This document shows, piece by piece, positions 1 through 64,000 of a DNA stretch of 64,000 nucleotides (position 1 is the stretch's first letter; the number at the start of each line of letters is the position of its first letter). Source of the stretch: Ceratodon purpureus (Eukaryota > Streptophyta > Bryopsida > Pseudoditrichales > Ditrichaceae); contig CM026424.1 in the NCBI GenBank assembly GCA_014871385.1, positions 20,365,321 to 20,429,320 on the forward strand, written 5' to 3'. The notes under the pieces were generated by a model, which worked only from the letters and a program-made list of their open reading frames with translations, did not search any database and was not told where the DNA came from. The translations under genes and the position numbers were made by a program.

Positions 1-618
1 TTGATTTAGACTTGGATTTTCGGAATCTTGTGGAAGCGCTGGAATAGCAATAAAATCTTCATTTGGATATGAATCTTGATTAGATTCAAAATTTTGAAAT
101 TGATTTGAAGATTCTCCTATTTCCATTTGAATCTCTTGATTTGAAGCTGTATAATAATTTGAAGATTCTCCCCTTTCTATTTCAATGGTCTTTTGTTTTT
201 TTTCAACTGATATCCGCATCTTAAAAGGAGAAAAATTCTCTTTACATTTCATACATCTATATCGTGGTTGAGCTTCATTATCGTTGTTCAAACCATAAAA
301 TTTAATATGTTCTGAAGACTTACACTTAACACACACTTTGCGCTGATTTACAAACCTTAGTGGTTCCATTTTTGGTTCTTTTTTATATCCATTCAAATGA
401 TGCATTCTTTTTGGATAGGGATTGAAAAGTTTTGCTTTGAACTTCTTGCCCTTTTCTTTAGCTTCTTCTTTGCCTTTTCTTGTACAATTTAAGCACTCAA
501 AACGTGGTTGCTCAGTTTTTTTGTTATTATAATATTTAAACTTAAAATTTTCCGGTCCACTTTTACACCTTGGACATGGTATCATTTGAGGCTCACCTGA
601 CTCTACAGCTTCTTCCAT
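1..618 (-). CDS. Partial protein with two tandem Dof-like zinc fingers (3' end outside window)
   Basis: An open frame runs from an ATG at 618 to the window edge (206 codons, no stop seen); an in-frame TAA lies just upstream at 658-660. Finger 1, about residues 15-45, reads CPRC, then a stretch with YYNN and QPR, then CLNC (C-x2-C-x23-C-x2-C). Finger 2, about residues 99-128, reads CVKC, then LNN and QPRYRC, then MKC (C-x2-C-x22-C-x2-C). Plant Dof domains are C-x2-C-x21-C-x2-C with the hallmark YYNN...QPR..C, so both fingers look Dof-derived, although the WT-GG-R tail of Dof is missing. A lysine-rich linker of about 50 residues separates them, and a Glu/Asn/Ser/Gln-rich tail follows. Likely a nuclear DNA-binding protein; this is inference. 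An alternative is a transposase-type zinc ribbon, which finger 2 also resembles. A related tail sequence lies at 17,770-17,937. Confidence 0.6.
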   Translation of the reverse strand, partial: MEEAVESGEPQMIPCPRCKSGPENFKFKYYNNKKTEQPRFECLNCTRKGKEEAKEKGKKFKAKLFNPYPKRMHHLNGYKKEPKMEPLRFVNQRKVCVKCKSSEHIKFYGLNNDNEAQPRYRCMKCKENFSPFKMRISVEKKQKTIEIERGESSNYYTASNQEIQMEIGESSNQFQNFESNQDSYPNEDFIAIPALPQDSENPSLNQ

Positions 619-848
619 CTTCTTTTGAGAACCTGAACGCTTATTTTCTTCAGATTTTTAATTTTCAAAACTATTTAACAGCCTTACAAAGAGAACCCAG
701 TATTCAATATATCTAACAGTATTCAAACAATGCACTCGGGAACATCAAAGACTTGTCAAATAAAAAGTACAAAAACTCATTCAAAATATATATAAACTCT
801 GTCTAACAAAGTGACAAATCTATAAATATTAAAAACACAAATATAAGT

Positions 849-912
849 AAAATAAAACCATAAAGTAAAATAAAACCACAAAGTCAAATAAACCATAAAG
901 TAAAAGAAAACC
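849..912. repeat. Short AT-rich tandem repeat, about 18-bp unit
   Basis: Three to four imperfect copies of an 18-bp unit (AAAATAAAACCATAAAGT) lie between the Dof-like gene and SEC61 gamma. A second small repeat follows at 943-995, where AGGTTCGTTTCCGATCCTCA recurs 27 bp later with a few changes. Nothing else was recognised in the stretch 619-1347, which must hold both promoters. Confidence 0.7.
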
Positions 913-1347
913 AAACAATCATAGATTACAGCGACTCGATTCAGGTTCGTTTCCGATCCTCACAAACATAGGTTCGTTACCGAGCCTCATCAATCGTTAA
1001 ACCAAAAACCGTCAGTACGCCTTAATCCGACATAAGCTAAAATTCTGCAGATCCTGTAGTTGAAATGTATTCAGTCTGTAGATAGTTTTGGTTTTGGGGT
1101 ATAGTGACGGGTTTAGGAATCATCGCCTCCAGTTGGAGAAAACACACACACAGCGAGAGTGTTTTTCATTTCGGAGAGACGTGTGTTTTGATCGTGGTGT
1201 TGCGGATTTGCGCTGTGTTTTTAGAAGCTGGATTCGCACACACTCGTATTGGTCGTGAGCTAGTTCTCATAAGCGAGCGTTCGGTGTGCTTGGTGCACTT
1301 GGATTTATTTCGTGGAGTTTGGTGAGCTCGTTTTTCGGTTTGGTGCG

Positions 1348-2267
1348 ATGGAGGCCGTCGACACCGTGGTGAAGCCGATGCGGGAGTTCGCGAAAGACAG
1401 CGTGCGCCTCGTCAACAAGTGCCACAAGCCGGATCGGAAAGGTGTGTTGTGTTTGTCGTGTAGGATTTTCGGGAACTGAGGGCTTGCCGTTATGTGTGGT
1501 GCTTTTTTGGAGGATTTTGGTGTCGAGGTTGTGATCTAGGGTTTTGTGTTCTGGGGTTGCTTCGGGGTGTTTTGCGTCGTGGCGGAGTGGATGGTTGCAG
1601 CTCGGCTGGAGATGTCTTTGGTGTTGCTTCTATGTGTAGTGATGTCGTCGTTTTGGATCGCGTCACCTGTTGGTTTGTTACGGGGCGGGAGAGAGCGGGA
1701 GATGGTTTTAGTTCAGAGTGTTGAACGAGCTGTATCGGTTTAGCGTATCGCGTCTTGAATCGCAGTGAGCTTGGGATTGCTTTTTTAGGTTTTTGCAATT
1801 TGACGAGTCTTCGCATAACCAGCCTTATTTAGGTGTGAGTTTTACGGGATTAGCGTTACATGACGAGAGACAATCTACGTTGCATAATTAGCTGTTGTGG
1901 GAGGTTTCGATCTGAGAAGATGCAGATGGTTGGCGCCCTTGCTTTTTGACAAGTCGAAGGCACTCTATTATCTCTCAGCGTCAGTCTTTTGAAGCTGGGG
2001 CGAATGTAGTTGTCATGACATGAAGGGCATTTCATGCTGCACTGCTCGTTTTGTGTCAGTTTTGTGTCAGGGCTAATATTATTCTATGAATTAAGGATAC
2101 ATTAGGCGAGAGACCAGTCAGTGATTTGGTGTATGTGTGTTGTTGCTGAAACAGAATTCTCGAAGGTTGCTATAAGGACCAGCTTAGGATTTATAGTAAT
2201 GGGCTTCGTCGGCTTCTTTGTAAAGCTCATCTTCATACCCATCAACCAGATCATCGTGGGAGCATAG
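1348..2267 (+). CDS. SEC61G: SEC61 gamma subunit of the protein translocation channel
   Basis: Two coding exons, 1348-1441 and 2155-2267, join to a 68-residue protein, the normal size for Sec61 gamma/SecE. The N-terminal half carries [18 protein letters not shown] and the basic [10 protein letters not shown] cytosolic helix. The second exon gives one membrane helix (about residues 38-60, [19 protein letters not shown]) ending NQIIVGA. In the ER membrane this tail-anchored subunit clamps Sec61 alpha in the translocon. The intron starts GTGTGT and ends CAG, with the frame kept across K-E. Just after the stop, GTGAGT at 2283 and TATGCAG ending at 2455 look like an intron in the 3' untranslated region. 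Confidence 0.95.
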
Positions 2268-2811
2268 TGTGATTCCAATTAGGTGAGTTTCCTTGCTCTG
2301 TTCTGTGTCTGCCTTAAGACACTCCTAGTTGATTTTGGTCCTCGAGAATTTATGTCTAGTACCAGTGAGCTCGATTATTATCTATAATTTCTGCATCTTT
2401 AGTATTTTGCAAATTTGTGATACTTAATGCTTGTCGTTTGGAATTTGCTATGCAGTGATTGACGATTGGAGATGTTTCGGATGAAACGTTGAACCATTGA
2501 ACGCAATCAAAGGTTATTCAGCAGATATGTTGAAAGATTTTAGCAGTGTTGATGTAGTTACACTTTACCAGTTGTTGGATCCGACAGTAGCTGAGGTCAT
2601 CTGACCATCCCATTTATTTGCCATAAATTTAAATTGAACAATTCGTGCATGTGAACAACACAGGAAACTAAAACCTTTGTTCAGTCTTCCAAAAACCTTT
2701 GTCATTAAAAAACCTTTTTAAAGAAAAACATTTTGACATCTAAAGATCAAATACACATTTTCTCTACTTCTGCATTCCTGTAGTTCATGTTCATGAACTG
2801 AGTTCTGGATA

Positions 2812-5800
2812 TCAACGATCGGTATGCACTACATTATCACTATCAAATCCACCACCTCTGGATTTCCTTTTCCGTCGCTTCTTCTCTGCAAATCTAGTCA
2901 GCCGTTCACAAGCTACTTCAAGACTCGCGGGTGCCATCGATGCGTAGCAAACTCGAAAGAAACCTGGTTCTGCGTAATGGCATGCTTGACCTGAATAACA
3001 GCCAAGACAATTCAGGTCGAAACCATGAAAGCAAGATGGCTGGAAGATTGCAACCGTTGGAAAACAAAGCCCGACTGCTTCCTCAAGCTGCGCTCAAGCT
3101 ACACCATTGCAGCACACAAACTACAAAGTGGCTGAAGAACAATTGTGAATCGATACATACCTGGTGTGAGAACTATCCGAGACTCGTCGAGAATCTCCTT
3201 CCAGAGACAATCTTCTGCCGCGAATGTAGGCTGCGAACAGTTTGCAGTGAAATCTCATCAGCTTGCTCATTATGTACTCAAGACTGTTATCATCAAAATT
3301 GGAATTTCGATAAATACCTCGGTCAGAAGATTTCTCAAGTCAAGCCAGCAAAACATGGCTGCGCAGGCAGGCATGTATCGGAGACCTGCTGCCTCAAAAG
3401 ACTTCGTCAAAAGTTCATACGACTTCTTCAGCCGCCTGCAATTGCATTCACAAAGCCCCGGCTTCGTCAGGATTTCATGATAACTTAAGCATCAAAACTG
3501 AATCTCAACCTGCCCCATCTAACATCTACATGCAGCTGGTCTCATCACCACTAACCGGAGCTTAACCGCCCAACGCTGGAACTCCGGACTTCAAATCTTA
3601 AATACTGGTGTTCCACTTCAAGGCCATTTATGAAAACATTGAGATATTAATCTTACGGATTCAAACACCAACCTGTTGTTCTCCTCAACGTATCGATCAA
3701 CAAAATTTGCATCTTCAAGCATGATAGCTAAAGCATGCTGAGTGTCGTTCGAGACTGCTGCAAACATCCCCATATTTTGCCAAAACTACGTTCCAACACA
3801 CATCCATCAGAATTTTCTTTATGACATAAGAAATCAGCAAACGAAAGCGAAAGCCAGCACGTTGCAAAAGAATTGGAAAGCCATGTCATCACTGCACAAT
3901 GTCAACTCCATCCGACCCATGGTGTACCCACCACAAGATTTCTCGCAAAAATTGAATCATTCAACAAAAGAAGCTCACCTCAAGTAGATCCTTGTTTTTT
4001 GTATGAAGGCAACCAACACGAAATCCATTCATTCCGAAATCTTTGCTCATGCCATAAGCAGTGTGAACAAGTTCACTTGCAAGTTCAGCAGATAAAAGAC
4101 CCTCCGCTACAGCATTCTTGGCCACCTTCTCCATGCTCACAAATTCATCCACCGAGGGCCTAAACAAACAGCAATTTTTTCAATTCAGAAGTGCAAACAA
4201 TAAACTAGTCTTCAAATGAAAACGTTTTCAGTTCTTCCGTTGCCATGTGCAAAATATTAGTTCGTCATTACGAACATTAACCACCAGCACAGTTTGAAGG
4301 GAAACAACTAACCCAAATTTGGAGTTCGCATAAATCTCATCTGAGAGCACATGTAGACCTCGCTTGACAGCCCAAAGAAGTAGCTCCTGGTCACATAAAC
4401 ACGCCTGCCGTGAGCATGGAAAATGTGCTCGTTCCACTTCTACGTAATTGGTAATCCCTTTCATCAACAGCCAACTCAAGACGGGTACAGTATAATTCAT
4501 TACCTTGAGGGTCGCCTCTGGGTAAAGAGTACCCAATGGGTTCCCAGGATTTGTCACAAGCAGCATCCGAGCATGTACGCCCTTTGATTCTGCAGCCAGT
4601 ACAGCTTCTTCCATCTCTTTTGAAGTTGGAATGTAAGTGCGAGTATCGGTTGGCATGACAGGAATCGGAATGACCTCATTCTGCAACAAGGATTCAAAAA
4701 CACATCTCCTCGTCACATAGTAATAAGAAAGTATTAAAATCTGCTTAAACATTGGTGAGAATTTTGGTATGTGCAAGCAGCAATAAAGACCCACCCGAAT
4801 AGACATGTCATTATCAAAAGCAGGGAAGTATGGTGCTGGTATCAAGCATCCGTCGCCAGGATTACAAGTTGCGAAGAAAAAGAGGTCCAGTACGCTGTCC
4901 TAACATAAGATTAAAAATGGTGAGATTCAAGAGGTAGCATTGATACCCTTCAGTTAGCAAGCAAGTAATCAACAATTTGACCTTAAAATCGTAGCACCAA
5001 CAACCACCAACTTCATAATGCCCACATATGCACATTGCAACTAATTCTGCTTCCCTTGTTGCGCAGTGTGGCATGAAAATGTTGAAAAATCTGCTAGTAT
5101 ACAAAAAATTGATCCAAACTTAAGCCATGTAAGTGTGATATCAGTCAAGGGTACGTACGCTGTAACACCACTAGAGATGCATATATGGCTCGGATCAACC
5201 TGCAAATAATAACGCATAGTGTGTAAGCCAAAGATCTTCAACTCCTTGCACAACAGTGTCGGCAAGTCTTAAGATATACCGAAAATTTCTCAGACAAAAA
5301 ATAACATCCAGTATAACTACACAAGTAATGCCTAACAGAGAAAACGTGACTATGTGTCGATGCTATCAAAATGGAATAAAAAATGGCAATCTTCAAAGAT
5401 TCCATTAACATGTGATGATGTCCCAAAGAGCAGGATTTGGATGCGTTTATGCTTTATAATCTGATCAGGAGGTTATCAAAACTGAAGACAGTTATCCAAG
5501 TAAGTTGAGTGCAAACACCTCAATGCCCATGAATGTTCTCTCCATCATTCGAGAAATGGCATTCCGCAGTCTCTCACCTCCTCGAAAGTTTCCATACAAA
5601 CCAACTGTAGCTGGAACTTCCCTGCAATTCCTGCACTCAGTGACTTTAAAGCATCAATATTACATTGAGAAAAGCATAACAATGAAGCCCTCTGAGTTGC
5701 AACCCTAACCCAAACAATTTACCGCCGACAATTTACTCCTAAACCAATAATGAACTATGTGATCCAAACAAGCAAAGGACATTGACATTACCGTATCTTC

Positions 5801-6491
5801 TCATGGACGAGATCAAACGATAGAATACTTTCGGCGGTGGCCATCTGTCCATCCCAACAGACCACATTAAGTTTAGTTCATGGTGCACTGCTGTATCCAA
5901 CCCCCAGACCTGGTGTTTGAGAAATTGATGCAAGCCATGTTACAAGTTCATCTCATGTGGAGCTTAGAGCCTGGATTGATAATGAGCACATCCCAAATTG
6001 CATGACCAGCGTGAATCAAGAGTAGACATTGACAAAAATTAGCTTAAAACTGAGTCCATTAGACGGTGAAGCATCTCTTGTCTTGCATTAATGCTCCAGG
6101 GGGAGCGAATTTCCGTAAACCGACTCTATGTGCACTAGTTAAGACGAATACACTAGGTTGTAATATTTCGATTAAACCGTCGGGGATGGTAACGAGATGC
6201 AAAAACTGAGGGTTATGTTCGTGAATAAAAGACAAACTAGAAAGTGATTTCAAAACCATCTCTAAAAAGTATTTCAACTGATCCTTTGTAGATGTGAAGA
6301 AAAAATGTTGAGAATGGTACCACGAAATAGCCGTCGGGATTGGCAAGCGACCACGGATTCTTCTTCGCATCGTTGACAGCTTTGATGTAAGGAGAGAACG
6401 GTGCCAGAGCTCTTCTGCCTCTTGTAGACAGACTAGTCCGACCACCTTTGTAGATGTACTCGCCATCCTTCGCTTCCCCGTTCATGATCAT
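2812..6491 (-). CDS. ACC-synthase-like PLP-dependent aminotransferase, 12 exons
   Basis: Exons read on the minus strand: 6491-6321, 5844-5792, 5621-5519, 5199-5159, 4894-4795, 4680-4504, 4386-4313, 4159-3979, 3785-3673, 3435-3318, 3230-3161, 2990-2812. They join in frame to 459 residues, a normal length for the 1-aminocyclopropane-1-carboxylate synthase family. Fold-type I markers are present: LIPAPYFPAFDND, NPGNPLGTLYP (cofactor pocket), SDEIYANS, the PLP-lysine motif GMSKDFGMNGFRVG, and a C-terminal YAEPGFFRVCYAS motif. The substrate loop of true ACC synthases reads LAENQ; here it is TAESI, so the Glu stays but the Asn-Gln pair is changed. That makes ACC synthase activity uncertain; C-S lyase or plain aminotransferase activity is possible. 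The tail ends in a Lys/Arg-rich stretch. The start at 6491 is the first ATG; a second in-frame Met follows two codons later. Confidence 0.88.
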
Positions 6492-8390
6492 TGTCGTTTC
6501 CCCCACTGTGTCCCCGATGCTCCCAGCTCACATTTCTCACCCAATCCGCCAACACGAATTCAACCAAAGACCCAAAACCCTCCACAAACGCCTGCCCTCT
6601 TGAAATCCCCACCGATGGAAGCCAGCTAAGAAAGCCAGCACGTCATAAACTCTTGTTTCTCAGTGCAGCCGGTGAGGAACAACAGCAACACAAACCCAGC
6701 TACCTATCCTGTCACCGAAAGAATTTTACAGCCAAACAAAGAAACAACCCACCACGCTCCGGCTTCCAAAGCTGCCAGAAGAGGACTTGAAGCAAATACG
6801 ATATTCTCTATCTATATTGATCGAATAGAAACTCAATCGAAGGTAAACGAGGGCGTGGAGAACCGTAGCCCAAAATCCCAGAGACGTGAGGATTCGGAAC
6901 ATGAAGCGCTGGAAACGAGAAGAATGTGAGCATTGCGCACGTGACTCCCGAATCAACCTCCTACGCAATTGGATGCCCGTCTGCTGCCATGGCCCATCCC
7001 ATCATCCTCACATATCCCTCATGTGTGCGTTACACAATCTCCCAATCCGTGTCGTCCCACTCACCTTGCTCCAGGCAATTCTAAACCTGCTATTTCCACA
7101 TAGAGTGCGACTAAACTATGCGCGGATGATCGCCCACTGGACTCTCAGAAACAAACTAGATTCCGAGAGAACAGAATCTCCTACTTGGGTGGCTTTAAAT
7201 TGCACAGTGTCAAGTTGTCTCTGATGATTGCAGATTCATCACATGAGGTATGTTTCGTCACGCTATGTTGGTGTCTGGCTCTGGATGAGCATCAGACAAA
7301 AGGCTAAAAGACGGTGAAGTGAGGTATCCGATTCACAAATCCCTCACTCTTCTCAAACCGGAGTTTATCTATTCTGGTTGTAGATTTCAGATACTTGGGT
7401 GTGAGCTCCGGGTGGGTTTCTGTGCGGTGGGGGGTTTGGATTTGCATCCCTTGCAACAGTACAGCATCGAAATTTGTACCCGGGTTTCCATGGAACCCCT
7501 TAAACCCTAAACCCTGCATTAAATTCTTCTTTAGAGCTAAGTTATGTTGTGCTCTTGAAATTCAAGCTCTGAAGCTTGAATTGTCATTGGATTTCTTGGA
7601 GGGTGTTGATTTTTCCATTCATGTAACATGTGTTGGTAATCTTTAGCGGATGCTGCTCTTTCGGAGATAAGTTGGCGTGCAATAGCCTCTTGGAAGGTCT
7701 TGTTCAAGCATCTGCTTTCGCTCTTTGTGTTCTATTTGAGTTTCTTTCTAGGGCTTGTGCTCATTTTCTTCTGCACTGAGGGTGTAGTTTCGTGACAGAG
7801 CGTTCATGGAGTTGGATGGAGCTGGGTTTGTGAGGTTAACAAGTGCTTGTTATGATGGGGTTTGATTCAACCTACTCTGGTTTTTGGGTATGAGAAGATT
7901 GTGAGGTGCACTTGCAGAGCTGATTTAGTTTTGGATTTTAGGGTTTAGGGAGCCGGGAAACTTTGTGTTTTAGAAGCTAGTGGCGAGTTTTCCCGTTAGT
8001 AGAGGTACGTGTGTTAGGTTTGTGGTGGTTTTGTTAGAAATTGCCGATCCTGTCGTCGTTGCAATTGGTTACCTCTGCTGTTGAGGTGTTGATTGCAAGT
8101 TTGATGAGCTAGACGCCCGATTCTCACCCGCTGTTTGATGTGGTTGGAAATTTTGTTGCGGGGGAGTAATATGCGATGAGGAAGAAGCAATGTACATGTG
8201 TCGCGGGGTTGTTCTGAAAGAAATTGTGCAAAATGTTTCAGGAATCTGTTCGATGCGTTTGAGACCAGGAGTCATGGGCGCATCTGTTTAGACGGCAGGT
8301 GCGGCCGCTGGAAGGGAGTTTAGGTGAAGGGGTACGAAGAGACAGGACTGTCAGGGCGGACTGATTGTTGGTTAGCTTGAATATATCGAG
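6492..8390. promoter_or_regulatory. Divergent intergenic region between the ACS-like gene and URI
   Basis: About 1.9 kb separates two divergently read genes, so it should hold both promoters. Telo-box motifs are visible: TAAACCCTAAACCCT at 7501-7515 and TAGGGTTTAGGG at 7939-7950, the latter about 440 bp before the URI start. Several short open frames here have no family resemblance and are not called as genes. Confidence 0.5.
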
Positions 8391-10553
8391 ATGGGGGACG
8401 TAGGGAGAGGAACCGTTACTCCACTTTCGGAGTCCATTTCGGTGGAGGATGCAGAAAACGCAGCGAAGAAAGTGGCAGAGACCATTCAAACGCAGATGCA
8501 AGAGCTACAAACCCTTCAAGGTTTTTCTGATGAGAACCGGTCCTTGCAGAAGCTCCTGCTTGAGCTTCCAGACCTTGTTTCTTACAATATAATGGTGCCT
8601 CTCTCACTCTGTGCAATTTTGAGGATTTAATTGACGTTTTTATTCGTTTAGTTCTGAATAGTAAACTCGTTATCCGCTATTGCAATCTTTTCTTTTGAGG
8701 GTCAAGTGTTTGTATGGTCTGTTATAATTGGTGACGTAATTCGTTGGTTCTTTCAGCTTGAGTTTTTATGTTGAACAAAGAATATGGTGATCTGGAATCT
8801 AGTTTTGCAGCTCTATTGACCGTCGGAATGGTTACCTGAGCGCAGGTGCCCTTTGGAAAGGCTGCATTTATGCCGGGGCGTCTGATTCATACGAATGAGT
8901 TCATGGTATGAAATCTGATGCTTTTACTTGATAATTTGATCCGGGCTTCTAAGTTCTTTATTTTTGTAAACAATACACACAAGAAATCAAATTTCTTGTG
9001 TGCAACTACCTCCTGGACTGGAAGCTGTTAATGCGAATGGACATGAAGTGAATGTATAGTGATTGGGCATCTTTGGATGGGCATAATGGTGGTCATAGTT
9101 CAGGTCCTGCTGGGAGAGGGGTACTATGCCGAGAGGTCTGCCAAACAAGCAGCTGAAATCTTGAAGAGGCATAGCGAGCTCATCAAGACTAAAGTCGATG
9201 CTCTTAAAGAACAAATTAAGGACCTTGAAGCTGAGGAGACTTTCGTTAAGGAGACTGCTGCCGAAGCCGCAGTACGTGTTTTGCAGCTCCAACTGCCTTT
9301 CTTGTGTGTTTTTTGTTTGTTGTCTCATTTCTTTTCATGAAGGACTTAGCTTCTATCTTCTCCATTCAGTGATCACAATGCTGAAGTTAGAATTTATAGG
9401 TTACGGAAATGTGGACAAGGGTGCATTTTCAGTCTTATGGATAAAATCCTCTTTGGACGCAGGGTGGTCTCGTTGACATCAGGGAGCCATACGTGGATCC
9501 TTCTTTGCAGCCTGTTGCGGGGACTACAAAGACCAATGACACGGCAACTACCGCTACGCAAGGTGTTAATATTTGCATTTTGATTAGAGCGATATCTCAA
9601 GAAGCATGGAGATGTCTGGTTCTTTAAAATATTAGAAGATTTAGGTCATTAACGATGTTTCAGAATCTTATATAAGTGTGACGGCCTTGCCCCTTGTTTT
9701 CTAATACAGGAGCTCTTAAATGGTTAAGAATCAAGTTATCTAAAGCATTGCTTGATACTTTGCAGATGAGAATGAGACGGACAGTGATAGTGAGCATTCT
9801 CGGATCATGGCTCGGCTGGCTGAACTAGAGATGGCGGAGGAAGCTGCTGGAGAGGATGAAGATATTGTTGACGAGGATGAGGATCAGGATGATGTTGATG
9901 AGGATGCGGAGGAAGTAGAGACCAATCTGCGGGCTGCCTTTCGGAGATCTCTCCTTGATGACTCTGATGAAGATGAAGAAGATGAGGATGAAGAGGACGA
10001 AGAAGAGGACGAGTTAGATTTTGATGATAGAACAGCAGCAAATACACTCCTCAATACAAGCACAGTGCGCTTGTCAGAGATTGAAGAAGAGGATGGTACT
10101 GAAGAAATCCAGAGCAGTATTATTACTAGCCAGCATGGCAGTCAAGCCCAAAGCAAGGGACTCGGAACTCAACGTGTTGGTGCAAAACCTACAGCGGGAC
10201 CCAGTGGACAACGACACGTTCAGTTCTCCACGACAGAACACATCGCAAAGTCGCCCACTCCTGAACCCCTTCCACCCAGGGATATTAAGGCGTCAGCTGG
10301 ACAACAACGGGTATGTAGAATTCTTACTGCCAAAAATGTCTCACTCGAAGCAAGTTATGTTATTTGAAATTTTTCTGGTTGTGCAGTTTTTTGTAGCAAT
10401 GACACATGCATTTTATACATAAAACTAGTTCAACTAATACAGACGTCATGGTGTAGCCTGAGGCTTCAGATACAGTTGTAGGGCTTTCCTCCTTTGTTAT
10501 GTTAATTCAGTTAGTACTTTTTTGTGCATCTGATCGTGCATAGAAATACTCTG

Positions 10554-10635
<82 letters not shown>

Positions 10636-10955
10636 GCAATCAGTATTGTAATATATATATGAATTCGAGCTGTGGACTGAGAATATCCTTCATTCCGTTT
10701 TACAGGCTTTCTCAGGAAGTGTCGTGGAACGAAACACAGATCTCGTCCCACCTCAGGCACCTACAGTAAGCTCCTCATCTTAATTGATACTCTCATTACT
10801 ACAGATTCCATGGTCAGTTTGAGGCCGTTTAGAACTTGAAGTGGTCTACTGGCATATCAAGTGTTATTTCTTGACAGTGAGATATGTGTTGTTTTCAGGC
10901 TCCAGAAGCTCCCCCAAGTCGACCCGTCTCAAAATTCAAGCAACGGAAGGGGTGA
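8391..10955 (+). CDS. URI1: URI-type unconventional prefoldin (RPB5 interactor), 7 exons
   Basis: Exons 8391-8594, 8846-8905, 9104-9271, 9463-9562, 9766-10310, 10706-10765 and 10899-10955 join in frame to 397 residues. The alpha-prefoldin core is split over exons 1-3: a first coiled-coil helix, then the hallmark VPFGKAAFMPGRLIHTNE, VLLGEGYYAERSAKQA, and a second helix. That matches URI, a prefoldin-like subunit tied to RNA polymerase assembly and the R2TP chaperone in animals and yeast. Exon 5 holds a very acidic Asp/Glu tract (about residues 190-250). The last exon ends with PVSKFKQRKG, matching the short C-terminal SRFK-type motif of the family. Intron 5 contains the (TA)n microsatellite. 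Function in plants is inferred from family knowledge. Confidence 0.92.
10555..10633. repeat. (TA)n microsatellite in URI intron 5
   Basis: About 39 uninterrupted TA units lie inside the fifth intron of URI. Open frames reading Tyr-Ile repeats on both strands here are artefacts of the repeat. Confidence 0.98.
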
Positions 10956-11361
10956 CGTGCATCACGTTCCAATCATCAGCTGTTAATGAAGGTTCTGAGC
11001 TTCAAGTGTATTACTTATGTCATGGATTCCATGAACAGTTTAGCTACAAAATCAATCACCGTACATTGTTCTATTGAAGGAAGTCTAAGACAAAATTTTG
11101 AATAATTGCCTTCATATTGCCATCAGCTTTCTATCTACAATGTACCACTCTGTGGACCTCAAGTCCATGAAAAATTTTATACCCCGTGTATCGATTGAGA
11201 AACAAAATGCGAATACTCGTGACAGAAATGAAAATACTGATGTTTATGCCTGCTCATCGTAATGACAAACGTACAAACCCATATGGCGAGACTTTGTTTG
11301 CTGGGAACTTACGTCGGAAAAATATAATTATAATACAAAATCAGTGTGTAGACATCCGGAA

Positions 11362-11432
11362 GTGGCTGTAGTTTAGTGGTGAGAATTCCACGTTGTGGCC
11401 GTGGAGACCTGGGCTCGAATCCCAGCAGCCAC
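11362..11432 (+). tRNA. tRNA-His (anticodon GTG)
   Basis: A complete cloverleaf can be read. The acceptor stem is GTGGCTG paired with CAGCCAC, the D arm is GTTTAGTGGTGAGAA, the anticodon stem-loop holds TTGTGGC with anticodon GTG, and the T arm is CTGGGCTCGAATCCCAG. There is no intron. A TTTT run eight bases after the end suits RNA polymerase III termination. The sequence agrees with the conserved plant cytosolic tRNA-His. It stands alone about 400 bp downstream of URI. Confidence 0.95.
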
Positions 11433-12017
11433 ATGACGTTTTGCTGATTTACCTTTTTACCTTTTTTAACCATATGCAGGCAATTTTGAAACTGTCCCCT
11501 CTGTTTCATGTGCTTTTTTACTCCGACGGCGATTGCCAATCTTCACATTCCAGAACGTGAGAGTCAAGTTTCGTACCCAATTAGTAAACCACACTAATTA
11601 AGACACTAATCCACCACTACATGACGTACACTACCACGAAAAGACACTACTCTTTTCCCAGTGAGCTGTAAACCTGTAAGCCTGTAATTATGAGAACGTC
11701 GTTCTCCCAAACCTGAGTGCCTTTCCGAAGCAAAACATTCCAAAACCGTTTACAGATTTACAGGTTTGCCCCAAAAAACCTTCCAAGATGAGGTTTCGAC
11801 CTGTAAATTACAGACTTACAAGCTCAAATACAGGCTTGGCCTGAACCGCAATTCACGTCTTTCTACATCTTTCCGATTACAGGTTTACGGTTCAGGCCTC
11901 ACTGGGGATGCACAAAATCAACGTAAAGCACAAGATATCCTGAAAACGAACAGAAATCTTGCTCAATTACAAGATTTCGCAGCGTCAGCACGAAGCCTCT
12001 GGAAGTGTCGTCCACGC

Positions 12018-12090
12018 TTCTAGAGCCTTCTCGGGCCTTCCAACCCGCCGCCGACTCGCTCCTCGCCTTCGTTTCGACGCGTCTATAAAA
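12018..12090 (+). promoter_or_regulatory. Heat-shock-element-like array and TATA box
   Basis: Three TTC blocks lie exactly 10 bp apart (12018-20, 12028-30, 12038-40) within TTCTAGAGCCTTC and its extension, the pattern of a gap-type heat shock element. A TATAAAA box follows at 12084-12090, about 45 bp after the array and 150 bp before the ATG at 12241. Spacing and order suit a heat-responsive RNA polymerase II promoter; the inducibility is inference. Confidence 0.5.
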
Positions 12091-12240
12091 CACTTCGCTG
12101 CACATCTTTCAGCTCTAAAATCAAGCTTTCAACAACGCACACACTTCAGTCGACTCCGTATTACTATCTAGAAAACACGCTCTCACTTTCCGTTTGATTG
12201 TTTGTAAATCGTCGTCTACAGCTTGCTAGCGCACACGACT

Positions 12241-12993
12241 ATGGCTACTTTTGTGGCAGAACAGCGCGCACTGGCTCCCTTGAAACATCGTAAGTGGTGG
12301 AACAAGGGTACGAAGGGAGTCGAGCAAAGGTACAGTAAGAGCACTGTCCAGGCGGCAGTGAAAGCGCAGGGATATCAGGGTTTAGTTCCATTACTTGGCT
12401 TGCATAAGCAGCAGAATCGTGTGACGACGAAGAGAAAGTTTAAGCCGAAGAGGAGAGTGCCGAGGACAGTGCCGAGAGCGCCGTTTAATGACAGCTCGTT
12501 TTTGATGCGCGTGCGGAGGTCCGGGGGGTTAGCGTCGCTCATCTCCCCCGCGCCTTCGTCGCCTAGTGTTTTTCAGTCTTCCGATCTTGATTTGGTTGCT
12601 TACCAGGATTTCTTGGATCATGAAGATTACGGTTATGGCTCTATGGCAGGGCTCATCCGCCTGCGCCGTCCTGAGGAGGAAAAAGGTGATAGTGACATTG
12701 TTGACAACAGCTTCGACGACGTGAACATGTGCGCCAGTTCGCTAGGGCAGAATTTGGAGCAGCGGGTGGACCGGTTCGAGATGATGGATCTTCCGAGGGA
12801 GGAGCTGGAAGCGTCGCAGCGGGTGGCGAGCCGGGATAGTCGTATAAGAGACTTGGAAGATGAGAATCTTGTTCTGAAAGATCGTTTGTTCTTGGTACAG
12901 CAAGAGGTGAACGAGCTTAGGGAAAGATTACGAGGTCAAAGCAGGAACTCGGTTGAGGAGAACGATTCTACGCAGTCTTGTCTTGAGAGTTAA
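12241..12993 (+). CDS. Basic, acidic and coiled-coil protein with HEXIM-like layout
   Basis: A single 250-residue frame with no intron. The ATG at 12241 is the first good start after the TATA box. The N-terminus is strongly basic: KHRKWW at residues 15-20 and a Lys/Arg cluster at 64-79 (KRKFKPKRRVPR). Then comes APFNDSSFLMR at 80-90, a middle region with GYGSMAGLIRLRR, an acidic patch at about 145-162, and a C-terminal coiled coil at about 196-232 (RIRDLEDENLVLKDRL). Animal HEXIM proteins, inhibitors of P-TEFb, have the same order: arginine-rich RNA-binding motif with KHRR, then APYNTTQFLM, then an acidic region, then a dimerising coiled coil containing LSRMEDENNRLR. I do not recognise a named plant gene; the HEXIM relation is a hypothesis from motif order. 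A second reading is an unrelated land-plant family of unknown function. Confidence 0.75.
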   Translation: MATFVAEQRALAPLKHRKWWNKGTKGVEQRYSKSTVQAAVKAQGYQGLVPLLGLHKQQNRVTTKRKFKPKRRVPRTVPRAPFNDSSFLMRVRRSGGLASLISPAPSSPSVFQSSDLDLVAYQDFLDHEDYGYGSMAGLIRLRRPEEEKGDSDIVDNSFDDVNMCASSLGQNLEQRVDRFEMMDLPREELEASQRVASRDSRIRDLEDENLVLKDRLFLVQQEVNELRERLRGQSRNSVEENDSTQSCLES

Positions 12994-13917
12994 GCTGATC
13001 GTAGAGTTGATCTTTTCTGTGCTTGGATCACTTGATCTTGGTTCACTTGATGTGTTCACTTGATCAGTGGTTTGCTTGTGCTGCCTTCTTGCAAAGCAGC
13101 TGGCGCTGAGGAACTCGCGGGGTGTACAAAGAGCTGATTCTTTCGCGAAAGAGCACCGAGGCTTGTGCTGTCCTGGTGTTCAACATCATGTAAGTCCGAG
13201 CTTCGAGAGTTCCTGAATTTTTGCTTTAGTTTAGTTCATAGTTTTCTAATTGAGGCCCACTTCACAGTGCCGGATGCAGTCGAGGGTTCGGAGGCTTGAG
13301 GATGAGCTCCTCGCTATGCAACCATGCCCTACCACTTCGTAGGAAGACGACAATCAAGCTTCTAGCAGTTTGAAGTAGGCCTTAGATATATGTTCTTTTT
13401 ATCGTAGATTTTAGTTCTTCTCCGTTAGAGAAGATGTGGTTGAAAGAGATATCTCATTCTGTTTTTTGTCGTACAGATGGTCTTCGATGATACCCTGTGT
13501 ACAATGCTCGGCCGCCACTGGTGAGATTGTCTGGTAAGCTTCACATTGGACACGCAGACACGCTCATCTGACACGTAAAGTATATAGTGTCCTGTGTATA
13601 GTGTGGAGAGAATTTCTTGTAGATATAATTGACGACCACAGATTTAGACCACCAGAGTATAGGAGTCCATTTAATTCCTGGAAGAAGACGAGCCTTTTAC
13701 CATGTACAGTACCCTTTCTTGAGACAAAGCAACAGATTGCTTATAACTCATGTATTTTATAATAACAGTTCAGTTTTACATTAACACCCCTTTGTTCAAT
13801 CAGTCTTTCTGTTGTAATTTGTTATGATACGTTAGTGAACTAGGTTCGCCTAACAAACCTGGCCTATCTTGCTTATTCCTACCCATAAAGTCCTAAAAAT
13901 TCACATCCCAATTCGTA
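12994..13917 (+). other. Downstream region of the HEXIM-like gene, probable spliced 3' UTR
   Basis: No further coding exon was supported. GTAAGT at 13190 and a CACAG acceptor ending at 13267 bound a 78-bp intron-like segment, so the 3' untranslated region may be spliced. A short frame after it ends at 13341 and looks incidental. Nothing else was seen up to 13,917. Confidence 0.35.
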
Positions 13918-14035
13918 CTTGCGCTCAACAATCGAGTGACAAGAAAAATAGTTGCGCTCGACAATCGAGTGACAAGAAAAATAGTTGCGCTCGACAATCT
14001 AGCAAGTAAAAGTAGTTACCCTCAACATTGAATCA
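13918..14035. repeat. 33-bp tandem repeat, about 3.5 copies
   Basis: The unit GTTGCGCTCGACAATCGAGT plus 13 more bases (GACAAGAAAAATA) occurs at 13918, 13951 and 13984 with a decayed fourth copy from about 14015. The first two copies are almost identical. The inner CTCGACAATCGAG is itself an inverted repeat. The stretch 14,036-14,850 holds nothing else that was recognised beyond the 3' flank of bL12m. Confidence 0.9.
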
Positions 14036-14850
14036 TTCTACGAAACTGCACAATGTATTGAGTGGTAACAAATTGCAGGCACAATTAACTCTTTACCGAC
14101 CAGACTGTTTTCCGAGGGGCTGTGAGAACCGAGAGTAGCTCGGTCATTCCTCACCTACATCACGAACATAGCCTAAACCAATTTCAAGGAAGTAGTTCGT
14201 TTACTCAAAACTTCCAACCAATTAATACAAATATCAGTTCCAGCAACCAAATTACACCATCACGACTGCTTATTACAATGACACTACGCCAAAACTGCAT
14301 GTAAAATTTTCCAAAACTATCAGCATCCAACCACGAGGTAGAGCTCCATGCCTAAAATTCAGTGTGTACCTACATAAGCAGCATATATTTACTGAGAAAT
14401 CCTCTGCTCAACACAAGGTGCAAAATATTCAACAGGGGCCGTTAGCAACCAAAATGTTCGCAAGGATGAAATCATGCAATTGCTGCGGAGGAAATAACGA
14501 GTAATCCCATGGTTAAGGTAAATGGATGCAGCCAACCCACACACGGTGAAGACATCAGAGAACACATCAAGGGGATGGGCAGTTCACAGATTAGGCCGAT
14601 CACACCGTAACACAAAACGAAACCGAATGAGACAGACCGCTAATACCAGTGCTGCAAAAAAAGAACAATTGGTAGAACGGTAGCCACGAATGCATAAAAG
14701 ATCAAAACTGAATTCTGATCATCAGTTATTAGATGCCAACCCTCTTTGTGAGGGAAAGAATGCTTGCAAGTGAAAATACTGAGACACTGGCAGATTCTTA
14801 TAAATTGGAGAACTTACAAAGGATGCGCCACGGCACCTACCAAAGCCTCA

Positions 14851-15441
14851 TCATTCCATAACGACCGTCGCGCCTACTGACTTCAACTTCTCAATAATTT
14901 GCTCCGCTTCTTCTTTACTAACTCCATTCTTCAACACGATTGGCGCCTTCTCCACGAGCTCCTTGGCCTCCTTCAGCCCCAATGCCGTGAACGTCCGCAC
15001 TTCCTTGATAATCTTAATCTTGGAGGCGGCATCGAATTTCTCTAGCTTCACATCGAACGACGTCTTCTCGGGCTTCTTCTCCTCGGCAGCCGGCGCGGCG
15101 CCACCTCCAGGCATCCCCATTCCCGGCGGCATCATACCCATTGGCATCATTCCCATCCCAGCGGGCAACCCTAATTTCTTCTTCAACAAAGTTGAGAGAT
15201 CCACGACTTCGAGCAGCGACAGCGTTGAAATCTCATCGGCAATCCTCTGGATCTTCTCAGAAGGCGGCGTCCTGGCTTCTGAAGGATCATAGTCCGGCTC
15301 ACTGGCAGCGGCGCTGCCAAACAACCTCGAACCCTGGTAGCTTCCCCTTGTCGATTCATAATGGAGACCTAATGCGCGACGAGCCCCACTAAAGGATCGC
15401 ACTAACGAGGACCTCGCTGACGAGCTCCACAACCGACTCAT
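14851..15441 (-). CDS. Mitochondrial ribosomal protein bL12m (L7/L12)
   Basis: A single 196-residue frame. The first 45-50 residues are rich in Ser, Arg and Ala ([21 protein letters not shown]), typical of a mitochondrial presequence. The L7/L12 N-terminal dimerisation domain follows ([22 protein letters not shown]). A Gly/Met/Pro/Ala-rich hinge of about 30 residues comes next. The C-terminal factor-binding domain reads [38 protein letters not shown], then ends VGATVVME. L7/L12 forms the ribosomal stalk that recruits translation factors. The hinge, with repeated GM/PM blocks, is more methionine-rich than usual. AAACCCTAA at 15472-15480 just upstream is a telo-box, common in plant ribosomal-protein promoters. 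Plastid targeting is a less likely alternative. Confidence 0.93.
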
Positions 15442-15471
15442 CGCACAGACGAAATTCTCTCAAATGCCCCC

Positions 15472-15502
15472 AAACCCTAAAACCTCAAAACCCTTAAACC
15501 CT
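15472..15502 (-). promoter_or_regulatory. Telo-box motifs at the bL12m promoter
   Basis: AAACCCTAAAACC followed by AAACCCTTAAACCCTGG lies 30-60 bp upstream of the bL12m start codon. On the coding strand this reads as AGGGTTTAAGGG...TTAGGGTTT, the motif linked to plant translation genes. Confidence 0.6.
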
Positions 15503-16060
15503 GGCTGTTTTCAATCTCACCCCACACACAGACACCGGCCACACGTCCACAGCACACAGAATGTTCAAAATGCGCACTCCTCGGATGCCAAAGGAGTCAC
15601 AATGCGAGGAAAAAACAGTCGCCCCAAGAACCCACCTCATGCGATGAAAAAGGAACGGGAGAAGCTCAAATGTAGCGGAAAATTTTCCCGGTGAAGAAGA
15701 GGATGGAGGTGCGGCGACGGCATGCGTGCATGCACGGGTGGAGGATCTTCTGGCGCGCGCGCACAGCCCAGGCTCGCTGCCTCTGGCGCTTCGTGGTGCG
15801 TCTCTCCTCTGCCCTCCCCGCCAGGGTTTCTTTCCCCGTCTCCCTCCGCCGCTAGGGCGCCGCTTTTCGGGAAGATTTCCAGGCGCTTCGTAGAATCCAG
15901 GTCGCGAGAGCGGGGTCTAGGTTTTCGTGATATAGTGGTAGATTTGGAAACTTGAGTTCTGCATGGGTGTTGGCACTGTTGAGAGAACTGACTCGGGGGC
16001 CAGGGCTTTGGAGTTTAAACGTTTAAACCCAGGGTCCCGGTTTAAAAGCCTCCTTAAATT
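15503..16060. other. GC-rich flank without a supported gene
   Basis: This CG-rich stretch has a 77-codon frame at 15722-15955 with no family resemblance. A perfect 16-bp palindrome, GTTTAAACGTTTAAAC, sits at 16013-16028. Base composition falls sharply right after it. Confidence 0.4.
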
Positions 16061-16994
16061 GGTGGTAGCCACCTACAAAATAACTTCAAATGTTAGTGAT
16101 TTTCTCAATAAAGTCTACCCTACCCTCCATAGATGTTAACCCTCGGGAGTGGATCAAAGTTAACATTTATAGATGTATTAACAATAAATAATTATGAGAT
16201 TATTTTTTTAAGCAATATACAAATATTAACATTTATAAATATAGGTAATTGAGAAGAGTCCTTGTGAGAAAATATCATTCATAAAATTGCGAAGCCAATC
16301 AAAACTTTATTCAATATCAAGTAATATGTAGAAAGAGAGGAATCAATTGTAATGATTGTAAAATATCAAAATAACTTAATACAAATTACAATATTTTGAT
16401 ATGAATATGATTTTTTTAACATAAAATGAAGTATTTTAAAATAGTTTAAGTATTTTATATAAATTGGATGATTTTGACTAGAATTATATTCAAAAAATTG
16501 TTTGAGGTTATTTGAAAACATTTTCAAAATAGTCTTAGAAGTTATTTTAAAATTTTAAAAATACCTCATAACTCGTTTTATATTATGACTTGATAATTCC
16601 ATGACTTCAATGAATTTTATTGCAGAATTAATAAAATATGATATAACTACAGGGATGTTGATCAAATGATAATTTCATGGTTGAGAATTCAAGAAACCGT
16701 ATTTAGTTGTGTTCAAATTTGTTTTTTTTAAACATTCCATGACTAAAGATCTACCTTAATTATAATTTTTGTTTTTATTTAATTTTTTTAAAATTAAATT
16801 CACATTTCGGAAAATAGAATTTAAACCAAAATATACCAAATTTATTTATTCTTTTAAGAATACTCAACATTAAATATTATTACCATAATTATCATTGCCT
16901 TCAAACAATATATTATTAAACATTGAAGGTGAAAGAAGGAAGTGAAACTACAGTATATTTCTCTTGAGTTTGTTGTTGTTGAAAAGAACTACCA

Positions 16995-17290
16995 ATTACG
17001 TTGAAGAAGAGAAACTTGAATCTCCAAAGGAGATTGATGTGAATGAAATGTATGTTCAACTTCTAAAGCTATGTCTATGGGACAAAAAAATAAAAGTATA
17101 GAACTACTTTTCTTTTTCGAAAATAGATACTATAGTCACAAGTAACTAGTTACAAATAAAATCAATTCATATAAGGGCTAATTGGTATAAGGTTTGTTTT
17201 AGGTAGAATTTCGAACGTCAAACCACGAGCTCCTTGTTGGTTGAAAAGAGCGTTCATCTCATATAACCAATCTGGATTGAAACCCTGGGA
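16995..17290 (+). repeat. Dispersed repeat copy 1 with tRNA-Met-like module
   Basis: The repeat has GAGAAACTTGAATCTCC and the small palindrome TCTCCAAAGGAGA (17021-17033). About 206 bp further it has a tRNA-like block at 17227-17290: GAGCTCC, a D-arm-like GAGC partner, TCTCATAT with a CAT anticodon position, then GGATTGAAACCCTGG like a T arm and B box. The same order and spacing recurs at 55.56-55.86 kb. It may be a tRNA-Met-derived SINE or a repeat that captured one. Age looks considerable because the copies differ at many sites. Confidence 0.55.
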
Positions 17291-17411
17291 GACTTGTTTG
17301 AATAGATGTAAAGAACCAATTTTCTAAAAAAAGGGAATATATGTTGCTCATACAACAAAATTATACAAGAATGGTCACAAATAATTTATTAGAATCCAAG
17401 TAGGGACTAAG

Positions 17412-17550
17412 ACAAAGAGAGAGAGAAACTTTGATCTCCGGAGGAGACCGACGTGAATTAAGTGTCTGTTCGACCTACCCCAATCCAAAGCCCACAGGAC
17501 TAAGGTATGGAAGTAAAGATCTACTCCCCCCTTTCGAGAGTAGACACTTT
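17412..17550 (+). repeat. Dispersed repeat copy 2 (partial)
   Basis: The palindrome TCTCCGGAGGAGA at 17435-17447 is preceded by GAGAGAAACTTTGA and followed by GACGTGAATTAAGTGT and TTCGAGAGTAGACACTTT. These match copy 1 and copy 3 in order. The tRNA-like block is not seen after this copy, so it looks partial. Confidence 0.6.
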
Positions 17551-17769
17551 GACTAAGACATAAATTAGTATTTCACACAAAATGTTCAACTTCTAATCAT
17601 TTCATAAATTGATCAAAGCCTGATTTCAATCTTCATTTGAGGTTATATCTTCTAAATGTTGTCAAAGTGAAGCATCATTTTAGACTTCTAATTTGGACCT
17701 TTTGATCTAAATTTTCTTAAAATAAATTTGGATTGAAATTTGGATTTGAAATTAAATCTACCATTTTTT

Positions 17770-17937
17770 TTAAAATGTAGGTACAAATTGAATAGATTTT
17801 TCATCTTCACTTGAATCTTGTAAATCTTGTAGATATGAAAGACCATGTTCAATTGGATCTTGATTTAGACTTGGATTATAAAAATCTTGTAGAAAAATAT
17901 ATCTACATTTGAACAAAATTTCATTTAAAAGTGAATC
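17770..17937 (-). pseudogene. Tail fragment related to the Dof-like gene at 1-618
   Basis: A 55-codon open stretch ends at a TAA at 17770-17772. It reads FLQDFYNPSLNQDPIEHG and ends QFVPTF. The Dof-like protein at the window start reads PQDSENPSLNQ just where the window cuts it, and the DNA around it also matches (TTGATTTAGACTTGGATT in both). So this piece probably shows what the end of that protein family looks like. No zinc-finger part is visible upstream, so the copy is a fragment or very decayed. Confidence 0.55.
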
Positions 17938-18570
17938 TTAAGGCGGATATTGTAGACAATGTAATTATTGTTGATTAATCTCATCATAATTTTATAATAT
18001 AAAATTTGGTCATTAGTTTCAAAAAAGTTGAAATTTTCTGTTACAAAAAAGATAGCAGGACTACTAAAAGAAAATCAATTTAAAAAGGAATAGAAGATTA
18101 TTGGAAAAAATCATGTGAAGACCACTTCAAAGTAATAGCAACCTCCACCCAAGGCCAAACATTGTATTGATGATAAGCCAATTTGTCAAAGGACAAAGCA
18201 CTATTTGAAGGGCAATAGGTCCAAAAGTCATACAAGCTTTCCTAAAAGTACGCAATATTCATGGTACTAAAAATTTTGCTACTTCCTTTAGATCCTATCA
18301 AAGTACATGGCAGGCTTTGTTGTGGCTCTCTTATCATGTAGTCACAATGTGCACATTCACATATTTGATGCACGCTCGGGCCTAAAATGAATGCCAATTT
18401 TTTTATTTTTAGAACTCAATTTTTTTGTTTACGATGTACTGTATAATTGATTTGAAACAATTTTATAAGTGTACTACATCCTACAGTCAAGATCCAAAGC
18501 CCTCATCCAAAAGAAACCATAATTGATGTTGATAATTGATGTAATCTTCAAATCATGCACAGAGAGAAAT

Positions 18571-20436
18571 TTAACCCCTGAATGTTCTGGAAATCCAAAA
18601 TGGCTCTCGGCTGTTTCCGGCAGCCTAAGTGAAGGGGTTAAAAGTAATATTTTTTCCTAAGAATTTTACTGGATGCTCCCTATACCGCAAGGTGTATGTG
18701 GTAAGATTTTCAAAGCCAAATTTGCCTTTTAGAACCTTCATCTAGAAATTTTAGGTTTCAAGTCCAAAATGGGCAGTTTAACCCCTAAATTTCCTTGTGT
18801 TTTTGAGAGCTTGAATCCTCAAAACTGCGATTTTTTACCACTATGCCCTCCCGAGGATATGAAACAAACTTTTTAACCTTTTTTGGAATTTCAACCGTAA
18901 GATCTTGTACCTAACCCTACTTAGAAGAACTGATCCAAATTTCAACCGTTGGATGTTTTTCATTAGGGAGATCATAGTGTTCAAAGTTTCAGCAAATATT
19001 TTTTTTGGCCTTGGCCGAGAGGCATAGTGCAAATGGGCCAAAGGGAGACTTGATGATTATTACTTCAAACATTTTGGTCACATTTTTTTCCATGTAGCTT
19101 ACTAAGTTAGGTATGCTCATGCAAAATTTTAGGCCAAAAAAACGCTTTTTAGACCTTCATAAAAATTATTTTTTATAAGAAGGTATAAAATTGATGAAAT
19201 AGTAAAACATGCATTACAAAAACAATTTGTGAGCTAAAGAAAAAGTGAACGGTGAGTAGGTACCTTTATAAATTTGTGATGTTTGGAAAAAAATATTTAA
19301 AAAAAATTCAAAAATCTCGAATTTTGACAAATTTCTAAAGAAAAAATTCAAAAATTACTAAAAACTTTGAAGCTTGTCTTTGTAAGTTTTGGAGGCTGCC
19401 CTTGTAAAATTGGTAAACTTTTTTGACTTGGGTCACTATGGAACTTGATTAGTAATTTGGTTATGAAAATATTTCAATTTTTTTTTAATTTAAAAGACCT
19501 AATTTTAGACTGCCCGTTTTGGACTTGAAACCTAAAATTTCTAGATGAAGGTTCTAAAATTGGAATTTGGCTTCAAAATTTTTACTACATTCACCTTACA
19601 GTAAAGGGAGATCCCAGTAAAAATCTTGAAAAAAAATATTAATTTTAACCTCCCCATCCAGGCTGCCCGAAATAGCCAAAACCCATTTTGGGTTTTAAGG
19701 ATAGTTAGGGGTTAAAATTAGGTTTTTTTAGAATTTTTTTTGGAAATGTGTTCATAACCAATTCACTACTCAAAATCCAAAGTGGCTTATGTAAAAATGT
19801 TTACTAATTTTACAAGGGCAGCCTCCAAAGTTTACAAGAACAACCTGCACAGTTTTTGGTAATTTTACAGTTTTTTCTTTCAAAATTTGTCAAAATTTGA
19901 GATTTAAAATTTTTTCAAATTTTTTTTCCCAATAATTCAAAAACTTATAAACGCAACTTCCAACTATTCACTTTTTTAATAAACCAAAAAGAATCAACGT
20001 AATTTAAGTTTTACCATATAGTAGTATTTCTACCTCCTTCTGGTAAATAATTTGCATGAAGGCCAAAAAGCGTAATGAGACTCTAAAATATTGCATGGAG
20101 GTGCCCAACTTAGTTACCTATATGGAAAAAAATATGAGCAAAATGTTTGGCGTAACAATCATCAAGTCTCCATTGGCACCATTTAGAGTATGTCTCTCAC
20201 GCAAAGCCAAAAAAAAAAACCAATAAACTTTGAACGTTATAATCTCACAAATGATAAAGATCTAAACGTAAAAATTTGACATAGTATTAGTGCAGGTAGT
20301 TAGGTTCAAGATTTTACGGTTGGATGTACCAAAAAAGTAAAAAGATAAGAATCATTCTCCAACTTCTACAAGGTTGTCAAAAATCACATTCTTTTGGTTT
20401 TGGAGGTTCAAAATCGCTTGAACCTTTAGGGGTTAA
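18571..20436. mobile_element. Nested pair of TTAA-flanked foldback elements
   Basis: Outer ends are TTAA-CCCCTGAA (18571) and TTTAGGGG-TTAA (20433-20436). An inner unit, 18782-19711, is flanked by TTAA at 18778 and 19712 and ends CCCCTAAA/TTAGGGG. Segment 18571-18777 returns inverted at 19505-19715, and 18778-19460 returns inverted at about 19716-20436. The order A, B, A-inverted, B-inverted fits one copy inserted in reverse into another at its internal TTAA. TTAA duplications with CCC/GGG ends are the sign of the piggyBac superfamily. No transposase is encoded, so these are non-autonomous, MITE-like. Confidence 0.75.
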
Positions 20437-21301
20437 AAGGCTTGAATTGTAGCAAATCATGGCCCATTGGCTTTCATTTCAAGTTTGTAGTTTACTACTT
20501 AAATGACATTTTGTTTGTTTTCGTCAACAGCCTCGTTTGTTATAACTGAACTAGCCAATTTTCTCTCATGTTGGTATGTCCAGATTTCAAATGTTTAAAA
20601 GAAAAATATGGAGATTTAAAAGTATCTCAATTCTTGGAGGCACGTGTAATTGTTCATATACAATTGAAATCTCAAAGATAGAACTTAATCAAGGTCCAAG
20701 CAATCCCTGCAATGTAAACATAAAGAGATGTCTTTTTAAAGAATAAAACCATGCATATAATTTGGAAATTAATGTGCGCCCATAGTGTGCATTGTGCAAC
20801 AAGCAAAAGTGTGGAAAGCTGAGAATGACTTTACAAGCTCTCTTCCTAGTAAAACTTTTATTTATTAAGATTCAACCTAAGATTGAAAGTAATGCAAGAT
20901 TCAATCCTGCATTTTCCAATGAAAAAATTATTTAAATAAGCTTCAGATAAAGACCCTTTGTAGATTGAATTTTTTTCAAAAAGTATGTGATGATGTTGTC
21001 TTTTTCAAGCTCTACGACTTGGAATAACTGTGAATTTTTAATTTTATTGAATACAAAATGTCACTTTAATAATAACTATTCAAAAAAATCTTTTGAATTT
21101 TGTGAATATGTATGAAAGTCCACTGTAAAGCTTTCTTCAACTTCAAGGTCTTCATTCAGGTTTTTCATTGTTAGATGTCCAAGTAAATTTTTATATTGAT
21201 TAATAAAGGCCATCGTTGTTTATATAAAAGGCTACGCATGGAATGATTTTGTCTATAACAAAGTCTTGTTTTGGATGGAGGGAGGCAAACGCAAACTTTA
21301 C

Positions 21302-21570
21302 CTAGAATAAATTAAAGCAAAACATGGTAAAATTCTTGATGCTCAAATTTTTGTATTCCTTTTCAATTTCATTCATTAGATGTTCTTGAAGAACTTGTTT
21401 AATAAAACTTAGATGTGAATCTTGTTGTTCTTTTGTCGAAACGTGATATTCTTGTCCACAATTAGAGGGCTCTCCAATGGCATTCAACACTAGCTATTTA
21501 GATGCTTGTGGTTTGTTCATCGCAGTGTCCGGGGAGTTTTCTAAGAAAATCAAAAATTATTCTGAATTTT
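21302..21570 (-). pseudogene. Unassigned coding remnant
   Basis: On the minus strand a protein-like run reads FLENSPDTAMNKPQASK, a stop, then LVLNAIGEPSNCGQEYHV and a Lys/Glu/Asn-rich helix ending KNLSIKNFTMF. One stop codon interrupts it. It lies just downstream, on the same strand, of the B3-like fragment at 21819-22109 and may be from the same former gene. Family unknown. Confidence 0.3.
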
Positions 21571-21818
21571 TTGTAAAGAATCAACATCAACCACCAATCC
21601 ATCCGGTTATTATCTGAGTACTGTGTTGGTATCATCCAAGTATTACATATTTAATTCCGGTTTTTATCTGAAAGCTTTTAATATCGACCGATTTTTTGAA
21701 AAATCAATTGACCAATCTGTAACTAGGTGCCGATTCTCTCTATTCATTGGTTCATCAATGCATAATTCAAGGCTACATTCTTTTCAGATGTCCATTTGCA
21801 CTATTGAAAATGTAGACA

Positions 21819-22109
21819 TCAAATAATGACTTCAGGTCCCACTAACTTCCAAACGAGAATGTCACCTTCCAAGAAGAAATTAAGAAAGCTCCATCCTTTC
21901 TTGAATATGAGCTTGTCGGGATGATCAGTGTCACAAGACCACTTAAAAGTAAGTTTTAGATTCCATGAGCCGTTCTTAGTGTGAAGCACAACATGGCATA
22001 TTATTGTGAGATTGATTTTGATGAAATATTTTGGCAATGTCTTACAAGAAAAACAAAATTGGATCATAAATTTGTCCGAATCAGCTTGCATTGTAATTTG
22101 CAACAACTC
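21819..22109 (-). pseudogene. B3-domain-like fragment in AT-rich DNA
   Basis: The frame reads LPKYFIKINL, then VVLHTKNGSWNLKLTF, then LIFKKGWSFLNFFLEGDILVWKLVG. That follows the B3 domain plan: a LP..F entry, a G-W strand, a GW..F..N-type helix, and EGD.LVW. It ends at a stop at 21819. No start-side exon is visible. It is probably a fragment of a B3 gene, far more AT-rich than the intact B3 gene at 53.5-54.9 kb. Whether it is still spliced into a transcript cannot be told. Confidence 0.4.
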
Positions 22110-22716
22110 ACAGTAGCAAACATGTCAATTGAACTTCAACGTAAGGAGAGCCACATTGTATCTACTCATCGTAACAATGGTAGAATTATATCTTACTTGT
22201 AGAAGTGAAAGGACTTAAATTTTTAATGCATTAACTCCGACACCATAGGCCATGTCACATGTGATGTGTAAAATTGGTAATGGATTTTAAGTCTTAATTC
22301 TACAAAGGGTCAATTTGTCATTATTCTCTTGCATTTCTTTTAGGGATTTAAACAAAATATACAAATGACTTCTTATAATAAAAGCCTTTTGATTGGAATG
22401 CTATATTTTTCCAATTTAATATAAGGCTTTTAGTATAAATAAATAATTAGCCAATAATTATACAACTTCCAAGGTTGGATTAGATTAGTGAAGTGATAAA
22501 TCTATGTTGGCTATAATTTACACTTTTATTATAAGTGCTGTGTGGATTCTTTGCTAATATAATGTTATTATCACATGATTCCATGTTGACAAATCTTATA
22601 TAAAGATTTACATCAATATTCATCAAGTATTATTTTCAATTGCCCTATAAATATAGCCAATACATCAAAATATTAATCTCCAAAGTACATATTTTGCATA
22701 TCCTTGCTTATCTATT

Positions 22717-22874
22717 CGACATGTTGACAAATATCAAATTTGAATAAACTTAGCACATTAAACATTATTCTCCAACTACCTTCTACAATCCATGTGATAG
22801 CATGTCTCTTGGACATGTGAGCAAATCTCAAATCCAAATATGCTTAGCACATCAACTATTATTCTCAACAACAG
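22717..22874. repeat. Diverged direct repeat, about 95-bp spacing
   Basis: GACATGTTGACAAATATCAA and following bases at 22718 recur with changes at 22812 (GACATGTGAGCAAATCTCAA), both running on through CTTAGCACAT and ATTATTCTC. An old tandem duplication. Confidence 0.7.
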
Positions 22875-23050
22875 TCATGACCATCAAGATCTAAAGAGAA
22901 ATCAAACAAAAAATGTTCCAAAGTACTATTTTTCATTTTAATGTGCTTTAAAACAAATAACTATAAAAAATAAACCTTCAATTTTGAGATATATATTATA
23001 CTATATTATCAAGCAGACTTTCTAAAATCAACGCGTATAGAGTAACATAC

Positions 23051-23380
23051 TTAACCCCTAATGTCGAAATCAACCCGATCAGGGTCGATTTCGGTCTGGT
23101 TAGGTTTGAAATTACTAAATTTAGATCAAATGAAGTTGCTATTGCTGGCAGATTGTAGAGTTTTCATACCTTTCCGAGAAGTCATCTCATGCTTCAAAAT
23201 TCCTAATACTTTAAGAGATATTCCCAGTCAAAGTTAGAAAATACTATTTGAAATTTGCCCAAAACTGCCCAAATTGCGGTATATGCTCATTTATTCTCAA
23301 TAACTGCCCAAAATCAATTATATTGCAGAAACTTCAAAAATTCACCAAAAATTGAGTTTTTTTTTCTTTTTTTTTTTTTT
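23051..23380. mobile_element. One end of a TTAA/CCCC foldback element
   Basis: It starts TTAACCCCTAATG at 23051. Inside, GCCCAAAACTGCCCAAATT and CACCAAAAATTGAG match, in reverse orientation, the right part of the element at 34,422-35,301. After about 330 bp it runs into a poly-T stretch, and no second end is seen, so it is truncated. Non-autonomous. Confidence 0.55.
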
Positions 23381-23522
23381 TGTTCAAGTAAATAAGGTTT
23401 TAAAATGATCCAAGGCTAAGTTATATGGTGACGAAAACGATGCCTCCCTTGTATTTATGAGCTTCCGCCTACAACGTCTCTCATGTTCTAGTTCCAATTC
23501 TGTCATAACGCAAGTGTGCTTC

Positions 23523-23577
23523 TACGCCCTTTCCCTTCGCCTCGGGGCCCGTGAGCCCCTCTAGAGGGTCTCTCCGT
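23523..23577. repeat. GC-rich motif shared with the 47.7-kb inverted repeat
   Basis: TACGCCCTTTCCCTTCGCCT and CGTGAGCCCCTCTAGAGGGT followed by CTCTCC resemble the right arm of the inverted repeat at 47,659-47,790 (CGTAAGCCCCTCTTTGGCGA...CTCTCCC). A possible fragment of the same repeat family in otherwise AT-rich DNA. Confidence 0.35.
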
Positions 23578-24803
23578 GTTGCATAAAGTACATGCACCTA
23601 TAACGGATAACTTAAGCATTTCACTATGGTCTGGTTGTGGTTATGAAGAAGGAGGTATTTTCCTTTTGAAGAGAAATAATGTTTAGAAAGAATGAGGTTT
23701 TTTTTTAAAAAAATTAAGCAAATTGAAATTACTACAGATTTTTAAGTGCAAAAGTGGGTGAGACACACTAGCAACATATAGCTTCACCCATGATGGACAA
23801 CAATAAGAGTAGTGAACAGACATAAGACTATCTAATTCCATTATAGTCACAAACGCATTCTATTGGAGGATGCATCCTGAATCTACTGTTCATCAATTAT
23901 CGGCTACTGGTTTTTCATTGTTCTGTAACCAAGAAGCCTACTTATCTGTGATGGGGCAATTATCCGTTATGGGTATCTCTACCTTAAGGGGCCTTCGCAC
24001 CTGGCACTATGGGCTAGTGCTTAGCGGTAAAACTGGGGAAAGTTCCCAGGGGAATTCACACCACAAGCATCGGTATTCACCGAGCCTACATGGTTGCCTA
24101 CATGGCGCCCCGTTAGGAGCGGTGTTTGCCACCAAACTTGCCGCTACTTTGGTGGCCACTTTGAAAGGACTGCTAGTTGCGAAATAATTAAAAATCTTCT
24201 TTATCTGAAAATTTGCGGTTTAGTGGGGGGGTCTTTTCTAGTTGAGATCCGGGGGGCGTATTACATGAGAGCGCAGTCAGGATTTCTTGCACATTAAATC
24301 GGAGTCACCGCTGAGAGCACAGCGGCTTCAACGATGGACCTCGAAATAAAATTCAACAACGACGGTCAGGAGACTCACATCTTCCATCGTTGCTCCTCCA
24401 AGGTACGCTCCTTTCCTCTGCACACCTGTGTCAATTCTCTCCAATTACTGCGAATGTTGTTAGAATTTTTCTGCATGTGCCGCAACAGTGCCCGATAGAA
24501 CACTGTAGGTGAATTGATTTTGTATCGTGATATCCACTGCGTTTTGTAAGCAACAGGTAGTGACGCTCATGGATTTGGTTCATGAGTTCAGCAACCATAG
24601 ATGGCGTTATGCGAGCAAGTACATTGACTACATGAGCGCTGTCAGTCAAGAGTAATAGCAGGACCGAGGCAAATGAATGCATGCTCCCAGGCATGCTTAC
24701 AGCTTGTGCACATTGTATATATACTACTCACCTCGGGAATCATTGCGTCACCATATGTACTAACGTCTCTCTTGCTGGATGCAGCGCTCATCTTCGTACA
24801 GCA

Positions 24804-26125
24804 ATGGATAGTCGATTGGAGTCTCAGCAGTTCAGCTCACCAGTGCGACGAAGCGCCATGCCAGTTGACGGTAAGTGAATCTAACGTGATTGAGATAAAC
24901 TAGGACTTCTCTCCCATGCAAACATAAACCTGCAAGACATAGAAAACCACTCCGATGCTTCAGTAAATAACTGCATGCAACATAGAGGACCCGATCATGG
25001 ATTCATGCTAACTTTTTCACTGTATGTGCAGGGTCTGCATTCATAGGTGGCTTCGGTGCTTCCAGGCCAGGGAGCATGGTGAAGGGCGTTGCGGGAGTGG
25101 TACGGCCAGCACCTGTGCCCTCCCAGTCCACAGGGCCCAGCCATGCAAAGCGTGCAAGAAAAGATAGAGGACCGAATTGGCTTCCTCAAGAAGTATTTGC
25201 ACTCATTGCTGCTAAGAGGGAGATGTACCTCGAAGAACTAGACACAATTGACGGGCGGGATTTAATGACCCCGGACACCAGCAAATGGCAACGGGTGTCT
25301 ACTCAGATTATGCGTCTAGGCATTTCACCATGTCCGCGTGATGGACTAGCTTGCAAGACAAAGTGGAATCAACTCATTCCTAACTACAGAAAGATTGCAG
25401 ACTACCTCAGCCGGACTGGGCGGAATTCAGCAGACTATTGGGAGTTGAACTCTGCCGAGAGGAAAGGTGAAGGTCTCCCCCGTCTTTTTGCTCAGGATGT
25501 GTACTATGCCATTCATGAATGATTTGGCGATCGACCACAGATACAGCCACCACATGTTCGAGACTTACTTGCAAACAACGACGACAATTACAGACAGAAT
25601 TCGCATGCTACACAAGAAGGAGAGGAGGAGGTTCAGAGTGAACCTGAAACACAGGACCCGCACGAAGGTCCGCATTCTGAACCGGTAGAAACTACGGAGG
25701 AGTCCTCACCTGCAGGTTCAGAGCGGAGGAGTGCACCCACAACCCCTCGTCATCCGGTGCAAGCAGATGCTCACGGTAGCCCTGCATCACGGCCTTTCAC
25801 TAGAGTGCCGGCAGGCATTAACCCACAGGTCATCAGTTCATCGGAGAACTTCCAGTATGCTGTGCATCGCCGACCAGGCAACACCGTCGTACGCAAGAAG
25901 AATATATCTGGGCATTCCGTAATAGCCAAAGCTACAAAGGCGACAGGTACCGCCATGGCCGTACAGATGCAGGAGATCGCATCCGCGAACCGTGAGATGG
26001 AACGTTCAAAAATTGAGGTGCAATTGAAGATTTTCTCCGAGCAGATGGAGTATCAGAGAGAAAAAGATAGACGTATGTATGAGAATGCGACACTTGCCAA
26101 TGAAAACGCGAGACGGCCATACTGA
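24804..26125 (+). pseudogene. Harbinger SANT/Myb-like DNA-binding protein, one in-frame stop
   Basis: Exon 24804-24870 splices to 25032-26125 (GTAAGT donor, GTGCAG acceptor), keeping frame through PVDGSAFIGG. An upstream exon ending at about 24,402 may be leader. The trihelix-like domain covers roughly residues 55-150: NWLPQEVFALIAAKREMYLEEL, CKTKWNQLIPNYRKIADYL, YWELNSAERK. This is the second Harbinger protein, which helps the transposase bind the ends and enter the nucleus. A TGA at 25520-25522 follows YYAIHE; the frame then runs on unbroken for about 200 codons to a C-terminal helix (SANREMERSKIEVQLKIFSE). TGG to TGA at an expected Trp is the simplest reading. Total 387 codons including the internal stop. 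Confidence 0.8.
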
Positions 26126-27135
26126 AGCAGGGGGAGATGGTCGGGTGTTTAGCACAATTGACAACTGTATTGAGCAGGGGGCTCAGCATGTCAGGCCCGA
26201 AAGCACATGGAGAGAGGGCCGGTGCTGGCCAGCACGAGTACAATGGAGCAAGTGCTCGTGTGTATCCTGGCCAAGCAATCCCTCGGCAAGGCGCCGTCTT
26301 CACATCCCTACATTTCGGGTATGCTCAACGGGCACCATCATATACAAATTCTGAATCTGGTACTGCAAGAAAAGGACCTGACTAGCATTCATCAAACGAC
26401 GATGCAACCTGCAGCCAAGCTGCTAACGACGACACTACCAATCCTGTATCACTGCTTTGATGGTATGCGGTCTACGCTGGATGGTATGTGCTACAGCGGC
26501 CCCGTGAAGAGCCTCACTGCCACCGCTTTCTACTCTCGTAACCCCCCCTCCCCCTAGGCAACACGAACCCCGTCCCCACCCCTTTTTCTTTCATCTTTGT
26601 TTACTCCACCCGACTCCTTCCTCCCTCTACCCAGCCGTCAGCCCTGCACATATAGGTCCAGATCATGAGTTCCCAATATGCATTGTTAGGATCTGTTATC
26701 GATATTGTGTTCCTTCTCATTCTGAAGAAATGTTTGTTATGTGTTCCTACAGTTTATTTATACTATCACATTATGACTATTGAATTATGGCTTATCAGTT
26801 CGGATGCATTAGTTGTGTACTGCCTAGCTTGATTGCTCTGCCACGAAAGTAAACAATCAGTAATCGCATTTTCAAATACATACACACTGAAGACGACATA
26901 AAGAAATGAATTTGAACGTCAATGGGAAGGGCTGGAGTGACGAACCTGCTGGTCTCAAGGATTTGGACGGCGCTGCATGGACAGGTACAGGCCCAGTTCC
27001 GTGCGTTTCTGATTCGCAGCGGGTGCAGGTGTGTCTTCCTGCACAGCGTCGGCCACATCACGAGCCTCGTCCTCATCATCAACAGCCCCATCCATGCCCT
27101 CACTTCGCAGAACTTCGAGCAGGTCCTCCACCTCT

Positions 27136-28302
27136 TCATGAGACCCCCCCCATTAGAATATTGTGCAATATAGCGCAACAAAGAATCACGTCTGGAATGA
27201 AGGCGACATGTAACTCAGATTTAAAGAGCAATTCACGGAAGGTTTGCTTAAGGATACCAAACGCGTTCTCAACAACTACTCGGCCCTGTCTCAGCCTTCG
27301 ATTGAAAAGGGCCTCGGACACAAAAATTTGGCGAGTCGTCTAGTGCTGTATCATCAGCCAAGATTGGAGGGGGTAGCCCAAGTCTCCAATTAGGTACGGT
27401 GTAAAACCCCGCACAACATTGTTCGGTCCCAGTATGGTATGCTGCATTGCCAAATTATAGAGCGAAGACCTTCGGAGCATGCGGGCGTCGTTGGTACTAC
27501 TTGGCATCCCCAGGTATAAATCAATGAACCTCTTCTCGCTGTCCACAACTGCTTGGCAGTTCACGGTATATCCTCCAGTTTTAAAATAATAGTAATCAGC
27601 CGCCCCGTAACTTGGCTTGGAAATACCAACGTCAGTCCCGTCAATCGCTCCCACAACTCCTGGGAGACCACAGAGAGCATGGAACTTCGCCTCTGTCTCA
27701 CGCAGCCTCTCGCCTGTCGGCCACATAATCTCAGATCTCAATGTCTCGTTCACAGCGTGGACAACGTCTCTCAAGACAACTGAGACGGTACTGCGATTAA
27801 TCGCAAACATTTCGCTGCAGAGGGCTTGGTTCGCTCGATGTGCGAGCTTGAATAGAGTACAAGCTACTCGAATTAGAACCGGTATCGCAAGCCTGTACTT
27901 CGTGTTCTCACGCGACACATGAGGCCGCAGCACCTCCGACAGTGAGAGCACAGCAGGTTTAGTCATCCGAAACATTTCCACCCATCTCTGATTATCATAC
28001 TGCTCGAGGAGAAACCTAGAAAACCAAGTAGTCGATCTGGGCTTCACCCAGAATCCGAGCTCATCATCCAAAAATGAATAGGCCAGTGATAATCGGAAGT
28101 GATGCAAAGTGGCCATCATCTCATTGTCTGCATGAAGTACTCGGTCATGGAAACCCTCGGCCATGGCAAGTACATGGTCATCCTCAACGTCCTCGTAATC
28201 CAGGAACTGTTGGAAGGTCGGAGCTTCCGTCGTGTTCAAAATGATCAGCATGACCCACAATGTGAATGCAATGGCATTCTCAAGGAGCCCCAGAGAGTCC
28301 AT
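27136..28302 (-). pseudogene. Harbinger DDE transposase (DDE_Tnp_4), one in-frame stop
   Basis: The frame starts at an ATG at 28302 and keeps one phase to a stop at 27136 (about 388 codons), interrupted by a TAG at 27340-27342. A helix-turn-helix-like region (LCSEMFAINRSTVSVVLRDV, about 161-180) precedes the nuclease core. The catalytic residues sit in VVGAIDGTDV (Asp 221), LIGDLGYPL (Asp 307) and, after the stop, GRVVVENAFGILK (Glu). The domain ends with ILCCAILHNI, typical of the family. It cuts and joins the element ends in the nucleus. All three catalytic residues are kept, so loss of function rests on the single stop. It is convergent with the SANT gene, with a 1-kb noncoding gap between them. 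Confidence 0.9.
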
Positions 28303-29343
28303 GGCTGTGGCCGAGACCTACAAACAGCGTCAACGAAGTACATGTTAGTGCGCATATAACACTGAGGCAGGTGGACTTTGAAAACAATGGACGGAGCATG
28401 ACAATGTGCACAATTGGCGAGGAAACATGACAGAAACGATACAGATTGTCCAATTCAGGGAATTCCATTATCATATCTTCACTCCCGTAGCTACTGATGG
28501 CACGGAACCCTAAATGCAAGCTCTGAGCATGTTGAAACAAAACCGATCGAAAAACAGGAAACCAAACAAGTCGAGGACACATACCTCTCCGGAATTGATT
28601 TAAAGGGTCTAGAAGTGCCTCAGATGGAGCCGCGCAACTCCTAAGGACGTGAAGAACCTGCACGAGGAGCAGTCGGGGATAGTCACTCTACAACATCGAC
28701 TTGTACTAGACAATGAATTCAGCGACATAACAAACAAAGCGAGAAATTGAAACCATTGACGGCGAAATAAGAAAAACAAAAAAAGAAAATTCTATGCTAG
28801 CAAGCACGCTGCAGACCGACGTTCTGAGACCCTACCGTCCGCCTGCGCACAACCACCGGAGACAAGCAGATAAAAATGGCGTGAATGAGATACGAACCCA
28901 CTACCAGACCGTGAGAAATCGGAGACGCCGTAAAGCTCCACCGATCCACATTCAGCACATGAGCTCCGCCATCACACTGTAGGAAAATTGCTCGCAATAT
29001 CGAGTAGACGATAAACCACAGAAGAGAACTCTACAACCTGGGAAATATCGAGCACATGAGAGAGACGATGCGCAGACAGGAAGGAGGGACAGGTAAAACC
29101 CCCGAAAATCACATCGCCTGGTGTGACTGGGGGCGGAATTTCATGCGTGCTTACGTGACGTTTTGGTGTTCTGTTAGAAAAGACCTCCCCTGGTGTGAAC
29201 GGCATGTCACTGTATTCTTACCGTATAATACGGAAACTGTATTGACCACGTCCCCCAGTGTGAAAGGAAGTTACTAATCCAACTTGGGGGTCTTATCGTC
29301 CGGTAACGCACCTTACCTAGTGCCAGGTGCGAAGGCCCCTTAA

Positions 29344-30229
29344 GTGGACAAGAATATTGTAATCACGGAACATCAACAATATGAGGCCCAGACCACACAG
29401 AAGGGATCTTGCATGAAGGGCAGTGAGTTGGATGAATAGCATTGCTTCAAATGAGCAAGTCGTTGCCACATGAGAGGAAGTATGGGGAGTGACAACAATG
29501 ACATGGAATAAGTTTTTAGCTTTGGCTTTTGCTTTGAGACCTACTTGGCAATAAAGTGAGTGAGATGGTGCAATAAATGTTGTTTAACACTACCAAGCAC
29601 TAGTGCTTGGAATTTCACATTATAAAGAGAAAAACAAGGAAAACGAGACTTTTCGAAAGCAAAGTGCCATGTTGGAGGAAGTTATGAAACTTCCTCTGAC
29701 TCCCGTGTGGTTTGGGCCTGGTAACTGTTAAACAATAGTGAGTGTCACAGTGCGTTTCATTTGCTGGTTCATGAAGAAATACAACTTCACAAATTGTAAC
29801 AGTATATTTCATCTGATATCCTGCACGGATAATTACAATATGGAGCTTGCAGCTCATATCCTCTAAGCATGTATACCAGTAACAATGTCTTCTGCACCCT
29901 AATTCAGCAGATTTATCCTGAGTTAAAATATCCTTCTTTCCTGAACCGACAGTCGAGGGCTCCTGCCACCGTGCCAGCCGTAGTCTCGCAACCATTCGTG
30001 CTAAACCGCGAAAGAACAGGCTTGACAGCAATCTCTTCGACAGAGCAAACAGTACACAAAGGCGGGAAAATGGTGCATGAAACAGACCCTGTACACCTGA
30101 GTAGATTTGGATTCCTTTCTGTTACCAACTGAATGTGGTACTAGGTCGAAGTGGATGTCACAGATTTTGAGGAGCATGACCCAGGCTGCTTCATCTTTTC
30201 CTACTTCAAACCATCAGACCTCTGTAACT
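29344..30229. other. Spacer downstream of Harbinger and of MIPS
   Basis: No gene or repeat was recognised. It holds the 3' flank of the inositol-phosphate synthase gene. A few frames of 60-140 codons lie here without family resemblance. Confidence 0.4.
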
Positions 30230-33137
<2,908 letters not shown>

Positions 33138-33801
33138 CTTGACAAGTTTCAGAGAAGATGAAGAAGGGACAAGTCAGACCCACAAATCACACCCTCGAGC
33201 GAGCCTCGAAACCTGCCGCTCACCAGGGCTGCAAGGGGGGCCTCTCGCTGCTGGCAAGCGACTCTCGCAGTCAGGCAATGCGGAACGAGAGAGTGCGAAA
33301 CTCCAGCCACGGCGAGATGGCTTTAAACCCAAACATAGAGTAAATGTCGCCAGGAATCCGTGACCCTCCCTCCCTGATTGACTCCCTGACTGGCTGACTC
33401 ACTCACTGGCACCAGTTTGCCAGATTCGATTATGGCGGACGAGCGCCCGAATTTGGGTCCAGGCTGATCGCACCACTGCACTCACCACATTCCACCCCCA
33501 GTCCCAACCCATTACACGTCCGTTTTCTTAATTCATTCCTCAATGCTGCGCCTCCCCAGCCTAGATTTTGCCTCTTTCCTGATGTGTAGAGTTTTCAAGC
33601 CATGGTCTAAGTTACCATGTTACAGGCTTTTGGTAAAAAAATTGCTTCTAGTTCGAGTGGAATCCTCGACTTGGATTGGGGAGGTGAGATGGTACGGTAC
33701 ACGAGTTCCTCCTTTTGCCGTCCAAAGTTACGACATGGGCCCGGGCTGGTTGGAGATCTATGAAATGTGTAGAGCTGGTAATTGGACTCTCGGAGGCTGT
33801 T

Positions 33802-34014
33802 TCAGTTATGTGTGGAGGCGCATCGTTGCAACAGCCAGTGTCCAGTGAGCATTCTTAGCCTCAGCGTGTGATCTGGTGGTGACAACCTCTGGGGAATTTC
33901 GTCGCGGTTTTCAGAAATGACAAAGCTGTGCATCTCGGGGAGCGCCTTCGGGGGTAGCATTTGACATTTGACATTTGTGGGGCCGAATGGCATCTCGCTG
34001 GAATCAATCTCCAT
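33802..34014 (-). CDS. Small hypothetical frame upstream of MIPS
   Basis: A 70-codon frame from an ATG at 34014 reads MEIDSSEMPFGPTNVKCQM and ends LLQRCASTHN. Composition looks protein-like and the region is not AT-rich, but I know no relative and see no splice partner. It could be a lineage-specific small protein or chance. It lies about 0.7 kb upstream of MIPS on the same strand. Confidence 0.2.
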   Translation of the reverse strand: MEIDSSEMPFGPTNVKCQMLPPKALPEMHSFVISENRDEIPQRLSPPDHTLRLRMLTGHWLLQRCASTHN

Positions 34015-34421
34015 TTATCCAGCACAGATCAAACTGGGTAATTTGAGTAATTTGGGTAGTTTTTGAATGTCTGTGTGATAAGTTAGACGTTTGTTCATGC
34101 TATGCATAATGCGCACACCGTCGCCTCATTGATCGATGCATGGTAATCCAGGACCCAATTCTTGACTGCAGCTGACATGTTATTTCATTTCAAAGGTAAC
34201 TTCCAGGCTGCATTTTCACCCCTAATGCTCCCAATTCTAGTAGACCAACGTCGTAGGCATTCCCCACTTCACGACAAATTTAGAATAATGCTGTAGGCCA
34301 TGACTGATATCAGGGTCACATCGGGTTCAGCCAACAGTGCTCCTCTAGCCACTCCAATATCTCCGGCCAACAAAAATTACTTCCTAAAATTTCAGGAGAT
34401 TAACTCGGAATGTCATATTCA

Positions 34422-35301
34422 TTAACCCCTATGGTTCTGAGGGTATTTTTCATCAAAACTGCCTCAAAACAGCCCCTCTTCAAAAGCAAGGTGGATTTTG
34501 CAAAGTTGGGGTCTTAATTAGTACATCTAACCGTAACTTGATCTTGTAGCTTACTTGTATGTCTACATGTACACCAAATCTCACACACTCATTCCTCACT
34601 AATTGCAAGATCGTAACGTTCAAAGTTGAAAAGAAGTTTTTTTTTTCCCTGCGCAAAAAGGGGACAGCAGAGTTTTGAAGGCCCAAAACACCATTTTTTA
34701 AAGTAGATATGGAATGTGTCTCTCCAGCTTCTTGTTTCTAAGTGAGTTAGGTACATGTCCAAAAAATATCATATTCAAAAAAGTTGTGGAAGGTTGCCAA
34801 AAAAATCGTTTTCCGCTAGGGGTATACTGAAATTCACAAACAAAGGCCGTTTTTTGACAATAAAAATACCATATTAAAAAAAATTGGATTGAAAATCGGA
34901 ACGGCGGGAACATGCTCTACTGCCTTCTCTATACATATGAATTTTTATTTTTGAAAAATATCAAAATCTCAATTTTTGGTGGAATTTCAAAGTTTCGTCT
35001 TCGGGCAGATTTTGGTAATTTTGGGCAGTTTTGGGCAGAATTTGCTGCATTCACTGTCATTCTCATTGGCTAACCTCCTGCCCCTAGAGGAGCTTTTGCG
35101 GTTCAGAGGTGAATAATTTTTGATTCCGACATCGGAATTGAGAATAAAAAATACTGACACGAAGCTCTCACCAAGGCCTACTTTCATAAAAAATAAAATA
35201 AAAAATAAAAAATCATAAAATCTCGAATTAAATTGAAGTCATATTTACATGCCCAATCTCTAAAATAGCCCATTTTTGCCACATTATCCTTTAGGGGTTA
35301 A
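34422..35301. mobile_element. TTAA-flanked foldback MITE-like element
   Basis: TTAA at 34422-34425 is followed by CCCCTATGG, and TTTAGGGG runs up to TTAA at 35298-35301; the unit between is 872 bp. Landmarks match, in the same order, the inner unit at 18,782-19,711: CTAACCGTAACTTGATCTTG, CGTAACGTTCAAAGTTGAAA and GAGTTAGGTACATG. GGGCAGTTTTGGGCAG lies near the right side. There is no coding capacity for a transposase. It is a non-autonomous member of a piggyBac-like family, clearly diverged from the other copies. Confidence 0.75.
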
Positions 35302-36299
35302 ATTGACCAATCTTGATTATAGTGGCCGTTCAAAGAGTGTGATTTGAGTTCAAATTCTCAATTTATTTGAATAGTATGGCGGTCAATAGAAAACAAGATT
35401 GGCCAATTTAATGAATATGGCAATTTGAGCTAATGTTTTTGGTGGCTCAACTTGCTTATGGCCCTTGTGTCGAGGAATTACCCGGAACTTGCAGGCCTTT
35501 GTCGACAACTCAACCAGTAGTTCTGGACCCAGTCAAAGTTAGCTACCGGAACGAACGCAGTAACTTAACCTCCAGAGTCCAGACCATGACGAGTCTAGTC
35601 ACTAGTGGCTCGTTCTCAAATGGGGAGGGAGGCACGAAAAGCACTCTTCGAGGCTGCCAGGATGATCCACCGGATGCTAGCTACACACTCCGGAGGCATG
35701 CGTAACATGTTCGCAAACCCAATTATGTACGGTTATCTGGACCCTCGGCCACCGGAATCCTGTGTCCGCTGGAGCCACTCCCGATTAAGCTGACCTGAAG
35801 CTTCGCAGCTGGAGAGCCGGTCAAGAAATGGATATTCTGGTGACCGTTTGCTCACCCTTATGGTCATGCGGCGGTTGACTTGGGATCCGGCGTCCCATGT
35901 GGGACGACAATCGATGGCTGCAGTGCATTCGATGGCCGGGGAGGCTCCTGGATGGGCTGTTGCGGTGGGGCAGGGGTGAAGATTCACTGAGATTCAGCTG
36001 GGTCACCAATGTGGATTCCAGTGCATCATTCGTAAAAAATTGAATCTGGGGCGACAAAATCATACATGGTCCCCGACTCCCCGTCGTCCAGATCCAGATT
36101 CTAGGTGGACCGACTCAGTGGGGGAGGTTATCTTAATTTAAAGGAGGGCCTCAGAAACATTATTAGCTTGAATTGGTTTGTTCTTGCTTTTAACAAGCGG
36201 GAGTTGTTGGTGAGATGTGTTCCTCGATAATGGCCGGTGAACTTGTTTCATTCGTAAGCAAGGATTGGCGGTGGCGAACCGGCTATCCAAACTACAGAG
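35302..36299. other. GC-richer island without a named gene
   Basis: Composition rises between about 35.43 and 36.12 kb. Frames here include MGREARKALFEAARMIHRML (from 35620) and a minus-strand Pro/Ser/Arg-rich frame, but none matches a family I know. It may be a captured or transposed segment. Confidence 0.3.
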
Positions 36300-36845
36300 G
36301 TCCGGGTGAATAATAATTGTGTGGTAAGTTACTTTATTCAGATATCAACCTTCCGAAGTTGGTGGATTGTGAAGTTACTGAAGATTTTACTGCAGACATG
36401 TCACCTGATAACCAGGAAGAAATGTAAGGTCTATGACTTACTAAGGTGTATGTACAAGTCTAAGAAGCATGCTTGGATCATGATGTTGGGAGGTACTCGG
36501 AAGTTCCATCCTGCGTATCAAAATGCAGACTCATGTAGGAATTCTGAGTACATTCGCAGCGTGAAGGACTTTGTGCAGCACCAGCTAGGTTACATCTCCG
36601 GAGATGGGTAGAGCGTCGTAGGGTTCTTTTTATTCGGAATGGAGTCTGCAGGACGTGCGTTATCAGTTTTAGGATTATCATTGATTCCTGTTGCAGAAGG
36701 CGCAGCCCCTGTATAAATCTTTCAAGTCCAGTTCTACTCAGGTGCGATTTACACCACATGGATTATCTACATGGTCACCTCTTGATCACACTTCAAAATT
36801 GCACAGCTTATTCAAGCGCTTGGGCCTCTCTCACTATGTGTGAAC
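36300..36845 (+). other. Broken coding-like tract, possibly a Ty1/Copia-type fossil
   Basis: Protein-like runs include KVYDLLRCMYKSKKHAW, which loosely recalls the KLxKSLYGLKQxPRxW segment of Copia-type reverse transcriptases, and a later run ending LFKRLGLSHYV. The tract is broken in more than one place and no terminal repeats were found. If it is an LTR-element piece, it is an old, partial fossil. An alternative is an unrelated dead host gene. Confidence 0.2.
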
Positions 36846-38730
36846 CAAACTCGGACTAGAAAGAGCGACCATCAATATACCTTGAAATTCAAACCAAGCG
36901 ACCTCACTATACCTCCTAAAAATTGAGAAGGCCGAAACATTAAATCTTGTTTCTGGTAGTTGGTTTTAACTTTCATTTCCATGAAATTTCATAAACCGTC
37001 CAAAGTGTTTATTGGCATACAATATAACCTGCGTTTAGGATGATGGATTGAATTTAATACTAATGATGTGTGGTGTTTCGTATTCTGATACATTTGCAGG
37101 TTCACCCTGAACAATATTCAATAGTTGGTGCTTGTCTGCACAAGATAACCGGATTTCTTCATCCTTTTCTTCTATGTAACTACAACTGCGCTACAACATG
37201 CTAGAGTGTTTCTGGTCTGTACAGTAAAGAAATGAAACATTGAAACAAGCTGCACATTGTGTCCAGGGCCTGCTGGAATGCAATCTTCCTCGGTAGGGAT
37301 GTCTAGGCTTGGAATGGCTTGAATCTCAATTACAATCCCAAGCCTAAGATCTTTTTACAAGTAATGAAACCGAAGTATGAACCTGACTGTCTAAATTGCT
37401 AAGAATATTTGGAAATGGCGCTGCTTCATTGGCTGAATGGATGTAGACTATGAAGGTTGGTTTTCAAGAATTGACAATCCTGGAAAAGTGTTTACAATTC
37501 CTCTACAAATTATGTGTCCTATTGCTGAAACTTAATTACCAAAGTCTATAAGTATCTTTTGAAAAGAAGTTGCCTTGTTGTAACTCTGAGCTGCGGTCAC
37601 CGAAATTGCAGATCATCAATAACATCACAGCTTTTTTGGAGCATGAGACCTTTGGTCAAATTAAGGGTTCCAACTTTAAGCGATGCTTAATTCGCTCAAA
37701 GCGCGTGCATAAGTTTCCACCGTATTTAAGCAAGAGCTAATTTTTAGGGCCTTGGGATCTAGGCATTGTCTTTCCACTCTAAAACGCAGAATGGTGCGAT
37801 GGCGTGCCTTCTTGTTCTGGTTCAGAATTTCAACATGGAAGGCTTAAATCCTTATTAGCATTTTGGTGACACCTCCCGAAGGCTTGTGATGAGGACCATT
37901 CAATTGTGAAGCATGTGTTGCCGAGCAAGGATTGCCCACATGTGGAAAAGGCTCATACATCTCTAGATGTGGCAGTAGTAATCTGGCAGATCTTCTCGAT
38001 GGGATCTCAAGGGAAGTGGATGTTGAAGCACGTTTCATTATAGTGAAGGGTGAAGTTTTACAAGTGTGGAGGGTCCTCAAATTGTGAAAACTTTGTTGAC
38101 AATCATACCTCATTCAACAAAATAATGGATGTCGTTGTTACTTCGACACTGTGCGATTGGTCTACTACTTACTCATTTAGGTTCAAAGAAGAGAGTAATA
38201 TTTTTCTACATTCTTGGCAGAGATGCCCAAAGAGAGCAATTATGTTCCACCCTCAAACGTCCTAGGACCGCTTCATTCTAGGACCAAGTTGAGAGGTCGA
38301 CCATCAAAATCTTATCAGAACTAAGGTAAGTCTTAACTTTTGGGTTGAAAATTTATACATTTAAAAATAGCATAATGTGAAACCAAAGACCAAGTCCAAA
38401 AGCTAAGACATGTTAGTTGAATATTAAAAAATTAATAAAAAAAATTTAAAAAATTGAAAACATTGAAAAATAAGGGAAGTTGTAATCACTAATGAAGAAC
38501 TCGTGGAAATAATTTTGGCAATAAATTCATTTTTATGACCAAATGCTTCTTTATATTAGAAGTGAGAAGCCAGGAAAAGACAAATTTCATTTCATGGAAT
38601 GCCTAGAAATTGAGAAGACCAAACAATGTGACTTTACATTTAAAGTTTTTGGTCCAAGGAAAGGAAGGTGAAGAAAATGACACGAACATCACTTTTGACC
38701 TTCATAGAAACAAAAAAATGCATTTTTTAA
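36846..38730. other. Intergenic stretch with nothing recognised
   Basis: About 1.9 kb of moderately to strongly AT-rich DNA. I see no gene, RNA or repeat that can be supported. Confidence 0.4.
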
Positions 38731-38793
38731 GCCTTCCAAATTTTGTGTTAGGCCCACTTTAAAAGGTTGGCCTAACACAAAATTTTGAAGGCC
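38731..38793. repeat. Near-perfect 24-bp hairpin
   Basis: GCCTTCCAAATTTTGTGTTA-GGCC at 38731-38754 pairs with its inverted copy at 38770-38793, with one mismatch and a 15-base loop. Sequence outside the arms does not pair. It may be a remnant of a small foldback element or a short-hairpin RNA source; there is no direct evidence of transcription. Confidence 0.6.
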
Positions 38794-39343
38794 ATTTGGC
38801 CAAAATTCCTACAACCATTCACTAACATCTAAATGTAGAAAATACATCCAAAATTTAGCACTTAATATTATGTAGCATTTTCTGAGTTTGTACAATATCT
38901 AGAGGCCATTAAGTTCAAAGGTTGGCTTTTAAAAGATGACTGATGGCCTATATAAGGAGGTTTTTTCAAGATCTTCTTACCTACAATATAAAGAGAGTCT
39001 AATTGAAATTCAAATTATTTTGGACCAACGTAGTTTTAATGCCAATGATTGAAAACAATAGAATAAATAGAGCATGACAAGGCTTGTAGAGCATGACCAG
39101 CTTTTAATAGCTGAAGAACATAGTCTTTTTGTACATCTTTTATTTGAAAATTTTGACAATCTCTCAAAGGAAGTTTTGGTCTTTAAAAAATAAATGACAA
39201 AGTTTTGCTTGAGAGGCTATTGTTTAGGTGCCAAAACTTTCAAAAGGATTTCTACCATGAAAACTTGAACGGCACTAACAACTTTTTGACTTTGGCCTTT
39301 AGTGTGAAGGCTAAGACGTCAGCTGAATGTTTTCTCAACATGA

Positions 39344-40605
39344 TTGGTAGAAATCGACAAACCTTTTGACGTTTGGTCAGAGTACGAAGCTGCCCTTATT
39401 ATACACATTGGTTTAAATAATGACTTCACAATGGAATATGATTTCTTCTTTAACATGGTACAAAGCAATACATCCTTGATTGTATTGGAATTTAGAATGT
39501 CTTTTTATAAAGCTAAAGATGTTATTTAGCTTTTGAAATATCTATTTAGCAACAGTGCTTAGAAATAATACATTTGACTAATTTTAAAGTAACAAAAAGA
39601 TACAATATTGAAGACCATTATAAATCTCTTTATTGAAAATCACTATTTGATATATATCAAACTATATGAACACTTTGTTTTTAACTTGTCTAAAGGTGGA
39701 AGTTGTTTTTCATTCATATTACCATGCAATCTTCAAAGTCATGATAAACTTTGACAACCAAAAAATGAATGAATGTTCAAAAAGAGTTGGTATGCTCTTT
39801 GAAATTCATTGTTTCAAATACAAAGATTTTAGATTTGACCAAACCCCTTGTCACGCATTTTGCCAAGTTATTTTTTATATATTCTTTTCTTCTAAAGAAT
39901 TGTAGAGAAAGTTTATTGTTTTAGACAACAATTTGAAACCTTTCTCGAATTTGAAAAGAATGTATTTATGATGATGCCCCCTTCAAAGATTTTGTAGATA
40001 GAATATTCAAAGCTATGGCATATCACTTTAAAGGTTTGTTTACAAGGGTGCCCAAAACTAGAAAGGCTTGTGTCCACATGGAGCAAGTTATTGCCAAGTG
40101 GATCCAAGAAAATCCAAACAAATTTCTCCTGAACTTGGATGCATTTTGGAGGATAATTTCTCAATGAAAAGACCAATGCCCAATATAGAACATTTGATGT
40201 ACTATGAAGACTTCAACATTGTTGTTACGAATTTTCACCTATTATGCCACAATGTTATGGATGCCTTCATTGATAAGTGCATCAAAGAGAAGTCAAATCC
40301 CAAGTTGATTAGAGACAAATGCATTAAAAAGATGATCTTCAAAGATTGTTGTTGAAGTTTTTTTTATAGATGTGATAGACCAAGTCTCATTGGAAGATTT
40401 AGTGCAAATCATATTGAAGCTCAAATGTTGTTATGAAGAAAGCAATGAAGTTGTCATCACTCTAGCAACACCTAAATATGAGGAAAAATTGAGTTGTATA
40501 GTGTTATACTGCATCAAGAATGCAATATGCAAAATCAAATGTGTAAGAGTGAAAGACATGAGTGCGTATAAATTCTATATTGCGCAAGCATTAGGAGAAA
40601 TGTAG
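39344..40605 (+). pseudogene. Broken coding tract of unknown family
   Basis: Several adjoining runs in changing frames have clear amino-acid bias despite the AT-rich DNA: VEIDKPFDVWSEYEAALIIH, DAPFKDFVDRIFKAMAYHFK, VHMEQVIAKWIQENPNKFLL, NIEHLMYYEDFNIVVTNFHL and ISLEDLV-like segments. All are on the plus strand and follow each other over 1.2 kb, as expected for one former gene broken in several places. I do not recognise the family. Host gene and mobile-element origin are both possible. Confidence 0.35.
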
Positions 40606-40918
40606 GGTCTCCAAAAGGCCTTGTAAGACAGCCCGAGGTAGATGAACTTGCTGCCCACGCATGCCTCTCTAAGTAATTCCATTGGTGAATATCTTGCCCG
40701 GTGAGAGCGTCAGTAGCTACAATGTTGACAACGTCATTACTGTTGGCACTGTCGACTGCGTTGACACCAGTGGCACACGCCGTCGCTTGCAGCGATTGCC
40801 TGAACCCACAAAATCTATTGTTGGCAGCAATGTGGCACCATTGGTGCCAGCAAATAAAGTGCACGGGCTCGCCAAGATTTTCAGGCACGGGGGAAATCCA
40901 AAGGCCCTTTAGAGACCC
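40605..40918. mobile_element. GC-rich MITE-like insertion
   Basis: The ends GGGTCTCCAAAAGGCCTT (40605) and AAGGCCCTTTAGAGACCC (to 40918) are inverted repeats with two mismatches. The 314-bp body is clearly GC-richer than the AT-rich DNA on both sides. It has no transposase. A further inverted pair (GGGGAAATCC and GATTTCCCC) brackets the right end. A clear target duplication was not found. The superfamily is unknown. Confidence 0.6.
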
Positions 40919-42857
40919 CAGATTTCCCCTAATGTGCAAGGGCGTAATACAGAGTTAAACACGACCATATTCCTTTACTTGCGGAGGTCTCTTTGAGGTA
41001 TAAGTCGCTTCTCTTCTAGCAACGCAGATCCGACATGGATCCAACCACATTATTTTGTACAAAAAATTCATTGAGGCAATATAAACCAGCACACTTGCAA
41101 ATAAGCTTGTGCCACATGCTCCAGACTCAGAGCTAGAAACAAGCACTACTATTTGCGCAACCTTGCACTTTTGAATTGAGTAGATGAACAAAGTATTGGA
41201 GAACGAAATCTATTTAGCCTTTGATGATGGAACATACGATTAAATTCCGATGTGGTGGAGCCCATTGATTTTTTGGTTCTTTAAATGCGTCCTTTTTAAA
41301 AGTACCAACCTTAAGAATGTTGAACGGTCATGTGAAATAAAAGTTAGAGGTGCTTACAAGTACATTGGAAGGAAGTTAGCAAGTGAAAATAGAACAAGAA
41401 CACTTCTTAGCTCTAGAGTTTTTCCAAGACTACACATTAGTTGTTCAACTTTTAAATTTTCATCTATCTACATATTAGATAAAATTTTGTTCTACTATTC
41501 ATATATAAATCCCAAAAAGATCAAAAGGACCATAACGGTAATCATTGGATTCTAAGCAAGGACCTATGCTTGCAATAAATATATATAATTTTTTTTAAAT
41601 TCTTGGTGAAGGTAGATATTTGTAAGACCTTTCAAACAAAACAATTTTCATCAAAAATTGATAAATGTTGAGAAAGTTATGAGGTTTTTTAGATTTTAGT
41701 CCAAATCATGGCAATAAAGGCTAGTTAAAACAAATTCTCAATCATTTTTAAATTAAAAAAAAAATTATAATCATATTGTGTAAGTTTTCACAAACGTAAT
41801 AAGCTTTGATTCATTACAATATGATCAGTCAAGCAAATGATTTAGAAAGCTAGGCTTTGCAAGAACTTGCCAAGAATCTTAATTAAAAACCTTTGAAGTC
41901 TTAAATTCAATTTTAAGATTCCCAAATATTTAAAAAACGAAAACTTAGGTTACAACTAATTTCCACAACAATGTCACCGTTGTAATAAATATTAATGTAT
42001 CATATGTCAACAAAATTAGTGATCTACGTTTTCCTATCATTTTAAACCTCTATTCAACCTATATTTTTTGAAAGCCAAGTATCGAGGTTTCTTATTTTGA
42101 ATTTTTTTTGGTGTATAATCAAATCATTTACCTCTCACAATGCTAGTTTTTAAAAAATTAAAGATGTTTTTATCTTTAGCTTTAGCATGGATTGAATATA
42201 ACTTTTTTTTAATTTTTAAGGGCTAAGATCTTGTAGTTTATTTTGTTTCTAACTCTAAATTTTGGAGTTGGAGTTGTTTATTATGTAAACTATAAGATCC
42301 TACGGTTTTTTTTTTTTTTTTTTGAAGTCACAATGTCAAAAGAATTAACTTGCTTTATCAAGAGGTATTACACAACAATTTTAAGGAGAAAAGAGTCTTA
42401 GTGCGGTCACATTTTTGTACACAAGTTATTCTTCATAAAAAATTTACAAGTGCCTTCATTCAACTGAAAGGCCTTCTATGTTTACTTGCACTTCACCAAG
42501 ACGTCTCGCCATTCTTCGCACATCCGTATTAAAAGAATTTGTCGATATAAATAATATTAGTATGAAAGTCATGAAATCAAGAATATAAAGATAAAAATAT
42601 AAACAAAATTTAGAGAAAAGATCTTACTCTAGTGCCCAATATACAAAAGGGCTCTGGCCTCAAGCATTGCATAAACTCTTGGAAAAATGTTTTTGAATTC
42701 ACATATTATATAATGCATTTGAAGAATATCAAATTCCACACCACAGTTGGACTGCACTATCATGCATAAACCAGCATAGGCCACCTTCTGCAAACATTCA
42801 CAAACATTTGCAAGAAAATGTAATAGTTTAATGCAAGGAACATAAAATCAGATTTTG

Positions 42858-42859
<2 letters not shown>
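40919..42859. other. AT-rich stretch with nothing recognised
   Basis: No supported gene. A 101-codon frame at 41250-41555 has no family resemblance. Poly-T runs occur near 42,307-42,325. Confidence 0.4.

Positions 42860-42919
<60 letters not shown>
42860..42919. repeat. (TA)n microsatellite
   Basis: About 30 uninterrupted TA units, followed by an A/T-only stretch. Confidence 0.98.
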
Positions 42920-42922
<3 letters not shown>

Positions 42923-43105
42923 TATTTTTATTTTAATTATTTTATTTTTTTGAATTTTTTTGAATTAAAGATTACTTAAATGCAACCTTCTGCTAAACTT
43001 GATCAGAAGTAAGCACACAATCCTAAACCCTAACTAGTATCTGGCTAGCCATCTAGATCACGCTAATAGACTAGATAGCTAGTGCGATAGTAGGCTAGTA
43101 TTCCG

Positions 43106-43570
43106 CTAGATCTTCTTAGCCACGTGGACCAGCATAGCTTTTATGTCATTGAGCTCCTTCTGGATATGTAGTTGGTGATCCTTCTCGATCTGCTTGTCCT
43201 TTTTGATATCATTAAACTCCCTCTCAATATGCTGCTGGTGCTCCTTCTGAATCTACTTGTCCTCCTTGATGCCTTCTTTAATTTCTTTCAATTCTTGTTT
43301 AATTTCCTTCTTATCTTCTTTCATAGTTTTTTTTATATCAATCTGGTCACTCTGAATGTTGGAAGTTATGACAAACAAAGCATCCAATTGAAGTTGGAGG
43401 GACTTAATAGCATGCTTCATCTTCTCGTTGTTGATGACAACTCCCACCTTGATGACTGCTGCCACTCCTGAGAAAAATTTGAAGCCGTCTCTATAGTATT
43501 GCTCACCAACATGCGGCTTAAAGAATGATTTTGGTGATGCCACCAACTTACTTTGAAAGGAAGTTTCATT
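43106..43570 (-). pseudogene. Coiled-coil protein remnant, one in-frame stop
   Basis: The minus-strand frame runs from about 43,570 to a stop at 43106. It reads FFKPHVGEQYYRDGFKFFSG, VVINNEKMKHAIKSLQLQLD, then a long Lys/Glu/Ile heptad-like helix (KEDKKEIKQELKEIKEGIKE). A TAG at 43253 interrupts, and the same frame continues as a further helix ending HVAKKI. The unit has no start codon of its own, so it is probably the last exon of a gene whose other exons are gone or unseen. Family unknown. Confidence 0.45.
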
Positions 43571-45498
43571 ATCTTAGATCATTTATTCAATCAATAATTA
43601 CTTGATTTGAAAAAGAGTGAGGAACAAATTGAGAAGATAAACATTAATGATTCTAGAAACTGTGGAATTAATTGAAGCTAATAATGTCACAATTTTGATT
43701 GTAACCAAACAAGATTTATACAAGAAGATTGATAAGCTAGAAGTTCACTTGTATGAAGATTTGATGAAATGTATGAAAGATTTTATATCTTCAAGAACAA
43801 GATTAATGGGATTAATCTAATTCAAAGAAGGTTCTTGCTAAAAACAAATATCAACTTGAAAGTTGTGTTGACATTTACATTGGAATATTAGCAACACAAT
43901 TATGTACACCTTCCTTTTTTAACCATTGGTATTAAGCATGATTTTAAATACTACATAGTGATTAACATAGTACCGCAAATGAAAAGGTATATTGTTCAAC
44001 TCTTGTGTGAACAAAGAGGTCACCACATTCTACAAGATCAAAAAGGATGTGAATTTATTTTTGGCACAAAGTCAATAAAAAAGTTTTTAAATGTTATAAA
44101 ACAAGCGTTTAGGACTTTTGTACTTTTAACATAAGTAGATGCGTACGTTGAAGCTAAGATAGGTTCAATGATTTCTGATCTTAATCTAGGTATTTTTGCT
44201 TTTTGCAGATACACTATAAATCCTTCATAAAGTGGAATCTCTAACAACATCTTCTATATTGGATAAAATTGATTCTTCCTTACTATTTTATGAAGCAAAG
44301 ATAGCCATGCATGGTTGAAAGAATCATTGAAAGCAAAGTGCAAAGGTATTGAGTATATTTAAAAAAATAAAAATAAAAAATAAAAATAAAAAATCATTTA
44401 AAAATAGTGAAGTGTAACAATAGTGGATCTGTATCAAGCTAGTAGAAGAGAGTAGAAATTACAATACTTTAGGTATTTTATCCTCTCAAGGTACAAATAG
44501 ACAATCAAAGTTTTTTACTCTCTAAATGAATATTTGAATGTTTGTAGATAATTGGGTTATTTTAATACATGTTTTAATAGTGGTAAAATATGTTTAATTG
44601 GGTTTGCAATCTGTTTTAAAATATGTTTAAAAGCAATCTGTTTTAATAGTGGTAAAATATGTTTTAAAAGCAATCTGTTTGGAACAATTGTTTTCTGTTT
44701 CAAACAAAGAATTTTTGAATTCAACTTTTGTTCATATACAATTTATTCTTTAACACATAACAAAATAACATCTTATCTTTAGATGGAGAATTATATAATC
44801 AATGTTACCTTATGAGTAATTGCCCTTCACTTAATTTATATAAACTCTTTTTTACTGCACATTATTTCTACTATTTTAGTTGAAGATATAATCATTCCAT
44901 CTTCAAGATTTCTTAGAAGCCAAACACTCTTAGACATAAGGAATTTTGTGATTCCATTTAGGCCCCAAGTATGTGGTCTATCATGCACACTATAAGCCAA
45001 TTAGGCAATATGCTAAGACTAACAACTTTCATCCAATAAAGCACTTAATTTGTAAAGAGCATTCTATCGCTTAGTGCATTGTTTCAAACCTGATACGTTT
45101 ATCATTTAAGTTAAAACAACAATGTATAGATAATTCTATTGTTGGCAAGAGCATAGATCTTTCTCATAGCACTAACTCTAAGAAGCATATCCAATACCTA
45201 GTCCTCAAAGTTATACATAGTTGACCTTCATGACTGCTCATAAGCAAAAAAATTTGCCAAATTGATCTTCCATATCCATGACTACTTCTTCTACATTTAA
45301 TTGAAGAAATATTTGCTTCATACAATTCTAACATTGACCTTTGTATCTATACTTTTCAAATAATATCAATAGAAGATTTCTAAATCTAAATTTTGTAAAC
45401 TTAGAACAATGTGCATTTGAGACTAAGCAATCAATCTAACCAAACCACCAATGAGAGATGTATTTCAAGAACATCAACCAAAGACATATCCACTATTC
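43571..45498. other. AT-rich stretch, minor repeats only
   Basis: A short run on the plus strand (VTKQDLYKKIDKLEVHLYED, about 43,710-43,770) looks coding-like but is isolated. GTGGTAAAATATGTTT and GCAATCTGTTT recur two to three times at 44577-44690, an old tandem duplication. Nothing else was recognised. Confidence 0.35.
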
Positions 45499-45572
45499 AT
45501 CTCTTCTAATGTTGTTGCTTGAAATATGGAAATAGATCTCTTCTAATGTTGTTGCTTGAAATATGGAAATAG
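45499..45572. repeat. Perfect 37-bp tandem duplication
   Basis: A 37-bp unit starting ATCTCTTCTAATGTTGTTGC at 45499 is repeated without change at 45536. Perfect identity points to a recent event. Confidence 0.95.
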
Positions 45573-46985
45573 AAAGTCATAGAGCAAGAAAAGTAGAATC
45601 GAGGGAATGGTAATGTTGGTGTATCTAGCAATAGCTAAGGAAGGCTGAAGAAGGAGTAGAAGTCCAGGAGTAAGAAGGATTGAGTACAAAAGGAAAAGGA
45701 TGACAACTTCGTAAAAAAAAAGGGCTGAAGTTGGGTGTTGAAGGTAATAGAAAACAATATCCACCAAATATGCAAATGAAGATGCAAGTTGTCAACTTCC
45801 AACTCCACGAGACTAGCCCAATTGCACCCCCCCCCCCCTCCAATTTATGGTCTTTGCTAGTTTTTTAGCTGGTTACATCGACTTAAACTAGCTGCAATTT
45901 GTGTAGAAAGGACCTTTCATTATGATAATTAGCAAGAGGTGTTTTTCAATCAATTAGCGGATCTTCTATTTTTAGATCTTAGTAACTTACTCTAGGACAC
46001 TCAAGGGCTATATCCAACTTGGGAGTTGCAAGGCTAAATCACCCATGGTTATAGGCCTACTACTCTGATATTAGGCCCGTGGTGTTGACAGGGTGGCCGA
46101 TGACCCTGGTCTTTCCCCCCTCTTGGGAATGTTTTCTTATGTTTCTTTTTCATGTTTTGATCCACGGTGTAGTTTTTAAGAAAGATGCAAAAGACTACCA
46201 CTTTAAATTTCTCAATCCCGGTTTTTACTAGTCAAACCGTAACAACAAAAAGAGAAGATGCTCAACCCTTATGCAGCACACTAGTTCCAAATACTAAAAA
46301 CATTAGACTTGGAGAATACATACCAACTTACCAAAGGAGAGATGTAGGATAAAAAACGGAAGAGTTGGCAAAAAGAGTGCAAAGGCTTAGTTCCTTTCAA
46401 AGGAAACAAAATAAATAAGCACGGATACTATGCCATTGGACTTTGGCTAAGGTAAATTGCAGCACTTCTTAAGTAAAACCAAAAAGACCACCTTCTAAAT
46501 CAATAAAATTAAACAATAATCTAAAGGAAGAATCTCTTGAGATATCATAGACTCAAGATACACATACACGATTATTGAATTGCAATGTTGGTGAGGCGCA
46601 TTTAAATGAAGGAACCCATTAATTGAAGGGGATCAATATCAAAGTAGGATTGGATCACAAGTGTGTTTTAGTGTCTCTTGTGCACGCCAAGTAAGTAGGC
46701 CAGAGCCTTTTTCTTCTTGAGACTATGCATACATAGCTAAGGAGCTAACATCTGCGATCACTACTATAGGTGATGAATGTAGAATAAATAAAGAAAGGTT
46801 CCGCTAAAAATATTGTGAAAAAGATACGTCAAATGCAGTGAACGTGGATGTTGTTAAGAACTCAAAGTCCTCACCAAAACAACAATTTTCTCAAAAACAA
46901 TTAAGTGTCAAATCATCCTAAGTTAAAAGACAATGATCATAATGTGCCGGCACTTTATTATCTACAACTACATTTGATGACTCGG

Positions 46986-47149
46986 AGGTACCTTTGTAGG
47001 ATGTCCATGTTTACGCAACAATTAAAGGACCTAAAGAACGTGAAGGTGGACATGTATTTGGCTTAGAAGTACCTTTGTAGGATGTCCATGTTTTCGCAAC
47101 AATTAAAGGACCTAGAGAATGCGAAGGTGGACATGTATTTGGCTTAGAA
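46986..47149. repeat. 81-bp tandem duplication, in frame on the minus strand
   Basis: GTACCTTTGTAGGATGTCCA starts both copies (46988 and 47069); each runs through GGTGGACATGTATTTGGCTT. On the minus strand the unit is 27 codons and reads SKPNTCPPSHSLGPLIVAKT twice. The frame of 73 codons (47011-47232) has no known relative, so coding is unproven. Confidence 0.8.
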
Positions 47150-47658
47150 TTATCCTTGGGGACATTGAACCTTTTGATACTGCAAACATCCTTCTTGCAC
47201 ATGGAGAAATAGAGGAAAATGCATGTTTGCACAAGAAATCAAAGTTTCCAAAAAGAAATTCTAAAAAATCCATAATCTAGACAAAAAAGATAGGTAGCAT
47301 TGAAAGAAAATGAGAAGGTTGACAAATTAAACAATAAGTTGAAGTACGTAACCCCATTTGAGAAATTTTTGTACAGAATTTCAATGCACAACTTTTTGTG
47401 GAATAAGATGCTAGAGGGACCCTCTCAAGTTTTCCAGCGGAATTCCCGCCTTGTGGAAAAACCCAAGCATGGGATAAAAAAAATTATTTACCACGGGGAG
47501 CTTAACCGTACACATTATGATAAAGGGATTCGAACTCTGCACCATCGAGTTCAACTTCATGCACCTATAAACATCAATAAACAATTTCTTCTAAACATGA
47601 GTTCTTGATTCCATGCACATTGATCGATTAATGGAAAAAATTAGCCATGGGGTCACGC

Positions 47659-47790
47659 AAGGAGAGGCCCGCCAAGGAGGGGCTCATGGGTTGGGAGCAA
47701 CCCTACGCCTTAGGCCGGGCTACGTCCTTCTCTTATGGCTTGGGATTGTTCTCAACTCGTAAGCCCCTCTTTGGCGAGGCTCTCCCTATA
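47659..47790. repeat. GC-rich inverted repeat (foldback)
   Basis: The left arm GCAAGGAGAGGCCCGCCAAG...GGGGCTCATGGGTTGGGAGC (47658-47700) pairs with the right arm ending GGGCTTACG and CTCGCCAAAGAGG when reversed (47736-47787). The body is GC-rich inside AT-rich DNA. The stretch from there to 48,240 shows nothing but AT-rich sequence with homopolymers. Confidence 0.7.
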
Positions 47791-48312
47791 CAAAACAATG
47801 TTTAGAGCACTCAAGTTCAGATTGGAATGGTTGTAACACAAATTTTTAGTTACTAATATTTAAATTTCCATGATTATAAGTTAATTGGTTGTATTATTTT
47901 AAATTTATTTTAGTAGAGAAAAACGCTATACATTTTTGTCCAAACATAATATAAAATGAATTTTGGTATTCTTTTCTACTAAAACTAATACAATTCTAAT
48001 TTTTTTTTCAACATTGGCTTCAATGTCCAATATTTAAAGTTTTTTTTTTTTTTTTCCTCTTCAAAATCTCTTAGTACATTCAAAGCCAATTTTTTGTATT
48101 TATTTTTATACATTGTGAAATGTATATATTTTTTATAACAAATGATTTGGTAATAGAAATAATAACTAAAAAAGCTGCATACAATTAAGCTAATTAGTTT
48201 TTTTTATTTTGATTTAAACAAATAGAGAATTCTCATTTTTTTTTTCCCAATGAGCGTGAGTAGAGTGGCAAAGACGCCGGCTGCCGCCGGCATCGAGGAG
48301 GTGGTGGCTGCG

Positions 48313-48340
48313 GATGGATGGATGGATGGATGGATGGATG
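48313..48340. repeat. (TGGA)n microsatellite
   Basis: Six to seven TGGA units. A GAAC-type repeat follows near 48,410-48,428, and a (GA)n run lies at 48,693-48,718, all in the region upstream of the amidophosphoribosyltransferase gene. Confidence 0.9.
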
Positions 48341-49081
48341 CTGCGGAAACAGTTGCAGCACTGCAGTCTGTGGCTCATGAAATGAGAAATCCACCAACGC
48401 AGGAAAGAAAGAACGAACGAACGAACAAAGGAGAGAAAGAAAGCAGGCTGCAAGAGACAAGCGCGTGACAGCCACAGCCTCACCCCAGCCAATTCCCACA
48501 AGATTCTCCAAAACCCCAAATTCCAATTGGCAATGGAATGGAGTCATGGACAATGACGAAGCGAGGAGGACGGAAAGGATCATTGTGGCAAACACAACTT
48601 GGCCAGCGGAAGGAAGGAACGGAGCCCATCTGACAAGTCCGTAGCCCAGCCCGCAGAGGGAGTGAGCCCCCGACCCAACTCCCTCTTTCGAGTGAGAGAG
48701 AGAAAGAGAGAGAGAGAGCTTATCGGAGCCCACCACCCAGTGAGTCACCACACTCCACTGACCCACTGATTACTACCGCTACCCACACTAAGTTATCATA
48801 GTGACTAAGTTATACCACGACTCAAGCCTACTGTTCAAGTTGTTGTGATAGAGATTGCAGGGTTGCAGCTAGCGCCACCTCCCTCCCTTCCAGCCCAGCC
48901 CCTCCCTTCCTCGCATGGCTGCCTAGCTCGTCCCTTCCGCCCCTCTCGCTCTCTCGAGTCTCCACTGCTGCGCGACTCCCCCTCCCCACTCATTGCCACT
49001 CATTGCCTGCTTTCGCTGACTTGCTTGCGCAGGTGGGTGGTCTGTGGTTTCAATTGCGTCGTTCGTTCGTTCGTTGCCTCG

Positions 49082-49138
49082 GGGTTTAAGGACTGCATGC
49101 CTAGGGGTTTAGTGTCTCGCTTCGTTTTCAGGGTTTAG
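49082..49138 (+). promoter_or_regulatory. Telo-box cluster before the amidophosphoribosyltransferase gene
   Basis: GGGGTTTAAG at 49081, AGGGGTTTAG at 49103 and AGGGTTTAG at 49130 lie about 270-330 bp before the start codon. A CT-rich run (TCTCTTCTCTCTCTCTCTCT) follows at 49,150-49,171, as often seen in plant 5' leaders. Confidence 0.5.
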
Positions 49139-49407
49139 TTTTCTTCCCTCGTCTCTTCTCTCTCTCTCTCTTTTTTCGCTGTTTGTCGGGTGCCGTCTGC
49201 CGCTTTTCTCCTTCCAGGTGCTCTGTTGTGGGTTTCCTTATTTGACAAGAACGTGGGCTCTTCAGGTGAGGTGGTGTGGTGTTCCTTGTGGTGGTCGGGT
49301 AGTAAGGAGCGTTCAGGCGTTGTGAGAAATGGAGTAATTCAATCAGTTGCAAGGGAGGGACGACGTTGCCGGTGTTCAGAGCGACTAGACGACATCTGCA
49401 GGGAGGG

Positions 49408-52296
49408 ATGGCGGCAGTTCACGTGTCTGGACTTCACACCGCGCATTCATGTACTGTTGCGGCTCAGAACAATTTTGCGGCAGAGAAGGCGCGGGGTCGC
49501 CTTTCGAAAACGCCGTGCGCTCTTTCCTCGTCTAGCAGCGTGAGCCGAGGAGATTGGGTTTGGAATTCGAAGTCAGTGAAGGTTGAAAGCAGGAAGGGAT
49601 TGTGCTCGCCGGTGGCAGCTGCGTCGTCGGTGTCTACTGCAAGTGTCGGAGATGCGGAGCATGATGGAGCGAGCAGTATGGAATGGTTGAGTCCTACGTC
49701 TGGGAATCCCATGGAAGAATGGTTGCGGAGGAGTGAAGAGCGTGAGGGCGATGCCTGGAGAGAGGAATGCGGGGTTGTGGCCATCTTTGGAGATCCAGAG
49801 GCTAGTAGGCTTTGCTACTTGTCGCTGCACGCTTTGCAACACAGGGGCCAGGAAGGTGCTGGAATTGTGACAGCCAATGAGAACACTCTTCATGCCGTCA
49901 CAGGTATGTTCTGGGTGCCCTTTTATATGTCAATCTCTGTTTCCAACATCATCTCGATTTTTAAATCTGTTTCTAGGTTCCTAAGGCGAGTCGAGCGATT
50001 GTGTATTGATTTAGGGTTCCCTGGTCTTGTGAGAGTATTTCTGACGTTGTGTTGATTACAGGGATGGGCCTGGTCAGTGAAGTCTTTAATGAAAGTAAAT
50101 TGAAGAAGTTGCCCGGGTCCTCTGCAATCGGACATGTTAGGTATGCAACTGCAGGGGCTTCTGTACTCAAGAATGTCCAGCCTTTCGTCGCCGGATATCG
50201 CTTTGGTTCTCTTGCTGTGGCGCATAATGGGAATCTGGTGAACTATTCAGAGTTGAGGGCAAAGCTTGAGGAGAATGGCTCCATCTTCAACACTTCATCA
50301 GACACTGAGGTAGCATTCTCTTCCGCGTCTTTTTAGTAGTTTTCTTTCTTACCGCCTGGGTTACATGCATCAAGTTCTGTGATCATTTAGTTATGTGTTT
50401 TTTTTCCCGTTTCTGCTTCACCCGGAGTTCCGGCCGGACGAAGGGTTAATTAGTAGAGTTGTTGATTGGTTCAACGAATTGGACTTCCTTAGGGTTTGAA
50501 GTGATATTGTGATGTTGTCCAAGAGTGATTCCGTTTGGTCAAAGAATTGACATGATATACGTATTTGCTCTTGTTGATGAGTCTCATTCTGTCAATTTAA
50601 TTCGACCTCTAGACACTCTTTCTTTTACTCCTGCATGATTAAAAGAAGTCACTCTTGTTCTTTCCTCTTTTTGATTGCGCGTGATGATTTTATTGGCAGG
50701 TAATCCTCCACCTTATTGCCATATCGAAGAAGCGCCCATTCGTGGCCCGATTGGTGGATGCTTGTGAGCAGCTTGAAGGTGCCTACTCTTTGGTTTTCCT
50801 TTCAGAAGAGAAAGTGGTGGCAGTGCGGGACCCTCATGGTTTTCGACCTTTGGTGATGGGGAGGAAGAGTAACGGAGCTTATGTTTTTGCCTCTGAAACC
50901 TGTGCTTTAGACCTTATCGAGGCCGAGTACGTCCGTGAGGTGAGTGGTTTGAGAGCTCTTGTATACGGGAATCTCACCCCTGCATACTCTCAGGCACACA
51001 CAAAAGAATCTGATTTACTTGTATACTATTTCAAGATAAAAATTGAACTTATGACAAATGTGAGAAATTGGAATTGATGACGAATTTTTTGCAATTGGAC
51101 GTGAGGTTTGGTGGTATAGTAATTGGTTGTTTACAGGGATAAATAAGTGTTCGTATTTTTGGTGATGCATGTGTAGGTTCAACCGGGAGAAATGATTGTA
51201 ATTGACAAGAACGAGGGCTACAGCTCTTCTTGTCTTATGCCTCGCGTTGAGAGGAAAGCCTGCATTTTCGAGCATATATACTTCGCCCTTCCAAACTCAG
51301 TTGTGTTTGGAAGATCAGTATATGGCTCGCGATATGCTTATGGACAGATTCTGGCTGAGACGGCGCCTGTCGAGTGTGATGTGGTTATCGCTGTACCTGA
51401 CTCAGGAGTAGTTGCTGCCCTGGGTTATGCTGATCGAGCAGGGGTTCCTTTCCAACAAGGGTTGATTAGATCCCACTATGTCGGCAGAACCTTTATTGAG
51501 CCCTCTCAAAAAATCCGAGATTTCGGTGTAAAATTGAAACTTGCACCAGTTGCAGAGGTACTCAAGGGTAAACGAGTTGTTGTGATTGACGACTCAATCG
51601 TTCGTGGTACCACCTCCATAAAGATAGTTCGTCTCCTCAAGGAGGCCGGAGCAACTGAGGTGCATATGAGGATTGCAAGTCCTCCTATCACGGGATCTTG
51701 CTACTATGGTGTTGATACTCCCAGCAAGGAGGAACTCATCTCGTACAGGTACTTTCATATAGTTGTTTTCTGAATCACATTTACGCTGTCCCTCTGTAGA
51801 CATTTTATCTACACGTGGGAAGCCATTGTCGAGGTTTTCTTTTTTCTGATGTTGTCGTCATCGAGAACTCTCGTGCCCAGATAAACACTCTTCAGGAAGT
51901 TATGATGTGCTGATGTTTTTCAAAGTGGTAATCATTCCCGTATGCATTTTTTCCTCAGTTATTTTTGATGCTTGTGTGTGCAGGCTGAACGTGGAGGACA
52001 CGCGGAAGGTACTTGGTGCGAACTCACTTGCATTTCTGCCCCTTGAGCGACTGAGGGGAATGCTTGGCGATGAGGCCCCAAAATTTTGTGATGCCTGCTT
52101 TTCAGGGGATTATGCAGTACCTCCTAGAGACTTGACCAAGTTGAAAGAAGAAACGATGAAGCCTGTTCAGGTCATCGACGAAGGCTTCGAGGGGAAAATC
52201 GAGGCAACTCCGGAAGAGGCACTCGCTGCTGAGCAAGAGGCACTTGCTGCGAAGAAAGAGGCTTCTGCTGGTCAGGCTCCTGCTGTTGTTGCTTGA
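49408..52296 (+). CDS. Amidophosphoribosyltransferase, plastid-targeted, 5 exons
   Basis: Exons 49408-49903, 50062-50309, 50700-50939, 51177-51748 and 51984-52296 join in frame to 622 residues. This PurF/ASE enzyme makes 5-phosphoribosylamine from PRPP and glutamine, the committed step of purine synthesis, in plant plastids. The first ~120 residues are Ser/Ala-rich, as a transit peptide plus propeptide. The mature chain should start at Cys 121 in [12 protein letters not shown], the glutamine-amidotransferase nucleophile. [13 protein letters not shown] and GHVRYATAG follow. The PRPP loop is [14 protein letters not shown]. Fe-S cluster cysteines are plausible at [11 protein letters not shown] and [14 protein letters not shown]. 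The C-terminus is extended by an Ala/Glu-rich tail. The start was chosen as the first ATG giving a transit peptide. Confidence 0.95.
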
Positions 52297-53524
52297 CAGA
52301 AGCCTTGCATTCAAGGCTTGTCGTGCGTTTAGCATCGGCTCTAGTTTTGTAGGTGGTGATCAACATAGCTAGAAGGGAGCTGGAGCTGGAGCTTGTGTAG
52401 TTTAAAGGTTGCAAGTACCTAGCTTTCTCTCTGAAGAAAAGTCCGGAGAAGTTTACGGCGAATTGCAATCTTAGAGTGCCATTTTTAGTAGTAGATAATT
52501 CTTAGGCAGTAATAGACATTATTTGATCCTAATTTGAATTTTGGAAAGCAGAAGAGTAACTTCAAGCGAGGATTTGCGTGAAAATTTTGGACGATATGGA
52601 AGCCAGGAGTGCGGAAAGTGTGGAAGTTCTGGATCATCAGTTTTTTTTTATTAGTTGGGCCTTAATTGCCCAGTTTCATTTTGTGTAGACAAGCGCAATC
52701 GATACTGTGGACCATCTTGGAGCAAATATGTGGAACCGGTTTTTTGTATCCTGAACCCTATTGCAATCAGTAATTCTTTTTATGACTACATTGTTCAAAT
52801 TTAGTGGTTGTTCATATTCCTGGTGTGCGGTGTCTCGTGAATTTATTTTTTTACGCAGAATTGCTCCTGGTTGGATATTATTGAGACTACAGGATGTATG
52901 TTTTCATTGTGCAAATTCATATGCAATTCAAAATAATCGAACTGGTGGTTTGCAAATGGGCGTGAACGCAATAATGAACGGTCTATGAAACAGCAAGTTT
53001 GTTCAAACCCTGTGCAATCTAGTCCAACAGATGGATCTAACTAACTGGTTGTACTTAGGCTCACTTTACACACAATTTGGGGTTGGCCGAAGGGCTGGAG
53101 GGTGGACTAGATTCAACGTTTTTCCAGCCTGGATCTGGCCAAGAGTTTGGGGAAGGGGAAACCTTGTCCAAATTTCATCAGTAAGGTCCAATTATTTTGG
53201 CGCCAAAACAATGCCACGTAGGATGTCACATAGGATAAATTGAAGTTCCGGTCGGGCCCTAGTAAAGAACCCTTGAAAATTTTTGAGCGATCCTATTGGT
53301 TGAAGTTTGAAGACTTTGGGAGGGTCCTTAATTTGGCCCCAAGTATGAATTGGCCCTTAGTATTGTTCTACATTAGTTTTCGTATAAGATTTTGAGATTG
53401 TTCACAACTTTTGTCATCTTGGGCAGTTTTCTTAGAACATGGTAGCAAAAGGTGCCACAGATCAAAATCCAGACGATCTGCCATTACTGGACTAGCTAAA
53501 TCTGAGGTTCGCTACGTCACACAT
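52297..53524. other. Spacer between convergent genes
   Basis: It holds the 3' flanks of the amidophosphoribosyltransferase and the B3 gene, which read towards each other. No gene was recognised. Confidence 0.45.
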
Positions 53525-54880
53525 TTATACTTGGATTCTTAACCCTCCAGAATGGCTTCGAATTACTTGTATTAACCAGCATGCAGGTGCTTGCAAGGAG
53601 AATAACAACACATCACCTGACTGAATGCCGTTTTCTTTGTGGAAAGCCTTCCACCCAGTTGTGAAGCGGGGCTGTTGAGAACCTGAGAAAGACAACTCTA
53701 CCACGCGCCCAGATGGCCCTTGGAAAATATTCACCTTCTTCGAGAAATATTCCCCGTACTTCTCCAAAAACTTGTTCGGGACACGCTGTTTGACAATTCC
53801 AACATTACTTGCTTTTCCAAAAAAAACTTCGATCTGCATAATTTGTCATCTCTTCTGATTGCTACAGCAGTGAGGAATTTTTCATGGAATACGAAGGTTG
53901 GTAATATCAGAGTTTAGGCCTGGTGATCTTACAAGTGAGCTAGAATGGTCCTCGCAAACGCTGGACTTGGATATCTTCGTCACAAAATGGGGGCACTGAA
54001 GATTCCCCACAAGTCTCTCCACCTCTTCCTTCACTTTCAAAGTATCCTTGGCATACACGATGTCGTTCTTCGTTATTGCGAAGTGCTCTCCAGATGGTTT
54101 AGGGCTCATTTCTGATCCACTTGGGGGAAAATCCAGGCCATGGCTATTGGAATTGGCATTTGATGTCCGGATGATTCTGGTACTTGGTTCCTCCCTGAAC
54201 AGTTCCTTAGGTTTCTTGACGGATGCAGTAGAGTCCAAGTGATGCACTTCGAAAATGGATTTGGAGACAAGGGAGAAAAGCAGCTGATGGCCCTCTTGCA
54301 ACTCATTTTCAAGTACAAAAGTTCTCCACCCAACTCCTGCGAATTGCACTCTATCTTGGACGGCAGAGGAGCGGATCCGGAGACGCACAGGCGTCCAGCG
54401 TCCGCTGCGCCCTTGCAGCACTACAGTTGCTTGAAAGCTGTGTCCATGTTCCTTCACAAACGTGGCTGGAATCTCCTACGAATTCAGCTCAATTCCATTC
54501 GACGCTCACTTAAGTTAGAAAATTCAACAACTCAGACAATGTGACTGCAGGCATACACTGAAGGTAGTCTCTCAGCTTCATGTTGTACGTTTGCTTACCA
54601 GTCGACAGTCGCGGCATACTGGAGTTGGCATGTTGAAACCCCGAATGGTCTTCACAAACGATGGATAAGTGCAGTGAGCAGGGACATGGCACACAGTGAG
54701 CTGCTTCGCTTTGGCCGACTCGGGCTCTCCTTGAAAAGACGCAGCTGCCATATCCTGACGTGGTGCTAATTCAGCTGTGGTACTCACTTGGATATTCTTC
54801 TTCCCTGCGCATGCCGGAGGGAGCTCGTTCATTGTTGACGGAGTGGTCATGTTCTTCTTGCCAGGGCCATTTTCGACCAT
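53525..54880 (-). CDS. Two-B3-domain DNA-binding protein (REM-like), 3 exons
   Basis: Exons 54880-54599, 54475-53933 and 53833-53525 join in frame to 377 residues. B3 domain 1 spans the first intron: YPSFVKTI, then EIPATFVKEHG, VVLQGRSGRWTPVRL, GVGWRTFVLENELQEGHQLL (about residues 72-170). B3 domain 2 spans the second intron: PHFVTKISKSSVCEDHSSSL, RVPNKFLEKYG, FQGPSGRVVELSF, TTGWKAFHKENGIQSGDVLL (about 248-370). A Ser/Pro-rich linker separates them. Two divergent B3 domains with a linker is the plan of plant REM proteins; the targets are unknown. Conserved positions of the intron in both domains suggest an internal duplication. The ATG at 54880 is supported by sequence only; a further 5' exon is possible. 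Confidence 0.85.
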
Positions 54881-54974
54881 GTGAAAGTTGCTTTTGTGAT
54901 GATCTACCTCCGGATTTCTACTTCCGAATTGGCACTTTGCATATGCAAGGCAGGGCAGGAGCTGGAATCTGCAA

Positions 54975-55015
54975 GAGTGAGTGAGTGAGTGAGTGAGTGA
55001 GGACAGACAGACAGT
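54975..55015. repeat. (GTGA)n and (ACAG)n microsatellites
   Basis: About seven GTGA units followed by three ACAG units, just upstream of the B3 gene. Confidence 0.95.
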
Positions 55016-56615
55016 GCTGCTTAATGTTTGCTCGAAATTGTTTTGTCAGAGTTAATTTGCACCCGGCTCAGGCTTTGGGCACTAGAGCACAAGTTAAGGA
55101 CATGGGCTAATAAATTTAGTGACAATTAATTTTGATAGCATGTCGTCAAATCTTCACTTTAGTGTAGTATGTCAATTTCCAAAGTAACATATGGTAACAA
55201 ATTATAGCTTAGTTGAGAGCTGAATGTCACAAGTCATATCATGATTAAAGTCATGTTTGTCATTAAGTGACATGTGTCATTTTACACCTTATTGAATGTT
55301 CAACATATTAACACTTTGCATGATTTTCTAGAGTATAAAAAGCTAAGGTTGTAATATGTATTAAATTGGTAACAATAAAAAATCGTAGTTGCATGGTAAA
55401 GATTTGTTTATGTGTTTAGATTTTATATAAATAACTCCCTATTAAGTAGAAATTTTTCTTAGACTTCTTACTTGTTAAAAACTTAAGAGATGTGGTAGTC
55501 AAATTGTGCACAATAATGACTTAAACCAATTATCATCAAAGACTAACCAAAGTAAAGAAAAAGAATAAGAGAAACTCATGTCTCCAAAGGAGACTAGCGT
55601 GATTGAAGTGTCACTTCATTCCACCATTGAGCCTAATTTCATTGGACATAAGTTAGTGGTATAAAATTGTTCCTTCTTTTCAAGAGTAAACACTTTAGTA
55701 ATAAGTAACCAATAACCAAGAATTGTAGCCAAATTAATTAAATATTTGAGGTATGACAATTATTTTTGTAAATGCCAAGTCATGAGCTCATTATTTGTTA
55801 CTAGAGTGTTTATGTCATACAACTAGTTCAGATTCAAACCCTAATGGATTCATTAAAGCACATGTGGAGTGTGCAAAGACTTGGCACTACTATGTAAGCA
55901 ATAGAACACAGAAAAAGAGTTGTGCCAACCAACAACCCACCAGGTGTATGACAAAAGACAATGTTGTGACAAGAGAGAGTGCTACCAATTATAGGACCTA
56001 AATGTTAATGATAATTACAATAAGAGTCATAAACTTCTTTCAATTTAGTTGTAAAATTTCAAAAATATAATGAAGAAAAATCCCCATAAGTTCCACCCAC
56101 ACAACAATCAATTTATTTATCTATTAGCAACAACTTATTAGTCTAATCTGACTACAATATGACCCTATTATCACTGCATTTCATTTCCAATTATCATTAC
56201 AATTGCATGCCTTGTGTTAACTCAATATCTGGTACTTATTTATTGATGATGGGTGCTGCTGGATGGCATATTGCAACATTCCATCACATGTTGGAATAAT
56301 TGTGGTCTAACAAAGAAGCATCTACAAATTTTGAATGAATGTGCACACTGAAGCCAATAATTGAATCAATTGGGTGGCCACTAAGTTCAAGATCAGTTTC
56401 CTCTCAACTAACAGTACAACATGGTACATTGAACACTACAACTTCTGTACTGATGAAATTTTGATTATTCACTGGTGCTGTGAATTGGAGAGGACTCAAA
56501 TGTCTGACACACAAATAAGTTGTTGATTATTTGTATTTTCTTCAAAGCTACACAAGCCCATGTGGCTGGATTTGGAAAAACTACCATATGGAATGTATAC
56601 AGCTGCTTCATGTCT
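55016..56615. other. AT-rich spacer with one dispersed repeat
   Basis: Apart from the repeat at 55,556-55,855 no feature could be supported. It separates the B3 gene from the 3' end of the metallophosphoesterase gene. Confidence 0.45.
55556..55855 (+). repeat. Dispersed repeat copy 3 with tRNA-Met-like module
   Basis: TCTCCAAAGGAGA at 55581-55593 is followed by GACTAGCGTG, and CAAGAGTAAACACTTTAG and TAAGTAACC match copies 1 and 2. About 202 bp after the palindrome is GAGCTCATTATTTGTTACTA with a GAGT partner, then ATGTCATACA with a CAT anticodon position, then GATTCAAACCC. The spacing matches copy 1 (206 bp), which argues that palindrome and tRNA-like block belong to one unit. Confidence 0.55.
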
Positions 56616-58777
56616 CTACTTTTCCGAAGCCACAACAGGTCGGTACAAATTTGCTACCCACGGTGCAAGCTCCGTGTTGTCTGGATCTCTTTTATTCAGA
56701 CGATAATAATTAGACCAGTGGCAGTCCAGCGGACCTTCCACTAACCCACCCTTATCAGAATCGTAAACACACAACGGCAACCAGTCTGTTCCTCCATTGA
56801 TGCGCCTCTCTCTTTCTTTCGGGTAGGCTAGAGGGGATTGAATGTATCTGCACAACCAGCAACCCAAATCCCGGAGCGTTTCGGATTATCAGCTTGTTGA
56901 CAATTCAAAGAAAGGATTAGGCTGAACAAAACATAATCAAACTTGTACTATTGTACTGGAACATAAGAGCCCAAGCAGAAGCTCGTCAGAATAAACCTGC
57001 TCGTACAGCTACCCCACATATTACTAGCAACAAACTTTACCTTACGTGCGATCACCTACGTTGCCTATCTCATAAATTTACAGCAGGGTATACAGTAACT
57101 CGGAAGTGATAGGTGATGAGTATCAGGGAAATGTGCATAAGAGAAACTCAACCTCAAAAAGTTCGTTCCGAGTTATAACGGTAATCTAGAATCGAAGGCC
57201 AGGCTTGAGCAAAGTACAAAAACGGATACCTGATACCGTCTAAAGATGCATCCCAACAGAAGTGTGTGTGGCCAAACACATGACATGCAGTTGGGCGGCC
57301 ATGGCGTCCATGTATAGTGCGCAGCCTTGTCTCCAGCCAGTCGGAACCTATAATTTTGGGCAGGTTGGGATAAAACAACATGCGCTTCTCTGGGCACAAC
57401 TCAAACCTGGACGCGAAGTCAAGTACATAAATTTGAGTCAGTAGTCGAACACTGGAGTCTCAATTACTAACCAACATGACTCTTTTAAGCTGAAATGTGA
57501 TAATTCCATGCTCGAATTAAGTTCAATCAAGGACCCGAAATGAAAGACTTAAGACGCAGTAACGAGAATTTTGAGGCATACCGGGGCAGAAAATGAGAAA
57601 AAGTAATAATCTGACAGTCATCCTGGTCATTTGCAACTGCACTTTGAAACTCGTCTAGATTGAGCTCATCAAAATAGCGTGCAAGGCTACCATCAACCAT
57701 CTGGTCAAGAGGAAGTGGCCATTTGCATAACCGAAAGTCAGAAGCAGCCTGCGTATGCATATGCCCGCGCGCGCACACACACCCGTCAGTATACAAAAGA
57801 CAGAAGCTGGAGACATCGGAAAAAAAGATGGGAACCACGTAACAGAGGTGGGCTTGTGTCAGACAGGCCAAGTCGTCATTAAGCTTTAAAGTTTAATAAA
57901 GCTTGCTAGATTCAGTCTGTTTCCTAATAAATACCTTCTCCGGTGGGCGAATGTTGTAACCCTCGATGTCTCTCTCTTTATCAAAACTCTGCAAACACGA
58001 TGGAAATGAGTTGGAACATGGAATGATAGTCCTCCAGAAACAAGACAGTAACTTAACAGGCTAAGTTCAGCAAATCCACACTTTGTCATCCATTCTGCCA
58101 AACTTATCTAATTCAATTACCGCATCAATGATTCCATCAAACTAATAAGAGTCAAGAGGATGTTGATGAAGAGAAGCGGAACATATGCATTGCCTGATGG
58201 TACCATGAAAGAAGTGGGTAAATCCAGACCCCGTTCAACTTCTGGGGTGAGGTGCATACACCAAGCGACTTGCACGTATCATTCAGCATCTTCAATTTTG
58301 TCACAGAATCTAGCTGCATCCGACAGGAACAAAACCCGGTCTCAGAAACGTAAAGCAAAACACTAAGCTTTCTAGTACACGACTCAATGGTCAAGCAATG
58401 TCAGCAAAGCAACAACAACATGGACTCAACGATTTGTTAACAAAGGACGTTAACCAGGGAACAATTAGCACCGTCGAGCAGATATCACTTACATCAGGAC
58501 CCTCGCTGCTCTTGCACCATAGGTCATGGTTTCCAGCAACGAAAAACACATGCTGAAATTTCTCTTTCAAGATGCGCATCGTGGTAGTGAATGTTTCTAA
58601 CGAGTTTGCAACATCTCCGGCCACAATGAGCGTGTGTGGTTGATATAGGCTTGATGATAAGCTCCGAACCCACTCCATATTCGCCTCATAGTCTGTGTGT
58701 AGGTCCGATATTGCATAAACCCTCATCGTTGAAGTACTCAGTGCAGGTTGGGTGTCTTGCTTGGGTATCAAGGGCAT
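56616..58777 (-). CDS. Calcineurin-like metallophosphoesterase, 6 exons
   Basis: Exons on the minus strand: 58777-58493, 58313-58194, 57988-57935, 57748-57582, 57406-57230, 56847-56616. They join in frame to 344 residues, or 327 if the Met at 58726 (MRVYAISDLHTDY) is used. All five metal-site motifs are present: DLHTD, GDVANS, GNHDLW, TFSHFLPR and GHTHF. The rest (CPEKRMLFYPNLPKIIGSD, SPLAYPKER, TELAPWVA) fits a conserved plant family of single-copy phosphoesterases with unknown substrate. The second intron has a GC donor (CAG|GCAATG) with a normal AG acceptor; the join gives YHQSFDKE as expected for the family. The N-terminus is uncertain: transcripts may start further upstream and add a targeting peptide. 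Confidence 0.88.
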
Positions 58778-60180
58778 GAGCCCCTTCCCTCTCCTCCTTT
58801 TTCCTTCTCGGGACCCTCGCGTGCATCTGCCAAACACTTCACGTCCTTGAACATTGTAGATACGAACTCTTTACCAATCTCTACGGTCCCAAGAGCAGAA
58901 AGAATAAGAAATGTACGCGATTCAACACCATCTTGAGTTTCTGTACCTGATGGGGGTTTTACACCTAAAAGTCCAGGATGTGCAGAGTTGGCCTCTTCCA
59001 GACACAGTTGCCCACCACGGTTTTCTACTCCTAGAAAACGATTCCACAAACATCAATCCGCTGTGTTTTTTCATCAACTGAATAACAGAACTCAAAATAT
59101 GTGCGTATGGCACATCCTTTCATAGCCAAGCATGCGCAAAATTGACGGTTCCCGCAAGACGGAAGAGATGGGTAATAGACAGCGAAAAACTTACAAGTGG
59201 TGTTGATGGGCAGCAGTATTGAAACAACAACTACTACCCCGGGCCCCAACGACGTTAGACGCGGCAGTCCGCATCCCACAATGCGTTCAGGCATCAACCC
59301 ACCAGAGGCTGCTTCCTCCCGCCCACACTCAATTCCAAAATCCCACGCAAACCTTCTCGGTCATCGCCTGCGTTTGTGCGGTTCCGAGACAAGGGCTGCA
59401 ACTGGCATAGCGTCGTCCACCACTTGTCAGCTCACCAGCTTTCACAAGACTATTGCGAGTGGAGATGCGATGGCCATCCTGGACAAGACCACAGATGAGA
59501 CTCCCCTTTCTCTGTAAGTTGTCCAACGCACGCCACGATCACTACGGTACCTCCGGGAGTAAGTTATGTAGCACCCACTTGTGAAAAAAATACTTATTGC
59601 CTTATTCTGATTCGAAGTAAAAGCTCGAGTACCCAAAACTATTCAAAAAAGTGGAAAATTGTTTAGCATATGTCTCTATAATTAGTTTTCGTTGGTGTCG
59701 GAGTCCTGCCTTGCTTGCTTCCAAGCTCATGGTCACCTACAAACGCTGCTTCCATGCCGTCACCTGGGAGCACTAAATGCAGGCTGTTGTTGATGAAGCT
59801 GGAAACACCAGGGCGAGATTTTGATGCATTTGATTGTAATGCATGAGTGGGCTTCACATGCTGAATTTGAGGATTTCGCAGTAAGGTGACGCCAAGTATT
59901 TCAAAATTGATCCAGGCACAAATTTGAAGGATTAGTTCTACGTTGCTGTGGCGAGCTTGAGTTGGGTAGATTGCCGCCCACGGAATAGTGAGGGATCGAG
60001 AGAAACACAGACATAGGAAGTAAAAGTTCTAGGGTTTTGAGGTCTAGGGTTTAGAGTGTGGACGACTTGATTGGAGTTTTCGTACAGTTTTCTTCTTTTG
60101 ATTAGTCTTTCAAGCTGTGTCAGGTATTTGGGGTGTGATTTTGTAGCATTTGATGAGCTATTTTTGAGGAGGAGGATCTC
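58778..60180. promoter_or_regulatory. Divergent intergenic region with telo-box
   Basis: It lies between the phosphoesterase (-) and the conserved gene (+) and should hold both promoters. AGGGTTTTGAGG and TAGGGTTTAG (60045-60054) sit about 130 bp before the plus-strand start. Frames on both strands here (for example 59,197-59,517) have no recognised relatives; some may be 5' exons of the phosphoesterase. Confidence 0.45.
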
Positions 60181-61908
60181 ATGGAGGACCCGCTGGCCCC
60201 TTTTGCCGGCTTGTTGGAGGACGACACCGATGTGGTACAGGTATGTATTCTTCTCTTTTTCTTCCTATTTCATGCGATCTCTCCTCTACCTCCTCTGTCC
60301 AAACTCTGGCTGAGCTTTTGGTTTGGTTTAGCAGTTGAACCACAGGTGAGTGTCTGTGCATCCTGTTCGATTTAGCCAGGACGAGCACAGATGTTTTGAA
60401 TATCTCTTGATGGGTATTCGAAGAAGAAAATATAACGTTTTTGACAAGATGAGAGCTCTAGTGTCTGGTGTACTTTGTTACGGGCATTGGCGACTACTTC
60501 TTGTGGGCTTTCGATCAAAACCATGGGATAAATGGTGTGAGCATTACTGCCTGACGGTTTAGGTGAGAGGTGGTAGGGGAGGAACGTATTTTGTCCCTGG
60601 ATATTTTCGACATGTAGATTCTGCAAATGCTTCGGTTGTGACAAGGTCGAAGAGTGCAACCTGCGGGTGATTTGAACATCGGTGTCAACCGGTTGTGCAG
60701 GGACCTTTCAGTTTACAAGAAGTGAACGACTACGGGCATTTATACGAATACAGCAGTGGGTTCGCAGATTTCTGTGTAGTGGATGCCGGCTTCGAAAGCA
60801 AGCTGGAACATCAGACCGACGTGCAATCTCCGGAATCTATTCTCATTCACACGCGGTTTGCGGAGGTGACGGATCAAAGCGACACCTCTGAGCAGCCCAA
60901 ACTCGTGGCAGATGACTTTGCAGATATCTCTGCTACGCATGGGAAGGTTGACGAGGCATCCAACTCTGATCATAAGAATGGTTTCCAGTTCTCGGAATCT
61001 GCAGATATTGGACCTGCTGACTCTGAGTTGCGGTCTGAGGTGCTCGAGCTTCTAAGCATCTTCCAAGCTGTGTACGAAAACAAGTCAGCCGTGGATAAGC
61101 CAAGTTTACTCAAGAAGTGCGTCTCCATGTGTGAACGAATCATGGAACGATATTACCGCCTTCCCCAGGTCGTGGCCATGCACGAGCAAGCCAAAGCATT
61201 GTTGCAGGTGTTTGAAAACGGAGAAACAGAAAGTACGTTTGCTGGTTCTACTGCATCCTCCAGCTTTGCAGGTGAGAGCAGCACTTCGTCAGGGATGTCT
61301 TTTCGAGACCATCTTAAAGCAGACGTGAAGGAAGCTCTCGACAGAGTCGACCGCGACGCAGAAGAAACTGAGCTTTCGAAGGTATTTCCTCAACAACAAC
61401 CTTGTAACTCTGAAATGGTTATTCAAGATATTGGGGAGTTCTATTCCATTTGAGTTTCAATCTGGCAAGGAATGCTCTTAACAGGTGAAGTCATGTGTGG
61501 CATTTTGTGCAGGATCCCAATGAAGGTGAAGTAGTGGATGGTGTGTACATTGTTAAGGGAATCTGGTATTGCAAGACACATGTGGAGCTGGAGCAGTGCG
61601 ACAAGTGTGGGGTGGACTACCGCCTCCTCAACCAGGTGCATCGTGAAAGGACCGAAGTGGACCAGGTCGACGACAGCATCTTAAAGGAGCAACAGCGTCT
61701 TGAGGAACTTGAGCTTCAACGCATCGTGCCTCCTCAATCCGACCCTGCAATCCAGGAAACACCGACTCTAGTGTCTACTCACCAAGACTCTGACGATGCA
61801 GAAGATTTTCAGTCCATAGCGAAAGATATGAATGCGGAGTTGGCACGTGCAAGGGAGAAGGATGAAGCCGACTTCTTGAAGTGTTTCGCTTCTTTCCAGA
61901 TTTCTTAG
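60181..61908 (+). CDS. Uncharacterised conserved protein with putative zinc site, 3 exons
   Basis: Exons 60181-60240, 60701-61381 and 61513-61908 join in frame to 378 residues; the second donor could instead be at 61418. It begins MEDPLAPFAGLLEDDTDVVQ. The acidic middle part is low in known motifs but has an alpha-helical stretch (ELLSIFQAVYENKSAVDKPS). The third exon has the best-looking conserved block: GEVVDGVYIVKGIWYCKTHV followed by ELEQCDKCGVDYR. Its C-x2-H-x5-C-x2-C spacing could bind zinc. A Glu-rich coiled-coil tail follows (DSILKEQQRLEELELQRI). I do not know the function; the location is probably cytosol or nucleus, as no signal or membrane segment is visible. It is divergent from the phosphoesterase gene. 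Confidence 0.7.
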
Positions 61909-62574
61909 GAGTGCAAAGTTCATGTTCTGTAGAATAGTGTGCCATTCATCACAGTACAACTACTTTATACACCATCTACCATTACCTACTCTTCCCTTTG
62001 GTTTCAATTATAATGTACATTTCAATTGCAAATTGAAAATGAGCTTCCAAAGTTGTTCTTGGGAAGCTTTAGCGCATACCGTGATCATCAGCCTCCCATG
62101 CGAAACACAAAACTAGTAGCAATAGACTGAACCCCACCAAAAACCCTACGAAGGGTACAAGGAACAAGGTGGAAATTGTTTAGAGAGTTAATTACAAAAG
62201 GAGTCACTGGATTGGATCGATGATTTCAAAGGTAACAAAAGACCGGAGAGTCCCAAAATCGAGTGCATGACACTCCGGAGATGGTGACACAACACAAATG
62301 CCAACAGCTAGGCACGAGACTTGTAGGAGCTCTTCCGTCCACCACAACCAACCCTAAAACTATATCATACGATCACTAGGCTGCACTGAAATGAACAATA
62401 TGTACAAACTGAACGGCAACGTGCATGACCTCATACACTCACCAAAAAAGCTAATGGAAACACTACTTTCCACCAAGACAAATACAAAGCACTCTGTGAG
62501 AGCTCCCTTGTGCACCAAAAGAACCCGACGCCACATGAATGACCAGCCTCCATCAATGTCATGATGTGCAGATT
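61909..62574. other. Spacer between convergent genes
   Basis: It holds the 3' flanks of the uncharacterised gene and of the pogo-like gene. No feature was recognised. Confidence 0.45.
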
Positions 62575-63783
62575 CTAGAGGTGGTCGTGTGCCAGTGGCA
62601 TATTGGTATCTTCGACATGGCCAACATGGCCGACATGGCCGACATGGCCAACATGATGGACATGGTCGACGTGGTCGACATGATGGACATGATCGACATG
62701 ATCGACATGATCGACGGCCCAATCTGAAACACCGACATCTGCCACCGTACCGACACCCTCAAGATTTTGCTGCCCCTGCACTTCCTTTGATGGCCGAGAT
62801 TTCCATTGGACCAAGTTTTCCAGATCCGGATGTCTCCTGCGAAAACGCTTCATCCAGCTTTTTCCCGGTATACCGTCTACAAACGGTGTAGGTCTTGTTT
62901 GGGTGAGTTGTGCCACCTTCATCTTTAGCTGGGCAGGTGTAAGAGGGTGGCCTGAGTTTTGCATTCTCTGAAGGAAGTTCTTTAAGTCGTTCTCCTCTTC
63001 GTCATTTAGTATGCGTTCACGTCCTCGTTTCCTACCTTTCCTTTTTCCAAATAAATGGTCTCTTACTGAAGATGCAGGTATGTTCACTGCTTTGGCCGCA
63101 GTCAATATCTTAGTTCCTCCCTCTATCATCTCAATCGCCTTGTCCAAATGCGCTGTAGACCATAGACCGTTTTTCCTGGGTGTTTTTTTTTCGACTACCA
63201 TATTCGCTGGATCCAAAGGATTTACTTCCGCAGCTGTAGCAGACTTGGTCACTCTCCTCCGTGTCGGAACTATGTCTAGGTGCTCTGCTTCATTCTGTCC
63301 CGATTCGTTACCGTTGCCCTGTTGAATTTCTTGTCCTGTACTCAGTCTGATAGAGGACGGTCGGCGCCCCGAACTGGCTGGAAGTCTTGGCGCCCTCAAT
63401 GTATTAGCTATGCCGTGCATTTCAAGGGCACATACACGGTCGCACCACATCAGATCATCACCTTGGATAGAAGAGTTCTCTAGAGGAGATTGCATGAGGT
63501 TGGCTTCAGTGGCTCGACGGGATATATTTCGGAATAAAAATTCCATCGTGGCCTCAATAGATTCTGCTGCTTCGTATAGCCCTTTCCTTCGCTCCCATTT
63601 CGACTCCAAATTGACACAAGTGCACTTGGGATCCACTTCCAGCATTCGTTTAGTCTTCTGTACCACTTGTACGCAGTTCTTGAAGGAATTTAGTACCTCC
63701 TTCAGATTCTGTCCTGCTATCTTGACAATTTCATCTGCCTCCTGCTCTGCCTCGACTGAATTTCTGGTTTTTCTTGGCGCCAT
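62575..63783 (-). CDS. Psq + CENPB-type helix-turn-helix protein without DDE domain
   Basis: A single 402-residue frame from the ATG at 63783. The first 170 residues are helical and unassigned. A Psq-type helix-turn-helix spans about 207-248 (LWSTAHLDKAIEMIEGGTKI, IPASSVRDHLFGKRKGRKRG). A CENPB-type helix-turn-helix follows at about 254-322 (DEEENDLKNFLQRMQ, GKSWMKRFRRRHPDL). This pair is the DNA-binding end of pogo/Tigger-type Tc1-Mariner transposases, but the DDE nuclease that should follow is absent. The C-terminus is instead a His/Val/Asp repeat tail (357-390) coded by a 9-bp minisatellite. It is either a domesticated DNA-binding protein or a 3'-truncated transposon gene. The frame is unbroken. 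No terminal repeats are visible within the window. Confidence 0.8.
   Translation of the reverse strand: MAPRKTRNSVEAEQEADEIVKIAGQNLKEVLNSFKNCVQVVQKTKRMLEVDPKCTCVNLESKWERRKGLYEAAESIEATMEFLFRNISRRATEANLMQSPLENSSIQGDDLMWCDRVCALEMHGIANTLRAPRLPASSGRRPSSIRLSTGQEIQQGNGNESGQNEAEHLDIVPTRRRVTKSATAAEVNPLDPANMVVEKKTPRKNGLWSTAHLDKAIEMIEGGTKILTAAKAVNIPASSVRDHLFGKRKGRKRGRERILNDEEENDLKNFLQRMQNSGHPLTPAQLKMKVAQLTQTRPTPFVDGIPGKSWMKRFRRRHPDLENLVQWKSRPSKEVQGQQNLEGVGTVADVGVSDWAVDHVDHVDHVHHVDHVDHVHHVGHVGHVGHVGHVEDTNMPLAHDHL
62611..62715. repeat. 9-bp minisatellite inside the pogo-like gene
   Basis: About eleven units of GACATGGCC/GACATGATC type. Because the unit is a multiple of three and free of stops, frames on both strands stay open here; only the long minus-strand frame is credible. 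Confidence 0.95.
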
Positions 63784-64000
63784 CTTTCTACACCTGTACT
63801 AGCCTGGGAAATTCAAAAATTAACCTACTCAACTGCAACGACAAATGACTCTGTCATCTTTGCACCTGTGACGCATAACTGCCTTCAGTGTTATGTTGCA
63901 CAACTCTTCCTACAAGTGCCTGTACCAACACCAATGCACAGAGTAAACACACAAAAAACATACTGAGGTCAGTAGAATCTAAGCTGCCCAGCACAGTACA

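Follow-up and report, generated by a model that had tools for sequence, protein, structure and literature searches.

A moss protein family with a PYNT-like short motif and a C-terminal coiled coil, and the extent of its likeness to HEXIM

The gene, its paralogues and its surroundings

The window, which is the whole 64,000-nucleotide stretch of Ceratodon purpureus DNA that was analysed, contains a coding sequence at 12241-12993 (+) that reads as a single intact open frame of 250 codons. A TATAAA at 12084-12089 (+), 151 bases 5' of the ATG, is by its position the likely core promoter. A protein search of the source genome (362 Mb in 151 contigs) recovered three paralogues of the encoded 250-residue protein, hereafter the window protein. 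These are L002 on contig C1, L003 on C13 and L004 on C10, with 51, 46 and 36% identity to the window protein over the match, respectively. A second genome search with the L004 protein as query recovered the same four members. Neither search, with scores computed for the best candidates only, found a further member, and the next matches of the second search had E values of 0.23, 1.0 and 4.5.

Because dN is 0.43 against a dS of 1.26 between the window gene and L002, comparison of the sequences points to constraint on the protein, and the gene appears to be maintained. For the other five of the six paralogue pairs, dS was above 2.6 in two and not computable in three. Judged from its sequence, with one open frame, three paralogues and this dN/dS, 12241-12993 is a real gene with real motifs. 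No Pfam family reached its cut-off in any of the four proteins, and no relatives were confirmed in the viral and genome contig collections. We class the four proteins as a plant coiled-coil family that shares a conserved PYNT-like motif and has no Pfam model.

Several neighbouring features were observed in the window. A tRNA-His (GTG) gene lies at 11362-11433 (+), 0.8 kb 5' of the open frame. Downstream of the stop codon, inspection by eye of 13190-13342 found a candidate splice donor-acceptor pair, with GTAAGT at 13190 as the donor, followed by a 22-codon frame at 13274-13342 whose beginning, MQSRVRRLEDELLAM, resembles the coiled-coil start DSRIRDLEDENLVL; it is possibly an alternative last exon or a relic. 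On the opposite strand, 14851-15441 (-) carries an N-terminally extended reading frame that resembles ribosomal protein bL12 and by eye looks like a mitochondrial L7/L12 precursor.

Conserved motifs and predicted structure

The elements listed in the first-pass annotation of this DNA, namely KHRKWW, KPKRRVPR, APFNDSSFLMR, a mildly acidic stretch and DLEDENLVLKDRL, are all present in the 250-codon frame. Their order, basic region, AP[FY]N..S[FY]LMR, acidic stretch and coiled coil, is also kept in the three paralogues. In the four-paralogue alignment, [KH]RxW, AP[FY]N[DT]SS[FY]LMR, YGSMxGxIxL, RFE[MI] and the C-terminal coiled coil are found in every member. The full order in the family is [KH]RxW, a basic stretch, the AP[FY]N block, an SP/TP-rich linker, the YGSM block, an acidic linker, RFE[MI] and the coil; YGSMxGxIxL and RFE[MI] are two conserved motifs absent from the annotation's list.

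KHRKWW occupies residues 15-20 (12283-12300, +). The basic cluster KRKFKPKRRVPR at 12430-12465 (+) contains the region of KPKRRVPR (residues 68-75) and likely serves nuclear localisation or nucleic-acid contact. The N-terminal 79 residues of the window protein have a net charge of +18, and the charge ahead of the AP[FY]N motif ranges from +15 to +19 across the four paralogues. The PYNT-like short linear motif PRAPFNDSSFLMR at 12472-12510 (+), in which APFNDSSFLMR forms residues 80-90, shows the strongest conservation in the family, with 9 of 13 positions invariant. The annotation had named a lack of conservation of FNxxxFLM in relatives as grounds for giving up its reading; the motif is kept in the paralogues within this genome.

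The second conserved motif, DYGYGSMAGLIRLRR at 12625-12669 (+), includes the YGSMxGxIxL common to all four proteins and has 8 of 15 positions invariant; no HEXIM counterpart of this block was found. It is followed by a weakly acidic, unconserved linker at 12670-12759 (+), by RFEM at 12772-12783 (+), and by a long helix or coiled coil at 12796-12942 (+), residues 186-234. The invariant positions thus cluster in the two motifs and the coil (14 of 52 positions), with none in the 30 positions of the acidic linker.

The AlphaFold2 model of the window protein, built on the four-member alignment, has a mean pLDDT of 54.5, and 215 of its 250 residues fall below 70. Its sole structured elements are the 49-residue helix 186-234, in which residues 201-230 have a mean pLDDT of 91-96, and one 4-residue helix. 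The coiled coil for which the annotation had proposed structure prediction is modelled as a long helix, which also has coiled-coil matches and would be dimeric. The family profile on which these comparisons rest consists of four sequences from one genome. Seed-plant proteins that read RAPRNTTSF...GYGSMKGLIRL...RFEM...coiled coil would be the orthologues, with the same motif order and nearest to L004. These presumably carry Arg at the Tyr position of PYNT, which would argue against HEXIM function. A literature text search for these motif strings returned no paper.

Comparison with HEXIM and the 7SK context

The annotation had proposed that this is a plant protein with the layout of HEXIM. Pfam HEXIM (PF15313) gave no match at E <= 10 in any of the four proteins, in a search whose filters drop most matches above an E of about 0.1 and in which the HEXIM1 control scored 203.8 bits. 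A search of the genome with HEXIM1 residues 142-359 found none of the four members at E <= 10 and gave only two weak matches elsewhere (E 2.35 and 6.92). Among the papers listed in the literature searches, none describes a plant HEXIM, the nearest being PMC11482795. An excerpt of that paper assigns HEXIM to animals, choanoflagellates and ichthyosporeans, with Capsaspora as a further possible case, and describes HEXIM-like sequences beyond those lineages as patchy, many of them without functionally important residues. It also reports that NELF-B and -C/D were lost in land plants.

The family profile was compared by hhalign with a profile of HEXIM1 and HEXIM2, with the Pfam HEXIM match of HEXIM1 and the presence of its chains in the PDB library as controls. 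The best match covered 12 columns, PRAPFNDSSFLM on PVAPYNTTQFLM, with a score of 30.4, a probability of 14% and an E value of 0.0019 for one comparison. None of 2100 column shuffles equalled this score (0/600, maximum 29.1, and 0/1500, maximum 25.9), and the reversed alignment control scored 16.0. Because no shuffle reaches the score, the likeness of the motif to HEXIM exceeds a composition effect at the sequence level, and to this extent the resemblance noted in the annotation was upheld. The profile-to-profile search it had proposed aligned the 12-residue motif, but at a probability of only 14%. With an E of 0.0019, about 47 such matches are expected over the 24736 Pfam families, and the motif would not be outstanding database-wide; the annotation's comparison was in effect a search of that breadth.

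When single proteins were compared with HEXIM, the motif scored 31.0 for L004, 25.3 for L002 and 20.9 for the window protein, whereas the best match of L003 was in the coil (17.3). The motif reads PFNDSSF in the window protein, PYNDSSF in L002, PFNDSSY in L003 and PYNTSSY in L004, compared with PYNTTQF in HEXIM. PYNT is therefore intact in L004 only, and the other three carry Asp for Thr. APYNTSSYLM of L004 shares 7 of 10 residues with APYNTTQFLM of HEXIM1, and the window protein shares 6 of 10. Directly following LM, every paralogue has Arg and HEXIM1 has Asp. The PYNT motif of HEXIM1, in the wide sense residues 202-210, binds and inactivates Cdk9 according to an excerpt of PMC12901311, and an excerpt of PMC6245832 states that a HEXIM1-Tat chimera with PNND in place of PYNT loses its inhibitory effect. 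Since PNND, as named, changes two residues, it does not prove that Asp by itself inactivates. The paralogue most expected to act like HEXIM, if one does, is L004, because it alone reads PYNT. A genome search for the DNA form of AP[FY]N...[FY]LM gave six sites (one for the backwards control), and four of these sites are the members of this family. The other two, in L007 (1270-1593, -) and L008, are near-identical 30-mers reading APYNALPFLM, and L007 adjoins a reverse-transcriptase-like open frame as judged by eye.

The remaining elements were compared one by one. Aligned without gaps to HEXIM1 148-200, the N-terminal block was equalled by 394 of 1000 shuffles for the window protein, 504 for L002, 585 for L003 and 96 for L004. 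A KKRxW-x7-W-x5-F pattern in L004 that by eye resembles HEXIM1 was dropped, as 96 of 1000 shuffled versions of that N-terminus were equal. HEXIM has a two-part arginine-rich motif, KKKHRRR-PS-KKKRHWK, ahead of PYNT (from an excerpt of PMC10083321), and no such PS-split motif was seen in the four paralogues. The HEXIM1 linker ahead of PYNT contains a helix, as described in part of PMC12901311; the AlphaFold2 model has none ahead of the PYNT-like motif, in a region of low confidence. The most acidic 30 residues have net charges of -8, -7, -6 and -7 in the window protein and L002 to L004, compared with -13 in HEXIM1. The spacing agreement claimed by the annotation did not hold for most distances. 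From [KH]RxW to APxN there are 64, 64, 74 and 49 residues in the window protein, L002, L003 and L004, and in HEXIM1 there are 49 from KHRR and 40 from KRHW, which L004 alone comes near. The distance between APxN and the E-[DNE]-ENL motif is 126, 141, 133 and 137 residues, versus 101 to EDEN in HEXIM1.

In HEXIM1 the coiled coil that binds cyclin T lies within residues 254-359. For the coil, the comparison with the HEXIM1/2 coil gave 19.5, which none of 300 heptad-keeping shuffles reached, narrowly (maximum 19.3). With the HEXIM1 coil alone the score was 21.3, but four unrelated coils gave 24.8-29.7, a panel biased in their favour because they were drawn from the top PDB hits. The best matches of the PDB profile search were unrelated coiled coils, an apparently designed coil (E 0.0067) and HY5 (E 0.0072). 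The HEXIM1 chains 2gd7 and 3s9g, which are present in the PDB library, were not among the 17 profile matches at E <= 10. When the coil of the window protein was set against that of HEXIM1 in all 115 ungapped registers, the one that pairs LEDEN with MEDEN ranked 46th, and the MEDENNRLR-type correspondence drawn in the annotation was rejected as out of register. Of its wider HEXIM reading, what stood was the PYNT-like motif and, for the coil, the narrow shuffle result; the basic N-terminus performed at shuffle level and Pfam HEXIM did not match.

We also looked for the RNA side of such a system. Rfam 7SK (RF00100) gave no match at E <= 10 in the genome, with 19 of 6721 candidates scored and with control genomes that have no known 7SK. 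Divergent 7SK RNAs can escape the Rfam model. A 7SK-like RNA would need a Bin3/MePCE-type enzyme for capping, and a full-length domain of this type is encoded on contig C8 (E 9.6e-41). The genome also has three partial matches above the cut-off of RRM_3 (xRRM type). Both families have other RNAs as clients too.

The moss U6 promoter element is roughly WCCCATANNGNTTG, which fits 7 of the 12 U6 loci read (L018-L029) among 24 U6 matches in the genome; the angiosperm element is RTCCCACATCG. Followed by TATA, WCCCATANNGNTTG has 428 genome matches, overlaps counted, versus 6 for the control. The genome search with the moss snRNA promoter for Pol III RNA genes kept 30 loci as 7SK candidates. They comprise MITE-like repeats as judged by eye (group C), a longer repeat whose copies align across all 400 bases (group B), several single sequences, and a family of structured RNAs (group A). 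At Rfam gathering scores nothing was found in 25 of the 30, and the remaining five overlap others. Group A is not defensible as 7SK, as it has hundreds of copies and as two of the four copies read for this feature, L060 and L061, have no GATC pair in the RNA body.

Copies of group A measure about 120 nt, look like a structured RNA and share a conserved AAGCCYTGGTGGCTYGGTG. The repeat is found genome-wide, with loci L034 (-), L060, L061, L063 (+) and L064-L093; at least L034, L060, L061 and L063 have an snRNA-type promoter, and no Rfam 15 match was found there at gathering scores. Its 19-mer with at most one mismatch has 639 genome matches versus 0 for the backwards control, often in tandem about 216 bases apart and also at recurring larger distances, which suggests a mobile element. 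Compensatory changes were seen in 10 of 39 pairs in four sequences, and in 12 of 39 pairs on 29 distinct rows that were fitted to the four-sequence structure and include the loci of those four model sequences. For the 29-row set, 0 or 1 of 500 shuffles was as good in each of five measures.

Interpretation and known systems

The reading that we favour, at a probability of about 0.6, is that the four proteins are nuclear, mostly disordered, coiled-coil adaptors that dock partners through short motifs. The basic N-terminus would, from its charge, direct nuclear import and may also contact nucleic acid. The predicted C-terminal helix of 49 residues would form a coiled-coil dimer, and AP[FY]N[DT]SS[FY]LMR and YGSMxGxIxL, given their conservation, would dock partner proteins, a CDK being a possible partner of the former. 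The dimer could thereby hold partners with two hands, and phosphorylation in the SP/TP-rich linker may tune this adaptor role. That the moss protein is nuclear, dimerises and has such partners is what we infer from these features. A layout of basic region, motif, acidic region and coiled coil is common to many disordered nuclear proteins, and the likeness to HEXIM amounts to one short motif plus this widely shared layout. The moss protein is probably not a HEXIM, as most of the supporting argument fails against controls. Against the adaptor reading, the shuffle results of the motif and the coil possibly reflect some HEXIM-specific signal.

It is very unlikely that the proteins are divergent homologues from an ancient eukaryotic HEXIM family, in which a dimer holds CDKC-cyclin T inactive with the PYNT-like motif in the kinase site and RNA binding at the basic region releases or arms it. 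The 0/2100 and 0/300 shuffle results, the score of L004 by itself, the shared element order with the 49-residue distance of L004 and the Bin3/MePCE-type domain would fit such descent, as would the patchy occurrence of HEXIM-like sequences beyond animals and the lineages closest to them (PMC11482795, in part). They are set against the 14% probability with its 47 expected matches, the failure of Pfam HEXIM and of the HEXIM1 search to find any member, the Asp for Thr in three of four proteins in view of the PNND result (PMC6245832, excerpt), the lack of an Rfam 7SK match, and the reported loss of NELF-B and -C/D.

Resemblance without shared descent has two forms. Short linear motifs often arise by convergence, and AP[FY]N.SS[FY]LM may bind a transcriptional CDK (CDKC) or a kinase related to it much as HEXIM binds Cdk9. 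Its standing as the most conserved block, like the Cdk9-binding HEXIM1 202-210 (excerpt of PMC12901311), speaks for this, but Thr is replaced in three of four members and Arg follows LM where HEXIM1 has Asp, and we consider it doubtful. Equally, we find it rather improbable that the motif serves a wholly different partner and that its PYNT likeness is a coincidence from scanning many motifs. The two genome sites outside the family show that the pattern can occur elsewhere, one of them beside the reverse-transcriptase-like frame, whereas the shuffles and the 7 and 6 of 10 identities with HEXIM1 argue against coincidence. A bolder proposal, which we regard as quite unlikely, is that CDKC-cyclin T of land plants is inhibited by a dimer of HEXIM type, by descent or convergence. 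L004 would have retained the inhibitory motif, whose Asp versions in L002, L003 and the window gene would act as phosphomimetic or decoy forms, in an elongation checkpoint without NELF.

If the family were HEXIM, the sequestration of P-TEFb would either long predate animals or have two separate origins, and an elongation checkpoint would have gone unrecognised in plants. On the present findings, the proposed adaptor family has four members, no Pfam model and, as putative docking sites, two short motifs under strong conservation; the motif of L004 is the one worth interest for kinase binding.

Among known systems, HEXIM1/2, the P-TEFb inhibitor of the 7SK RNP, has in the same order as the moss family a basic region, an AP(Y/F)N-type motif, an acidic stretch and a C-terminal coiled coil. 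Unlike HEXIM1/2, the moss family has no Pfam HEXIM match and no two-part PS-split arginine-rich motif, and most of its spacings differ. Its coil is closer by profile to unrelated coils, and it has YGSMxGxIxL and RFE[MI], for which HEXIM counterparts were not found. The leucine zipper of HY5 (2oqq) aligns with the moss coil over 37 residues without gaps at an hhalign probability of 89%. No bZIP basic region was seen adjoining the moss coil, and the match reflects coiled-coil character rather than family membership.
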